From a virus, in the IMG/VR virus record IMGVR_UViG_3300046747_000082, positions 1 to 50,471 of that record: DNA of 50,471 nt; one strand, given 5' to 3'. Made by a program: the position numbers and the translations under genes. Below are positions 1 to 50,471 of the stretch, in pieces (positions within the stretch are counted from its first letter, which is position 1; every line of letters begins with the position of its first letter). The notes beneath the pieces were generated by a model, which saw nothing but the letters and a program-made list of their open reading frames with translations, did not search any database and was not told where the DNA came from.

Positions 1-37
1 CTTCTGCAGCTGCCGGTAGGCCCAGCAGCTGCAGAAG
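1..37. repeat. fold-back at contig start, likely assembly artefact
   Basis: Bases 1-13 are the exact reverse complement of bases 25-37, making a short inverted repeat at the very tip. At the other end of the window the bases before the shared overlap (50335-50345) are different and keep the reading frame of the join-spanning gene. Bases 1-11 are therefore best read as a chimeric fold-back rather than genuine genome. Confidence 0.75.
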
Positions 38-137
38 CTAGTGCTGGCCGAAGGGCAGTGAGGGATGTAGTGCAGAAAGCAGCTCCGTATGTCAGTGGAG
101 CAGCAAAGGTTATCGGCTCAGTAGCGGATAAGCTTCT
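12..137. repeat. terminal overlap, left copy
   Basis: This 126-base stretch is identical to 50346-50471. A gene is continuous across the join, so the simplest reading is a circularly assembled genome (a circular or terminally redundant, permuted phage molecule) rather than two biological repeats. A short fixed terminal repeat as in T7 is possible but would not normally lie inside a gene. Confidence 0.9.
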
Positions 138-225
138 TTCAGTTGAAACTGGCGTAGCTGGTCGGATTGTCGAATTGGCAAACCCCGATACCGGCATAGA
201 TCCCAAATACAAGGAGCCAATCTAA
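12..225 (+). CDS. 3' part of join-spanning small protein
   Basis: This is the C-terminal half of the gene that starts at 50134. The frame continues over the 126-base overlap and stops with TAA at 223-225, whose last A is the first base of the next ATG. The encoded part is rich in Ala, Gly and Val and predicted to be mildly hydrophobic (around APYVSGAAKVIGSVADKLLS), ending in a polar tail. It lies in a run of small genes between the tail fibre gene and the terminase, so a minor virion or accessory structural role is likely, but no family is recognised. Confidence 0.8.
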
Positions 226-419
226 TGGCTATGATTCATCCGTCGCGTTCCTTTCCGGTAGACTCCATGGGAGCTCCGCTAGGCCGTGACTCGTATTACA
301 TGTCCCCGCAATCGGAGCATTATACGGACAAGCATCACCACGATTCGCGTTCAGTCGCAGTTCGTAGTGAGAAAGCTGCCGCTATGCCTGATGTCTGGGG
401 CCGTCGGCGAGCAGTTTAA
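225..419 (+). CDS. hypothetical small protein (64 aa)
   Basis: The ATG overlaps the previous stop (TAATG), which suggests translational coupling. The product has a His/Asp patch (DKHHHD) and an Arg-rich C-terminus (WGRRRAV), with no membrane segment. It is the second of a chain of five small genes with near-zero spacing between the fibre and packaging genes. No family is recognised. Confidence 0.65.
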   Translation: MAMIHPSRSFPVDSMGAPLGRDSYYMSPQSEHYTDKHHHDSRSVAVRSEKAAAMPDVWGRRRAV

Positions 420-420
420 T

Positions 421-573
421 ATGGCATACTCGACGAAAGCTCTAATCCCTGATGGTGCATCCGCTGGTGCGATTCCCGTACCTCTGGCTGCTCCGAATCG
501 TCCGGTGAACGTTCTGCCGGGTGCTACTTCAGTTAACACCTATCAGCCGTTCGGCGATAAGAGGACTAACTAA
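421..573 (+). CDS. hypothetical small protein (50 aa)
   Basis: A longer frame opens at 286, but the ATG at 421 lies one base after the previous stop and gives a compact product beginning MAYSTKALIPDG; the upstream part would overlap the preceding gene almost entirely. The product is low in charge and rich in Pro, Ala and Val, as seen in small virion proteins. Function is unknown. Confidence 0.6.
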   Translation: MAYSTKALIPDGASAGAIPVPLAAPNRPVNVLPGATSVNTYQPFGDKRTN

Positions 574-574
574 A

Positions 575-661
575 ATGGCAATGGCAAGCGAATCGCAAAC
601 TTGGCACGCAAATGCTAAGAATCTGTTTCGCCCGATCTCTCAAGTTCGGACGAACCGATAA
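575..661 (+). CDS. hypothetical micro-protein (28 aa)
   Basis: A 28-codon frame begins MAMASESQTWHANAK and ends in TAA, whose last base is the A of the next ATG at 661. It is kept because it fills the gap exactly between two genes and follows the same TAATG coupling as its neighbours. It is polar and weakly basic. No function can be assigned. Confidence 0.5.
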   Translation: MAMASESQTWHANAKNLFRPISQVRTNR

Positions 662-1041
662 TGGCCGCTTCGACAGCTCCACTGATTCAAGAAGCTGTCA
701 ATCAGGCTATGATTGGTGTCGAAGGTAAGATCCCTGCGAAGGGTTCCCCCGCTGGCACTGAGATTACTGATGCTAGGATGGAAGATTATAAATTCCGTCA
801 TATTATTGACGTCCACAATGATAATGTCCGTAAGGGCACTACATGGACGCATGGAGCTACGGGCGGAGAAACCTCAGTCCTAGCATCCTCAGTCGATGAT
901 CAGATGATTCCCGGTTACGTAAAAGGTAAACTGGTAGATATAAACAATCCTAAGAATCGTCAAGACTTTCCGCATTTTGGTACTTGGCAAGAAGCTGAGA
1001 AACAATATGCTGACTTCCACAAACGTAGGTTCGGGAACTAA
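661..1041 (+). CDS. hypothetical protein (126 aa)
   Basis: Starts in a TAATG overlap. The protein is soluble, with a central segment rich in His, Asp and Asn (DVHNDNVRKG) and an aromatic basic C-terminus ending FHKRRFGN. It stands in the fibre-to-terminase interval among small probable structural genes. Not recognised as a known family. Confidence 0.7.
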   Translation: MAASTAPLIQEAVNQAMIGVEGKIPAKGSPAGTEITDARMEDYKFRHIIDVHNDNVRKGTTWTHGATGGETSVLASSVDDQMIPGYVKGKLVDINNPKNRQDFPHFGTWQEAEKQYADFHKRRFGN

Positions 1042-1043
1042 GA

Positions 1044-1976
1044 ATGGCTGATAAACCTAAGAAGCCGTCTAGCATGGCGTATAAGCCGGGGGAAGCTCCG
1101 GAAATTGGTGCGCCTCCGATTCGTCGTGGAACTGGTGAGGCTATCAACTCCCCAATTAATCGAATTAAAGTTCCGCACCTTTACAGTAATGGAAATAAAT
1201 CTTTTGGCGAAGATCAGTCAATGCAACGTATTGACTATAACAACCTAACGGTTACACAACGCACTCACTTCGATGAAGGTACGTTAGCTTACCGGAAAGA
1301 TCTGATTGATACTCTGCATGATAAAGACCTACAAGATCGTTATCGCGCAACAGAAAATAAAACTAATAATCGAGCTCAGTCTCGACTTTGGGAATACGCT
1401 ACGGATAAACGTCGCCTCGGGGATATGGCTGCAGAAGAGTATGCAACTACCGGTAAAACGGGTGGCCCACTCTCTACCCTCGCGGCTAGCTCTATCCAAC
1501 GCCTTAAGGCGCGAGAGAGCAAACTATATAACTTCTTGAACCCGATGGAAAAACTAGAAGCTAGAGCTTCTATCAGTGAACGGAATATTATCAAATCCCT
1601 TGAAGATGACAAGAAGGTTATCGCTCCTGATAAAGCGGCTTCTATGGAAGAGCGTAGTAATCGACTAAGTAGACTTGAGGGTAAAGCTTCTGATTATCTC
1701 GGCGATCGTATGGATCGTAGTACAGGCTTACCTTCGACTCAACAAGCTAAAGATTATGTTGAAAAGGTAGCTAACAGTTTCCGACGCAGCGTAGCTCGTG
1801 TTGGTAATGTTGCAGGAAAACTTGGAAAAGGGCTAGGTATAGTAGGTGAGATCAGCATGGCAGCCGATGCTGCTAACGCTCTAGTGCCGATTCGTGAGAA
1901 GCCGGCAGAAATGAAATCTCTCGATGCTCTACAGGCAGCAGCAATCGATGAAAACAATCAGCCCAGGACATATTAA
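1044..1976 (+). CDS. hypothetical virion-associated protein (310 aa)
   Basis: A strongly charged, largely helical protein. The middle (about residues 100-235) has many Lys, Glu and Arg residues consistent with coiled coil; the C-terminal part (about 240-280) is a Gly/Ala/Val stretch resembling the end of the join-spanning protein. The last base of its stop codon is shared with the following ATG. Position just before a fibre gene suggests a structural or assembly role. This is inference from context; no domain is recognised. Confidence 0.75.
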   Translation: MADKPKKPSSMAYKPGEAPEIGAPPIRRGTGEAINSPINRIKVPHLYSNGNKSFGEDQSMQRIDYNNLTVTQRTHFDEGTLAYRKDLIDTLHDKDLQDRYRATENKTNNRAQSRLWEYATDKRRLGDMAAEEYATTGKTGGPLSTLAASSIQRLKARESKLYNFLNPMEKLEARASISERNIIKSLEDDKKVIAPDKAASMEERSNRLSRLEGKASDYLGDRMDRSTGLPSTQQAKDYVEKVANSFRRSVARVGNVAGKLGKGLGIVGEISMAADAANALVPIREKPAEMKSLDALQAAAIDENNQPRTY

Positions 1977-2689
1977 TGGCAGTTCTAACTAAAGTACGCG
2001 TACCAGTATCTGATATTGCGCGGATCTCAAATGGCACTAGCAATGTTGACATTGCGAGCTCGGGATCAAACATCACTACTAACGTCTCTGGTAACTTAGT
2101 ACAGACCGCTCTGACTACTGGTATTACTATACCTGTGGGTAAGACGCTGACAGCTCCTGTGATCGCTGGTGAGCTCGTAGGGGTATCTACTGCCGCTGGT
2201 GCAACTGGTAAACTCCAGTCTAGCGCTACGAAGGTACAGGTAGGAACTACATCTGCCCACGCCACGGAGATTCTAGGTAATAGTATCGCCGGATTGTCGG
2301 TAGGCACGGACGGGAAGGTCACTCTAGGTGTACAAGGTACAGCTGGTGCTCATCTCGTCAACAAAACCTATGTAGACTCTGTAGCTGCATTGTCGTCTAT
2401 CCTTGGTACGTTCAGTACAACCGGTCAGATTAGCATCCCAACTACAACCAATACGTTGATTGTGAAATGGGGTCAGACAAACGGTCTTGGTCAGCTGACT
2501 CAGGTCACCTTTGGTGCAGCATTCCCGAATGCGATCTTCATAGCACTAGCATCCCCAGTTATGAACACCGCAGCGAGCTCGGACGGCCAACATGGCGTGT
2601 TCAACTTGCTGACGACTGGATTCCAGATCAACCAAGCTAACAAAGGCGCAGCGGTTAACCCGTGGTGCTGGATAGCAATTGGTTACTAA
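1976..2689 (+). CDS. tail fibre protein with fibre-tip C-terminal domain
   Basis: The first two thirds are repetitive Thr, Ser, Gly and Val sequence typical of a beta-structured fibre shaft. From about residue 145 it contains LIVKWGQ, VTFGAAFPNAIF and a terminal WIAIGY, the pattern of the gp53-like C-terminal domain found at the tips of many phage tail fibres. It is therefore a likely receptor-contacting or side fibre. It overlaps the small terminase gene by 11 bases. Confidence 0.8.
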   Translation: MAVLTKVRVPVSDIARISNGTSNVDIASSGSNITTNVSGNLVQTALTTGITIPVGKTLTAPVIAGELVGVSTAAGATGKLQSSATKVQVGTTSAHATEILGNSIAGLSVGTDGKVTLGVQGTAGAHLVNKTYVDSVAALSSILGTFSTTGQISIPTTTNTLIVKWGQTNGLGQLTQVTFGAAFPNAIFIALASPVMNTAASSDGQHGVFNLLTTGFQINQANKGAAVNPWCWIAIGY

Positions 2690-3248
2690 GTTTAATTCGG
2701 AGTACCATCGCGATTTCGTAGGGTTTAGCGACCCAGATCGAGATCGGACCACCCTGAAGGATGCGAATGGTCGGTATCGCATGAATATCTTCCGAGAACT
2801 TGGACGAGATGTTGCGCCTCCGATGTATACGATGTACGAACTGCCGAAAGATGATCTTCCTTCAGCTTATCAGATTTATATGCAAAGCGAATCTGAGTAT
2901 GAAGCTGCGATGAAGCTGGTTGGGTCGTGGACTCACTGGCAGCGGCTGTGTAAGTCGAATAAGTTCATGAATGGTTCTGAAATGGAATCGTGGACTGGAT
3001 TGGCTTCTTGGCGGGAAGAGAAAGAGATTAAAGATAAGGCGTACGCTTACATGCTGCTGAAAGTATCTGCTGCTGATGGTAATGTCCAAGCGCAGAAGGC
3101 AGTATTGGAAGGCGAGAAGAAGGCGGGTCAACGAGGTCGTCCCTCGAAGGCTCAGATCGAGCAAGCTGCTAAAGAAGCAGCTAAAGTTACTAATGATATC
3201 AAATCTGACTTCAGTCGGATAAGACTGGCGGCACAAAAGAGTGGCTAA
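2679..3248 (+). CDS. terminase small subunit (putative)
   Basis: The frame opens with TTG inside the end of the fibre gene and reads VTKFNSEYHRD; the first ATG lies 34 codons later and would remove a well-formed N-terminus. The product is 189 residues, mostly helical, with a basic C-terminal helix region containing GQRGRPSKAQIEQAAKEAAK, a pattern common in small terminases of podophages. It directly precedes and overlaps the large terminase, the usual place for the DNA-recognition subunit. Identification rests on context and the C-terminal motif, not on a full family match. Confidence 0.65.
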   Translation: MVTKFNSEYHRDFVGFSDPDRDRTTLKDANGRYRMNIFRELGRDVAPPMYTMYELPKDDLPSAYQIYMQSESEYEAAMKLVGSWTHWQRLCKSNKFMNGSEMESWTGLASWREEKEIKDKAYAYMLLKVSAADGNVQAQKAVLEGEKKAGQRGRPSKAQIEQAAKEAAKVTNDIKSDFSRIRLAAQKSG

Positions 3249-4806
3249 GAAAGAAGACGTAATTGACGAGTGCAGGTATAACCTGTTCGGCTTTGCACGC
3301 CTTCTCAACCCTCACTATCAGTACGGAGCAGTACATGAAGAAGTATTCGCATGGCTTTCGTCTCCTAATGCTAACCCGCGTCAGCTCTTACTTCTCCCTC
3401 GGGGGCATCTTAAGTCTCATTGTATTGCTGTGTACGCTGTATGGCGTATTACATATCAGCCTTGGATCTCAATAGTATATCTATCAGCTGGCGAAGACTT
3501 GGCGAAAGACCAGATCTACGCTATTAAAAATATGATGACCTCGGAAACGTACCGACGGTACTGGCCCGAGATGCTGAGTGGAGAAGAGAAAAGCCGTGAA
3601 CAATGGTCAGCCTACTCGTTCAATGTGGACCACCCTGAGAGAAAGCGGCGGTCTATTCGGGATCATACGCTCATCGTTAAAACCGTTAAGGCGAATGCGA
3701 TCGGACTTCACTGCGATCTGCTCATCCCTGATGACGTGGTTATTCCTCAGTTTGCTGATACTGCTGTGGGTAGGGCTGAAGTTAACAGGTCTCTTGCTCA
3801 GTTCGGCTCGATCCTTAATCCGAACGGTGAGATCAAGGCTGTAGGGACACGGTACAATCCGGAAGATGCATACCAAGGTATGATCGACGCGGAGTATCCT
3901 CTGTGGAACGAAGAGCATCATAAATTTATAGGGAAACGAAAACTCTGGGATATATTCCAGAGAGAAGCGGAAGATGAAGGAAACGGAACTGGAAGATTTA
4001 TTTGGCCTAGAGTCGTTGATGCAGGAACCGGAGACTCATACGGATTCGATCAACAAACGCTTGCAATCATTAAAGCGGAGTATGAGTCAAAAGGACAACT
4101 CGTACAGTTCTACTGCCAGTACTACAATGACCCCAACGCGATCGATACTCAAAGAATCACAAGAGGATCTTTCCAGTATTATGATCGAGGACTTGCTTTC
4201 GTTAGACCGGGCTCTGTTAGTATCGGCTCGACAAAGCTCTCAGTCTTCGCAGCTATGGACGTGGCTTGGTCGGATTCGGCGTCTGCTGACTACACAGCAA
4301 TCTCAGTCATCGGAGTAGACAGTGAGTGGAACATTTTCGTACTGGATCTGGTCCAGTTCAAAACGGCTAACTTTGCGGAATATTATAATTCCGTCATTGA
4401 GCTCCACTACAAATGGGGATTCAAAAAGATCAGGGTTGAAACGAATGCGGGCGGTCAATTCGTTGCACAAGAGCTCGAACGGCTTATACGGCAGAATGGC
4501 GACATACTCGTCGTCGAAGGTAAGTCAACCCAAAAGAGCCAAGGTAATAAGTTTGAGCGGAAAGCCGCTACTCTTGAGTGGCGTTATTCAGCCAAAAAGA
4601 TCTGGCATTTTCAGGGCGGCCTAATCAGAGAATTGGAAGACCAAGTAATCTTGGACAGACCACGGCACGACGACTTGGTTGACGCTTTTGTAAGCGCTAT
4701 CGATGTCGCGAAGCCACCGGGTAAGCGTACCCGAGAAACATTCCATATGGATACAAACGTAGTTTACGACCGTCGATTCGGCGGACGACGAGGAAGAGCA
4801 GCATGA
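3241..4806 (+). CDS. terL: terminase large subunit
   Basis: The DNA-packaging motor: an N-terminal ATPase and a C-terminal RNase H-like nuclease, 521 residues. The Walker A-like segment is LLLPRGHLKSH (about residue 50) and the Walker B segment is LLIPDDVVIP (about 160). The nuclease acidic residues appear in FAAMDVAWSD (about 340) and HDDLVDAFVSA (about 480). The start is GTG, giving MAKKED. It overlaps the small subunit by 8 bases and the portal by 4, so the three are almost certainly co-translated. Confidence 0.93.
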   Translation: MAKKEDVIDECRYNLFGFARLLNPHYQYGAVHEEVFAWLSSPNANPRQLLLLPRGHLKSHCIAVYAVWRITYQPWISIVYLSAGEDLAKDQIYAIKNMMTSETYRRYWPEMLSGEEKSREQWSAYSFNVDHPERKRRSIRDHTLIVKTVKANAIGLHCDLLIPDDVVIPQFADTAVGRAEVNRSLAQFGSILNPNGEIKAVGTRYNPEDAYQGMIDAEYPLWNEEHHKFIGKRKLWDIFQREAEDEGNGTGRFIWPRVVDAGTGDSYGFDQQTLAIIKAEYESKGQLVQFYCQYYNDPNAIDTQRITRGSFQYYDRGLAFVRPGSVSIGSTKLSVFAAMDVAWSDSASADYTAISVIGVDSEWNIFVLDLVQFKTANFAEYYNSVIELHYKWGFKKIRVETNAGGQFVAQELERLIRQNGDILVVEGKSTQKSQGNKFERKAATLEWRYSAKKIWHFQGGLIRELEDQVILDRPRHDDLVDAFVSAIDVAKPPGKRTRETFHMDTNVVYDRRFGGRRGRAA

Positions 4807-6677
4807 GCATTGGTTCAGGCGTTGGTGATGGCATTGATTTTGCCGTTATATTTGAACGCCGACAAGACCTTCTAGCGTCGCATATCAGCGCGCTGTGGAC
4901 GCAATGGCAGTCCAACAAGACAGCAGCGATGGCGCGGTGGGATGAAGTCCTACGGTACGTATTCGCTACGTCTACGAAAGATACGACGAACGAAACGACT
5001 ACGGACTGGAGTAACACTACTCACAGGCCGAAACTGGGTAACATTTATGATACCCTGACGATCAACTATGACTTCGCAAACTTCCCTAACCGGGAATGGC
5101 TACGATGGCAAGGTGGCGACCAAGAGTCAGCCACGCAAGAGAAAGCGAAGATAGTTGAATCGTATATGCATACGAAGCACAACACGAGAGCATCAGGATT
5201 CCGAGATGTGGCACGTCTTCTACAGTCTGACTGGACTATCTTTGGCAACTGCTTTGCAGCTGTCGATTACGTACGCGAGTATGTTACTAATCCGGTTGAC
5301 GGTACTATTACTACCGCTTATATAGGTCCACGCATCAATCGTATTGATCCGCGTGACATCTGTATGAACCCGGCAGCTACGTCATTCCGTTCTACTCCGA
5401 AGATTATTCGCAGTATGTTTACGATTGCAGACCTGCATCGTATCATTGAAGAACGGCCAGATCAGCAGCACTTCCGCGAGATCCTCGCTGTAGCGCTGAA
5501 GAATCGTGGTGGAGCTCGTCGCTTCGATAGCGCTGATATCAACAAGGATATGTCTCTCAGCTTCGACGGATTCTCAACGACCTATCAATACCTCAACTCG
5601 GGATTGGTAGAGGTTCTAGAGTTCATGGGAGATCTGTACGATTGGAATACCAACTCGTACAAGAAGAACCATGTCATCACTACCGTTGACCGCTGGGTTG
5701 TAGTACGTGACGAAGAGATCAAAACTTGGTCTGGTCGTCCTAACGTATTCCATTGCGGTTGGCGTGACCGTGTAGGTAACCTCTGGGCACAAGGCCCGCT
5801 AGATAACCTCGTCGGTCTTCAGTACAGGATGAACCATCTTGAAAACGCTCGCGCAGATGCATTTGACCAAATGCTTGATCCGGATATGGTTTTCCAAGGC
5901 GATCCAGAAGAGATTGTCCAGATCGGTGGCGCCAAGCACTACTACATGCCAGAGGGTGGCAACGTCACTCCTCTTCGTCCTGACACTACAGTTCTCTCTG
6001 CTGATTTGCAGATTAAGGAACTTGAGTCGATCATGGAGATGTACGCCTTGGCTCCGCGTGAGGCTTTGGGGATTAGATCACCAGGCGAGAAAACTGCATT
6101 CGAAGTACAAGAGCTCACTAATGCAGCTGGCCGAGCTTTCCAACACAAGGTAGACAAGTTCCAAGAATTCTTGGAAGATGTTGTTAACGCTGAGCTGGAA
6201 GTATCGGTAGATAACTTGGATCAGACTGACGTGATCGAAGTCGTTGATGACGACCTTGGCGCTGTTCAGTTCATGACGATTACCAAGGCTGACATTATGT
6301 CAACTGGTAAGCTGATCCCAATTGGTGCTCGACACTTTGCTCGCAATAACCAGATTGCTCAATCTCTGTCGCAGCTTCAGCAAGGTCCGCTACAAGATCC
6401 GGAAGTGGCTCAACACTTCAGCTCGGTAGCTCTGGCCACGATGTATCAAGACTTGCTTGACACGGGTGATGACAAGATCCCGCTCGTTAAGCCTTATGTT
6501 CGTATTGAAGAACGCCTGCAAAGTCAGCGTAAGGCTCAGGTCGCAGAAGACCAAGCAGCGCTCGAATCGCAGATCTCAGGAGGAGTTCCACTTGGAACAG
6601 GAAACAATAGTCCCCAGCAACAGCAAGCACCGGCTCAGCCCGGCGCTGTCCAAAGGACTCTCGGAGGCGGACGCTGA
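4803..6677 (+). CDS. portal (head-to-tail connector) protein
   Basis: A 624-residue protein immediately after terL with an ATGA overlap. Long helical segments, a conserved central region around DRVGNLWAQGPLDNL and the acidic segment QTDVIEVVDDDLGAVQF are typical of podophage portals, which form the dodecameric ring through which DNA is packaged and to which the tail attaches. It is longer than T7 gp8 (536 aa). The C-terminus is Gln/Pro-rich. A second gene begins inside its last 86 bases. Confidence 0.88.
   Translation: MSIGSGVGDGIDFAVIFERRQDLLASHISALWTQWQSNKTAAMARWDEVLRYVFATSTKDTTNETTTDWSNTTHRPKLGNIYDTLTINYDFANFPNREWLRWQGGDQESATQEKAKIVESYMHTKHNTRASGFRDVARLLQSDWTIFGNCFAAVDYVREYVTNPVDGTITTAYIGPRINRIDPRDICMNPAATSFRSTPKIIRSMFTIADLHRIIEERPDQQHFREILAVALKNRGGARRFDSADINKDMSLSFDGFSTTYQYLNSGLVEVLEFMGDLYDWNTNSYKKNHVITTVDRWVVVRDEEIKTWSGRPNVFHCGWRDRVGNLWAQGPLDNLVGLQYRMNHLENARADAFDQMLDPDMVFQGDPEEIVQIGGAKHYYMPEGGNVTPLRPDTTVLSADLQIKELESIMEMYALAPREALGIRSPGEKTAFEVQELTNAAGRAFQHKVDKFQEFLEDVVNAELEVSVDNLDQTDVIEVVDDDLGAVQFMTITKADIMSTGKLIPIGARHFARNNQIAQSLSQLQQGPLQDPEVAQHFSSVALATMYQDLLDTGDDKIPLVKPYVRIEERLQSQRKAQVAEDQAALESQISGGVPLGTGNNSPQQQQAPAQPGAVQRTLGGGR
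6578..6583 (+). promoter_or_regulatory. ribosome binding site AGGAGG for the TTG start at 6592
   Basis: A six-base perfect Shine-Dalgarno sequence within the portal coding region, spaced 8 bases from TTG. It decides the start of the small gene between portal and scaffold. Confidence 0.65.
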
Positions 6678-6873
6678 CGCGTTGACGGCTTCGTTTGGAC
6701 GAGCCCGTAAGGTGCTCAAGAGTCTGAATAGTTACTTCTCGAAAGAGTCGATAACAGGACTCAGGGAGATGGATTCTCCCAAATCGTTTGAAGGCCCGGA
6801 CTGGGCCTCCCGGCACGCATGGTATGCCGGTTATAGATACGCCATGCGACGAGGAGTAGAGTTAACAAAATGA
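6592..6873 (+). CDS. hypothetical protein starting at TTG inside the portal gene (93 aa)
   Basis: The frame has no good ATG: the one at 6457 lies deep in the portal gene and has no ribosome binding site. A perfect AGGAGG at 6578-6583 sits 8 bases before a TTG at 6592, so that start is chosen. The product is charged and helical in its first half, with an aromatic end (WASRHAWYAGYRYAMRRG). It ends in a 4-base overlap with the scaffold gene. Its place between portal and scaffold suggests a small head-assembly protein. Confidence 0.65.
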   Translation: MEQETIVPSNSKHRLSPALSKGLSEADADALTASFGRARKVLKSLNSYFSKESITGLREMDSPKSFEGPDWASRHAWYAGYRYAMRRGVELTK

Positions 6874-7571
6874 CCAATGAATTTGGCAAGGGTGGCGACA
6901 CCACCTCAATGGAAACCCACCAGGACGACAAACCGGGTCTGGGAATTGATATGACGGCTGATGAAGTGGCCGCACTGAAAAAGCGTGACGAGAATGCACA
7001 ACCGCATATCTCGCGCTTAGAGACAGAGAATAAGCAGCTCAGAGATGAGCTAGCCAAAGCTGCTGCTAAACTCGATAGTGCCACCGTTCTCGATGACGTC
7101 ATGGCTAGACTTGACAACAAGGATGGCCAAGGGGTAACCCCCGATCAAGTAGCTGATCTCGTAGAGAAACGAATTCAGCAAAAAACACAAACGAACCGAG
7201 AAGAAGCGAACTGGAATACAGTCGTAACTAAATTGGTAGCTCAACACGGTAGCTTTGAAAAAGCAGACGCAGCGATCATACAGAAAGCGCGTGAGCTTCA
7301 AATGAGTGTCAGTGAGGCAACCAGATTGGCGAAACAAGCTCCAGCAGCTTTCGAACGTCTTTTTGTGAATACAGCTCAGTCGATTCCGTCTCAACAGACG
7401 ACGACTTCAGCTACACAACAATCCGCACAGTCAGTGGCTCCAGCAGGAGCAGTTGACGATCTTGAAACGAAGCGTAAGTATTACAATGACCTTCGGCGTA
7501 AAAACCCGAACAAGTATTGGAACGTACAGACGCAGATGCAATATCGTCGAGACATGGGCTTTGCAGATTAA
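6870..7571 (+). CDS. capsid scaffolding protein (putative)
   Basis: A 233-residue, highly charged protein with a long coiled-coil segment (about residues 30-75, Lys/Glu/Leu heptads), a Gln/Thr/Ser-rich low-complexity linker (about 170-195) and a basic C-terminal helix (ETKRKYYNDLRRKNPNKYW). Scaffolds of T7-like phages share this layout: acidic coiled coil, then a basic capsid-binding C-terminus. It lies between the portal region and the capsid gene, the standard scaffold position. Confidence 0.8.
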   Translation: MTNEFGKGGDTTSMETHQDDKPGLGIDMTADEVAALKKRDENAQPHISRLETENKQLRDELAKAAAKLDSATVLDDVMARLDNKDGQGVTPDQVADLVEKRIQQKTQTNREEANWNTVVTKLVAQHGSFEKADAAIIQKARELQMSVSEATRLAKQAPAAFERLFVNTAQSIPSQQTTTSATQQSAQSVAPAGAVDDLETKRKYYNDLRRKNPNKYWNVQTQMQYRRDMGFAD

Positions 7572-7599
7572 TATCAACTTTAATATGTGGAAAATTTAA

Positions 7600-8580
7600 A
7601 TGTCTGCTATGGACAGTGTTTGGGGTAATACTCACCTCAAGCGAGCGGAAACGTTTAATGCACAGTTGAAGGAAATGTTCCAAGACCAGCTTTTTGCACA
7701 AGCTTGGGTACGGATGATTAACGATTTCGGTGATGGTGATAACTACAAAATTAGCACCCTCGGCGAATTGGCGATTGACCAAATGTCGGAAGCTGTATCG
7801 CTCCCAGAGCGTCGGCCTGACACTGGTCAGTTCGTATTCAACATCAACGAATTCGTTGGTGTCAAGGTTCCTTATACGGACCGTTTCCTTGAAGACGACT
7901 TCCTTGCACCGGCAGCTATTGCAGCTTTGCCGCGTAAGATGAAGCGTGCATTTGACGAATATTACGAAACGCAAGTTCTGAAACTGCAGCGCGTACAAAC
8001 GAACAACTCCTCGAACACGATTAACGGTGGCCGTCACCGTATCACTGCTTCGGGTACGACTCGTACGTTCGCTCTGAAAGACATCGCGTACGCGCGTTAC
8101 GTACTTCAGAAGGCGAAAGCACCGTTGACCAATCTGGTCGCGATTGTTGATCCGTCCTTCGAATTCAATACCAACATTACCTCGACCATCACCGACATTA
8201 GCAATAATGCCCGTTGGGAAGGTATCATCGAAACTGGTATGGGTCTCCCGGACGGCGTTCGCTGGCTGCGGAACATCTATGGTTTCGACTTCTATGTTAG
8301 TGATTACCTCGATAGCGAAACCGCTGTTGAAGGCTCTCTGACGACCTACAACGGTACTAACGTTGCAACGGTTGTTGGTGACAAAGCTAACATCTTCATG
8401 ACCCTGGCTGATGACGAATGCAAGCCGTTTATTGGTGCCTGGCGCCGTACCCCGAAAATCGTTTCGTGGCGCGACGAAGACATTGAAACGGAATACCATC
8501 AATTGTCGGCTCGTTTTGGTCTCAACCTTTATCGTCCGGAAAGCTTGGTAACAATCTTTACGTCGACGACCCTTAACTAA
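7600..8580 (+). CDS. major capsid protein
   Basis: A 326-residue protein directly after the scaffold, in the position and size range of HK97-fold capsid proteins of podophages. It lacks signal or membrane segments and uses frequent common codons, as expected for an abundant product. Recognisable segments include the N-arm, a central YYETQVLKLQRVQ helix and a C-terminal region with YHQLSARFGLNLYRPE. It starts 28 bases after the scaffold stop in an AT-rich leader. Confidence 0.85.
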   Translation: MSAMDSVWGNTHLKRAETFNAQLKEMFQDQLFAQAWVRMINDFGDGDNYKISTLGELAIDQMSEAVSLPERRPDTGQFVFNINEFVGVKVPYTDRFLEDDFLAPAAIAALPRKMKRAFDEYYETQVLKLQRVQTNNSSNTINGGRHRITASGTTRTFALKDIAYARYVLQKAKAPLTNLVAIVDPSFEFNTNITSTITDISNNARWEGIIETGMGLPDGVRWLRNIYGFDFYVSDYLDSETAVEGSLTTYNGTNVATVVGDKANIFMTLADDECKPFIGAWRRTPKIVSWRDEDIETEYHQLSARFGLNLYRPESLVTIFTSTTLN

Positions 8581-8598
8581 GACTAGGAGCATTATAGA

Positions 8599-9126
8599 AT
8601 GGCACGTGGTAACACTGCAACTCTCGATGGCGTCGTAGTTGGTTATGGCGTTCGAGACTCGTTTAACACAGAGATGGGCGACGTTCACACGAAAGGCCGT
8701 CTCAAGCAAGTCCAGACCGTAGTTAACTTTGCGACTATCGCATCGCTGGCGACCGGTACGGCAGTAACGTCGAAGAACTTCCCGATCCCCACGGGCTCGG
8801 TAGTTCGCTCGGCGAACTTCGTTATTAAAGTCGGCTTCAACCTGCTCACCTCGATCGTCATCGGCCTGAAAATTGCCGCTGGTACGACCGTTGTTGCTAA
8901 CGGTTTGCTGGCTGCTACCGTCCTTGCCGCTAACCTCGACACGGCCGGTGCTACCAACGAAGGCGCTGGTACTATCATCAACGGTACGGCTTTGACCGCA
9001 CCGTCGTATGTCTCCTTGGACGTAACTGGTACGACTCCGACCACTGGTCAGGGCGTACTGTATGTCGTCTACGAAGAACCGTACAAAGACCAAACACCGC
9101 CTGCGGTTTTGGTTGGCGTTCAGTAA
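8599..9126 (+). CDS. head-associated structural protein (putative decoration)
   Basis: A 175-residue protein rich in Thr, Val, Ala and Gly with almost no charged clusters, typical of beta-rich virion proteins. It follows the capsid gene with an AGGAG ribosome site and is followed by a terminator, so capsid plus this gene may be made in excess. Position and composition suggest a decoration or head-stabilising protein; the family is not identified. Confidence 0.65.
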   Translation: MARGNTATLDGVVVGYGVRDSFNTEMGDVHTKGRLKQVQTVVNFATIASLATGTAVTSKNFPIPTGSVVRSANFVIKVGFNLLTSIVIGLKIAAGTTVVANGLLAATVLAANLDTAGATNEGAGTIINGTALTAPSYVSLDVTGTTPTTGQGVLYVVYEEPYKDQTPPAVLVGVQ

Positions 9127-9137
9127 TATTTGGCACG

Positions 9138-9163
9138 TTCAGGGGGGCTTCGGCCTCCCTGAA
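9138..9163 (+). terminator. stem-loop after capsid genes (partial terminator)
   Basis: An 11-bp stem (ten Watson-Crick pairs and one G-T) is capped by a C(TTCG)G tetraloop, an exceptionally stable RNA hairpin. Only a short T run follows (CCTTTGG), so it probably attenuates transcription or protects the 3' end of the capsid message rather than stopping all polymerases; tail genes follow on the same strand. Confidence 0.8.
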
Positions 9164-9178
9164 TCCTTTGGATAAACA

Positions 9179-9682
9179 ATGGCAAACATTCAACACTCAA
9201 CACTTGCTCACGGCCAAGTACATGAACCGAGATGGATCGGGATCAATGGTACTGGAGCTTCGGGTAAAGTAATTACTAATTCCAGCTCAACCGCTGGTAT
9301 AAGCGAGTATCGAAAGCTGACGTTCTTGGACATTGACAACAAGGATCTATTCTTTGATGTCTATGAAATCAACGCTACAGCAGCGCATACTTTTTATTGG
9401 CCATGCGCGTTCAATGGCACGATCCTTAGCTGGGTTGTAGTCATCGAAAAGCCATTGGTAACCGCCGGTAATACCTACGAGCTTCGCATCAACGGTGTGC
9501 AGGTAACAGGAACTCCTGTTGTCTTCCCAGTTGGTGGTGCGGCCGGGGATCAAAGAACAGCAAATGCTTCGGCAGCTAACACTTTCATCCAAGGCAACAA
9601 CATTCAAATCGTAGGGACTGCTGTAGGGAACACTGACGCAACCGTCAATGTTCGCTCAGTAATCATCGTTAGGAAGAACTAA
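9179..9682 (+). CDS. structural protein, probable tail or head-completion (167 aa)
   Basis: The composition (Thr, Val, Asn, Gly, few charges) resembles the preceding protein. It sits between the capsid cassette and tail tubular protein A, one base from the next gene. A C-terminal run of alternating hydrophobic residues (NVRSVIIVRKN) suggests beta structure. No specific family is recognised; a minor virion role is inferred from position. Confidence 0.6.
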   Translation: MANIQHSTLAHGQVHEPRWIGINGTGASGKVITNSSSTAGISEYRKLTFLDIDNKDLFFDVYEINATAAHTFYWPCAFNGTILSWVVVIEKPLVTAGNTYELRINGVQVTGTPVVFPVGGAAGDQRTANASAANTFIQGNNIQIVGTAVGNTDATVNVRSVIIVRKN

Positions 9683-9683
9683 A

Positions 9684-10508
9684 ATGGCAGCCGGGCAGTT
9701 GTCGCTACTTAAGGTAGTACAGAAAACTCTTGAAGCGCTTGGCTCAGACCAAGTGAACACTATTGGGGATACTCCTGAAGCTGAGCAGATCGCTCAGATG
9801 GCAGAGGATTCGTATTACGATATCCTAAACCAACATGAGTGGCCTTGGCTCAAGCAATTGACGACTCTTCAATCTGTCGCAGATGGTGACTTGCCGACTT
9901 ACTTGCTCATACCCAATGAGGTAGTGCGAGTGGATCAGTTCAAGTATTACTATACTGACGAGACAGATGCTAACGTTGGCGACCTGGCATTGTTCCGAGA
10001 TGTCTGCTGGTTGAAGCCGACAGCTTTTGTGAACATGGTGCAACAACGGAATACTCAGTCTGCTGACGTGCAGCTGATGATTTCGACTGAGGGAGTTCGA
10101 CTCCCGATCTTTAACACACGACCACCAGACTACTGGACTTCGTTTGACGACAAGTACATCGTGTGTGATGCTTTCGATAATACTATCGAGAGTACATTGG
10201 AGGGTAATCGTTCTCAAGTAATTGTGAAGCGTATTCCGGACTTTCAGGTAGATGATGACTTCACTCCTGATGCTCCGCCACACTTCTTTCAAGCTTGGCT
10301 GAACGATGTAATATCTACAGCATTTCAGTATATGCGACAAGAGCAAGCCCCAGTGGCTGCTAGGAAGTCGCAGCGAGGACTCGCAGTACTGAGACGCGAA
10401 GCTTCTAGGACGAATTATGACGATGGAAAAGTCCATTTTGGACGAAGAGACCCTGCCCGAGTTGTCAACTTGGGACGAGGACGTAATAGAAACCAATACG
10501 GTTACTAA
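9684..10508 (+). CDS. tail tubular protein A-like (gp11-like adaptor)
   Basis: A 274-residue protein with the family pattern of T7 gp11: an N-terminal helical part containing DSYYDILNQHEWPWLKQ, a central beta region and a C-terminal FFQAWLNDVISTAFQYMR helix followed by a basic tail. These proteins form the ring linking the portal to the tail nozzle. It precedes the tail tubular B-like gene by one small gene. Confidence 0.85.
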   Translation: MAAGQLSLLKVVQKTLEALGSDQVNTIGDTPEAEQIAQMAEDSYYDILNQHEWPWLKQLTTLQSVADGDLPTYLLIPNEVVRVDQFKYYYTDETDANVGDLALFRDVCWLKPTAFVNMVQQRNTQSADVQLMISTEGVRLPIFNTRPPDYWTSFDDKYIVCDAFDNTIESTLEGNRSQVIVKRIPDFQVDDDFTPDAPPHFFQAWLNDVISTAFQYMRQEQAPVAARKSQRGLAVLRREASRTNYDDGKVHFGRRDPARVVNLGRGRNRNQYGY

Positions 10509-10809
10509 GGAAGACGAGGATGCATTTCTCCGAGATGCTCTGGGTAAGTATGTTGATACTGTTCATTCTAGCGACGAGCCTACCAAGCGTAAGTTTGAGT
10601 ACAAGCCGCTACATGAAAGCGTTACAGAACGATACTATACGGGCGAGCGAGAGCTCGTGGCGATGCAGGACTTACAAGGGGGACACCTCTGGCACTGCAA
10701 GATGATTGGAGGCGGTTCACTGCCTAATGACCTCGAAGGTCAATTCACTAATGAACAAGAAGCTCGTGCAGCTATCAAGCTGTACATTCTCAAGAAGGCT
10801 TCTGAATAA
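10417..10809 (+). CDS. hypothetical tail-region protein (130 aa)
   Basis: Begins 92 bases inside the tail tubular A gene. Two ATGs close together (10417 and 10423) are possible starts, the first giving MTMEKSILDEE. The N-terminal 50 residues are very acidic; the rest contains a compact mixed alpha-beta segment with HLWHCKMIGGGSLP. Coding character persists well beyond the overlap, so the gene is likely real. It may be a small tail assembly factor; the family is unknown. Confidence 0.65.
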   Translation: MTMEKSILDEETLPELSTWDEDVIETNTVTKEDEDAFLRDALGKYVDTVHSSDEPTKRKFEYKPLHESVTERYYTGERELVAMQDLQGGHLWHCKMIGGGSLPNDLEGQFTNEQEARAAIKLYILKKASE

Positions 10810-10820
10810 CAGGAAGATAA

Positions 10821-13160
10821 ATGTCCGCCGTTGACCAAAGTAAATTCTATGTGACGTTTGTTGCTGGCCTCAACACTGAAGCCACCAAACTCTCGTTCCC
10901 AGAGAATGCAGCGACAGATCTAGACAACGTAGTGATTCACCGTAATGGTGAGGTATCGCGTCGTTTGGGTGTTGACTTGGAAGATGGGTATACTGCTAGT
11001 CTTGCATCTATAACTGATGCAGACCTATCAACGGCAGCTATCACTACTCACGAATGGAAAGCAGTAAACGGTAAGGGAGATCAGAACATTCTGGTAATCC
11101 AGATTGGTTTGAACCTCTACTTCCATAACCTCGGGGTTGAGCCGCTATCAGCTGCATACCTCGGAACTCTCGACCTCTCCCCCTATCAGATCGGGTCTAC
11201 GCCTTTGGCGCAGTCTACTATCGATCTGTCATATGGACAAGGCCGAGCATTCGTATGTAACCAGAACATGGACCCGATCTATATCACGTATGATGAGATC
11301 GCCCATACCTTCACAGCGACAAAGATCTCTATCAAGGTACGAGACTTCAAAGGTCTCGAAGATGGCCTACGCCTAGATGAGCGCCCTACTACGATCAATG
11401 CGATCCACTGGTACAACTTGCGCAACCAAGGTTGGGCAGGACAGAAGTCCATAGCGATGAACAAGTCCGGCTCTGCCGGCTATGCATTGATGGACCCTGT
11501 GTATGCGACTGGATTGATCGACGGGTACTACCCTAGCAACGCAGACATCATCTATCAGAGTAAGATTCCCAGTGTTCCTTCGGGAAAGGAAGAGGTTCTC
11601 GGTTCGTACTCTCCGTCTCACTTGCCTAACCAGAACTTTGGTAACACTCAAGCTCCTCGTGGACACTACATCCTCGATGCGTTTAACTTCGACTACACCG
11701 CAGCGTTTAACCTAGACAGCGGCGCATTCGGAGGTGGCGGCGCTAACACCGCTACTCTTACGGCAGCTCAAGTTATCGTCGGTGTTCGTCCATCCTGTAC
11801 CGCTTTCTACGCAGGTAGAACTTGGTACTCAGGTGTAGCTGACAAGACAACGGCAGGTAAGATTTATTACTCGCAGATCCTTGTTGATGTAAACAAGGCG
11901 GGACTCTGCTATCAGGATCAAGATCCTACAGCTGAAGATCTCAATAGCTTGCTCGCAACGGATGGTGGTGTAATCCAGATAGCCGACATGGGCAAGGTAA
12001 TCCGTATGATAGTGACGGGACCGAACTTGGTCATCATCGCTAGCAACGGGGTTTGGTCTATTGGAGGCCCAGACGGTGGTAACTTCTCAGCTACTGACTT
12101 CACAGTCACCAAGGTATTGGACGCATCCATCATCGGCAGAGATGCCGTGGTGGTGGCCGATGGTATCCTGTTTCTCTGGGACAAGGGTGGCATTTGGCGG
12201 ATAGCTCGTGAGCAAGTCAGCCAACAACTTTCAGGGATTAGAATTTCTCGTGATACCATACAAACGTTCTACGAAGATATACCGGATGCCGCACGTGCAT
12301 ATGCCCGCGCCTTCTACGATGACTTCGATAAAAAGATTTATTGGTTTTTCAGTAGCAGTGATACTTATGATGGCGTTACATATCGCTTTAAGTACAATCG
12401 GGCCTTGGTACTGGATCTCACACTAAATGCCTTCTACACATATACAGTTGCGAATCTCGCCGCACACAGTCCGTTCATTGCTGGCATCACTCAGAAGCAG
12501 CCGGGGGCGACTGCGATTGTTACATACGATGTCTTCGAAGATACGGATGATGTCGTTGAAGGCGCAGATGATATCGTCCTCGATGTCAGCTTCGACACCT
12601 TCTCAGACAGCAAGCTCAAACTCCTCAGCTTCATTACGTACGACGACGCGTCGTTCAACTATACGTTCTCGGAAGCTAAGTCGCGAGACTTCGTTGACTG
12701 GTTCTCATGGGACTTTGCAGTAAATGGCGCAACAGCAACGGGAGCCAATTATGACTCGTTTATCCAAGGCGGCTGGGAAGCTCTTAAAGACTTCATTAGA
12801 GGTAAGCACATTACCCATGTCACCTCATTCTTTAACGTTACAGAAACCGGATACGAGCTCGACGCCGGTCACAATATAATCTTCTCTAATCCCTCTGGAT
12901 GCTCTTTGCAAACACGATGGGACTGGACAGACAGTGACAATGGTCGATGGACGGTACCTCAGGATGCTTACAAACTTGTAAACACATATATCCCGTCTGA
13001 CGTATCAGATCCGTTTAATTACGGGTATAGCGTCGCAACATCTAAGCTACGAATGCGAGGGCACGGTGTAGCGTTTAGTTTCAGATACACATCACAACCG
13101 GGTAAGGATTTTCAATTGATCGGCTTGGCGGTAAACATCCGAGCTATGACTAGGGTATAA
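10821..13160 (+). CDS. tail tubular protein B-like (gp12-like nozzle)
   Basis: A 779-residue protein with the N-terminal pattern common to T7 gp12 proteins (FVAGLNTEATKLSFPENAA, then DNVVIHRNGEVSRRLG). The rest is beta-rich with several WxxGG and aromatic blade-like segments, as in the six-bladed nozzle fold. It forms the distal tail tube in podophages. An AGGAAG ribosome site precedes the ATG. Confidence 0.9.
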   Translation: MSAVDQSKFYVTFVAGLNTEATKLSFPENAATDLDNVVIHRNGEVSRRLGVDLEDGYTASLASITDADLSTAAITTHEWKAVNGKGDQNILVIQIGLNLYFHNLGVEPLSAAYLGTLDLSPYQIGSTPLAQSTIDLSYGQGRAFVCNQNMDPIYITYDEIAHTFTATKISIKVRDFKGLEDGLRLDERPTTINAIHWYNLRNQGWAGQKSIAMNKSGSAGYALMDPVYATGLIDGYYPSNADIIYQSKIPSVPSGKEEVLGSYSPSHLPNQNFGNTQAPRGHYILDAFNFDYTAAFNLDSGAFGGGGANTATLTAAQVIVGVRPSCTAFYAGRTWYSGVADKTTAGKIYYSQILVDVNKAGLCYQDQDPTAEDLNSLLATDGGVIQIADMGKVIRMIVTGPNLVIIASNGVWSIGGPDGGNFSATDFTVTKVLDASIIGRDAVVVADGILFLWDKGGIWRIAREQVSQQLSGIRISRDTIQTFYEDIPDAARAYARAFYDDFDKKIYWFFSSSDTYDGVTYRFKYNRALVLDLTLNAFYTYTVANLAAHSPFIAGITQKQPGATAIVTYDVFEDTDDVVEGADDIVLDVSFDTFSDSKLKLLSFITYDDASFNYTFSEAKSRDFVDWFSWDFAVNGATATGANYDSFIQGGWEALKDFIRGKHITHVTSFFNVTETGYELDAGHNIIFSNPSGCSLQTRWDWTDSDNGRWTVPQDAYKLVNTYIPSDVSDPFNYGYSVATSKLRMRGHGVAFSFRYTSQPGKDFQLIGLAVNIRAMTRV

Positions 13161-13161
13161 C

Positions 13162-13689
13162 ATGACAGGCATCGAAATTGCAGCCTTGGTTATTGCTGCT
13201 ATCGGAACAGGGGTAGGGATTCAACAGTCTCACCAAGCTGCGGAAGAAGCAGACGATCAAGCAAAGATCCAATCAGCTTTGGCTGAACAGAAGCGTGTAC
13301 ACGACTTGCGGTTGTCTATCAACCAAGCACGAGTACAGCGAGCGCAAGGGCTAGTGTCAGGTCTGGCTCAGACCGGGACTAGTGGTGGTGGGGAATCGAG
13401 TGCAGTGCAGGGAGCTCTTGGATCAGCTCAAACTCAGATGGCTAGCGAGATTGGGTTCTCCCAAACCGTTGGCGCTGCGTATGATAGCATCTATAAGTCT
13501 CAGCGTAAGCAGAATAACTTTACAGCTAATGCAGCAACAGCAGGCGCTGTGGCTACCTTCGCTAACCAGTTCGGTCAATCGTGGCAACGAGTGTCACGAC
13601 CTAAGTCTGATCCGGGTGCTGTAGGGTTCAACAACAGCGTTGGCACTAATCGATATACTAATGACTATCCAGGTTCGGAGTTGGCATAA
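13162..13689 (+). CDS. internal virion protein, gp14-like
   Basis: A 175-residue protein with an N-terminal hydrophobic helix (EIAALVIAAIGTGVGI), an Ala/Gln-rich coiled region and a Gly/Ser linker, then a further hydrophobic helix (TAGAVATFANQFG). This matches gp14-type core proteins, which are ejected into the outer membrane on infection. It is the first of three consecutive internal protein genes, one base after the nozzle gene. Confidence 0.75.
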   Translation: MTGIEIAALVIAAIGTGVGIQQSHQAAEEADDQAKIQSALAEQKRVHDLRLSINQARVQRAQGLVSGLAQTGTSGGGESSAVQGALGSAQTQMASEIGFSQTVGAAYDSIYKSQRKQNNFTANAATAGAVATFANQFGQSWQRVSRPKSDPGAVGFNNSVGTNRYTNDYPGSELA

Positions 13690-13691
13690 TA

Positions 13692-16600
13692 ATGTCGGAT
13701 GAATTCGATACCCCGCTAGATACGCAAGAGGACATCGATCAACCGAATTCGCCGGCATACCCGCCGGTGCAGGTTGAGGGAGAAGCGGATACTGCACGTC
13801 GCAACGTACAAGCGGCGCTAGTTCGTGACGCTCTGGAGAAAGCTCAGCTCCCTCTCCAGACATATCAAGAAGCTGTCAAAGATCCAGTAGGTCAAGTAAA
13901 CTTTACCGAAGCGACTAAGACTGCATTCGAAACGGAGCAGGCTGCGCATAAAGCTCAGACTGAAGGGATGCTGCTCGGAATTAAAGACCCGAATACAGCA
14001 ACGAACTATATCGACTTCCACCGTCAGCAACTGGCTGGGTTGGGCGCTGAATACGCTACGACCTCTGGTCCTAATGCTACATACGTAAAGAATGTAAATA
14101 ACTTCCCAATTGAGTACACTCCGGAACAACATGCTGACTACGTAGCTCGATTGACTCTATCAGACAAACTTGCTGAGGAGTCTGCATCGATTGGCGCACC
14201 AGAACGAGTGCGTGACGTTATTGCTCAGGTAGCATTCCCACCGAAGATGCTGAAGGATGCATTCGACCTGACCGGGGAGATCTCTCCGACGGGCGCATAC
14301 AACTACATCAGCAACATGATCGACTACTTCCAAGGCCTTACCCCGGAAGAGAAGATAGCTCAGTGGCCGCATATTCAAGCAACCGTTGAAGATGCCATGC
14401 CGAGAGATCGAGCCATTAGTGTACTTGCTGCCTTCCTAGATCCGAGTAGAAAGCCTCAGCTTCAAGAGGACTTTGAGCTTGGTGGCTACATCAACTACGC
14501 CGGTACCGCTCTAGCACTGCTGGGAGTGGCCGCAGGAGCTCGTAGGAGCTTCTCTCCGCTGCGTCAGATGAGTGGCATGAATAGGATGAAGGATGGTGGT
14601 ACACTCGCCGCTGAGACCGTTATAGACCCCTCTACGGGCAAGTCTAGGACTATCTACACGACTCGTGAGAGTGCGATGAATAGCGTCGTACCTTTCAAGG
14701 GCGTAGATAGTAACGCTACTCCGGATCTTTCAGCTGCTGCTCAAGAGCAGTTGCTCAAGTATCAAGGTGTACTGAGCCAGAATGAGAAGGACATCACCAA
14801 TAGTGAATCGTTCGTAAACGAAGGCATCCTGAATCGCTCTGAGCGTATTGCTCAGGTTACTCGGTTCGATGCTGAGTTCGAACAACAGCTTACCGCTCTG
14901 CGTGAGCAAGCTAAGATTGCTGGTGTAGAGTTCGACCCGACTAATATCCAGAAGAAGATAATGTCCCACGGGATTGACTTCACGTTCGACTGGACAGATC
15001 CGAGTGGTGAGATCAAGCAAGGTACGTTCCAACGTAACTTCACGATGAACCAAGTCGGAGATTGGATCGGTAACAGCAATACTCCTGATGTCCCGGATAT
15101 GTCCGGCTTCAAGGGTAAAGGTATGAGTCCGTACTCTATCAGCATCGGCACTGGCGCTCAGCAGGATGTCGAGGCTGTCCTACGTATTGACCTAGCCCAG
15201 AACGGGCTCAAGACTAAGATGCGTAAGATGTACGTTGGGGTAGTCCGTGATCTGAAGGGTGATAGCACAGCTATGGTCCTCGCAGGTAACGGTAAGACTC
15301 GCGCTCAGAAGATTAGAGAAGTAGACGAAGTGCTGAAGCTGGGTGACCAGATCGCTCACGTCTATACTCCGTTTGAGTTGAGTTCTGGTATCAATGGATA
15401 CAAGTTCTCTGAGGATCAGATTGTTACGTATCTCAAGGCGCGTAGATTCTACGATAGCCTGTTCAACATTCGTAACAATTCTAAAGTACGAGACTTCGAT
15501 AGTCGTGGTGTGATGACCATATTCCACGGCAAGAAGCCAATCGGCTTTGGTGAGGTTCGTCTCACAGCAGACGAAGCCCGCAAACAATTGCGTATGAACC
15601 CTCAGATCAACCAGATCATCAACCTTGCTGATCGCAATAAGAACGTAGACCGTTCATGGTTACTACAGGAGAATAACCTGAATGAAGCGTACGCGATGGG
15701 ATACCGCGTTGTTAAGTTTGAGGAACCTATTATGGCTCTTGGTGGCCGTCGGTTTACTCATGCTATCGTTAAGCTCGATAATCTCCGAAGACGTCCTGAG
15801 ATTGTCCTTCACAAACATGAAGGGTATATAACTCGTATCAACCCAGATGCTAACTACATCGTCAAGATTACATATGACTCTCCGCTAGACGGAGTGCCAG
15901 CACTTAGATTCAAAACTAAGCGCACCTTCACCACTGATGCTGAAGCTCAAGCTTACGCAGCAGAGTTGAGGAATGACCTAGAAGTAGGTAAGACGATCGG
16001 TGTAATGCCGGAAGGTCGGTACAAAGGTGTTTCAGTCACAAGCGATAACACCGGTGTCAATGCCAAGTATTTGCGTCCTGACGGCGGTGGTTCACCGTCC
16101 GATGGACACGGCTTGATCTTCGGTCCTCGTGCTGATGAGCGTCCTCCGCATGGCCCCGAGGCGGCTAACCCGCCGGCACTGGGTGCATTCGAATCTCTCA
16201 AGATGTACATGGAAAGCACTAACGCATTCGTTACTCGTAATGAGTGGCGCATGGGTATGCGTCAACGATGGGTTAACACTCTACGTAAGATGATGGGCAA
16301 TGAAGAAGCTCCGGTTACATTTGAGAACTACCCTAAGACTGCTGCTGGCCCGATCATGGAAGCTTGGCACCAACAGATCGAACTGTGGTCAGGCTGGACG
16401 GACAAGGGTGAAGACTGGTGGGACAACCGCGTACTCAAACTGTATGAATGGGCAGTCAATCCAGAATCACACAGTTTCAGTGCAGCTATCACGAAGCCCT
16501 TCTTGGGACCGATTGCGTACCCGGCTATGCGCCTTATGCGCCATCGTGATCCTTTCGCTGCTATCCGTAGCGCTACTTTCCATACTACACTGGGGATGTA

Positions 16601-18200
16601 TAATCCCATTCAGTTCTTCGTACAGTCACAAGGCGGTGCCATAGCGGCAGCGTCTAACCTGTTCCATCCGCTCAAACTCGCCGGTTTGCTCCGCCAAGGT
16701 TTCGCCCTTCGTTGGATGCAGTACGTTCCACGGGATAGTAAAGCGATTGAACTGATGGCTCGTGCTCAAGGGCTCGACCCGAAAGAGATGCGAGCTATGC
16801 AAGCACTCTGGGATAAGACGGGTCTCTATGACTCGATCATGTCCTCGGCTGACGTAGATGCGGCAGCTAAGGGTTACCCGATGACTCAGGGGATGTTCCG
16901 TAACTTAATGCAGGGCGGGCTGGTGTTCTACCGTGAAGGTGAACTGTTCAGCCGAGCTCTGTCGTTCGTTACGGCAGTAGAGGAGAATGGTGGTGCCCTC
17001 AAGATCCTCGGGGATCATGAGGCAGAGAAGGATACTCTCACGCGTACCTCCAACTACATGTTCAACTTGCAGCGTTCCAACGCAGCTCCGTGGCAAACGG
17101 GGGCGCTAAGCCTCTGGTCGCAGTTCTTCCAGATCACCGCTAAGGCGATGGAGAACATTATCGGCCCAGCACTAGGGACTAACAAGTCTCCGTTCACTAA
17201 ACTGGAACGGTTCCGTATGGGGCTGATGCAGATCCTGTTGTACGGTGGTGCCGGTATGCCGATTGGTATCTACGTCATGAAGAAGTCCGCAGCTAATGCT
17301 GGACTGAACAAGATGTCAGAGAACGATCCACGACTCAAGCCTATGATTGATTTCATCAACGGTGGATTGTGGGATATAACTCTGCACGCTCTAGGGATTG
17401 ATGCAACGTTCGGTGAACGAGGATCTATTGCTAACGGGTTCGACCAGACTATCTTAAGCCTCTTCACAGATGACCGTGGTCCCAAGTGGGCTCCGTTCAT
17501 GGGAGCCTCCGGTACTCTTGCTGGACGTATAGCGGATGTGTGGCATAACGTAGGCCTCTTCTGGAAGCCGACGAATGATGTCAGCTACAATGGGGAACAG
17601 TTCAGTCCTCTCAGCTTGGCGGAAACGATCAAGTACATGATGACTGATGTCGGTGGACAAGTAATCAAACTTACCTCCGCTGGGAACCAAGAGCGCAAGG
17701 CTTACTTCATGCGCGAGTACAATACGATCTTGTCTCGTCGTGATGCCCCTATCGTGATCCAAGACTTCGATACAGCAACTGAGATAGCCGCAGCTATCGG
17801 CTTCGAGCCGCAAGCACAGAGAGATGCTATCACCCTCCGTGCTATCAACCAGTCGTACGATGATTACATCACCGAGCGTACTGATGACATGATGCACCTC
17901 TATGGTAACGCAATGCGCGAGATCATGGGAGCGTGGGGTCAGAACGAACAGAACCTTCCGCAGGAACGGTATGACTTCCTTCGCCAACGCATTGAAGGTG
18001 CGTGGGGATTGATCACGGATGACCAAGACCGGGAAGCAGTTAGCAAGCAATTGAAAGATCGACTGATTGCTCCGCAGTCACAAGAAGATAAAGAAGTACA
18101 ACGTTACATGCACAGCGCGCCGATGGATATCGCCAAGGCGTTCGGTATGGCTAAAGAGCGGATTGTAATACCCGCTGAAATTAAGAGTAGGCAACAATAA
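13692..18200 (+). CDS. large internal virion protein (1502 aa)
   Basis: The largest gene of the genome. Size, position and composition (long soluble helical protein with Ala/Gly hydrophobic patches around residues 260-290 and 1180-1200) match the T7 gp15/gp16 class of internal core proteins that form the periplasmic DNA-ejection tunnel. No transglycosylase motif is evident here; that activity lies in the next gene. The stop and the next ATG share a base (TAATG). Confidence 0.78.
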   Translation: MSDEFDTPLDTQEDIDQPNSPAYPPVQVEGEADTARRNVQAALVRDALEKAQLPLQTYQEAVKDPVGQVNFTEATKTAFETEQAAHKAQTEGMLLGIKDPNTATNYIDFHRQQLAGLGAEYATTSGPNATYVKNVNNFPIEYTPEQHADYVARLTLSDKLAEESASIGAPERVRDVIAQVAFPPKMLKDAFDLTGEISPTGAYNYISNMIDYFQGLTPEEKIAQWPHIQATVEDAMPRDRAISVLAAFLDPSRKPQLQEDFELGGYINYAGTALALLGVAAGARRSFSPLRQMSGMNRMKDGGTLAAETVIDPSTGKSRTIYTTRESAMNSVVPFKGVDSNATPDLSAAAQEQLLKYQGVLSQNEKDITNSESFVNEGILNRSERIAQVTRFDAEFEQQLTALREQAKIAGVEFDPTNIQKKIMSHGIDFTFDWTDPSGEIKQGTFQRNFTMNQVGDWIGNSNTPDVPDMSGFKGKGMSPYSISIGTGAQQDVEAVLRIDLAQNGLKTKMRKMYVGVVRDLKGDSTAMVLAGNGKTRAQKIREVDEVLKLGDQIAHVYTPFELSSGINGYKFSEDQIVTYLKARRFYDSLFNIRNNSKVRDFDSRGVMTIFHGKKPIGFGEVRLTADEARKQLRMNPQINQIINLADRNKNVDRSWLLQENNLNEAYAMGYRVVKFEEPIMALGGRRFTHAIVKLDNLRRRPEIVLHKHEGYITRINPDANYIVKITYDSPLDGVPALRFKTKRTFTTDAEAQAYAAELRNDLEVGKTIGVMPEGRYKGVSVTSDNTGVNAKYLRPDGGGSPSDGHGLIFGPRADERPPHGPEAANPPALGAFESLKMYMESTNAFVTRNEWRMGMRQRWVNTLRKMMGNEEAPVTFENYPKTAAGPIMEAWHQQIELWSGWTDKGEDWWDNRVLKLYEWAVNPESHSFSAAITKPFLGPIAYPAMRLMRHRDPFAAIRSATFHTTLGMYNPIQFFVQSQGGAIAAASNLFHPLKLAGLLRQGFALRWMQYVPRDSKAIELMARAQGLDPKEMRAMQALWDKTGLYDSIMSSADVDAAAKGYPMTQGMFRNLMQGGLVFYREGELFSRALSFVTAVEENGGALKILGDHEAEKDTLTRTSNYMFNLQRSNAAPWQTGALSLWSQFFQITAKAMENIIGPALGTNKSPFTKLERFRMGLMQILLYGGAGMPIGIYVMKKSAANAGLNKMSENDPRLKPMIDFINGGLWDITLHALGIDATFGERGSIANGFDQTILSLFTDDRGPKWAPFMGASGTLAGRIADVWHNVGLFWKPTNDVSYNGEQFSPLSLAETIKYMMTDVGGQVIKLTSAGNQERKAYFMREYNTILSRRDAPIVIQDFDTATEIAAAIGFEPQAQRDAITLRAINQSYDDYITERTDDMMHLYGNAMREIMGAWGQNEQNLPQERYDFLRQRIEGAWGLITDDQDREAVSKQLKDRLIAPQSQEDKEVQRYMHSAPMDIAKAFGMAKERIVIPAEIKSRQQ

Positions 18201-20668
18201 TGGCAGATTTTGGTAATGCACGGCTGCAAGTAGAACCGATCCCGGTAGCTGCACAGCCTGATGCTCCTCCACCCGACCTTACTACCTCGAAGCTGATCAC
18301 AGCTGCTGGGCAGTTCGGAGGCGGGCTCTACAAGGGCCACCTAGAGGGTGAGCTGGATAACAATCTGAATCAGCTCGCATCCGACGTAGGCAATCTGAAC
18401 GCTCTCAGCGATGATCAAGTCGCAACGATGGGTGATCTGATCGAACGTCAGACCGGTGCCGATTCTTCTGGTCAAACCGCTGAGGCAGCTCGACGATTCA
18501 ATCGTCTGAAGCTGGCTCGGTCGCAAGGTAAGATCTCCCAACAATCAGCGGACATCGAAGCTGAGGCTCTCCTGCGTGAGAGTATCGCTAAGGCTCCGTT
18601 GTGGGCTGATGACTTCCGTAAGATGGCGAAGGATGATCTGGGTATCAACGTTAGCGGATCAGCTGCACTTCAGCTCCTGCATAGCGGCCCGGATGCTGAC
18701 AAGACAGTCAAGACTGAACTCTCTCCTGAAGAGAAGGCAGAGGCTGTGATTCGTCAGAAGATGTATGAGACTGGCCTACCGCGTCGTACTGTAATGGCTT
18801 CCCTTGGCGCTGACCTGATCAACACGATCAGAACTCAACAGCAAGGTGAGTTGATGCAACAAGGCGCTAATAACATTGACGAGTTCTCGAACATCGTGAA
18901 TGAAGGATTCAACCTTCATGCGAAGGATATCATCATCACTGGTACCTCTCCGAACAATCCTCTTGGTGCTGACAACCTCGATCACCCAGAAGCTATTCTG
19001 GCTCAGATCGGTCAAGACCATTTGAACTCGCGTCGTCTGATTGAAGAGCATACTGTTGATCCCAGAACTGGCATCGTCAATCAAGCAGCTCGTGAATCCG
19101 CGTTAGCTAAAGTTGACAAGACGTTCGAAGATTGGAAGTACATCGTAGGGAACAAAGATAGCCTGAAGGTAATTACTCAGAGTAATAACCTCGATGATGC
19201 ACTTGTGCAGAAGTGGGTATACGAGAACGTACCGCAGATCGCTGCTGTTGTTAAGGCAGTAGGTCCGGGTGGTCTCCAAGCTTACATCGACTTCATCAAG
19301 ACGAACGGTACATCTCCGCAAGCTATTGCGTTGATGCGTGTATTCGATCCGACCTCAGCTTCACTGTCAGACGCTATGAAAGGCGCCGGTATGCCGGAAC
19401 TGGTACGTGACTTGGGTTGGGTTCTGCAAGGTCAGACCCCTGCGAAGGGTGACCTTCCGGTTAACGAAGCGAAGGTACTGCGGGATACCGCTGTACGTAC
19501 TGCGTTGATTGGTGCTAACCATAATGACCCGGCAGTTGTATCTGCTAGCGTAGCTTCTCTGAACCAGATGGGCGCTCCGCGTACATCCCTCAGCACTGTT
19601 GCTCGTATGGGTGAAGCTGGGTATAAGAACATCGATGATCAAACTCGTGGCATGGTCGAACAGACCTACACCGGCCAATCTCAGATCGCATCTGACAGTA
19701 TGGCAGGCTACATGCACGGGGCTGCTGGATCTACTATTGCGTGGAATCCGCAGACTCATAAGTTCGTAGTTAACTACCCAGACTACAAACCCACTGTTGG
19801 TGAGGCTGTTAAGGCTGGAGCTGATGGTGAGTCGATGGTCCCGTCTCCGGAGATGCAAGCACGCCTCAACAGCGTGACTGGTATCAAGCAGACGCTGGAT
19901 TATCTGAACAATACGATTGCTCCTATTGCTACCTCCCCGTCTTGGAACAAACAGTTCAAACTAGGAGATGTAGATAACTGGGGTCTTCAGATGGCTCAGT
20001 ACATCAATACGCAATCTCAGTCGCAGAGTTTTGAGAAGGGCCAAGGTAACTTGGTTCAGTTCAACTACAGCCAACCGCTACTGGATCAGCAGACTGGTCA
20101 AGTCTATAAGATCGACCAGCAAGGCAAGCGTACCTTGGTGAGCGACATCAATAGCCCGGATGAGCTCCAAGCTCAAGACCCGTACCTGCATGTAACTCAA
20201 TCCGACTGGGGTACTGCTAGCATTGGCAAACCTTATAACGACCCGACGGTACGTTCTACCCTCTCACTCTCTAAAGAGTACGGCGTAGACCCGAACCTGA
20301 TGGCAGCTACGTTTGACTGGGAATCTGGCTTCGACCAGAAGCAAGTCAGCCCTACTGGCGCTATCGGTGTAGCGCAAGCCTTCGACGGAGCTCGTAAGGA
20401 TGTTGAGAAGGAACTAGGCGTTAAGCTAGACCTGAATGACAAGACCGATAATATGACTATCGGTATAGTATATATGCGGCAGCAGCTGGAACGCTTTGCC
20501 GGTAATGTAGCGGTAGCGCTCGCAGCCTATAAGGCAGGCCCGACAGCTATCTCTAACCTTGGCGGTAAGATCCCTCTGGATGGAGTAACTGATAAGTACG
20601 TCAAGGGGATTATGGCCAAGTTCGGTCAGAAGCCGGACCCGAGCCTCTTCGTTAAGACTGGGGCATGA
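18200..20668 (+). CDS. internal virion protein with lytic transglycosylase domain
   Basis: An 822-residue protein. The first about 650 residues are helical and of unknown fold; residues about 690-800 form a soluble lytic transglycosylase (SLT) domain with the catalytic Glu in MAATFDWESGFDQ, the GAIGVAQ motif and AVALAAYKAGP. The domain cuts peptidoglycan locally for DNA entry. In T7 this activity is at the N-terminus of gp16; here it is C-terminal, as in several other podophages. Confidence 0.88.
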   Translation: MADFGNARLQVEPIPVAAQPDAPPPDLTTSKLITAAGQFGGGLYKGHLEGELDNNLNQLASDVGNLNALSDDQVATMGDLIERQTGADSSGQTAEAARRFNRLKLARSQGKISQQSADIEAEALLRESIAKAPLWADDFRKMAKDDLGINVSGSAALQLLHSGPDADKTVKTELSPEEKAEAVIRQKMYETGLPRRTVMASLGADLINTIRTQQQGELMQQGANNIDEFSNIVNEGFNLHAKDIIITGTSPNNPLGADNLDHPEAILAQIGQDHLNSRRLIEEHTVDPRTGIVNQAARESALAKVDKTFEDWKYIVGNKDSLKVITQSNNLDDALVQKWVYENVPQIAAVVKAVGPGGLQAYIDFIKTNGTSPQAIALMRVFDPTSASLSDAMKGAGMPELVRDLGWVLQGQTPAKGDLPVNEAKVLRDTAVRTALIGANHNDPAVVSASVASLNQMGAPRTSLSTVARMGEAGYKNIDDQTRGMVEQTYTGQSQIASDSMAGYMHGAAGSTIAWNPQTHKFVVNYPDYKPTVGEAVKAGADGESMVPSPEMQARLNSVTGIKQTLDYLNNTIAPIATSPSWNKQFKLGDVDNWGLQMAQYINTQSQSQSFEKGQGNLVQFNYSQPLLDQQTGQVYKIDQQGKRTLVSDINSPDELQAQDPYLHVTQSDWGTASIGKPYNDPTVRSTLSLSKEYGVDPNLMAATFDWESGFDQKQVSPTGAIGVAQAFDGARKDVEKELGVKLDLNDKTDNMTIGIVYMRQQLERFAGNVAVALAAYKAGPTAISNLGGKIPLDGVTDKYVKGIMAKFGQKPDPSLFVKTGA

Positions 20669-20931
20669 GACCCGCTACCACCCATAGGGGTCAGGGGAGA
20701 TCGTGGCGCTACGGCTCTCCCAGGAGCTCCTGTGAGCATCTACGATGTTTAGGTGAGATACGCTGTATAGAGCCTGATGAAGATCAAGCTCGCAGTTATA
20801 GGTTCACTGAGTGGGTAAGAGACACCCTCTGGTATAAGAACAGAGGATCAGATGAGAACCCTAACTTCTCCTGTGATGGAGAGTGGGGAGGGATCGTTTG
20901 TGACGACAACTGTCAACGATGCGGTCACTAA
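20665..20931 (+). CDS. hypothetical Cys-rich small protein (88 aa)
   Basis: Overlaps the preceding stop by ATGA. The product has seven Cys, including a C-terminal VCDDNCQRCGH cluster that could bind zinc, and a Trp-rich middle (EWVRDTLWYKN). The N-terminal 25 residues look less protein-like, so a later start is possible. If it is not translated, this is a 290-base gap. Coding is moderately supported by the coupling and the Cys spacing. Confidence 0.45.
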   Translation: MRPATTHRGQGRSWRYGSPRSSCEHLRCLGEIRCIEPDEDQARSYRFTEWVRDTLWYKNRGSDENPNFSCDGEWGGIVCDDNCQRCGH

Positions 20932-20958
20932 AACTAAGATAACAATCAGAGAAGTAAT

Positions 20959-21384
20959 ATGAGTGCTATATTAGACTTTTTGACCAATGGTCTAAGTCAG
21001 ATCGTCAAACCGATCACAGATATTTATGCTAAGAAAGAAGAGAGAAAGATTGCCCACGATGCTATCATCGGGCAACTGAATGCAGCGCAGCAAGCTGGAC
21101 AACAGGAAGTAATCGTAAACGATCAACACCTTGATGCTATCCTTGCAGCACAGAATCAATTCTCATGGAAAGATGAGTACGTTACCGTATCGGTAGTTGG
21201 TATCATCAATGCGATTATGCTAGGCGGAATCCTTAGTGGATTCGGCAAGCCTGCCTTCTTGGAAGGTGCCATCACTGGTATCAAGGCGCTAGCAGAAGTC
21301 CTCCAGAACGGTGGCAACCTCGGTGAGATGCTGAAGTACACAGTGTATGCAGCGATCGGATTGAATGTGTGGCGTAAGTTTTGA
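20959..21384 (+). CDS. holin, 3TM GTA-holin-like
   Basis: A 141-residue protein with a charged amphipathic N-terminal half (KKEERKIAHDAIIGQL) followed by QFSWKDEYVTVSVVGIINAI, the characteristic Trp-Lys-Asp-Glu entry to the membrane region of the GTA-type three-helix holin family, and two further hydrophobic segments. It would form the membrane lesion that times lysis. It ends in a TGATG overlap with the next membrane protein. Confidence 0.7.
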   Translation: MSAILDFLTNGLSQIVKPITDIYAKKEERKIAHDAIIGQLNAAQQAGQQEVIVNDQHLDAILAAQNQFSWKDEYVTVSVVGIINAIMLGGILSGFGKPAFLEGAITGIKALAEVLQNGGNLGEMLKYTVYAAIGLNVWRKF

Positions 21385-21617
21385 TGGACCAAAATGCAGC
21401 GATCACTCTTCTACTTTTTATACTTGGCGGCTTCGGAACAGCAGCAGTGTGGATTAGTAAACTAGGCACACGAGTAGCAGTCCTAGAGGCTGGACATGAT
21501 GCAATGCAGGATTTGTTGCAGGAGATCAAGTCGGATATTAAAGAGCTTGTAAATGCCCTTCATGGGTCTGATTCTGTCTTAGTCAATACGACTAGACGGA
21601 TTAAGAAAAAGCCCTAA
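21384..21617 (+). CDS. small membrane protein of the lysis cassette (77 aa)
   Basis: An N-terminal membrane helix (ITLLLFILGGFGTAAVWI) is followed by a coiled coil (about residues 28-60) and a basic tail ending RRIKKKP. The ATG at 21384 is preferred over the adjacent TTG. This layout suits an inner-membrane spanin-like subunit or accessory holin. No outer-membrane spanin partner was found next to it. It is the last gene before the convergent terminator. Confidence 0.65.
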   Translation: MDQNAAITLLLFILGGFGTAAVWISKLGTRVAVLEAGHDAMQDLLQEIKSDIKELVNALHGSDSVLVNTTRRIKKKP

Positions 21618-21662
21618 TCCCTCCTCCAAGGCTTAAGTCCTAACGAGACCGTTAGGCAAAAG

Positions 21663-21698
21663 AAAGGCTCCTTCCTTACGGTTGGAGCCTTTTTTTTT
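21663..21698. terminator. bidirectional rho-independent terminator
   Basis: AAAGGCTCC and GGAGCCTTT pair in a 9-bp stem with a 12-base loop, followed on the plus strand by nine T. Read on the minus strand the stem is followed by TTCTTTT. It lies exactly where the two transcription arms converge and ends both. Confidence 0.93.
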
Positions 21699-21715
21699 CG
21701 CTGTATGAGTCTCAA

Positions 21716-22117
21716 TTATTCCGATGGGAATAGGCGACTCTTAACGTGACGTAGTATACGCCTCAGCCACTCTTCAGCCTTCTTCCAGTCACCATGTTCG
21801 TGGATGGCGCCTTCGAGTTCGCGATGGCAGTTAGCGCATAGGGTCATACGATTCTCTGGTTCGTTATTATCGTGATCCCCATCTCTATGATGGATGTCCA
21901 GAGTTCGTTTAAACAGAGGGGTGTAGCCGCAAAGCTCGCAGCTGTCGCTTTTCCCTTTCTGACTTTTGATTGGCCAAATTTTCACATTACATATGTGACA
22001 ATGTTTCTTCCACTGTGGATTGCCATAGGCGTTGTAGCCGTGGAACTGCTTTTCGTTCTCATGGCACAATTCACAGAGTTCCCCCTCCGAGTGGCTTCGA
22101 GGTCTACCTCTCGGCAT
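21716..22117 (-). CDS. HNH endonuclease
   Basis: A 133-residue protein with paired zinc-binding CxxC motifs (CELC, CHIC, CELCGY) and an HNH core of DIHHRDGDHDNN followed by RMTLCANCHREL. It is either a homing-type nuclease or a phage nicking enzyme. It is the last gene of the minus arm, just upstream of the shared terminator, a common insertion place for free-standing HNH genes. Confidence 0.9.
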   Translation of the reverse strand: MPRGRPRSHSEGELCELCHENEKQFHGYNAYGNPQWKKHCHICNVKIWPIKSQKGKSDSCELCGYTPLFKRTLDIHHRDGDHDNNEPENRMTLCANCHRELEGAIHEHGDWKKAEEWLRRILRHVKSRLFPSE

Positions 22118-22125
22118 TATACTTC

Positions 22126-22497
22126 CTAAATGGTTACACCAGCTCGGGTATCAGTCCCTATACCGCGCAGCTCATGGGACAAAAGGAACAATCCAGAGCA
22201 GATTGCTCCCGCCAAATGCGATCGATTTGTTTCAGGGTCAATCCCTGATTCACCCCTAAGGATGGCCATCTCCCATTTGGACATATGTCTATGTACAGCC
22301 CCGCTGAGTCGCCCCCAATCCATGCCGGCTTCCCAATTCCTCGGTGCGTATTTGATAGCCCCGAAGTTAAGAACTGCTACTACCTCATCCATAGCGTCCC
22401 ACGGTACTAGATCGTACCGCAGCTTACCCACGTCGTCCTTATACCCCTTCATCAACGGGGGTGAAGTCGGGGTCGTCTTTGAAGCTCTTGAACTCAT
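22126..22497 (-). CDS. MazZ-like dATP/dGTP diphosphohydrolase (DUF5664)
   Basis: The core matches the DUF5664 family: GKLRYDLVPWDAMDEV, FGAIKYAPRNWEAG, a LSGAVHRHMSKW helix and DPETNRSHLAGAICS. Family members hydrolyse purine deoxynucleotides; the best-known homologue, MazZ, serves 2-aminoadenine genomes. No PurZ homologue is present here, so a nucleotide-pool role is more likely. The start could instead be the Met at 22452 (MKGYKDDVGK), which shortens the 59-base overlap with the upstream gene. Confidence 0.78.
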   Translation of the reverse strand: MSSRASKTTPTSPPLMKGYKDDVGKLRYDLVPWDAMDEVVAVLNFGAIKYAPRNWEAGMDWGRLSGAVHRHMSKWEMAILRGESGIDPETNRSHLAGAICSGLFLLSHELRGIGTDTRAGVTI

Positions 22498-22756
22498 ACA
22501 CCTTCTCGTTGTTGTCCCACTTACGCTGCATCATCTCTTCCCACTCGTTCAAGAACGTCTGGAGGTTGATGTTGCGCTCGTTGGCGGCAGCTACGATAGC
22601 CTCGCCTTCCGTCTGAAGGATCGACCAAGGAAGCTTGGTTTCCTTCATGTACTTATCCACACCCTCAACCCCGGACTCTTGGTAGATGTCCCAGATCGTC
22701 TTGGTGAGGAACTCCGTATCAGGTACCGCGTTCAGCTTCTGCGATTCGGTATTCAT
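22439..22756 (-). CDS. hypothetical protein (105 aa)
   Basis: A soluble, acidic, helical protein with a Trp-rich segment (FLNEWEEMMQRKWDNN). A good AGGAG lies about 8 bases before the ATG at 22756, within the preceding small gene. It belongs to a tightly overlapped string with MazG and MazZ-like enzymes, but no function is recognised. Confidence 0.7.
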   Translation of the reverse strand: MNTESQKLNAVPDTEFLTKTIWDIYQESGVEGVDKYMKETKLPWSILQTEGEAIVAAANERNINLQTFLNEWEEMMQRKWDNNEKVYEFKSFKDDPDFTPVDEGV

Positions 22757-22895
22757 CCATAATCTCCTGTAGAATTTCCAGCACTTGAACCATCGTCTCG
22801 GTAGCCATGACTACTTCACCACAGGTGATTGCGTCATCGACCAAGAAGATCAGGTTCTCCAATGCATCAATGTCTATACTAGCTTTGCTTGCCAT
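22719..22895 (-). CDS. hypothetical small acidic protein (58 aa)
   Basis: The frame reads MASKASIDIDALENL at the start and ends EAERGT. It is leucine-, isoleucine- and acid-rich, and helical throughout (VQVLEILQEIMDEY). It overlaps the end of mazG by 17 bases and the start of the next gene by 38, which is usual spacing here. It fills the only gap between the two neighbours. Function is unknown. Confidence 0.6.
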   Translation of the reverse strand: MASKASIDIDALENLIFLVDDAITCGEVVMATETMVQVLEILQEIMDEYRIAEAERGT

Positions 22896-23187
22896 ATCTT
22901 GCTTCTAATTTATCGTGATTCTTACGGAGGACGTCGCTCATATCTACACCGTGCATCTCTGCCAGCATAACTAGATAGTAGAGCACATCGCCCAATTCCT
23001 TTGTGAGCTCTTCAACGTTGAACCCATCAGCACGCATCGGCGTGAACCATGGCTTCTTGAAGAGATCAGCTACTTCACCTACTTCGGTGGTGAGCCCTAG
23101 GAGAGCATGAACAATTTGTAGTTGTATGCTATCCGCATCTTTCCACAGGCTTAGCGCCCATTTCTGATACTCATTAATATCTTTCAT
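22879..23187 (-). CDS. mazG: MazG-like nucleoside triphosphate pyrophosphohydrolase
   Basis: A 102-residue single-domain MazG protein: LGLTTEVGEVADLFKKP supplies the ExxE metal ligands and ELTKELGDVLYYLVMLAE the ExxD pair. It hydrolyses NTPs or dNTPs and, in phages, may also affect host (p)ppGpp signalling. It overlaps its upstream neighbour by ATGA. Confidence 0.9.
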   Translation of the reverse strand: MKDINEYQKWALSLWKDADSIQLQIVHALLGLTTEVGEVADLFKKPWFTPMRADGFNVEELTKELGDVLYYLVMLAEMHGVDMSDVLRKNHDKLEARYGKQS

Positions 23188-23387
23188 AGCCTTGGCGGCT
23201 CCTGTTCATCTAACCAGTCGGGAAGATTGTCTGGTGCTGGCTTCGGGTTACCGTAGAAGAAGGCTTGGATCGCATTCTTCAACCATGAGCGATGCTGATC
23301 ATCCCCATGCTCTAACCACTCATACAGCTCCAAGATCATCCTCTCGTTATCCTTGGACTTCAGTCCCCTCACTATCATCCTCGTCAT
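23184..23387 (-). CDS. hypothetical small protein (67 aa)
   Basis: Contains EWLEHGDDQHRSWLKNAIQA and a Pro/Asp-rich end. The pattern of a helix with Trp and His pairs followed by a short polar tail recurs in phage small proteins of unknown role. Coupled to mazG by a 4-base overlap. Confidence 0.65.
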   Translation of the reverse strand: MTRMIVRGLKSKDNERMILELYEWLEHGDDQHRSWLKNAIQAFFYGNPKPAPDNLPDWLDEQEPPRL

Positions 23388-23565
23388 CCTCGTCGTGCTT
23401 AGGGCAGCTCTTAAGCTGACACATCTCTCGGACGCTAGTCCAAGCCATTCTCTTACCAGAGTAAAGCATTAGCCCGCACTCTGGACAATCCTCATCATAC
23501 GGATTCACTTCAAATATCCCCGGATGTAATACATCCCATAGCCATTTAGCGTATTTGGTCATCAT
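23347..23565 (-). CDS. zinc-ribbon-like small protein (72 aa)
   Basis: Has a DCPECGLMLYSGKR segment and a second C-x5-C pair (CQLKSCPKH), suggesting one treble-clef or ribbon zinc site, followed by a very acidic tail (DEDDEDDSEG). Overlaps its downstream neighbour by 41 bases. Function is unknown. Confidence 0.65.
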   Translation of the reverse strand: MMTKYAKWLWDVLHPGIFEVNPYDEDCPECGLMLYSGKRMAWTSVREMCQLKSCPKHDEDDEDDSEGTEVQG

Positions 23566-23632
23566 CGTTGCCCGGCATATTAAAAATTATAACTGCCGTT
23601 AGCAGGATGAACCATATGAATGCCTCACTCAT
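23546..23632 (-). CDS. membrane micro-protein (28 aa)
   Basis: A short frame with a perfect AGAGGAG seven bases before the ATG. It encodes a single membrane helix (FIWFILLTAVIIFN) with an acidic tail. It overlaps both neighbours by 8 and 20 bases, as the rest of the operon does. One of many one-helix micro-proteins in this genome. Confidence 0.6.
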   Translation of the reverse strand: MSEAFIWFILLTAVIIFNMPGNDDDQIR

Positions 23633-24125
23633 GCAACCACTCCTCTGGGATATGCTTGTCAGCGTACTGCCAAGTTAGTCCTCTGAAGATTCCTCTTCCT
23701 TCCCCGTTGCAAATCTTTGCGTAAGTCTGCTTTGATCCTTTGCTAGTGCTAGCACTGCTCCTTGAGAAAACGAAGCGGATATCCAATCCCGGATACTGCA
23801 TCTTGATCCAAGCGTGCTTACATCGATCCTCGTAATCCCAAATTCCTTTGGTCTCAACAATGATCCATCCTTGTTTTTTCGGTATCCAGAAGTCAGGCTT
23901 GTACGTGTGGAGCGACGCCGGGAGGAGCCATTGGATGGTCCCTTCTTCGGGCTCGTAGACGAACTCGATTCCTTTGTCTGTGAGTTCTTTGGCATTGATT
24001 CGCTCTAGTTTACTTTTGTAAGCTGACGACGAGACTTTACTCGTACCAGCTGTTGTCTCTTTCGGCCGGCGACTTCCAAATATCATTTGGTTTGCGCCAG
24101 AGCCAAAGGAGTTTCCCCGTTTCAT
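23625..24125 (-). CDS. endonuclease I (Holliday junction resolvase, T7 gp3-like)
   Basis: Residues about 60-150 follow T7 endonuclease I closely: LPASLHTYKPDFWIP, then IIVETKGIWDYEDRCKHAWI and PGLDIRFVFSRS, with the catalytic Asp of PDFW and the ETKG Glu-Lys pair. The enzyme resolves branched replication intermediates and degrades host DNA. The N-terminal 30 residues are extra compared with T7; a start at Met 14 is possible. It overlaps the exonuclease gene by 89 bases. Confidence 0.88.
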   Translation of the reverse strand: MKRGNSFGSGANQMIFGSRRPKETTAGTSKVSSSAYKSKLERINAKELTDKGIEFVYEPEEGTIQWLLPASLHTYKPDFWIPKKQGWIIVETKGIWDYEDRCKHAWIKMQYPGLDIRFVFSRSSASTSKGSKQTYAKICNGEGRGIFRGLTWQYADKHIPEEWLHE

Positions 24126-24879
24126 CTAAGAATTCTTTCCATTTGTCTGAGAAGTATTTGACGTACTTGTCCTTGACATGATTGTACATCTCTGCTTCAT
24201 TGTCCATTTCATCCAGCTGCTTGAGCCAGACGGACTTCTTGCCGACGTTATAGAGACCAGCAATGTTGTCCACTGCATCCCCCATCAGCATCTGCTTGTA
24301 GAAATTTCTAGTAGCTTCGATCAGGGTTACGTAGTATGGTGGGCGTTCAGGGTGAACCTCTCCCATCAGGATACGCTTCTCTTTGTCCTTCTTCAAGGTC
24401 CACTTGAAGTGCCACCCCGGCACTGTGTCTAAGTCTTTGTCTCGACTACAGATGACAGTGTTGCTGTAGCTTTTGATGTGCTCTTCATCACCGTTCGTCA
24501 GCTGGTATAGTTGACGGTACTCTGACCACTGATCCATTGCCATGGCGTCGTCAGCTTCGTATCCGTCGCACCATTGAGCACCAAAGCTATGCTCGTACAG
24601 GTCTTTGATTCGATCGACGAGTTCAGGCTTCGGCTTACGAGTACCCTTGTACGGCCTGATGGTAGCAAGTTCATGTCGAAAAGTCTTACCGTGAGATAGG
24701 TAGCAGGTATGTCCACCAGCCTCAGCGTTAGTGACAATAGATATGAAGCGACCAGTAGCAAGACCCTTGACCAGATCCCACGCCATTGGACGCCGCTTCT
24801 TTTCTTCACCATCGAGGTATTCCTCTTCCATATGCCCGAGCTCGTTAGCTGGCATATCACCATCAATCAACGCTCTCAT
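24037..24879 (-). CDS. 5'-3' exonuclease (T7 gp6-like, FEN family)
   Basis: A 280-residue structure-specific exonuclease. Metal-binding and family motifs are ALIDGD at the N-terminus, RPYKGTRKPKPE (about 78), DGYEADDAMAMDQ (about 105), CSRDKDLDTVPG (about 144) and GDAVDNIAGLYNVGKKS (about 200). It removes RNA primers and helps degrade host DNA for nucleotides. It is followed by endonuclease I, the same partnership as in T7. Confidence 0.9.
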   Translation of the reverse strand: MRALIDGDMPANELGHMEEEYLDGEEKKRRPMAWDLVKGLATGRFISIVTNAEAGGHTCYLSHGKTFRHELATIRPYKGTRKPKPELVDRIKDLYEHSFGAQWCDGYEADDAMAMDQWSEYRQLYQLTNGDEEHIKSYSNTVICSRDKDLDTVPGWHFKWTLKKDKEKRILMGEVHPERPPYYVTLIEATRNFYKQMLMGDAVDNIAGLYNVGKKSVWLKQLDEMDNEAEMYNHVKDKYVKYFSDKWKEFLDETGKLLWLWRKPNDIWKSPAERDNSWYE

Positions 24880-25070
24880 TCCAACGGCCTCCGGCCCTGT
24901 CGTACGTACCGGCCTAGTCCCATCTTAGCGATGAACCGGCCTACCGTACCATGTGAACATTCCCATTTAGTCGCTATCTGATCCAGCGTGTAGTCTGCTT
25001 CGAGCAATCCCTTCACTAGATCCTTGTCACTCTCCTCGAATGTAGAGGGCTTGCCCTGCTTATTCGTCAT
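24876..25070 (-). CDS. small helix-turn-helix protein (64 aa)
   Basis: Residues 26-53 (LDQIATKWECSHGTVGRFI and on) fit a helix-turn-helix. Basic residues cluster at the C-terminus (RYVRQGRRPLE). It could be a trans-acting regulator, and it is the only clear small DNA-binding candidate in the window. ATGA overlap with the exonuclease gene. Confidence 0.7.
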   Translation of the reverse strand: MTNKQGKPSTFEESDKDLVKGLLEADYTLDQIATKWECSHGTVGRFIAKMGLGRYVRQGRRPLE

Positions 25071-25371
25071 AGAGATCCCCTCGGTTTGTCTTCATAGCCT
25101 GCTGAAGAAGTCCGGCAAGTCCATCGACGAAACCTTCGTCCGCGTTAAGATCGTCCCTCCCGAGAGCCGTAAGTAGGTTGTGGACGAGTTCGTGAAACCA
25201 CGTGTGAGCAGTGGTTGTTTTGTTTTCGCCTCTTCGGATTCTAACAAGGCTCTTGCTATCTTCCGTGCTTCCAAGACATTCGGGCTCAGCCACTTGTTCA
25301 AGAAGGTTCATCCATCGGACTTTGTACTTTCGCGCGGCTAACCTGTAGCTCGTGCCTAATGTAATCTTCAT
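25060..25371 (-). CDS. zincin-like metallopeptidase (HExxH), 103 aa
   Basis: Contains HTWFHELVHNLLTALG, an HExxH zinc motif, followed by a downstream Glu in ADEGFVDGLAG that could be the third ligand. The ATG at 25371 is preferred because GGAGGG lies just upstream; the frame extends 12 codons further without support. Phages often carry such mini-zincins of unknown target. A second one lies at 31567-31971. Confidence 0.75.
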   Translation of the reverse strand: MKITLGTSYRLAARKYKVRWMNLLEQVAEPECLGSTEDSKSLVRIRRGENKTTTAHTWFHELVHNLLTALGRDDLNADEGFVDGLAGLLQQAMKTNRGDLYDE

Positions 25372-25474
25372 ATTCCCTCCGGTGCTGCTCGGCTTGCAAC
25401 AGCCCACGCAGGTCCATATGGATATGACTCTTCCTTAGGATCTCCGGGGGGCGTGGTGCAAGCTTCGCACGCAT
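25298..25474 (-). CDS. hypothetical basic helical protein (58 aa)
   Basis: Starts 3 bases after the stop of the binding-protein gene and overlaps the metallopeptidase start by 74 bases. It contains LLQAEQHRREYEDYIRHEL, a clear amphipathic helix. An internal Met at codon 20 is another possible start. It is included because it fills the gap exactly and its sequence looks protein-like; the large overlap lowers confidence. Confidence 0.5.
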   Translation of the reverse strand: MRAKLAPRPPEILRKSHIHMDLRGLLQAEQHRREYEDYIRHELQVSRAKVQSPMDEPS

Positions 25475-25477
25475 GAC

Positions 25478-26068
25478 TTAAGCCGTAGCTTCCAGCTTCA
25501 GAACCATCCGCTCAAGGGCAGAACCCTTGTAGTTGACAGCCTTTTGCAGGTCTTCCTTCAGCCCGTCCCAGAGGACGTCTTGCCAAAGTTCTTCGCTCGG
25601 GTTATAAAAGTCGAAGTGGAACGGAGTTGTATCCGCGTCACCTACGGTCATGCCTTCCGGTACGCCCATGATGCCAGTGATGTTGGCATACTGACGGCTG
25701 TCGCCGTCCTTCGTTACCGTGTTATGTACAATGCGTACATAGCAAGGCTTGTTCAGAATCGATTCGAACGACGTAGCGTTCTTATCGAGCACTGCGATGT
25801 GCTCCATGATAGCGCCTTTCTCGCTCGTAGTCTTTTGCATACGTCGAGTGCGGATCATGTGTTGCTTACCTTGGTAGTCCCCTTCGTCTTCAATGAGACG
25901 AGTCGGGAGAGTATACCAGAACTGAACCTGATCTTTGACCTTAGTGATACCTTTGTAAGTTGTTTCACGTTGGCCCAGTTCTACAATGCGAGCGAGTCGA
26001 GCCGGTACCGTGCCTTCGGCAGGGAGGCTAATCTGACTTGCTTGCTTCTCTTGTGGATTAAATGCCAT
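25478..26068 (-). CDS. single-stranded DNA-binding protein (putative)
   Basis: A 196-residue protein between the exonucleases. It has an N-terminal beta-rich domain (TVPARLARIVELGQRE, VQFWYTLPTRLIE) compatible with an OB fold, and a mixed C-terminal part. Proteins of this size and type in the replication module of podophages are usually the phage SSB. Sequence identity to a named family cannot be shown by eye, so this is inference from position and fold pattern. Confidence 0.55.
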   Translation of the reverse strand: MAFNPQEKQASQISLPAEGTVPARLARIVELGQRETTYKGITKVKDQVQFWYTLPTRLIEDEGDYQGKQHMIRTRRMQKTTSEKGAIMEHIAVLDKNATSFESILNKPCYVRIVHNTVTKDGDSRQYANITGIMGVPEGMTVGDADTTPFHFDFYNPSEELWQDVLWDGLKEDLQKAVNYKGSALERMVLKLEATA

Positions 26069-26651
26069 ATCTAGTTCCTTTAACTTCTCTATACATTTCT
26101 TGTGCTTGCAGTACCTGACTCTGTGCGTCAGCTAGTGCGTTGTGGTGGGTTCCCACCCTTACTTCAATGTTCTTACGCTTCCACTTGGTCAGAATTCTCC
26201 ACAGATATTTGAGTGTTCTGAAATCCAAGTCTTGGGAATAAAATACCGGGTACTCAGCGCCATACGTGTCGCACAAATCCCGGATGATCGCGTTATCGAA
26301 AGTGTTACCGTTGCCCCATACCCTGCGGATGCCTCGACAAAACTCCATAAAGCGTCTGAGAACAGAGTCAACATCTTCAACCGGAGCGCGTAGTACAGCC
26401 TGCGCTTCTGGGCTTTGTTCAGCCCACCAGTCAAGTGTGTCTGAGTCTGTAATTCTTCCCCGAGCAAGCTGGTCATCAGTATCCAGCACTGCGTAGAAGC
26501 AACGCTCGGGATCTTTAATTGTTTCCAAGTCGTCTGTGGTGTCCAGTCTGAAGAGGACTGCACCGATCGAAACCACAGCCGATCTGTGCGAGGTACCCAA
26601 AGTCTCGATATCGAGCATGAGATCCGCGTAGACTGGTCGGTCGTCATTCAT
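26058..26651 (-). CDS. DnaQ-like 3'-5' exonuclease
   Basis: A 197-residue RNase H-fold exonuclease with motif ExoI DIETLGT followed by VVSIGAVLF, ExoII in VWGNGNTFDNAIIRDL, and ExoIII in HNALADAQSQVLQ: the DEDDh pattern with His. The ATG at 26651 has AGGGG 6 bases upstream and is chosen over a longer frame opening at 26750. It may act as a separate proofreading or DNA-degrading enzyme. Confidence 0.88.
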   Translation of the reverse strand: MNDDRPVYADLMLDIETLGTSHRSAVVSIGAVLFRLDTTDDLETIKDPERCFYAVLDTDDQLARGRITDSDTLDWWAEQSPEAQAVLRAPVEDVDSVLRRFMEFCRGIRRVWGNGNTFDNAIIRDLCDTYGAEYPVFYSQDLDFRTLKYLWRILTKWKRKNIEVRVGTHHNALADAQSQVLQAQEMYREVKGTRYGI

Positions 26652-26805
26652 ACTTACCCCTGTGTGGGCACTTAGGCCACTCGCATTCACCGGGGACATC
26701 GCTTGTTCTACCGCAGAGATAGCATACGCGTTTAGTGGCAATCCGCCCATGTGGCCCCCGTTTTGATATCCACCGCTTGAGGACAGAAAAGCTTATACCT
26801 TTCAT
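26644..26805 (-). CDS. putative Cys-rich zinc-binding micro-protein (53 aa)
   Basis: This frame spans the gap between the polymerase stop and the exonuclease start, beginning inside the polymerase gene. Its C-terminal half reads VCYLCGRTSDVPGECEWPKC, with CxxC...CxxxxC and a following PHRGK: a good zinc-finger pattern in a stretch otherwise unexplained. No clear ribosome site precedes the ATG at 26805. It is coding if the Cys pattern is meaningful; otherwise the 80-base gap is empty. Confidence 0.42.
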   Translation of the reverse strand: MKGISFSVLKRWISKRGPHGRIATKRVCYLCGRTSDVPGECEWPKCPHRGKYE

Positions 26806-28609
26806 TTACTGCTTGTATTGTTTCGACTGCTATTAATTTGAATTGTTCCACATCCTCATCCTTCACCAAGAATTGTGCTTCATCGTGCATGGTGGTCACG
26901 AGTAGGACATCAAGGTTCTCGTGCGCTGATCTTGCCATCACTCCGATAATGAATCGTTTCATCACTACCGCTTCGAGTGCTTGCAACAGGTACACTAGCA
27001 ACATGTGCTTTCCGCGTACCCACAACGCACGACCATCTAATCCCTTGATAAAGCCGCACTTCTTCCATTCCTTCTCCAACTGCTTGAGCAGTGTCTCTAG
27101 AGATGGGAGGCCTTTGAAGAAGAGCTGACGGAGGGCAGCGACTCGTTCCTTTGGTATCCCCAGATCGACGGACAGTTTGTCGTCTGAGGCACCGAAGATG
27201 ATCGCATACGTCCACGTCTTACCCTTCTGCCGGTCCTCACCGAACTCAAGCATAGCTGTTGTAAGGCTATGAATGTCGGTCTTGTCCTCTTTCCTACCGT
27301 TCAGCAAAGCATTCCGGTACATTGCGTCGCCTAGATAATGCGACAAACCTCGTAGCTGGCACTGGTCAAGGTCGATACCGACTCGGGTGTATCCGGGGAT
27401 CGTGCCGAATAGGCCTCGTATCTCCGGCCCGTAGGCCTTATCAACTCCCGGCATATTGACTACCTTCCGCTGTGTCATACGCCCAGTAGGGGTGCCTTGT
27501 GGCACCGCTTCGGCGCTTATACGACCATCTGGTCTTACATCGCGCAGAAGTCCTTCCAGCAAGCTATGGCGATGCCTAAGCATCATCCTCTCTACGATCA
27601 TTGGTCCGGCTTTCCCTACCTCGGGAGGCCATCTCACGCTCTCTAGAGAGTCTAGCGTTAGCTTTGGTGAGGTCTTTACCTTCTCTCCATTGAGTCGGAG
27701 AGGTTTACCCGTTGCCGGGTCTTTCTTATAGTTCCATTCGGTTGGTTGCCAACCAATCGTCATCAGATAATCTTTGACTTGCTTCTCTGAGCTAAGGCTC
27801 AGTGGAGCATCAAGCACTTTTACATCGGTTCTGAATTGATTGAAGTCAGGGCCATAGTATTTGAGAGCTGCCTCAGTTGGTCGTCCATCCTTTTTAAATT
27901 GCTTAGATGGCCACTTAGGCTGCTTGCTTGAAGGGAGTGGTACTCTTGGAAGGTGAGGAACCAACTCGTCGTCAATATGATCCATTTTATCTTTAACAAA
28001 AGCAAGGAGATCTTTAGCTTTAGCCACATCCAGCGGCACACCGTTGAACTCTTGCTGAGAAATTTCCGCAGCGATATCATGTTCTGTTATCTCTGATTCA
28101 GTCCAATCAACTCCGAACTCTTTCCGTTCCCTTTCGAGTACCGGCACGAGCATAGTGTTGATCAGCGCGTCAGTTTCATTCCTTATCTGCATGTCTGGGC
28201 TGAACTGAGTCCAGTCGTCATGCTCCGGCTTATTGATTCCAAGTCTAATACCCCAAGATGCAAGAGCGTGTGGTCCAGCATTAGTGCCAGTGACCCGCTC
28301 ACGATCAGACTGATATAGACGGCTAAGAATAAGCGTATCAGTAATCCTAACACCGTACCTCGGTACCCATTTGCAAATCTTGCTGAGGACCGGTAAATCG
28401 TAGTCTTGGATGTTATGCCCAATTAATTCATCTGCCTCATTCAGTTTGTTCAGTGCAGCTTCGATCTCATCGGGTCCGTAGAACCAACTTTCGCTAGTGT
28501 CTACGTCCCGAATCGAAATACACCACACTTGGGTGATGGAGTATTTATCCCCATCGCCCTCAAGGTCGAAGACAAATCGCTTCAATCTTGTAGTGTCGGT
28601 ATCGCTCAT
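26732..28609 (-). CDS. DNA polymerase, family A, T7-like
   Basis: 625 residues. The exonuclease domain shows VFDLEGDGD and IGHNIQDYDLPVL. The polymerase domain shows motif A GIDLDQCQLRGLSHYL, KTDIHSLT, motif B DRQKGKTWTYAIIFGA, IKGLDGRALWVRG, motif C TTMHDEAQ and a WADCH end like T7's WAICH. It is about 80 residues shorter than T7 polymerase, so the thioredoxin-binding insert is probably absent. The residue equivalent to the steric-gate Glu of motif A is Gln here. The start at 28609 follows GAGGAAGT; the frame opens slightly earlier at a TTG. Confidence 0.95.
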   Translation of the reverse strand: MSDTDTTRLKRFVFDLEGDGDKYSITQVWCISIRDVDTSESWFYGPDEIEAALNKLNEADELIGHNIQDYDLPVLSKICKWVPRYGVRITDTLILSRLYQSDRERVTGTNAGPHALASWGIRLGINKPEHDDWTQFSPDMQIRNETDALINTMLVPVLERERKEFGVDWTESEITEHDIAAEISQQEFNGVPLDVAKAKDLLAFVKDKMDHIDDELVPHLPRVPLPSSKQPKWPSKQFKKDGRPTEAALKYYGPDFNQFRTDVKVLDAPLSLSSEKQVKDYLMTIGWQPTEWNYKKDPATGKPLRLNGEKVKTSPKLTLDSLESVRWPPEVGKAGPMIVERMMLRHRHSLLEGLLRDVRPDGRISAEAVPQGTPTGRMTQRKVVNMPGVDKAYGPEIRGLFGTIPGYTRVGIDLDQCQLRGLSHYLGDAMYRNALLNGRKEDKTDIHSLTTAMLEFGEDRQKGKTWTYAIIFGASDDKLSVDLGIPKERVAALRQLFFKGLPSLETLLKQLEKEWKKCGFIKGLDGRALWVRGKHMLLVYLLQALEAVVMKRFIIGVMARSAHENLDVLLVTTMHDEAQFLVKDEDVEQFKLIAVETIQAVNERYKLFCPQAVDIKTGATWADCH

Positions 28610-28667
28610 ACTTCCTCGCAATCGCCTATGATTAGATCAATGTTAACTACGGGGTTGTAAATGTTGA

Positions 28668-29003
28668 TTACGATACCGCAAGGTCCAAAGGGCTTTGTGG
28701 CGTCGTGTCCGTCAGAGCGAACGTCAGTGGGTTGGTCTTAGCCGATTCATTGGCCTGATTGTCGTGCTGACGTGCGGTAAGGCGCGTCTCGTACGAGAAA
28801 CCCGGAACAAAGAAAGGCATGTCAGCGATCGGAGCCTCGTACTGACCCTGCGGGTTCAAAGAACCCGGAGTCGTCAAAATTGCGACCGGCTGATCACCAA
28901 CCTTGTTTGCGTAGAACGTGTAGTCCAGTGCGTACGTGATGGGAGTGCCATCAACGTTCTTCGTGGGTGCTGTCCACGTAAACTTGGTATGGTTAAGTGC
29001 CAT
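28668..29003 (-). CDS. Fn3/Ig-like single-domain protein (111 aa)
   Basis: The sequence FTWTAPTKNVDGTPITYALD with later Tyr and Pro spacing (GFSYETRLTARQ) fits one fibronectin type III-like beta-sandwich. It has no signal peptide. Such domains in phages often decorate virions, yet this copy lies in the replication operon, directly before the polymerase. It shares its first base with the upstream stop. Confidence 0.65.
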   Translation of the reverse strand: MALNHTKFTWTAPTKNVDGTPITYALDYTFYANKVGDQPVAILTTPGSLNPQGQYEAPIADMPFFVPGFSYETRLTARQHDNQANESAKTNPLTFALTDTTPQSPLDLAVS

Positions 29004-29305
29004 TAGAAATCCTCATTGTTACTATAGTTGATTTCGCTGTACCCGTGCATGTCGTCCCGACCACTAGGTACAACGGAATGAGTCCCTAAGAAGGAAAAGG
29101 GTTTGTGCATACTTTCAGCTGCTGCATCAGATTGCCAACCCATATTCCAAGCTTCCTCCGCTGATTCGTTGCCTAGGATCTCCTCAGGAGGAGGATTCCC
29201 AGCGCGGAAGTCAGCTTGTCCTTGCACATACCAGTGACGGTAGTGCTTGCTTGCATTTTCGTGGTAGAATGACCCACGAAAGAACGTATCGTTGTCAGAG
29301 TTCAT
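29003..29305 (-). CDS. RMF-like small protein (100 aa)
   Basis: The core WYVQGQADFRAGNPPPEEI followed by AWNMGWQSD resembles the ribosome modulation factor layout (Gly-rich turn, Pro block, then W..GW). The ATG at 29305 is preferred to 29392 because AAGGGAG lies 8 bases upstream and it gives a normal 11-base overlap. It could act on ribosomes or nucleic acid, but this is a pattern-level suggestion only. Confidence 0.6.
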   Translation of the reverse strand: MNSDNDTFFRGSFYHENASKHYRHWYVQGQADFRAGNPPPEEILGNESAEEAWNMGWQSDAAAESMHKPFSFLGTHSVVPSGRDDMHGYSEINYSNNEDF

Positions 29306-29531
29306 CCACCAGTCTCCCTTGAGAGTCCATCTTGTGACGGCTGTGTTTGAAGCCCTGTTTGTAGAAGCTTTGTAACGAGGAGTCCTCGTCATAGATCAAA
29401 GGCTCTTCCAAATCCTCCCCATCCCGCAGACCTGTAGAAAAAGCCATCAACTCTTTATGATCAGCGTTGATCATATTGAATTCACTCATTGCAGTGAACA
29501 TATAACTGAAAAGCTCTTTCATTCGGCTCAT
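29295..29531 (-). CDS. RMF-like small protein (78 aa), possible paralogue
   Basis: Residues about 27-65 (FSTGLRDGEDLEEPLIY, then SFYKQGFKHSRHK) share the Gly..Gly, Pro, aromatic-Gly order of its downstream neighbour, hinting at a tandem duplication followed by divergence. The start may be MSRMKEL or the second Met. Overlaps both neighbours by a few bases. Confidence 0.6.
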   Translation of the reverse strand: MSRMKELFSYMFTAMSEFNMINADHKELMAFSTGLRDGEDLEEPLIYDEDSSLQSFYKQGFKHSRHKMDSQGRLVDEL

Positions 29532-29755
29532 AGCGGCGGCAGTTCCTGTATTTTCTCGACTCGGTTAGTCTGAGGGTTGAATTGTTCCAGCTGCATAAGC
29601 TGGTTGTCCTCATACTTAGACAACGTAGTCAGGATGAAGTTCCCAATCGCGTCCATATCGTCACCAGAAACATGTACGCTCCGATGTGCGACCTGAACTC
29701 GTACACTGTCTCGAATCTTCGAGGCAATTTCTTGAATATCCATTCGATTTAGCAT
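29528..29755 (-). CDS. hypothetical protein (75 aa)
   Basis: The start at 29755 is chosen because its ATG overlaps the stop of the small gene upstream (TAATG); the longer frame to 29821 would overlap that gene. The product is helical, starting MLNRMDIQEIASKIRDS, with a polar C-terminus. No recognisable domain. Confidence 0.65.
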   Translation of the reverse strand: MLNRMDIQEIASKIRDSVRVQVAHRSVHVSGDDMDAIGNFILTTLSKYEDNQLMQLEQFNPQTNRVEKIQELPPL

Positions 29756-29931
29756 TAATGCACCACTTTTTCCATTCCATTGATGATTTCGTACACATCG
29801 AGGATGACTGTCTCGCAACAATCCTGCCCAATCTCGGGCAAATCGTTCACGAGCTCAATTGCTTCCCCTTCCGTGTCCGTTTCAGTCAGCAGTTGAAACT
29901 TCCGTGCGTAGGTTATCAGATACTTCGGCAT
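29755..29931 (-). CDS. hypothetical small protein (58 aa)
   Basis: Begins MPKYLITYARKFQLL and ends NGMEKVVH. A beta-alpha pattern (ITYARKFQLL, then an acidic helix and TVILDVYEI) is seen. It overlaps the upstream gene by 50 bases and shares its stop with the next ATG. It fills what would otherwise be an empty gap, so it is very likely real. Function is unknown. Confidence 0.7.
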   Translation of the reverse strand: MPKYLITYARKFQLLTETDTEGEAIELVNDLPEIGQDCCETVILDVYEIINGMEKVVH

Positions 29932-30229
29932 TTTCTATAATATCCTGTGTTTCTTTCTCGAACGCATCCGCTTCGGCTTCGCTCATCACTGATGCCGGCA
30001 AGATACGCGTGATAGAGCTGTCTTCGAGCCCAGCGTAGTGCTTGACTACTACGTCCATAGCTTCTTCCGGGGTTGAGGCGGAGATTGTTTCTTGTACTTC
30101 TACCAAAATCCGTACTCGCCAAGTCGGGAGCTGCGGTACTGAAGCCGCTAGTGCTTCCGATGTATCCGGTGTAGATTCCGGGATCAACGTCTCGCACACT
30201 TCTCCACTCTCCGTCACGACGTCGTTCAC
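29882..30229 (-). CDS. hypothetical protein (115 aa)
   Basis: An acidic protein with an N-terminal low-complexity part and a central WRVRILVEVQETISASTPEEAMD segment that looks like one small alpha-beta domain; the C-terminal third is an acidic helix. Translation is coupled to its upstream neighbour by ATGA. The overlapping frame at 29916-30428 is judged a shadow. Confidence 0.7.
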   Translation of the reverse strand: MNDVVTESGEVCETLIPESTPDTSEALAASVPQLPTWRVRILVEVQETISASTPEEAMDVVVKHYAGLEDSSITRILPASVMSEAEADAFEKETQDIIENAEVSDNLRTEVSTAD

Positions 30230-30453
30230 AGGACCGCCAAGGCAATGATTGCCGCGATACTGAGAGGGTAGTACAGGGCGTCGATATGGCCCACTGCGTA
30301 GGGTGCAGCACGCGCACTCTCAACGAACTTGTTCGGCCATGCACCACTCCAATGTGAAGCGTGACTGACCCGTACAGCGCGAGCGAGTAGCTTAAGCTCT
30401 GTGCGAAACTTCTGCCAGTTGGTTTCAATTTTCTTCTCTACTTTCTTTACCAT
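30226..30453 (-). CDS. small C-terminally anchored membrane protein (75 aa)
   Basis: A basic N-terminal helix (KKVEKKIETNWQKFRTEL) is followed by a C-terminal hydrophobic segment (YYPLSIAAIIALAVL) ending at the stop, a tail-anchor layout. It starts inside the end of the endolysin gene. Adjacent position suggests a lysis-related accessory, but this is only inference. Confidence 0.65.
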   Translation of the reverse strand: MVKKVEKKIETNWQKFRTELKLLARAVRVSHASHWSGAWPNKFVESARAAPYAVGHIDALYYPLSIAAIIALAVL

Positions 30454-30962
30454 TGTGCTCTCCTGAGCCAGCCGGTTAGGAACACCATCTGCGTCTCATC
30501 ACGAGATGCGATGACATGGTAACGATCCTCTTGCTCTTCTCGGAGCCAATAGAGGAGTTCGTAATCCTTCAGTTCATTTACGGCCTTGATTGTTTTGGGT
30601 CCGATCACACCATCCTCATCGATGAGTGACGATCCGTATTCATGCCTAAGCAAATCGTTTACACAAATCTGTAGCATCACGGACGCAGTGTGGACTCCCA
30701 TGTTCACTGCTATATCGTACACCTTGAACGCTACGAGATCACTATGGATCTCCTCGCAATGCATTGGTGTCCAAAAGTGTTTGTCATAGAGGTCGATAAC
30801 CTCTACGTCAGTTAGATCCCGAGGGTCACGAGTGTCCCCTACGCTCTCTAGGAAGCGTTTGGAGATGCCCATGTAGGTAGCCCCACCATGATCAGCGGTG
30901 ATCTGGTTAGTACCGCCCTCGTACCACAGGGTGCGCCTGTAGGCTTCATAGAATCTATCCAT
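30447..30962 (-). CDS. endolysin, glycoside hydrolase family 108
   Basis: A 171-residue muramidase. The catalytic Glu lies in TLWYEGGTNQITADHGGATY, the GH108 signature, and a C-terminal PG_binding_3-type segment contains DEDGVIGPKTIKAVNEL. The ATG at 30962 overlaps the upstream stop (TAATG); the longer frame to 31058 is out of keeping with the family length. No signal peptide is seen, so it needs the holin. It is unusual that it is on the opposite strand from the holin. Confidence 0.9.
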   Translation of the reverse strand: MDRFYEAYRRTLWYEGGTNQITADHGGATYMGISKRFLESVGDTRDPRDLTDVEVIDLYDKHFWTPMHCEEIHSDLVAFKVYDIAVNMGVHTASVMLQICVNDLLRHEYGSSLIDEDGVIGPKTIKAVNELKDYELLYWLREEQEDRYHVIASRDETQMVFLTGWLRRAQW

Positions 30963-31171
30963 TAGTATTTCTCGATGCGTTCGAAAACGCCTTTGTCTCT
31001 CAAGTGTTCGAAGGGAACTGAGACAGCGGTGATGATCTGACGGAATTCTCCATCGCATCCACGCTTCGAGTGCTTCTCTCCCACTACCGGGTTGCCACGA
31101 TCATCCATAAGGCGACGTAGTTCGACAACCTTCTTACACTTAGAGCACTTGTAAGTGTATGTGAATTCCAT
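30962..31171 (-). CDS. FmdB-like zinc-ribbon protein (69 aa)
   Basis: Starts with FTYTYKCSKCKKVVELRRLM, a pattern of the FmdB/zinc-ribbon family with one CxxC pair; a further Cys occurs in KRGCDGEFRQ. Small proteins of this type are common in phages, often next to structural or replication genes, with no proven role. Confidence 0.75.
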   Translation of the reverse strand: MEFTYTYKCSKCKKVVELRRLMDDRGNPVVGEKHSKRGCDGEFRQIITAVSVPFEHLRDKGVFERIEKY

Positions 31172-31369
31172 TTACTTCTTCCAGACGTTGACCAGACACT
31201 GAGTCGGGTTCGCCTTGTAGAATTCATTCTGTTCCAGCATACCATTGTAGAACGAATCGCTGATAAGCTTCTCGTCGATTACTTTTTGATGCTGAACACC
31301 AGTCATATGAGCTACAGCAAGAGTCAACAGACCGATTACTACAGCAAATACGTTTTTGAAAACCTTCAT
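31172..31369 (-). CDS. small membrane-anchored protein (65 aa)
   Basis: One N-terminal membrane helix (FAVVIGLLTLAVAHMTG) preceded by two Lys, then a soluble part with one Cys near the C-terminus. Probably inserts with the C-terminus in the periplasm. Role unknown; proximity to the endolysin leaves a lysis role possible. Confidence 0.65.
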   Translation of the reverse strand: MKVFKNVFAVVIGLLTLAVAHMTGVQHQKVIDEKLISDSFYNGMLEQNEFYKANPTQCLVNVWKK

Positions 31370-31375
31370 TCCTAA

Positions 31376-31570
31376 TTACTCCAAAAAAATTCTTGGGGAA
31401 AATCCCAGATTTCGAGCCTCTAGCTCCTGCGCTTGTGTATACAGCCATCGGCAGTAGCTTACTTCGCATTCCTTGGCCCACTCTTCTTTATTGAAGGGGC
31501 GGATTGGTTCTCCCGCCCCCGGACGACCAGACTTGACCCATTCGTCATAGCCGGCATCAGTGAAACTCAC
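31376..31570 (-). CDS. hypothetical protein (64 aa)
   Basis: Starts MSFTDAGYDEWVKSGRPG and has two Cys in KECEVSYCRWL. Soluble, mixed charge. It is ATGA-coupled to the metallopeptidase gene upstream. No family recognised. Confidence 0.65.
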   Translation of the reverse strand: MSFTDAGYDEWVKSGRPGAGEPIRPFNKEEWAKECEVSYCRWLYTQAQELEARNLGFSPRIFLE

Positions 31571-31971
31571 AGTTTAAGATCCTTCCACACTTCGCCTTGT
31601 GTACGGATGTTACCGTACTGTTCGCTCGATAGTCGAACTGAACAGACGAGACGATGCTTCACCTTAGCTTCTCGATCCTTCGTACATGCATTGAATACAC
31701 GCAGCTCAGTTCGGTGAGCTACTATCTCCTCTGCATAACGGAACTCAGGATCAGCGAGATAACGTTCCCACCAGATGGCAGCTCCGCCAACAAACTCTTG
31801 TTGCGCGAAGTGTACTTCCTCGTGAGCTATTAGCCACTGAGGAAGATCATAGTCACCCGGTGCGTAGATCACGCCGTCATACGCGAATATGACACCCGCT
31901 TGAGTAGCTGCTGGTAAGACCTTAATGATATCCTCAAAGTTCGGAGGATTCTCTTTCACTATCTTAATCAT
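31567..31971 (-). CDS. zincin-like metallopeptidase (HExxH), 134 aa
   Basis: Contains LIAHEEVHFAQQ, a clear HExxH motif, with a following region WERYLADPEFRYAEEIVAHR that could supply a third ligand. Similar short proteins are found in many phages, usually uncharacterised. It is unlike the other mini-zincin at 25060 outside the motif. ATGA overlap with the primase-helicase. Confidence 0.78.
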   Translation of the reverse strand: MIKIVKENPPNFEDIIKVLPAATQAGVIFAYDGVIYAPGDYDLPQWLIAHEEVHFAQQEFVGGAAIWWERYLADPEFRYAEEIVAHRTELRVFNACTKDREAKVKHRLVCSVRLSSEQYGNIRTQGEVWKDLKL

Positions 31972-33614
31972 GCCATGAACTCATAGTTGGAAGGGGGTTC
32001 AACCTTTAACATTCGTCCGCTGGCTGTGTCAAAGAGGAGATAGTCAGCTTCTCCAGTTCGACCGCTAAAGCGGCATTTGAGCACCGTAACTTTTGAAATG
32101 TTTCTGCAATAAGGATCAGGGTGTTGTTGATTACGGCTGAGCGCGATAACGTCCCATGATAGCTGCTTGAGCGAGCCACTTCCTCTAAGATCGTCAAGTG
32201 ACGGAGTAGTTCCTTGTTCAAAGCTTCGGCCTCCGCCGTCCTTTCGAAGATGGACCACCACAAAGATAACAACTTCTAACTCCTTTGCCAGCTTCGCTAG
32301 CTTGGTCATTACGGTATCAATACGTTCACGTTCCCCTCCATCGGCAGCGTATTCAGAGACGATAATAGAGAGGTGATCGAGGAATATCGCTTTGTGGCCA
32401 GTGGCACCAAAGTATCGGATCTTGTTGAAAAGGTTCGAGTCGTCCATACCTCCGAAATGATCGTAGAACGAGAAGCGCCCGTTCCCGAAGAGTTCGGTAT
32501 GCACACGTTTCTCGTAATCTTCAGCCACGGATACGTCTGGTAGATGTAGTCGTTGTCCCATATGTACAGACATGATTCCTGAGACACTCTCGCCAACGTC
32601 CTCTTCCAACGAAATGTCCGCGATGTTCCAATCGGTGGATTTCCATATGTGATGCTTAAGTTCACGGAGGAACTGTGTTTTACCAATTCCAGTGCCCGAA
32701 GTAACGGTAACGATAGATCCCAATCGAAAGCCGTATGTTTTGCTATTAAGTTCGGCCCATTCCTCAGGATATCGAAAGCATTCCTGATTAGCCGCATGTT
32801 TATATCGGTCCCAAGTATCTGACCCGTTAACAATTCCATCGGGCTGGTACTTACGCGCATGTTTTAGTATGTCCCATTTCAGTTCAGCTCCCAAGCCAGC
32901 GAGCAACATTTCATTTGCGTCTTTCTTGGCAAGCTTAGTAACAAATACCTTCCCGGCAAACATGGGGGCGACGTCAAGGACAGCTTTACGTCCTGCCTCA
33001 TCTTCGTCGAAGCAAAGGATAATTTTAGAGAAAGAGTTAACATACTCAATGTTCTCCGCTATGTCCTTCGATGCCCCGCTAGATCCATGGAAGATAGATA
33101 CCACAGGTGGTACCCATCCTTGTATTTCGCTTGAGTCACGTAGCACTTGCCAAATAGCGAGCGCATCGTCCTCTCCTTCTGTGACAACAAGAAAGTTGCC
33201 ACCGGGCTTGACAACGGATTGCCCAAATAGATCACCAAGTTTGGTAGATCCAACAGCAGTAAACTCTTTTCGGACGGATTTAGCTTTATACCCATCTGTA
33301 TCACCCTTGGTGGTGTGAGGGTACCAAAATCTATCGGGCTCTCCCCGGTCAGAGAACTCTGTTCTAACTCCGTAGAATTCGCAGGCTTCCACTTTGATCC
33401 CTTTGTGAGGGATACCGAATGTGGGGAGCCGTTCCACATCTTCAAAATCCAGCTTATCATCAGCTATCTCCACCACTCTATTACTAATCTCCTTGTATCC
33501 GCATCGGTTGCAATAGGCATTGCCATCTTCGAATCTGATAAGATGGTTCCCAGTCTTGTCTCGACCTTGCGCTCTGCATCCCGGACACGGCTCGTCTCCT
33601 ACTATCATCCCCAT
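31968..33614 (-). CDS. primase-helicase, T7 gp4-like
   Basis: A 548-residue bifunctional replicative enzyme. The zinc-binding domain has CPGC (about 10) and CNRCGY (about 35). The TOPRIM primase core has LVVTEGEDDALAI and LCFDEDEAGRKAV. The RecA-like helicase has Walker A GTGIGKTQF (about 310), Walker B KAIFLDHLS, FVVVHLRKDGG and a DLRGSGSLKQLSWDVIALSR motif. A start at the third codon (ATG, 33608) is equally possible. It unwinds the fork and makes primers for the family A polymerase. Confidence 0.95.
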   Translation of the reverse strand: MGMIVGDEPCPGCRAQGRDKTGNHLIRFEDGNAYCNRCGYKEISNRVVEIADDKLDFEDVERLPTFGIPHKGIKVEACEFYGVRTEFSDRGEPDRFWYPHTTKGDTDGYKAKSVRKEFTAVGSTKLGDLFGQSVVKPGGNFLVVTEGEDDALAIWQVLRDSSEIQGWVPPVVSIFHGSSGASKDIAENIEYVNSFSKIILCFDEDEAGRKAVLDVAPMFAGKVFVTKLAKKDANEMLLAGLGAELKWDILKHARKYQPDGIVNGSDTWDRYKHAANQECFRYPEEWAELNSKTYGFRLGSIVTVTSGTGIGKTQFLRELKHHIWKSTDWNIADISLEEDVGESVSGIMSVHMGQRLHLPDVSVAEDYEKRVHTELFGNGRFSFYDHFGGMDDSNLFNKIRYFGATGHKAIFLDHLSIIVSEYAADGGERERIDTVMTKLAKLAKELEVVIFVVVHLRKDGGGRSFEQGTTPSLDDLRGSGSLKQLSWDVIALSRNQQHPDPYCRNISKVTVLKCRFSGRTGEADYLLFDTASGRMLKVEPPSNYEFMA

Positions 33615-34180
33615 TGCTCCGCCATTGCGTTAGCGATCCCAACATAGGTTAGACTACGTTTCATCCATCTATCCTTTGTTTGCCCTAGTTTGTTATTGCC
33701 CGTCGGTGTTTGATTCTCCCACTGCTTGCGCTTAGGAAGTATATCCGTCGGTACTAACTTTGGCAAGCCCTTCAACCAGAGGCACGTAGCTTTTGATTCG
33801 GGGTGTCCGAACTGCCACGGCTGTATGATCTGGTCAGGCTTGCGTATCCGTGTGCTGATGACCCCTATGGGGTTCTCGATGGCTATCTTAGGGATGTTGG
33901 CATCCATCAACTTCTGCACGAACTCTAGAGCTTCCTCTGTCTTCTTAGACCGCCCCTCTATACGATTGTTCCAATGTATCCCGCTCACACAGAGGTATGT
34001 GCAGGGTGGGTGCGCTATCATGAGATCCCAATCGATATAGAGTTTATCTAGGACATCGCACTTAAAGTGTGGGCCTTTGATCCACGTATCGAGGAGATCG
34101 CATGAGACGGCATAGTGGCCTTTCTTGATGAAGGCTTCTCTCACTATGCCGGAAAACTCACACGCTACCAATACTTTCAT
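33605..34180 (-). CDS. DNA cytosine methyltransferase-like protein
   Basis: 191 residues. MKVLVACEFSGIVREAF matches the SAM-binding motif I; AHPPCTYLCVSG carries the PPC catalytic loop and IAIENPIGVIST the ENP motif of C5 cytosine methyltransferases. It is shorter than typical enzymes and lacks an evident target-recognition domain, as in the phage-borne compact form. It could protect phage DNA from host restriction. Confidence 0.8.
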   Translation of the reverse strand: MKVLVACEFSGIVREAFIKKGHYAVSCDLLDTWIKGPHFKCDVLDKLYIDWDLMIAHPPCTYLCVSGIHWNNRIEGRSKKTEEALEFVQKLMDANIPKIAIENPIGVISTRIRKPDQIIQPWQFGHPESKATCLWLKGLPKLVPTDILPKRKQWENQTPTGNNKLGQTKDRWMKRSLTYVGIANAMAEQWG

Positions 34181-34518
34181 CGGTCGAAGCCGATGTTGCT
34201 TGGTGCGGTTACTACGTGCTTACTTATATGCTTGCTCACATCGTTTGTGCGCGTCTGTAAGCCCCCTGACACGACTACCCCATAGCAGGTATAGTCCCCA
34301 TCCTCAAACGTGCCCCACGGGGCTTGCCATTGCGTTATAGGAGGGGTCAACGGTAATGTCTTGCGCTTCGTGTCGTTGCAGTAGATGTCCAAGCTCCCCG
34401 ATCTCGCGGCCGAGTCGGTCAACGTGAACAGCGGTGTCCCGTTCTCTGCTGTAGCGTTCGACAGCGGAGAAAGCAGCAACAGCCACATCGAAAGCAAGAG
34501 GGTTGTTACGAATCTCAT
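34177..34518 (-). CDS. secreted protein with signal peptide (113 aa)
   Basis: The N-terminus has a clear export signal (RFVTTLLLSMWLLLLSPLSNA). The mature part is beta-rich with two Cys (IYCNDTKRK and DYTCYGVVVSGG), an Ig-like arrangement. It joins both neighbours by 4-base overlaps, which supports it over the overlapping frame at 34304-34576. A periplasmic role, such as interference with superinfection, is possible but unproven. Confidence 0.68.
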   Translation of the reverse strand: MRFVTTLLLSMWLLLLSPLSNATAENGTPLFTLTDSAARSGSLDIYCNDTKRKTLPLTPPITQWQAPWGTFEDGDYTCYGVVVSGGLQTRTNDVSKHISKHVVTAPSNIGFDR

Positions 34519-35108
34519 TCGTCAAAGTATCCTGTTGGGACTTTGTAAGTTGCTTTACGTGTTGCTTCCCGAGCATCTACAAGTGCCTCCAAAGGTTGTG
34601 GGTAGAAGTTGTAGTGTTCAAGGCAAGCGTTGATGTACCGAGGGTCACTCGGCCCAACTGCTCGCCCCTGATCGGGGGTTGTAGCCCCTTCCTTCACTAC
34701 GTTCGTATGCAAGTGCCCATGGATGTTGTAGCCCCAGTACATTTCCTGCGGGTGGATCGGGATGTGCGTCAGCACTAGCCGAATACCCTTCAGGTTGTAC
34801 GTTACTACGCCATGAACCTTGTCACCAAATAGTTGGAGCAACTCTGCGGTGTCATGATTGCCTCCAACAACTTCAATGCGACCAGCCAAGCGATCCCGGA
34901 TATCGCGCATATAGGTGCCGCTAAGATCACGGCCAATGTCGCCAAGCAGATAAACCTTATCCCGCTTCGTAACCACCGCATTCCAATTCTGAATAAGGAA
35001 TTCATCATGCTCTTCCATCGTCATCGTTTGCAATTTCTCCCGCCCCGGTAGGAAGCGGATGCTTTTCGTACCGAAGTGCGGGTCGCCAACAACAAATATA
35101 CGACTCAT
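34515..35108 (-). CDS. metallophosphoesterase
   Basis: A 197-residue calcineurin-like phosphoesterase. Motifs in order: VVGDPHFG (D-x-H), YLLGDIGRD (GDxxxD), VVGGNHD (GNHD), LTHIPIH and NIHGHLHT (GHxH). All metal ligands are present. Phage members act on phosphoester or nucleotide substrates; the target cannot be read from sequence. Confidence 0.92.
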   Translation of the reverse strand: MSRIFVVGDPHFGTKSIRFLPGREKLQTMTMEEHDEFLIQNWNAVVTKRDKVYLLGDIGRDLSGTYMRDIRDRLAGRIEVVGGNHDTAELLQLFGDKVHGVVTYNLKGIRLVLTHIPIHPQEMYWGYNIHGHLHTNVVKEGATTPDQGRAVGPSDPRYINACLEHYNFYPQPLEALVDAREATRKATYKVPTGYFDE

Positions 35109-35137
35109 GCTAGTTCTCCCGCCACAGTAGACTGAGC

Positions 35138-35386
35138 TTAGCTGAAACTAAAGCGGCAGCCTCGATTACAAATTGCAGGTTCTTTAACCATCTTGAACTG
35201 TTGTTCCATCTGAACATCAGCAAGAACTTCAGAAATCTTAATGTCTTCAATGCTCTCGTTCTTACCCCACTGCATAGCTGTATATTCAGCAGCTTCACGG
35301 GTGGATTCAAACGATACAAGGTTAGTCCAGTCACTTTGATCAGTAGCAGTTACAACGAAGTTATCGTACCGATTCGAGTAGCTCAT
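35138..35386 (-). CDS. hypothetical protein (82 aa)
   Basis: The start MSYSNRYDNFVVTATDQSD at 35386 is preferred over 35404, since an AGAGGA lies about 9 bases upstream. A short beta-alpha domain with Trp and a C-terminal Cys pair. An attenuator-like hairpin lies about 40 bases upstream. Confidence 0.65.
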   Translation of the reverse strand: MSYSNRYDNFVVTATDQSDWTNLVSFESTREAAEYTAMQWGKNESIEDIKISEVLADVQMEQQFKMVKEPAICNRGCRFSFS

Positions 35387-35424
35387 TCTTCTCATCCTCT
35401 TCAAAGATACATAGTATCAGACAA

Positions 35425-35444
35425 CAAAAAATGGGAAAAGTTCC
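35425..35444 (-). terminator. weak intrinsic terminator or attenuator (minus strand)
   Basis: On the minus strand GGGAA and TTCCC pair around a 3-base loop and are followed by A and six T. The stem is short. It sits between the small genes at 35519-35813 and the rest of the replication operon, so it may reduce rather than stop transcription. Confidence 0.5.
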
Positions 35445-35518
35445 CGTTAAATACATCATCAAACGGTTGGGGTGAGAGAGTTTCCTCAATCACCCCTCCC
35501 GGTGTCGCTAGTACACGT

Positions 35519-35611
35519 TCAGGTAAGAGCTGCCATAGCTAGCTGCATACCTAGGTACATCACAACATACGTTCCAGCAATATCCACAGGAAAGTGGATC
35601 GGGTGTTTCAT
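35519..35611 (-). CDS. hydrophobic micro-protein (30 aa)
   Basis: Frame MKHPIHFPVDIAGTYVV and on, ending MAALT. A hydrophobic helix covers most of its length; CAGGGA lies about 8 bases before the ATG. It lies in an otherwise empty 200-base gap. Possible small membrane protein. Confidence 0.45.
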   Translation of the reverse strand: MKHPIHFPVDIAGTYVVMYLGMQLAMAALT

Positions 35612-35627
35612 TTGTACGTCCCTGGTT

Positions 35628-35813
35628 TTATGCTGATACACTGGGGTCGTACTCAACACAGTTGACTACAACCAGATGCTTTCCATCGTTCAGCTTAAGC
35701 AGATCTACAGTGGACAGTGGAAACGCAGATTGTGGATAGCCATAGATCATAGCATCCACTCGCGCATCCACCGGCATACCGTCCAGAAGCGCTCGGAGTT
35801 CGCCTACGTTCAT
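35628..35813 (-). CDS. hypothetical protein (61 aa)
   Basis: Starts MNVGELRALLDGMPVDARVDAM, a layout (TVGEL...L..LP.DA.V) common to many small phage proteins of unknown function. AGAGGAG lies 9 bases before the ATG. It is the first gene after the long-stem RNA element at 35855-35969. Confidence 0.72.
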   Translation of the reverse strand: MNVGELRALLDGMPVDARVDAMIYGYPQSAFPLSTVDLLKLNDGKHLVVVNCVEYDPSVSA

Positions 35814-35854
35814 TAGTCTTCACTCCTCTCGTGGTTAGTCTCAGTCACGCCAAT

Positions 35855-35969
35855 GCGCTACACTGAAAGCCAACTCTTCTGCCCTGAAATACTAGGCCTT
35901 CGGACCTTCATCCGCTGCACCAGCACCTCGCCCTATGAGCGACGTAAGAGCTGGCCCTCAGTGTAGCGC
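35855..35969 (-). ncRNA. long-stem structured RNA or leader element
   Basis: The 24-base arms 35855-35878 and 35946-35969 pair along their full length in the minus transcript: 21 Watson-Crick pairs plus three G-U. In a plus transcript the same three positions would be A-C mismatches, so the structure is selected, if at all, on the minus strand. The 67-base apical part contains smaller helices. It ends 42 bases before the ATG at 35813, so it may be the 5' leader of the replication operon. Confidence 0.7.
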
Positions 35970-35979
35970 ACTAGACGCG

Positions 35980-36045
35980 TTCGCACTGAGAGCCAACGGG
36001 CAGCAACCTACCCTAGACTATACGGATAGGCGGCTCAACCCATTG
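35980..36045. other. non-coding stretch with short repeats
   Basis: CACTGAGAGCCAAC at 35984-35997 repeats, with one change, the sequence CACTGAAAGCCAAC at 35861-35874 of the long-stem element. A second stem (CCCATTG with CAATGGG, 36039-36062) overlaps its end. No gene is seen. Confidence 0.5.
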
Positions 36046-36288
36046 TCATAGGTGGCAATGGGCGAGCACGGACATCAGCTTGAGCTGAGCCAACCACGGC
36101 GTAGCAACCACCGCAGCGGCCAACAAAAACTGAAGGGTAAGGATGACGCACTTACCACAGTGGGCCATTTGATCAGGTGCAAGTCCCGTCAATAAGACCT
36201 CCATGGGATTAGACAATCCCTTAGTATTGAAGTTCCAATCGTGTGCCGCACATGAGTCGCAGCTTACCAGCCTGCACTGGTTGCGCAC
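36046..36288 (-). CDS. possible Cys-rich membrane protein (80 aa)
   Basis: A GTG-start frame with four Cys in the N-terminal half (NQCRLVSCDSC, then HCGKC) and a hydrophobic segment (FLLAAAVVATPWLAQL). The Cys pairs look real, but there is no good ribosome site and the DNA also forms hairpins (for example GGGATT with AATCCC, 36205-36220). It may be a gene or structured RNA. Confidence 0.33.
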   Translation of the reverse strand: MRNQCRLVSCDSCAAHDWNFNTKGLSNPMEVLLTGLAPDQMAHCGKCVILTLQFLLAAAVVATPWLAQLKLMSVLAHCHL

Positions 36289-36290
36289 GT

Positions 36291-36385
36291 TTCTGTCATG
36301 ATATGGAATCGAACCATACTTCCTGGCCCGGAGCCACGTACCGCTAGATGAAGCAGTATCTCTCCGAGGGGCGTGCTATCCTTTT
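36291..36385 (-). ncRNA. tRNA-like element, Arg(CCG)-like 3' half
   Basis: On the minus strand a T-arm with stem TATGG/CCATA and loop TTCGATT is preceded by an anticodon arm with loop CTCCGGG (anticodon CCG, one mismatch in the stem). The 5' side has a D-arm-like segment (GTGT, GCAC pairing), but about 33 extra bases separate it and the acceptor ends do not pair fully. It reads as a disrupted or non-canonical tRNA. Confidence 0.35.
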
Positions 36386-36483
36386 ACACTAACCATGCGT
36401 GCGGACTCGAAGGGTTTTCCTCCTTTCACACCATGCCTTTGTCTTACTCCAGGTTCAGCCCTAGTCTGGACTACATGGCTTGG

Positions 36484-36534
36484 GATTCATTGCACTCCCA
36501 TGTCGCGTTTTCACATCGTGAAAGGGATGAATCG
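36484..36534. repeat. nested inverted repeat
   Basis: GATTCAT (36484-36490) pairs with ATGAATC (36528-36534), CCC with GGG inside it, and TTTCAC with GTGAAA forms a terminal hairpin. It lies just downstream of the gene at 36591 on the minus strand, so it may be a 3' stem or a processing site. Confidence 0.5.
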
Positions 36535-36590
36535 GACCGCCACCGATTAAATTGGCTCTTCGGAATCGGATGTCAATAACAACATCGTCA

Positions 36591-36998
36591 TTACCTCCGT
36601 TGTGGTGGAGCTGTTGTGAGTTGTGCGAGTACAACCGGCGCAGGTTTTGGAGGCCCGTGTTGGTTGGGTTCCTTCTTCTTGGCAACCTTGACCTCTTCGA
36701 TCAGCCTTACAGCTTCACGACGAGGGGAGAATTTGTCTCGCCAAGAGGGACCGTAGTGCTTTCCACTACTATCCATGAAAGCACGCAGCTCTTTCTTCCG
36801 TGCTTCCAGCATCGCATGTTTCTTCGGGATGAGTCGTGCTAGGTTCTTGACCTTCGAACGAGCGAGAACCAGCTCATTCTTCAGGCGGTTAACCTCATCC
36901 TCCTCGGAACGATTGAAAATCCAGATCCACCATCGCAGAAAGCCTCGCTTCTGGCGAATCATCGCTCCGTTCTGGATCGTGTAACGATACAAACTCAT
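36591..36998 (-). CDS. hypothetical basic coiled-coil protein (135 aa)
   Basis: Start at 36998 is set by AAGGAGG five bases upstream (the frame opens at GTG 37004). A hydrophobic aromatic patch (RGFLRWWIWIFNRS) is followed by a Lys/Arg/Leu coiled coil and a Pro-rich, basic C-terminus. It may bind the membrane peripherally or nucleic acid. No family recognised. Confidence 0.7.
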   Translation of the reverse strand: MSLYRYTIQNGAMIRQKRGFLRWWIWIFNRSEEDEVNRLKNELVLARSKVKNLARLIPKKHAMLEARKKELRAFMDSSGKHYGPSWRDKFSPRREAVRLIEEVKVAKKKEPNQHGPPKPAPVVLAQLTTAPPQRR

Positions 36999-37269
36999 CG
37001 TCACCTCCTTGTTGGAGTTAAGGGAACTAGTCTAGGTTACCGGCTCTATGGGGTTGCATCCCCACGGCATTCTACTCTGCCACTGGCCTGAGTTGCACAG
37101 GTACCGTCTAGACTCGCCAGACACCCAAGGCGCTTGGGTCACATGTCGCAATGATTGGCGGGATAGTTTTTATCCAGGTTGCGGCCTTCCTGACTGTCTC
37201 AAGTATTAGCGTCGCTGCACTGAAGCACGGGACGGCTGTGACATGTTAGCGGAAACCACAGCTCTCCTC

Positions 37270-37372
37270 TACAGCTGCCCCTCAGACCGGATTCGAACCG
37301 GATTCGAGATTACCATGGGGCGGCCAGGATCTAATCCATCTCTGCGTATGCCAATTCCGCCACCTCTTTCGA
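37270..37372 (-). ncRNA. tRNA-Leu-like element
   Basis: The D-arm region GGTGGCGGAATTGGCATACG on the minus strand is almost identical to bacterial tRNA-Leu. A T-arm with GGTTCGAATCC follows 75 bases later, with GAGGGGC at the end that could pair with GCCCTC upstream. Extra bases in the acceptor and anticodon regions prevent a normal fold, so the gene may be decayed or an unusual form. Confidence 0.35.
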
Positions 37373-37445
37373 GGGCAGGACTCGAACCTGCACGGGGATC
37401 GCCCCCAGAGACCTTTCCTATCGTCTTTTACTAGCCCTCCGACCC
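37370..37445 (-). ncRNA. tRNA-like element with strong T-arm
   Basis: The minus-strand T-arm stem GCAGG/CCTGC with loop TTCGAGT is perfect, and a GGGG/CCCC hairpin precedes it, as in a class II variable arm. The acceptor 5' side (TCGGAGG) pairs with CCTCGAA at only five of seven positions. Its 3' end overlaps the start of the Leu-like element. Confidence 0.33.
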
Positions 37446-37803
37446 TTTCACAGGCTGCTGCGGTACTCGACTGACAGTACGGGATTTGCACCCGACAGCA
37501 TTTAGGACGACGTTCTGAACCCTAGCGATAGGAAAGAGATAACTCGCGTATCACTCACTCGACTATGCGCTGCAAGCAAGGTGCTTAGCCACCAAGAAAC
37601 ATTAAGGCGTCCCCGTAGTTGAGAGCTACGGCTAACCAAACTCGCGGATTACGAGCGGGAACCATCACGGGCAGGATCTCTCCCCCGTGGAATCGAACCA
37701 CGCACCCGAGTCTTCCATCAACCAGCTGAGGCGGAGCGGTCACTACGTGACTTCACCCTCCACTCCCTGCTACCTAGGATGCAGGGTTCTGTGACGCTGG
37801 GGT

Positions 37804-37815
37804 TAGTCTAGACTA
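37804..37815. promoter_or_regulatory. dispersed 12-bp palindrome TAGTCTAGACTA (exact copy)
   Basis: Self-complementary 12-mer upstream, on the minus strand, of the tRNA-like stretch. Other exact copies: 39343, 40122, 41694, 42460, 43948, 44617, 45102. A symmetric site of this kind suggests a dimeric DNA-binding protein. Confidence 0.7.
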
Positions 37816-37955
37816 CATGCCGCACCGTAAGTGGCTAGCACACTCACAGTGCAGCACGCATTCTAGATTCACCGGAAAACTTTCTACTGGAAAATCGCGA
37901 TACGCGAGTTCACAGCTCTAGTGTTACATTCGAGCTGCGAGATCGTTGAGGTTGA

Positions 37956-39305
37956 TCAGTCTTTCCCGTTCCAGACTTCTGTCATTTGCCGGTGGTACCT
38001 CCGGACCACCTCGGCTTGCGACATCTTGTCGCTTACCTTCACGGGCTTTGGGGAAGGAACCCAGCCGTCGCCCTCCGGTGTGCCGAAGCTAACCGGAGAG
38101 CTAAGCTCATCGAAGACCCCCTTCTCCAAGGCGGCCTCCGTATTCCACATGCGAGCATCCTTCCCTCGGAGCTTCCGCCAATAGTTGCGCAGATCGCCCC
38201 ACATGCTGCTCATAACAGCTTTGCGCCCTTCCCATGTAGCCCTTACGCCGGGCTGGTGAAGAGCCTCGACCACGCCAAGGTTGTGGATACCTTGACGCGT
38301 TGTTGCCTTGAATTCCTCGCTCCGCTCACGCAGTTCGAGTTTCAAGCGGTATTGCTTACGAGCGGCGCGTATACGCTCGGGCATCGTCGGCGGGATGTGA
38401 TGAAGCCGTTGAAGCAACGCTACCTTAGCATGGTACGCTAGGTTAGGGTACTTCTCAGCCACCATTTGGCTATGAGCCACATAGCCGCTCTCTGCGTCAG
38501 GGTGATATCGCGAGATATCTTCCTTGACCAAAGCCCGCTTTATCTGGAGTTCCACCAGACCCATTCCGTGAAGCTTCTGCGTCAACGCTTCTCGCATCTG
38601 TCGGTCACGCTTCAGTGCCTTAGATGCCTCAGCGGTAGTATACCCGTGGCCCTTTGCGAGGACCGCAAGCTCACTCTCGCTTGCCGCTTTGGGCAACGCA
38701 ACACGAATTTCCCATTGGACATCATCGTGCTGCACTATCCTTGCAGCGTCGTCGTTAGCCGCCGGTGCCGTGACGTCCCCTACAACGGGCGCCTCCGGTC
38801 CGACCAACTTCAGCGGGCTTGAGGCGCCTGCCTTGACGACATCTTTCTTCTCCTCACTCGTCCGGGAACTAGCAGGGAGTGCAGCTTCGCTCACCGGCAA
38901 CGCCTCCGCCTCATTACCTGAGACAGAGACGCCGACAGGGGGCATAGCTGCAAGACTTGCCTCATTCTGCTGCTCCCGAACCGCCATCACCACCGGACTC
39001 ATAGGTCGGTCCGATGGGAGGCCTGGTGACAACGGAGAAGCATAACCTCTCAACTCCGCTATCTGGTGTTCCAAGCCAGCGATCCGTTGCAACAACGGCG
39101 ATGTGTGAGGAGTATTCGGCACGTCCACTCCAGCGATGGCCCAATGAGGCACCAGGATGTTGTTGCCAACACCTCGCTGAACATACGCCATCGGAATTTC
39201 TCGATAGCGTACAGCCGTATCAATCCGAGGATCTTTCGATGCCTTGGGTTTGAACGTCTTGTGGAAGCGCTTCTCAGCTGTGGGGTGCTTGAGCACTACA
39301 GCCAT
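37956..39305 (-). CDS. large early protein of unknown function (449 aa)
   Basis: Preceded by AAAGGAGG and by an exact copy of the 12-bp palindrome 38 bases before the ATG. The N-terminal 80 residues are basic and Pro/His-rich; residues about 85-200 are low complexity (Ala, Ser, Pro, Glu); the C-terminal 250 residues are charged and helical with many Arg, Lys and His. It could be a nucleic-acid-binding or host-takeover protein. No domain recognised. Confidence 0.78.
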   Translation of the reverse strand: MAVVLKHPTAEKRFHKTFKPKASKDPRIDTAVRYREIPMAYVQRGVGNNILVPHWAIAGVDVPNTPHTSPLLQRIAGLEHQIAELRGYASPLSPGLPSDRPMSPVVMAVREQQNEASLAAMPPVGVSVSGNEAEALPVSEAALPASSRTSEEKKDVVKAGASSPLKLVGPEAPVVGDVTAPAANDDAARIVQHDDVQWEIRVALPKAASESELAVLAKGHGYTTAEASKALKRDRQMREALTQKLHGMGLVELQIKRALVKEDISRYHPDAESGYVAHSQMVAEKYPNLAYHAKVALLQRLHHIPPTMPERIRAARKQYRLKLELRERSEEFKATTRQGIHNLGVVEALHQPGVRATWEGRKAVMSSMWGDLRNYWRKLRGKDARMWNTEAALEKGVFDELSSPVSFGTPEGDGWVPSPKPVKVSDKMSQAEVVRRYHRQMTEVWNGKD

Positions 39306-39612
39306 AGATACCTCCTTTGTTGAAGAAACACTCAGTCCATGTTAGTCTAGACTACCCTCGAATCAAGCCGACTATTCTCCGTATTTGCTATAGGATCGGG
39401 ACAGAATCTCTCCCAATTCATACCGCTGGCGAGTTGACTTATGCCCTACCCCCGTTATGTCTGAACGGGATCAAGCGCATTCGCTGTTAGCATGGGGATA
39501 CACGAAACGTCCACTCATCACGCATAACGGACTGCTGTACGGGGTCTACCTGACGCGTGCCAGAGGCACCGTATTTACCATACGGCCAGGGCGATCGATT
39601 ACAACCAGCCCC
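39306..39612. other. intergenic stretch with palindrome and hairpins
   Basis: Contains the exact palindrome at 39343-39354, a hairpin CCCGTT/AACGGG with a 7-base loop (39451-39469) and CCGTAT/ATACGG (39569-39585). No coding frame with a ribosome site was found in it on either strand. Confidence 0.6.
39343..39354. promoter_or_regulatory. 12-bp palindrome, exact copy
   Basis: Lies 38 bases upstream of the ATG of the 449-residue early protein. Confidence 0.7.
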
Positions 39613-39813
39613 TTACTGAGCGGGCGTTGCAGCGGGCGCAACGTCTCGGTGAAGGCACAGGTGTGCCCCCTCGTCAACGCGTGCGCAGAACCCGTCATAC
39701 GTGCGAGTCCCTACGTCGAAAACGTAGTTCGCACCGTACAACAAACCGAAAAGGCAAACGCAACCCAACAACAACGTTGCGAAGCCATTGATCAGCTTGT
39801 GGGCGATCTTCAT
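39613..39813 (-). CDS. membrane-anchored small protein (66 aa)
   Basis: AAAGGAGG lies five bases before the ATG at 39813; the frame opens six bases earlier at GTG. An N-terminal hydrophobic helix (FATLLLGCVCLFGLLYGA) is followed by a polar Cys-containing tail. Probably inserted with its C-terminus in the periplasm. Unknown role. Confidence 0.65.
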   Translation of the reverse strand: MKIAHKLINGFATLLLGCVCLFGLLYGANYVFDVGTRTYDGFCARVDEGAHLCLHRDVAPAATPAQ

Positions 39814-39897
39814 GCTCACCTCCTTTGTTAATGATTCACTCGAAACTAACTTAGATTAGATTCACGACCATGCCGGGTCGTATGACAGATAAGACAT

Positions 39898-39914
39898 GCA
39901 CCAGCAAGTGGTGC
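39898..39914. repeat. perfect short hairpin
   Basis: GCACCA (39898-39903) and TGGTGC (39909-39914) pair around a 5-base loop, between the membrane protein gene and the Pro-like tRNA element. No T run follows, so it is not a clear terminator. Confidence 0.45.
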
Positions 39915-40002
39915 TCGCCCTTGACCTTTATCAGAGGCCAGGAACGGCTCTATCCAAATCAACCGTGGGTTAGCAGGCATTGCTACTAGGCAGCCCTTAA
40001 GA

Positions 40003-40060
40003 GAGCTGGTCAGATTCGAACTGACACCCTCGGTGCCCACCCGAGATTGTTCCCACATAT
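40003..40060 (-). ncRNA. tRNA-like element, Pro(GGG)-like 3' half
   Basis: A perfect anticodon arm (stem CTCGG/CCGAG, loop GTGGGCA, anticodon GGG), a short variable region and a perfect T-arm (GTCAG/CTGAC, loop TTCGAAT) follow in correct order and spacing on the minus strand. The 3' acceptor strand would be CAGCTCT, but no matching 5' strand lies at the right distance. The palindrome at 40122 is upstream, as for a transcription unit. Confidence 0.42.
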
Positions 40061-40121
40061 TCACTCACCCGTGTACTCAGCGCTTAGCTTTTCTGACGGG
40101 AGACGTATCTCAGCAACAAGA

Positions 40122-40133
40122 TAGTCTAGACTA
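40122..40133. promoter_or_regulatory. 12-bp palindrome, exact copy
   Basis: Upstream of the Pro-like tRNA element on the minus strand; partly built into a 16-bp inverted repeat (40124-40165). Confidence 0.7.
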
Positions 40134-40165
40134 CGCTGGACATTGCGTACCAGCGTAGTGTAGAC
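40124..40165. repeat. inverted repeat including the palindrome
   Basis: GTCTAGACTACGCTGG (40124-40139) and CCAGCGTAGTGTAGAC (40150-40165) pair at 15 of 16 positions around a 10-base loop. The stem includes most of the exact palindrome at 40122-40133. It stands just after the stop of the gene at 40170 on the minus strand, without a T run. Confidence 0.65.
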
Positions 40166-40169
40166 GACC

Positions 40170-40373
40170 TTACTTCTTCGTCTTAGCCCGGTTCTTCCTT
40201 GAAAGAAAGGTGCCGGTTCCACCATGCTTCTTGGCCCAAGACTTCTTCAGAACACGCTTGCTCTTCGGAAGTGGACCATTCAGCAACTTGAACAAGGCTG
40301 ACATGATTGTCCGAGCCTTGCGACGCAGCTTGCCTTGCTTGCGCCTTGCCTTGTCATCGGCCATCTTCGTCAT
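40170..40373 (-). CDS. very basic small protein (67 aa)
   Basis: The start at 40373 follows GAGGAG five bases upstream. About a third of the residues are Lys or Arg (RRKQGKLRRKARTIMSALFK, and a C-terminal RKNRAKTKK), suggesting binding to DNA, RNA or ribosomes. It begins inside the end of the upstream gene. Confidence 0.68.
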   Translation of the reverse strand: MTKMADDKARRKQGKLRRKARTIMSALFKLLNGPLPKSKRVLKKSWAKKHGGTGTFLSRKNRAKTKK

Positions 40374-40674
40374 CGTGTCTCCTCGACGTTTGGTCATAGA
40401 TCCAAGACCATGAGCGACCTAATCTGTCTCTCTCACCAAGGCGATAGATCGCACCATCCTCAGTGATAGCAAGTTTTTTATCCTCATTGAGTTTCTTCAG
40501 TTTCCCAGAGATAACCCACTTCGGATTGTTAGGCAACATGCCGCCTACTCGCTGATGACCCGCAATGTTGACAACAAACCACCGCTCCAATGTCGGTGGC
40601 TCATTGTCATAGGGTCCAACCTTTGGATGGTTGGAATGCATCGGGTCCAGCTTTCCTTTCTCTTCGCTTTGCAT
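40354..40674 (-). CDS. hypothetical protein (106 aa)
   Basis: The start at 40674 follows GAGGAGG closely; the longer frame opens in a region antisense to nothing useful and overlaps the upstream gene strongly. The core (LERWFVVNIAGHQRVGG, then WVISGKLKKLNED) looks like a small beta-rich domain. Unknown role. Confidence 0.68.
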   Translation of the reverse strand: MQSEEKGKLDPMHSNHPKVGPYDNEPPTLERWFVVNIAGHQRVGGMLPNNPKWVISGKLKKLNEDKKLAITEDGAIYRLGERDRLGRSWSWIYDQTSRRHDDEDGR

Positions 40675-40903
40675 CTTCCTCCTCACTGTCACAAAGGAAG
40701 CCCTTGACCTCTTCAGCCTTTCTCGCCTTGAAGCCGGAATCGAGACACGCTTGCAGCGATGTGAATTCCAGCACCTTTCCATCCAAGTCATGCGCTTGAA
40801 CCTGCGCAATCGTCAAAGGTAGGCACGTGTCATCCGCTGCACCGCATGGTGTCTCGTTTGGAACTGCCAAGATGAGCCACAGGAAATAGATACCCGCACC
40901 CAT
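40607..40903 (-). CDS. secreted or membrane-anchored Cys-containing protein (98 aa)
   Basis: The start MGAGIYFLWLILAVPNETPC is set by a TGATG overlap with the upstream micro-gene and GGGGGA upstream. The N-terminus is a signal-like hydrophobic stretch. Four Cys in the mature part (PCGAADDTC, ACLDSG, FLCDSEE) could form two disulphides in the periplasm. Confidence 0.65.
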   Translation of the reverse strand: MGAGIYFLWLILAVPNETPCGAADDTCLPLTIAQVQAHDLDGKVLEFTSLQACLDSGFKARKAEEVKGFLCDSEEEDAKRRERKAGPDAFQPSKGWTL

Positions 40904-41058
40904 CACTGAAGTCCCCCGACTGACGCTGGCGAATCCGTGTGGATGATGCACACGTTCTTCATGACAACATTCGTTGCCACTGAGAAAACGCTTGCGGCCA
41001 CCGCACAGATAACGAACGTGACGAGGTATGGCTTCGCTTTCCGCAACCAATACTGCAT
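40903..41058 (-). CDS. membrane micro-protein (51 aa)
   Basis: Begins MQYWLRKAKPYLVTFV; a single membrane helix (YLVTFVICAVAASVFSVA) follows a basic N-terminus. TTGGAGA lies upstream of the ATG and its stop overlaps the next ATG. Likely real because of this exact coupling. Unknown role. Confidence 0.65.
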   Translation of the reverse strand: MQYWLRKAKPYLVTFVICAVAASVFSVATNVVMKNVCIIHTDSPASVGGLQ

Positions 41059-41085
41059 CAAATTTTCTCCAATGAAACCACGAAA

Positions 41086-41135
41086 CCCGAGTCTACAGCT
41101 TGCTAGCCTAGACTACTTCCACACGTAGACTCGGG
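41086..41135. repeat. perfect 11-bp inverted repeat enclosing a palindrome variant
   Basis: CCCGAGTCTAC (41086-41096) and GTAGACTCGGG (41125-41135) pair perfectly. The 28-base loop contains TAGCCTAGACTA (41104-41115), a one-mismatch copy of the dispersed palindrome. It occupies the gap between two minus-strand genes. Confidence 0.7.
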
Positions 41136-41156
41136 GGCTCTCGCTTTCCTGCTGTT

Positions 41157-41504
41157 CTAACCCCAGTAGTGAACAACTACCGAGATCGCGAACACACAGC
41201 CTGCGACGAACATGGCCACTTGCCACGGCGGCATGATTTGATCGGCCGGATCGCTGGGGAAGAAGGTTTCCCTTACCCCTGCCATCCAGTTCCTCTCTTC
41301 ATTCACCTTGGCATCCGTCTGCACCGTTGAATCGAGGAGTTCCTCGACGGCCTTGGTGCCTTCGTCACGCGTCGGGATGATGGCATCTACCGCAGCTTTC
41401 ACTGCTTCGACTACCACTTCCTTCTTCGTTACGACCGGAGGCGTGACCGGCAGTTCGATGCCGATTGCCTTCATCCGGTTGCGACGTTGCCGCGATTTGC
41501 TCAT
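41157..41504 (-). CDS. C-terminally anchored membrane protein (115 aa)
   Basis: A basic N-terminus (SKSRQRRNRMK), a charged helical middle and one C-terminal membrane helix (VAMFVAGCVFAISVVVHYWG). Tail-anchor layout. Coupled by ATGA to the micro-gene upstream. No family recognised. Confidence 0.7.
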   Translation of the reverse strand: MSKSRQRRNRMKAIGIELPVTPPVVTKKEVVVEAVKAAVDAIIPTRDEGTKAVEELLDSTVQTDAKVNEERNWMAGVRETFFPSDPADQIMPPWQVAMFVAGCVFAISVVVHYWG

Positions 41505-41668
41505 TGTCCGGTCACCGCGAAGTGTACGATACGACCGTACACTACGAGTCCTGCGACAACACAGCTAACCGCGATCACGAGCACGACGATACCCACGCTC
41601 AGTTGCTTGACGGTACGAACCGCCGCGCGCTTGATGCGAGTACGCAATGCCAGCTTCTGCGTTACCAT
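41501..41668 (-). CDS. membrane micro-protein (55 aa)
   Basis: GGAGGATAC directly precedes the ATG at 41668. The product has a basic N-terminus and one strong hydrophobic helix (VGIVVLVIAVSCVVAGLVVY). The exact palindrome at 41694-41705 lies 26 bases upstream. Its stop overlaps the next ATG. Confidence 0.68.
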   Translation of the reverse strand: MVTQKLALRTRIKRAAVRTVKQLSVGIVVLVIAVSCVVAGLVVYGRIVHFAVTGQ

Positions 41669-41693
41669 GTATCCTCCGTTGAACTTCTGGCGC

Positions 41694-41705
41694 TAGTCTA
41701 GACTA
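41694..41705. promoter_or_regulatory. 12-bp palindrome, exact copy (14 bp with flanks)
   Basis: The symmetry extends to CTAGTCTAGACTAG (41693-41706). It contains the TAG stop of the upstream gene and lies 26 bases before the next ATG (41668). Confidence 0.7.
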
Positions 41706-42389
41706 GGCCGCCTTCTGCTCGGACTTTTGGTCGCCAGTCTTGTCACCTTTCTTCAAGTTCTTGAAGTAGGTGTCATGCTGGGATTGAACCAGAGCGATCA
41801 CGTCACGAGTGACGCGCTTACGCTCCGTATCGGGCAACCGACCGATCAGCTTGATCGCCTGCGCCAACGACAGTACGACTGCCGCCATTGCAGGATCTAC
41901 CTTTTCGTCGGCTGCCGTCGTCGGCGCAGCGGGCGCTTCGGGAGCAGGGGCCGGACCTTCGACTTTCGCCTCGGTCTTGGCAGCCTCTGCTTCCGCTCGT
42001 TCCGCTGCATCCGCAGCCGCCTTGCCACCGCCGCCCTTCCGAAAGAAGGTTGTCGGTCGCCCGGCGTTCGCTGCTGTCTTCGCTTGGCGAAACAGGCTCA
42101 TCGTCTCGAACTCCTTCGGTTCCAGCTTCATCAGCCAGCCCGACTTGATGTCCGATTTCGCCTGCGTCCAAGCGGACGGCAACGATCCCGTGATCTGATC
42201 TTCCTTCCGTTCGGGAGATTTCCAATACGCTTCCGTATTGTTGCACTCCTTCAGGAACGCTTCGACGTTCGCGCAAGCCGCAGCGAGACGCAACATTTCA
42301 CCGGCGAGCCGGCCCTTGTCACGCTCGTTGAGGATGCAATCGTACATCAAACCGCTGAAGGTCAGATTGCTTCCATCACTCTTGTCCAT
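41703..42389 (-). CDS. early protein of unknown function (228 aa)
   Basis: The ATG at 42389 has GAGAGG eight bases upstream. Residues 1-115 look like a folded helical domain (DKGRLAGEMLRLAAACANVE); 115-165 is an Ala/Glu/Pro linker; the C-terminus is a second helical segment with a charged tail. The stop codon TAG is part of the exact palindrome. It may be a DNA-binding or scaffold-like early factor; unassigned. Confidence 0.75.
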   Translation of the reverse strand: MDKSDGSNLTFSGLMYDCILNERDKGRLAGEMLRLAAACANVEAFLKECNNTEAYWKSPERKEDQITGSLPSAWTQAKSDIKSGWLMKLEPKEFETMSLFRQAKTAANAGRPTTFFRKGGGGKAAADAAERAEAEAAKTEAKVEGPAPAPEAPAAPTTAADEKVDPAMAAVVLSLAQAIKLIGRLPDTERKRVTRDVIALVQSQHDTYFKNLKKGDKTGDQKSEQKAA

Positions 42390-42429
42390 CAATAGCACCT
42401 CTCAGTTGAATGCCAGCCTAGACTAGACT

Positions 42430-42588
42430 TGGCGAGGGTTGGGCGTTGCCATGGGGAGGTAGTCTAGACTAGGCCAGCAAACCTAATAACCTTCCCACAT
42501 ATCCCAACGACGCTTGCTCGGGTGAGTCGGCGGGAGCGCCAACCAAGTAGCTACATGAGGCCTCTCTACGCCTTTGAAGGCATCAACC
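42430..42588. other. short intergenic stretch with exact palindrome
   Basis: Holds the exact palindrome (42460-42471) and an open minus frame without a start that continues the upstream gene in another frame. No independent gene with a ribosome site was found. Confidence 0.5.
42460..42471. promoter_or_regulatory. 12-bp palindrome, exact copy
   Basis: Lies 71 bases upstream of the ATG at 42389; a one-mismatch copy follows at 42414-42425. Confidence 0.7.
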
Positions 42589-42804
42589 CTATGGGTGAGG
42601 TAACTCAGAGGTAAACTTACTAAGGTCAGTCATCTCCCGCCGACTCATTGAACTACGGCGAATCATCGTGCGCTCTTTGCTTTCTTGCGCTAGCTGCACG
42701 CGAACTAGCTCCCAAATGCGATTGACATCCTCAGGCTCCAATGAATGAAGCTCCCGATGGATGTTCTCAGCCGCATTCAGTATCTTGCTGAACGGCGTGG
42801 CCAT
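42589..42804 (-). CDS. hypothetical protein (71 aa)
   Basis: Starts MATPFSKILNAAENIHREL; helical, then a basic Ser/Arg-rich segment (MIRRSSMSRREM). An AGGAG lies ten bases upstream, inside the preceding gene. Unknown role. Confidence 0.68.
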   Translation of the reverse strand: MATPFSKILNAAENIHRELHSLEPEDVNRIWELVRVQLAQESKERTMIRRSSMSRREMTDLSKFTSELPHP

Positions 42805-42970
42805 CCTTCCATGCTCCTTTCACTTCAATCGCTTCGAACGTAACACAAGGGAACATCTCACTGAATCGCTTAGCCATCCTTTGCGCTGCGAGTTCATCCT
42901 TCATCCCTCGGCACCATTCCACGGTGCCTTCAACGTCATCGCCAATCACTCTCCATTGACCATCAATCAT
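42767..42970 (-). CDS. hypothetical protein (67 aa)
   Basis: A GGAGG five bases before the ATG supports the start. A small alpha-beta protein with WRVIGDDVEGTVEWCRGMKD and a second half FPCVTFEAIEVKG. It is coupled to the micro-protein gene upstream. Confidence 0.7.
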   Translation of the reverse strand: MIDGQWRVIGDDVEGTVEWCRGMKDELAAQRMAKRFSEMFPCVTFEAIEVKGAWKDGHAVQQDTECG

Positions 42971-43067
42971 CGTTACCTCCGTTAGGCTTAGCGAAGATCC
43001 AGATCAGTATGGAGAATGCTGCGAGCATCGCAATCCACTGCCCTGCTGCGTGTAGGTCATCCATCAT
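42963..43067 (-). CDS. membrane micro-protein (34 aa)
   Basis: TAGGAG lies six bases before the ATG at 43067. One helix (WIAMLAAFSILIWIFA) spans most of the product, ending in a Gly/Asn/Asp tail. The stop overlaps the next start and its start overlaps the upstream stop. Confidence 0.65.
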   Translation of the reverse strand: MMDDLHAAGQWIAMLAAFSILIWIFAKPNGGNDD

Positions 43068-43198
43068 CGTCGGCTCCTATTCCACAGCGTGAGATAGTGG
43101 CCAACCATGAACCCGCTGATGAACCCGCAGCCCTGGCCGATAGCATGGAATGCGGTAGGATGTGCCCATACCCATTCTTGCAACCACAACCACAGCAT
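43064..43198 (-). CDS. membrane micro-protein (44 aa)
   Basis: GGAGG seven bases before the ATG at 43198 decides the start; the open frame to 43306 is not supported. It is rich in Trp and Gly (MLWLWLQEWVWAHP, then GFISGFMVGHYLTLW) and would form one or two membrane segments. Confidence 0.65.
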   Translation of the reverse strand: MLWLWLQEWVWAHPTAFHAIGQGCGFISGFMVGHYLTLWNRSRR

Positions 43199-43249
43199 AC
43201 AAATTCCTCCAACAAATGCGCGGCACGCGAGTCTACAGCATAGACTGCG

Positions 43250-43421
43250 TACGCTAGGTGTAGGGCAACCCGTGAGATTGGCACTCCGGGTATACTCGCC
43301 AATCAAGCATCACAAGCTATTTCCATTGGCTCATTCGGTATTCGACCACCGATGAGTAGCGTACTAGCACCGCTCTAGCCCCTTGCACCGTGCGCCGCCT
43401 GTGTGCCCTACATCTAGCGTA
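43250..43421. repeat. 18-bp inverted repeat around a structured stretch
   Basis: Arms 43250-43267 and 43404-43421 match at 17 of 18 positions; the one change gives a G-U pair if the plus strand is transcribed. Inside are a GATTGGC/GCCAATC stem and a CTCAT..CGGT/ACCG..ATGAG stem with a T-arm-like loop. It fills the gap between minus-strand genes and overlaps the end of the gene at 43414. Confidence 0.6.
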
Positions 43422-43647
43422 GGTAGTCTAGCCTAGGTTTCTCACCCCTCACGAATCGCAACGTATCAACCAAGTAATGCATGAACTCCTGCGATGTGAG
43501 TTCAATCTCGGTTACCTCAATCAATGGTAGATGCTCACGCGCTACCATCAGGCTAGCCTCTGCTGCCCAACCATTACGCGACTGCGTACTGTCACGTAGT
43601 GTCAGGCGAGAGGCTGCTCCCTGCTCATACCATCTATGAGCGGTCAT
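43414..43647 (-). CDS. hypothetical protein (77 aa)
   Basis: AGGCGGAAG precedes the ATG. The C-terminal part (VTEIELTSQEFMHYLVDTLRF) is helical and well formed. Its last codons run through a one-mismatch copy of the palindrome (43424-43435). Unknown role. Confidence 0.65.
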   Translation of the reverse strand: MTAHRWYEQGAASRLTLRDSTQSRNGWAAEASLMVAREHLPLIEVTEIELTSQEFMHYLVDTLRFVRGEKPRLDYLR

Positions 43648-43762
43648 GCTTCCGCCTATTGAATGGATAGCGCGGCTTGAACCAACGCACCCATATCACG
43701 CGCGTACTCATTACCACCACAAAGAAGATGGCAACGTATAGCGCGAAGTCTTGACCAACCAT
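43634..43762 (-). CDS. membrane micro-protein (42 aa)
   Basis: GGGAG eight bases before the ATG at 43762. A membrane helix (FALYVAIFFVVVMSTRVIW) is followed by a basic cytoplasmic tail (RWFKPRYPFNRRKHDRS). Starts 43 bases after a long-stem element. Confidence 0.65.
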   Translation of the reverse strand: MVGQDFALYVAIFFVVVMSTRVIWVRWFKPRYPFNRRKHDRS

Positions 43763-43804
43763 GTTGTTTCTCCCGCCACAGTACCGAACTAACTAGACCT
43801 CTCT

Positions 43805-43921
43805 CACTTATTGAGTGAGCACCCCTGGTGCGCCGGCGATCTCATACCTAAGGTATAGACTATGGCGTAGCTACAAAGGGAGCGTGCCGAGTCACACGCA
43901 GGGATGCTCACTCAATGAGTG
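43805..43921. ncRNA. long-stem structured element (117 nt)
   Basis: Arms 43805-43821 and 43905-43921 pair at 16 of 17 positions. Inner hairpins include ATACC/GGTAT. It ends 43 bases before the ATG at 43762, almost the same distance as the element at 35855-35969 from its gene, and is nearly the same length. The single mismatch becomes G-U in a plus transcript, so the transcribed strand is unsettled. Confidence 0.55.
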
Positions 43922-43947
43922 ATAACAGACTGTGCTGCTTTTTCAGA

Positions 43948-43959
43948 TAGTCTAGACTA
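43948..43959. promoter_or_regulatory. 12-bp palindrome, exact copy
   Basis: Lies a few bases after the stop of the basic protein gene (43967) and upstream of the structured element and membrane micro-gene. Confidence 0.7.
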
Positions 43960-43966
43960 GGTGAAC

Positions 43967-44428
43967 TTACTGTTGGTCTACTGAGTCCGGCGCCTGTTGC
44001 CGAGTACCCATAGACTGCTTCATCTTCTTGCTCATTACCTCCGCATTCGTAAGCTTGCGCTCTTTCTTGCGGCTGTTGTTCGACCACGGACCATAAGACT
44101 TGCGCGGAAACTCCGTGCGATCGGTGCCGAACTTGAAGACACGAGCGCCGACTATCTTATTGGCGCCGCTATCGCGTGTCCGATGCTTCATCATCTCGCG
44201 AGAGAGGATGCTATCGGAATGGCGTGTCTTGTCTTGCTCGCGTCTACGCTCTAACGCTGCTGCGTTATCACCTTGCCCTACGTTAGGCGCGGCTGTTGCT
44301 TTGCCTACGTATGCAGGTAATCCCTTAGCGCGTTGCTTACGCTTACGCTTTGCGGTTGGGGCTAGCTTATAGTCCTTTGAGAACTTAGCTAACCATTTCC
44401 GTTTCTTACCTACGCTTGTATCACTCAT
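43967..44428 (-). CDS. basic protein of unknown function (153 aa)
   Basis: The start MSDTSVGKKRKWLAKF at 44428 overlaps the end of the upstream gene by 8 bases; the longer frame would cover that gene. About a quarter of the residues are Lys or Arg, in several clusters (TAKRKRKQRAKG, NNSRKKERKL), suggesting nucleic-acid binding. No fold recognised. Confidence 0.7.
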   Translation of the reverse strand: MSDTSVGKKRKWLAKFSKDYKLAPTAKRKRKQRAKGLPAYVGKATAAPNVGQGDNAAALERRREQDKTRHSDSILSREMMKHRTRDSGANKIVGARVFKFGTDRTEFPRKSYGPWSNNSRKKERKLTNAEVMSKKMKQSMGTRQQAPDSVDQQ

Positions 44429-44567
44429 GCTTACCAGTCTCACACTTACGCTGCAAGTCTGCCGATACAGGAATACCAGCAACTAACAGGTAATCGCGAT
44501 AGGCTTTCAACGCGCGCAGAACATCCGCGCGAATCTTGCCAAATGGTTTGCCTACTTGTATTGCCAT
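44421..44567 (-). CDS. hypothetical small protein (48 aa), first gene of the minus arm
   Basis: TTAGGAG lies nine bases before the ATG at 44567; an in-frame ATG two codons earlier is closer to it. The product is MAIQVGKPFGKIRADVLRAL and on, helical and basic. An exact palindrome (44617-44628) and a perfect hairpin (44593-44613) lie upstream. Confidence 0.65.
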   Translation of the reverse strand: MAIQVGKPFGKIRADVLRALKAYRDYLLVAGIPVSADLQRKCETGKHE

Positions 44568-44592
44568 AGTCATAGACTCCTAACTGTTAGGG

Positions 44593-44613
44593 GCTACAGG
44601 TTTACCCTGTAGC
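44593..44613. repeat. perfect hairpin upstream of first early gene
   Basis: GCTACAGG and CCTGTAGC pair over 8 bp around a 5-base loop, between the exact palindrome and the first early gene. Likely in the 5' leader of the early message. Confidence 0.65.
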
Positions 44614-44616
44614 GGT

Positions 44617-44628
44617 TAGTCTAGACTA
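44617..44628. promoter_or_regulatory. 12-bp palindrome, exact copy
   Basis: Lies 50 bases upstream of the first early gene, with a perfect hairpin between. Confidence 0.7.
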
Positions 44629-45078
44629 CCTGAAAAAACAGAGGGGGCACCATGCCTAGGCATAGCGGAAACGTTGGGTTGCGAATGGTTTAGACTCTAC
44701 CCAACCGCGCAACGCGCGACCGATCAAACGATAGGCGAATAGCCCGATTACCTAAGCAATAGCCCCCTAATCTAACGCGGTCCCTTTTGCAGAGTCTAGA
44801 GGGGGCGTTGCGATAGGCGCGTTGCCATGTAGACTCGGTGGACCGTTGGCCATGTTTTGCGGTTGGTTGCTTCCGCGCAGCATGGTCCGCCCTGAAGTTT
44901 CACCACAGCGCGGTCAGACCGCGTAAGGGGGCGTATGTGTCGGTTGCCCAAAGCGCGCCCTAATGGGAGCAACGCGCTAGCGGTCTTGCACCGATCCAAT
45001 CTCAACAGTGACCATCCTACGCCGATGGTCGCCAGTGTATGTAAGAGAGATGTAATGAATTGTAAGTTTGATGTAAGT
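44629..45078. other. GC-rich leader region with palindromes, no gene seen
   Basis: About 450 bases between the candidate early promoter and the palindrome at 44617. Contains ATGCCTAGGCAT (44652-44663, perfect palindrome) and repeated GGGGGCG and AACGCG words. Frames are short and lack ribosome sites. It could be an untranslated leader or small-RNA region. Confidence 0.55.
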
Positions 45079-45108
45079 ATTATACCTGGATAGATATACA
45101 GTAGTCTA
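45079..45108 (-). promoter_or_regulatory. candidate sigma70-type early promoter
   Basis: Minus strand: -10 TATAAT (45084-45079) and a weak -35 TAGACT (45108-45103) with an 18-base spacer. The -35 lies inside the dispersed palindrome. It would drive the minus arm, whose first gene starts about 500 bases downstream. Confidence 0.5.
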
Positions 45109-45113
45109 GACTA
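45102..45113. promoter_or_regulatory. 12-bp palindrome, exact copy overlapping a candidate -35
   Basis: On the minus strand its TAGACT half stands 18 bases before a perfect TATAAT (45079-45084). A protein bound here would compete with or recruit RNA polymerase at the first early promoter. Confidence 0.65.
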
Positions 45114-45133
45114 ACGGATTCACACAGTCGCAT

Positions 45134-45393
45134 CGCCCCTTAGCCAGGCCGTTAGCGCCAGAGATAACGAGTGTACTAAGGGGCGCAACTAACGAGCTTA
45201 TCGAGGGGCGTCGCGCCATAACCTAACGGTTAGGTAGAGGGGCGCGACTGAGTGACACTGTTAGCTAACGACGCGCCAGAGGTGCGCCCCTTAGTGGAGT
45301 CGTTAGACGTCGCCCCTTAGTTGGGTCGTTAGCGCCAGCTCTAACAGTTCCACAGAGGGGCGCCCCACAATCTAACGGTTAGACTAAGGGGCG
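45134..45393. repeat. iteron array, candidate replication origin
   Basis: Ten 22-bp units: CGCCCCTTAG, six free bases, CGTTAG. Forward copies: 45134-45155, 45243-45264 (degenerate), 45285-45306, 45311-45332. Reverse copies: 45164-45185, 45189-45210, 45223-45244, 45265-45286, 45341-45362, 45372-45393. The 6-base gap is kept in every copy while its sequence varies, the mark of a two-part protein binding site. The array abuts an AT-rich stretch and lies between the divergent arms. No Rep protein was recognised. Confidence 0.75.
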
Positions 45394-45477
45394 GGGGAAG
45401 GGGGGAGCCAGGGCCTTCGGCCACCTCCGTATAGTCACTCGCAACTTTCTGCAACAAATTCATGAGATTCGCTTCTT

Positions 45478-45505
45478 TTGACACTATTGTAATATATTTT
45501 ATTAC
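45478..45505 (+). promoter_or_regulatory. candidate sigma70 promoter for plus arm
   Basis: A perfect -35 TTGACA (45478-45483), a 16-base spacer and -10 TATTAC (45500-45505). It would read towards the tail fibre genes with a leader of about 250 bases. Confidence 0.45.
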
Positions 45506-45598
45506 TATTGATGTACTTTTTTTATAAATGATGTAGTTGTTGGGGAACTTTTTCATTTCTTTGTTGTCTGATATATCATATATGTGTAAATAATAGAT

Positions 45599-45650
45599 AA
45601 TTATAAGGAAGAGAGGGAAGGATAGAATCAATCTATCATACCTTATAATT
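45599..45650. repeat. nested inverted repeat in AT-rich leader
   Basis: AATTATAAGG (45599-45608) and CCTTATAATT (45641-45650) pair perfectly, and inside them GATAGA (45621-45626) pairs with TCTATC (45632-45637). A purine-rich stretch (GAAGAGAGGGAAGG) lies between. It may be an operator, a cruciform at the origin or a leader hairpin. Confidence 0.65.
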
Positions 45651-45713
45651 AATATAATTATTATTCTACTATAGCTATAGTACTACATTGAACTGATTGC
45701 TCGCTTCCTCAGC

Positions 45714-45742
45714 TTGATTACTTCAGTTCCTCATGATTTAAT
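45714..45742 (+). promoter_or_regulatory. candidate sigma70 promoter before tail fibre gene
   Basis: -35 TTGATT (45714-45719), a 17-base spacer and -10 TTTAAT (45737-45742). A start about 7 bases later would leave a very short leader before the ATG at 45764. Confidence 0.5.
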
Positions 45743-45763
45743 ATGCCGAGAACCCTCTAGAGA

Positions 45764-46678
45764 ATGGGCACTACATACATCCCAGAAGACGTTGGCAGCG
45801 GTTTCCACACAGAAACCATCCTGAACAACGAATTGACCAAGATCGCAGCCGACTTGGCGACTAAGGTAGACCGCAATGGTGTACTGCCAAACTCAATGGC
45901 TGCAGACTTCGACATGGGAAACCATCGTATCCTGAACCTTGCACAAGGAGTCTTGGGTAGCGATGCAGTAAACTTGTCGCAAGCACAGAACGTAGCTAAC
46001 GCTGCAGCTGCTGCCGTTGCTGGGGGTATCCCCGGTGGTGGTGGTGCAAGCAATAGCAACCCTCTAACTTTCAACTTTGGTGTAACAACCGGAGCTTCCG
46101 GTACAGTTGGACGTACTACGTTCGATCTGCAAGCTCTGTTTGGTGTTACGACCTTTACAGGTCTTACTGTAATCGTGAATGGTGTCGTACAGATGCCAGG
46201 TCTCGCGTATACAGTACCGACGTTGACTACGGTTGTATTCTCCGAGAGTCTCAATACTGACACGGACATTATGTTCATCTACGGTCAGTTGACTCCGACT
46301 CCGGTACTTCCGAACATTCTAGCGAATATCGAAGGGTACGACATTGCAGGATACTACAATAACCTACAAGTAGCATCTGATGTTTACTTCAAGTTCGTAG
46401 TTGTACGTGACTTCTATGTTCAGGCTAACTTTAGTGGCTCCTTGCTTCATGCAGGCGTAGCTGCAACTGCATCAGCTACATACAACATCCAGAAGAACGG
46501 ATCGAACATTGGGACGGTAGTTGTCGGTGCTGGCAGCCAAAGTGGTACATTCACCTTAGCTGGAGCTACCAACTTCGTAGCTGGTGATACAATGAGTATC
46601 ATCTGCCCGTCTTCACAGGACGCAAGTCTGTCAAACGTTTCGATCACTATCAAAAGCTTTATCGGAGCTCATCCTTAA
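45764..46678 (+). CDS. tail fibre or tail-attachment protein (304 aa)
   Basis: The N-terminus contains NNELTKIAADLATKVDRNG and a following NHRILNLAQGVLGSDAVNLS, the Asn-His-Arg-Ile-Leu-Asn-Leu motif shared by many fibres of podophages at their tail-binding end. A Gly-rich linker (GGIPGGGGASN) leads into beta-rich domains. It is the first gene of the plus arm and is followed by the large fibre. Confidence 0.78.
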   Translation: MGTTYIPEDVGSGFHTETILNNELTKIAADLATKVDRNGVLPNSMAADFDMGNHRILNLAQGVLGSDAVNLSQAQNVANAAAAAVAGGIPGGGGASNSNPLTFNFGVTTGASGTVGRTTFDLQALFGVTTFTGLTVIVNGVVQMPGLAYTVPTLTTVVFSESLNTDTDIMFIYGQLTPTPVLPNILANIEGYDIAGYYNNLQVASDVYFKFVVVRDFYVQANFSGSLLHAGVAATASATYNIQKNGSNIGTVVVGAGSQSGTFTLAGATNFVAGDTMSIICPSSQDASLSNVSITIKSFIGAHP

Positions 46679-46679
46679 G

Positions 46680-49403
46680 ATGGCACGTGTCTTCACAGCT
46701 CGACGTGGCGTAGCTACTAACCCACCGATCCAAGGGTACAGATACGGTACTTATCAGCCTATGGCTGGTGGTGGTACTAATCCAGGATCTTGGGGTACGT
46801 GGTACCCTGACGATGACATGCAGATCAACATGACCGGCACTAACGTCGGCTTGAGTAACTCTGGTGCATCTGGTGAGTGGGACGCAACCGGTCAGTGGTT
46901 TGCATCAGCTGTCAGTTCCTTCGGGAACAAGATCAACATGTTCAAGTACGACAGTACGACCCAGACTATGACTCTGCCCACTGTAGGTGCAGCGGGTCCG
47001 CCGAACAACTGGTCAAGCTTCAAGACAGACTGTGAGTTCCACCCGACTGAACAACTTCTGTTTGGATTCGGTGAAGTAGCTACTTACCTTGAGTCTTGCT
47101 ACTATACCGGCACTGGTAACATCTGGACGAAGCATGTTGGTAACTTCGATGCTCAACCTAACAACAACTGCTTCTGCGGTAGATGGAATAGGCAGGGTAC
47201 TCACCTTATGTCAGGACAGGCTAACTTAGGCGGTGGTCTACCATCATTCTACCTGTTCCTCAAGTCAGGGACAGGCTCTGGTGTAACCTTCACTAGGCAG
47301 ACTGGTGCATTCGATGTAGTCCCAGGTAGTACCGCGTCTGACTCTGGATATGATATATGCTATAATCCAGTGTATGATTATGTAGCGATGATTATCCGCA
47401 TGGGCACTGGTGAGGGTAAACTAACTGGATACTCGTACTCAGGTAATAGTTATACACAAAGAGTAGCGAACGCTTTTAGTCCTACCGGTCTCGTCATTGG
47501 CGCCTCTGGACAGAAGCGTATGTGTGCATGGTCGAAGGATGGATTGTACCTTTATGTCGGTAACAACTCGGCAGGTACAGCTCCGCAGCTTCGAGCATTC
47601 TCGTTTAATCCTGGTACTTTCGCTCTCACGCAGATGGATGTGACGGAAGCTGAATTGCTATGTGCAGATGCTGGTGCGATAGCGGTATCCCCGGATAATA
47701 AGTACTTGTTCGTACACGGTGGCGGTACAGGCGCTATCATCTTCAAGAGAGAGATATCTACTGGAGCGCTGACTCTTCAGAAATATTTGGCTACAAACCA
47801 AAAAGAGAACGATGCAGTCTCAGGCTCAGACAACATCTATGTGATGTCGTTTGGCAAGCAATTGTATACTCCATACGAGTCTAAGCACTTTGAACGATAC
47901 TCAGTAAACGGGATTAGAGGTAACCCTACAGCTATCTATCAGTTTAACGAAGTCTCTGGTAACATCATAGATACAGCTGGTGGTTCAGCAACTCTCAACA
48001 CCTTTATTGGTACACCTGTGTACGGTGCAGCAGGAAAGAGAAGTGCCGCCTCAGCTATCACATTCAGCGGGTCTCAGTTCGTATATCGAACTGGTCAGCT
48101 GACTGGCGCTACAGAAACTCGCGGTGCGGTATTCTGTGTAATTAAACCAAACGTAATAGCTGGATCGCAGCGTAACTTATTCTCACAAGGGAACAGTGCA
48201 GTAGCTGCTAACTTTGCAGAGATCTTCATTACTTCAGCTGGAGAACTCGGGTGGAGATCCTCAATAAGTGCTGGTAACACCGCAGAGAAAATCACTAGCG
48301 GCCTCGGACTTACGTCTGGCCAATGGTATAGCATCCTAGTTCGACAAGAGTGGAAAGGTGCAGGCTCCCCCCGATTCTGGATCAACGGAGTTGAATGGAG
48401 AGGCACTTTCACCACAGCTACAGCTGGTACTGGTCAGTTGTGGGATTGGTTCTCAGCATCCGCTGGATCTATGAATAGGAACGGATTTGGTGCTCGTGTA
48501 ACTACGACTAACACCAACTTCTTCAGTGGCGACCTAGATGACTTGCTCATCTTTGGAGCTCCAGGTCCAAGTAACAACGGTCTCCCTGATGACTTGTCCA
48601 TAAAGACTATGAACAAGTACGCCTTGGGTATTCCGTTGCCGGATACGTATTCGTCAGCTATGCAGTCATACTATCCGATTCACTACAATCGTTTGAATGA
48701 TCCATCTGTAGCTGTTATCTCGATGAGAGACGACTACCGAGGTCTACCCCCTACACCAGCTGGTGGTGGTGGTACATGGATCGGCGATAGCACAACTGTA
48801 TCCCCGACTCTTAGAGATACAGATGCTCCCCTCACAGGGCAGCAATCCTTCTCTATGTTGTTTAACGGAACAACTCAGATGTTGTGTCCGCTCACTGCAG
48901 ATTCTATTCCGAGTGCCGCTCGAACTGGATCGATGATTGCTTGGTTCAAAGGTATTCCCGGTACTGCTGGATTCATCTACGGATCATGGACTGATACACT
49001 CCAGCAAGGTATGGGTATCCGCGTTGATGCAACGGGATCAGTGACTTGGGTGCTCAGACGCTCAGGTGGAGCTGCTAACGAAATAACCATGCAGACTAAC
49101 AACACCTTCGGGAGTGGTTGGCACATGGTGTGTGTTACCTCTGATAACGTAAACAACAACATTGTCTATGTAGATGGGGTAGCTCAAGCTGTAACTACAA
49201 CTACGGCAGGAACAGCAACAGCAAAGGATTGGTGGAGCGATATTACCGCCGCTGGTACTTGGAGACCGACTATCGGTGCTCGACGTTCAGCTGCAAGCAC
49301 TATTGCTGATCCGTATGCTGGACGTGTTTCAGAATGTGCTATCACTAACAGAAACATGTTCGCATCCGAAGTTCTAGACCTTTATAATAAGAGAGCCGCG
49401 TAA
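46680..49403 (+). CDS. large tail fibre with lectin-like domains (907 aa)
   Basis: Residues about 60-410 show repeated blade-like segments (LCADAGAIAVSPDNKYLFVH and similar) compatible with a beta-propeller. Residues about 415-640 and 690-905 each look like a concanavalin A/laminin G-type sandwich (FNEVSGNIIDTAGG and SMLFNGTTQ, GWHMVCVTSDN, IVYVDGVAQ). Such modules bind cell-surface glycans, so this is the likely receptor-binding protein. One base separates it from the previous gene. Confidence 0.82.
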   Translation: MARVFTARRGVATNPPIQGYRYGTYQPMAGGGTNPGSWGTWYPDDDMQINMTGTNVGLSNSGASGEWDATGQWFASAVSSFGNKINMFKYDSTTQTMTLPTVGAAGPPNNWSSFKTDCEFHPTEQLLFGFGEVATYLESCYYTGTGNIWTKHVGNFDAQPNNNCFCGRWNRQGTHLMSGQANLGGGLPSFYLFLKSGTGSGVTFTRQTGAFDVVPGSTASDSGYDICYNPVYDYVAMIIRMGTGEGKLTGYSYSGNSYTQRVANAFSPTGLVIGASGQKRMCAWSKDGLYLYVGNNSAGTAPQLRAFSFNPGTFALTQMDVTEAELLCADAGAIAVSPDNKYLFVHGGGTGAIIFKREISTGALTLQKYLATNQKENDAVSGSDNIYVMSFGKQLYTPYESKHFERYSVNGIRGNPTAIYQFNEVSGNIIDTAGGSATLNTFIGTPVYGAAGKRSAASAITFSGSQFVYRTGQLTGATETRGAVFCVIKPNVIAGSQRNLFSQGNSAVAANFAEIFITSAGELGWRSSISAGNTAEKITSGLGLTSGQWYSILVRQEWKGAGSPRFWINGVEWRGTFTTATAGTGQLWDWFSASAGSMNRNGFGARVTTTNTNFFSGDLDDLLIFGAPGPSNNGLPDDLSIKTMNKYALGIPLPDTYSSAMQSYYPIHYNRLNDPSVAVISMRDDYRGLPPTPAGGGGTWIGDSTTVSPTLRDTDAPLTGQQSFSMLFNGTTQMLCPLTADSIPSAARTGSMIAWFKGIPGTAGFIYGSWTDTLQQGMGIRVDATGSVTWVLRRSGGAANEITMQTNNTFGSGWHMVCVTSDNVNNNIVYVDGVAQAVTTTTAGTATAKDWWSDITAAGTWRPTIGARRSAASTIADPYAGRVSECAITNRNMFASEVLDLYNKRAA

Positions 49404-49714
49404 TGACACCGGAAGAAAGAAAAGCAGCCGCTGACGCTATGCGGGCAGAAGTAGAAGCTGATCGAGCATCAAGGCCTGTAAAGGTAGAAGCTCCTCGGCC
49501 GATCACTTATGACAACGGCAAAGCAGCTGAACTACCAGTAACGAGAGTTACAGACCAAAATCGCCAAGGGGATGGTCCGCAGGGCACGCCAGTGCCGAGG
49601 ACTACAGGGATTATTGAAAGTGCAGTAAAGGACATCGAAGATCGTAAACAAAAAGATCTAGATGCTCTTAATGAAAGTAACCGAGCTCTCGGGCTCCCAG
49701 AGAAAAAGAAATAA
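49403..49714 (+). CDS. hypothetical protein (103 aa) with QNRQG motif
   Basis: TAATG overlap with the fibre gene. Helical charged ends flank a Pro/Gly-rich centre with TDQNRQGDGPQGTPVP. The next gene has the same short motif. It ends KKK. Probably a small virion or fibre-associated protein. Confidence 0.65.
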   Translation: MTPEERKAAADAMRAEVEADRASRPVKVEAPRPITYDNGKAAELPVTRVTDQNRQGDGPQGTPVPRTTGIIESAVKDIEDRKQKDLDALNESNRALGLPEKKK

Positions 49715-49715
49715 C

Positions 49716-49958
49716 ATGGCATTCGTACGAAACGAAAAGTCTGGCGAACGTGGACAACTTGACACGGATATTCCGAACGTCGAGCGACACGGCCAGAACC
49801 GCCAAGGCAATGGCCCGAGCGGTGTTTCACTGGTTCCCAAAGGTGGTCTCTCCAGCTCGGAGAAGGGCACGTGGGATAACCTCAACAAGTACCGCAGTCT
49901 GATGGGCAAGCCTATCCTGCCGTACCGCAAAAGTGGCGGCGCAAAGCCGATTCAATAA
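49716..49958 (+). CDS. hypothetical protein (80 aa) with QNRQG motif
   Basis: The ATG at 49716 follows the previous stop by one base and is preferred over the longer frame from 49662. Contains RHGQNRQGNGPSGVSLVPKG, clearly related to the motif in the gene before. Basic and Gly-rich; its stop overlaps the next ATG. Confidence 0.68.
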   Translation: MAFVRNEKSGERGQLDTDIPNVERHGQNRQGNGPSGVSLVPKGGLSSSEKGTWDNLNKYRSLMGKPILPYRKSGGAKPIQ

Positions 49959-50134
49959 TGGCTAGTAAAGCACATCCAGGATTCAAGGCAGTCCAGGCAC
50001 AGATCGCTAAGAAAGGCGGCTACTCTCAAAAAGCAGCCGGCGCTATTCTTGCTAATGCGTCCCGGAAAGCTTCTCCATCCGCTAAAAAGAAAAACCCACG
50101 ACTGAATAAAGTCGGTGGTGGTAGAGGTCGATAA
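49958..50134 (+). CDS. hypothetical very basic small protein (58 aa)
   Basis: Starts MASKAHPGFKAVQAQIAKK and continues with an Ala-rich helix and a basic tail (ASPSAKKKNPRLNKVGG). TAATG overlaps at both ends. This KAHPGFKAVQ..IAKK..S..AA.AILA pattern is common in small proteins of phage structural modules. Confidence 0.72.
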   Translation: MASKAHPGFKAVQAQIAKKGGYSQKAAGAILANASRKASPSAKKKNPRLNKVGGGRGR

Positions 50135-50471
50135 TGGCTGACGGATACCGCGTTCCCTCCGATGAGGAGATGGTGAAATATAACAAGGGCATGGAAGATT
50201 ACCGTGCGTCCGGTTATAAGTCAGAAAAGATTCCTCACGATCCTCGGATTGATTATAATACTCAACCGAAGAATGTAAGGGATGCAGTAGAAGAGAATCG
50301 GCGTCTCGTTTCTAAGATGACGCCAGAACAAATCGCTAACGCGAAGCCGGTAGGCCCAGCAGCTGCAGAAGCTAGTGCTGGCCGAAGGGCAGTGAGGGAT
50401 GTAGTGCAGAAAGCAGCTCCGTATGTCAGTGGAGCAGCAAAGGTTATCGGCTCAGTAGCGGATAAGCTTCT
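50134..50471 (+). CDS. 5' part of join-spanning small protein (141 aa in full)
   Basis: Starts MADGYRVPSDEEMVKYNKG, acidic and polar; it runs off the window end and continues at base 12. Through the 126-base overlap the frame is kept, giving 141 residues. N-terminal part likely helical and soluble. Among small genes between fibre and terminase; unassigned. Confidence 0.8.
   Translation, partial: MADGYRVPSDEEMVKYNKGMEDYRASGYKSEKIPHDPRIDYNTQPKNVRDAVEENRRLVSKMTPEQIANAKPVGPAAAEASAGRRAVRDVVQKAAPYVSGAAKVIGSVADKL
50346..50471. repeat. terminal overlap, right copy
   Basis: Identical to 12-137. Joining the two copies gives a circle of about 50,334 bp and restores a 141-residue reading frame that starts at 50134. 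Confidence 0.9.

Follow-up and report, generated by a model that had tools for sequence, protein, structure and literature searches.

A bipartite repeat array at the predicted genome end of a Zobellviridae-like phage as a candidate protein-docking site

The 50,471-base virus record IMGVR_UViG_3300046747_000082, which constitutes the window analyzed here in its full length, belongs to a phage known from metagenome data alone and carries at positions 45134-45393 an array of units of the form CGCCCCTTAG-N6-CGTTAG in both orientations. We tentatively favor the view, with confidence just short of even, that the array is a protein-docking site for genome-end processing and packaging. The observations on which this view builds are the array itself, the fixed gap within its units, its position in common with the annotated repeats of relatives, an adjoining G-tract resembling the head of a direct terminal repeat (DTR), and the recurrence of its motif in a second, unrelated group of phages; from these we infer a location of the array inside the repeat, binding by a protein, and a role in end processing.

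Results

Based on its primase-helicase, polymerase, terminase large subunit (TerL) and portal proteins, together with its two opposed gene clusters, the record is classified as a Zobellviridae-like phage, the structural and replication clusters lying on opposite strands in the layout of that family. The closest annotated relative is PQ867844 (Zobellviridae), with 56% identity in the primase-helicase and 42.5% in TerL; TerL is also 42% identical to that of ICP2. Judged from these sequences, the record appears divergent enough from annotated Zobellviridae to represent a separate lineage, and a DNA similarity search of the array locus and the early half against annotated phages gave no match. Rfam and tRNA scans of the whole 50,471-nt record returned nothing. 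The original prediction held that the phage has no RNA polymerase, and indeed no match to one was found among the scanned proteins; this does not set the phage apart, since the whole Zobellviridae family lacks an RNA polymerase of its own (PMC9960094). Positions 1-37 of the record contain a perfect 13-bp inverted repeat (CTTCTGCAGCTGC ... GCAGCTGCAGAAG), which may be an assembly edge.

Scored over 16 positions, four units of the array are perfect, one has a single mismatch, four have three mismatches and three are weaker, with four mismatches. The array predicted originally is thus real, in both orientations and at the divergence point of the genome, but its ten supposedly equal 22-bp units are better described as nine good and three weak ones, and the start-to-start steps measure 11-30 bp rather than 20-34. 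Unit 1 (45134-45155, + strand; CGCCCCTTAG CCAGGC CGTTAG) is perfect (0/16 mismatches) and is followed by unit 2 (45164-45185, - strand, one mismatch) and unit 3 (45189-45210, - strand, three mismatches, CGCCCCTCGATAAGCTCGTTAG). A weak unit (45212-45233, + strand, four mismatches) overlaps unit 4 (45223-45244, - strand, three mismatches), which itself forms a 42-nt dyad with a weak unit at 45243-45264 (+ strand, four mismatches). Unit 5 (45265-45286, - strand, three mismatches) forms a 42-nt dyad, palindromic at 30 of 42 positions, with the perfect unit 6 (45285-45306, + strand), and the likewise perfect unit 7 lies at 45311-45332 (+ strand). Unit 8 (45341-45362, - strand, three mismatches) again forms a 42-nt dyad, 30/42 palindromic, with a weak unit (45361-45382, + strand, four mismatches) that overlaps unit 9 (45372-45393, - strand), a perfect unit whose first box runs on into the G-tract.

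Both blocks are perfect in just four units, TCNG often standing in place of TTAG in the first one, and the best-kept core is CGC(C)CCT-N10-GTTAG. Within the array CCCCT-N10-GTTAG occurs seven times, while gaps of 0-9 and 11-13 bases do not occur, which bears out the six-base gap predicted earlier; together with the variable spacer, this preserved gap fits the two-part protein contact predicted with it. Sites with at most four mismatches number 13 within 280 bp in the array, whereas no more than two were reached in any of 12 first-order shuffles of the full 50,471-nt sequence. The most frequent word of the array is present in nine copies versus a shuffle maximum of three, a count equal to that of T7, the nearby genome end being a predicted one. 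Minus- and plus-strand units pair at a 20-bp offset (45223/45243, 45265/45285 and 45341/45361), giving imperfect dyads of 42 nt that are centered around GGGGCGCCCC, are palindromic at 22-30 of 42 positions (background mean 10.5, sd 4.0) and are also present in contig L016 of the second phage group described below. The array folds strongly as a single strand (z -5.9 and -5.2), which we do not count as separate evidence because the units are inverted.

On its late side, the array is followed by the G-tract and then by an AT-rich leader (45440-45690, 74% AT), which separates the predicted DTR head from the first late gene, encoding a tail-fibre protein (45764-46678, + strand). The AT-rich stretch noted originally is therefore real; the nested hairpin reported there is a weak one, its arms (45597-45626 and 45632-45661) being 70% complementary. 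On the early side, the first gene of clear length (43967-44428, - strand) encodes a basic 153-aa product with no family match, and nothing supports the earlier suggestion of this protein as a candidate binder. Bordering the array at 45102-45113 is the 12-bp palindrome TAGTCTAGACTA, one of 11 copies (eight exact, three with one change; 36462, 37804, 39343, 40122, 41104, 41694, 42460, 43424, 43948, 44617 and 45102) that are confined to the early region and largely intergenic; the related phages G001, G003 and G008 mainly carry TAGTCCGGACTA in its place, in 6-8 copies each. From its sequence and distribution, TAGTCTAGACTA looks like a repeated operator for a phage-encoded early regulator. The copy at 45102 overlaps a sigma70-like early promoter candidate, TAGACT-18-TATAAT (45079-45108, - strand), a weak candidate given that two such sites were found in the region versus 1.6 expected, promoter-like statistics that, as with those of the G-tract, were computed after the features had been noticed.

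In all four relatives compared that have annotated ends, the DTR lies in the early/late divergence gap, with terminal repeats of 172 bp in ICBM1, 121 bp in RIO-1, 138 bp in VpV262 and 711 bp in Klyazma. The record resembles these terminal loci in the length of the gap, which is 1335 bp as compared with 1161-1507 bp in three of those relatives. The first late gene is separated from the repeat by 252-298 bp in ICBM1, RIO-1 and Klyazma, and from a G/C tract by 339 bp in the record, 335 bp in G010 and 360-430 bp in GX1, so that the distance of the record's G-tract roughly fits that of the relatives' repeats. This tract, GGGGCGGGGGAAGGGGGG, begins at 45388 and abuts the array. A stretch of six G or six C is rare, occurring about four times per genome; G009, G010 and GX1 each have two of them in the divergence gap, and the record has one there, next to a five-base run. 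All of them are G-rich on the strand toward the late genes. Read from the late side, the record's tract (CCCCCCTTCCCCCGCCCCTTAGTCT) can be aligned to the head of the ICBM1 DTR, CCCCCCTTCCCGCCCCTAGACT, and to the G009 tract, only 1 of 200 shuffles being as good in each case. Its match to ICBM2 is modest, and its likeness to the tracts of RIO-1, VpV262, G010 and GX1 is not above that of shuffles. A conserved GC-rich 5' region has been described in cobaviral DTRs (PMC6775973), and the GC-rich predicted DTR head is a likeness of the record to the cobaviruses. A scan with the DTR-head pattern returned ICBM1 and chance matches only, and no further relative with the array.

By analogy with ICBM1, the predicted DTR head of the record would extend over 45388-45425 (- strand, GGCTCCCCCCTTCCCCCGCCCC), with the late-side end of the repeat placed near 45425, a predicted rather than a mapped position. 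If the predicted repeat is 121-711 bp long, as in these relatives, it would take in part or all of the array. The array most likely sits inside or beside a terminal repeat, as do the CCTAAAG arrays of T7. In that phage, CCTAAAG occurs 11 times within the first 340 bp, and three of these copies fall inside the 160-bp terminal repeat; T7 has in common with the record a short-repeat array in or next to the terminal repeat, a T7-like replisome and many copies in about 300 bp. The two differ in that the T7 array is built from a single 7-mer, always in one orientation and often spaced at multiples of 13 bp, whereas the unit of the record is a 22-bp bipartite element in both orientations and the ends of the record are predicted only. 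The primary origin of T7 is located away from its terminal-repeat array. Two observations count against the genome-end reading: the linear ICP2 record starts and ends at the other junction between the gene clusters, and Klyazma has terminal repeats without an array.

The CGCCCCTTAG-N6-CGTTAG array is absent from the covered parts of relatives found by polymerase and primase, the contigs of the nearest ones ending near or inside the array locus, and it is a point of difference from ICBM1, RIO-1, VpV262 and Klyazma, none of which carries it. What the relatives carry at the locus varies. G010 has 11 copies of TGTAT-N5-TACAG at the divergence locus, a palindrome of the type CTGTAT-N4-ATACAG near the gammaproteobacterial LexA box (contigs L050, ~7540-7890, and L048, 1-60); as LexA boxes proper (CTGT-N8-ACAG) these copies were rejected, being a close match and yet a different motif. 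Bipartite TGGCAY-type units in both orientations number eight in G009 and six in VpV262, those of VpV262 being sigma54-like, three AAGTGTTACG units are found at the locus in GX1, and a TAGA-type array adjoins the terminal repeat of RIO-1; no strong array was found at the locus in ICP2 or Klyazma. Repeat arrays at podovirus ends thus recur, and their letters are lineage-specific.

In several Zobellviridae-like phages, matches to sigma54-type -24/-12 promoters cluster at the terminal/divergence locus: VpV262 (L089, 172-347), G009 (34987-35764), G008 (L057, 181 and 252), G003 (L053, 202), G010 (L048, 252) and GX1 (L062, 45892). The weight matrix used for scoring was drawn from general knowledge of this promoter class. 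Among the records scored, nine of the ten matches reaching at least 17.5 fall in the terminal/divergence locus, and about 0.5 would be expected in all from shuffles. IHF-like AATCAATGACTTA sites lie at a similar distance from the sigma54-like sites in G008 and G010, and in G003 an NtrC-type enhancer site, GCACC-AAAAC-GGTGC (L053, 265-279), lies near the best sigma54-like site. The sigma54-like sites in these relatives suggest early transcription dependent on host sigma54.

Scanning the viral collection for the motif revealed arrays in one other phage group, represented by the four contigs L008, L013, L015 and L016. This group, which encodes a Terminase_2 small subunit of its own, is related to HTVC023P/027P-type podoviruses and has only distant polymerase and TerL similarity to the record. 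The units of this group have an information profile similar to the record's, some variants being identical, and the order of array, G/C tracts and AT-rich DNA in L013 and L016 is the same as in the record. The arrays adjoin the small-terminase gene and flank a single gene of ~200 aa (L016, 2717-3829; L013, 1963-2999). Between L016/L008 and L013/L015 this gene is not homologous, and its orientation with respect to the small-terminase gene differs; one L013/L015 array sits between convergent genes. The ~200-aa gene products were rejected as the binder, having no family match and no homologue in the record, and the two versions being mutually unrelated. Single motif copies in L009, L011 and L012 and two-unit matches in L039-L041 were set aside as chance or as no array. 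A two-unit scan of GTDB genomes gave two isolated matches, with no comparable arrays in prophages or chromosomes. Separately, the Pelagibacter phage HTVC027P carries a parS-like GTTTCACGTGAAAC near its small-terminase gene (L071, ~5330-5350).

Discussion

The reading of the array as a docking platform at the genome end is favored because the array adjoins the predicted terminal repeat, because its counterpart in the second group lies next to a terminase gene, and because T7 offers a parallel. Under this reading, a sequence-specific DNA-binding protein would dock on the array at the physical genome ends, the array beginning at the GC-rich head of the predicted DTR and extending toward the early genes. 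The protein would contact two boxes (CGCCCCT and GTTAG) about one helical turn apart, leaving the spacer free and accepting both orientations, and the many copies could nucleate a large complex at the end or at the concatemer junction. The most likely job of such a complex would be recognition of the concatemer junction for cutting and packaging and/or restoration of the ends during replication.

The original prediction was of an iteron-type origin, at which a phage or host initiator would bind the units and open the adjacent 250-bp AT-rich stretch, allowing the T7-like primase-helicase to load. We consider this unlikely, if still a serious contender, and the position of the array has turned out to be that of the terminal repeats in ICBM1, RIO-1, VpV262 and Klyazma. 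As in lambda-type and plasmid iteron origins, repeated predicted protein-binding units stand beside an AT-rich region of the unwinding type, the order of array, G/C tract and AT-rich DNA recurs in the unrelated L013 group, and the record has no RNA polymerase gene that we found; moreover, the divergence gap of phage T5S1 (PQ867843; L064, 9869-9923) contains two perfect DnaA boxes 34 bp apart. There is, however, no DnaA box near the record's array, family scans of the record's early proteins returned no Rep, O or DnaA-like protein, and the search for an initiator gave one weak helix-turn-helix protein only (24876-25070), so that the cognate initiator of an iteron origin was not found; the mixed orientations and the placement at predicted genome ends are further differences. 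Array, G-tract and AT-rich stretch do coincide with the GC-skew minimum, but the skew is uninformative on the origin because its sign flips exactly with gene direction. Measured by the refuting condition attached to the original prediction, the origin reading has lost ground: the relatives keep the same polymerase, primase-helicase and exonuclease and have other motifs (G009, G010, GX1) or no strong array (ICP2, Klyazma) at the locus, so that array and replication genes are not conserved together.

Rather unlikely, in our estimate, is control of transcription, in which a host or phage regulator on the units would switch the divergent early and late promoters. The sigma70-like early promoter candidate abuts the array, and VpV262, G003, G008, G009, G010 and GX1 have their sigma54-like sites at this locus, some with IHF-like sites and palindromes. 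The locus of the record, however, holds no convincing sigma54 site (TGGCACG-N4-TTGC), its best score of 11.9, inside the array, comparing with 17.6-20.5 in five relatives; the 11-copy array of G010 is separate from the sigma54/IHF block, and the L013/L015 array between convergent genes controls no promoter. A different resemblance is to integron attC sites, of which, by what is generally known of them, the units could be right halves (L'-R') that an integrase from a host integron acts on, or once did. Of the motif matches in bacterial genomes, about half are of the attC type, as are two single matches in viral contigs, with matching boxes and the 6-base spacer, and the ~200-aa gene bracketed by the arrays of the L013 group is the one that differs in homology and orientation. 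Every array nevertheless lacks the asymmetric left half (GGGACGC type), only 6 of 11 GTTAG boxes in the record extend to GTTRRRY, the arrays of L008 and L013/L015 and the second array of L016 are direct half-sites that cannot fold as attC, and no tyrosine recombinase was found in the array-bearing phage records. With one half-site alike in boxes and spacer length and with no other half, loop, integrase or cassettes, the likeness is, as judged from sequence, a resemblance of one half-site and not membership, and an attC identity of the units is very improbable.

Returning to the favored docking array, its binder may be sought outside the phage. BLAST and phmmer detected no small terminase or other DNA-binding protein common to the record and the L008/L013/L015/L016 group, and the lack of a common detectable small terminase argues against a phage terminase in this role. 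A code common to two groups without a detectable common DNA-binding protein makes a host protein possible. A search for a host regulon in 369 gammaproteobacterial genomes, the host class being a guess, gave 16 matches, not above the reversed-pattern control. That two unrelated podovirus groups both rely on a host DNA-binding protein, or else on a mobile genome-end module, through the same 16-base bipartite code in arrays beside G/C tracts and AT-rich DNA seems doubtful at present.

The array bears on how T7-like phages lacking an RNA polymerase of their own start replication and cut and restore their ends. It singles out one tangible element at the terminal locus, and the 16-base code of this element is defined well enough to serve directly as bait for its putative protein. 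Unrelated phages with a common code, and relatives that replace the code, would constitute a testable case of rapid code turnover or of host-factor use. If the reading across two groups were true, phage genome ends would act as interchangeable docking platforms, with a code that is replaced from one lineage to another.
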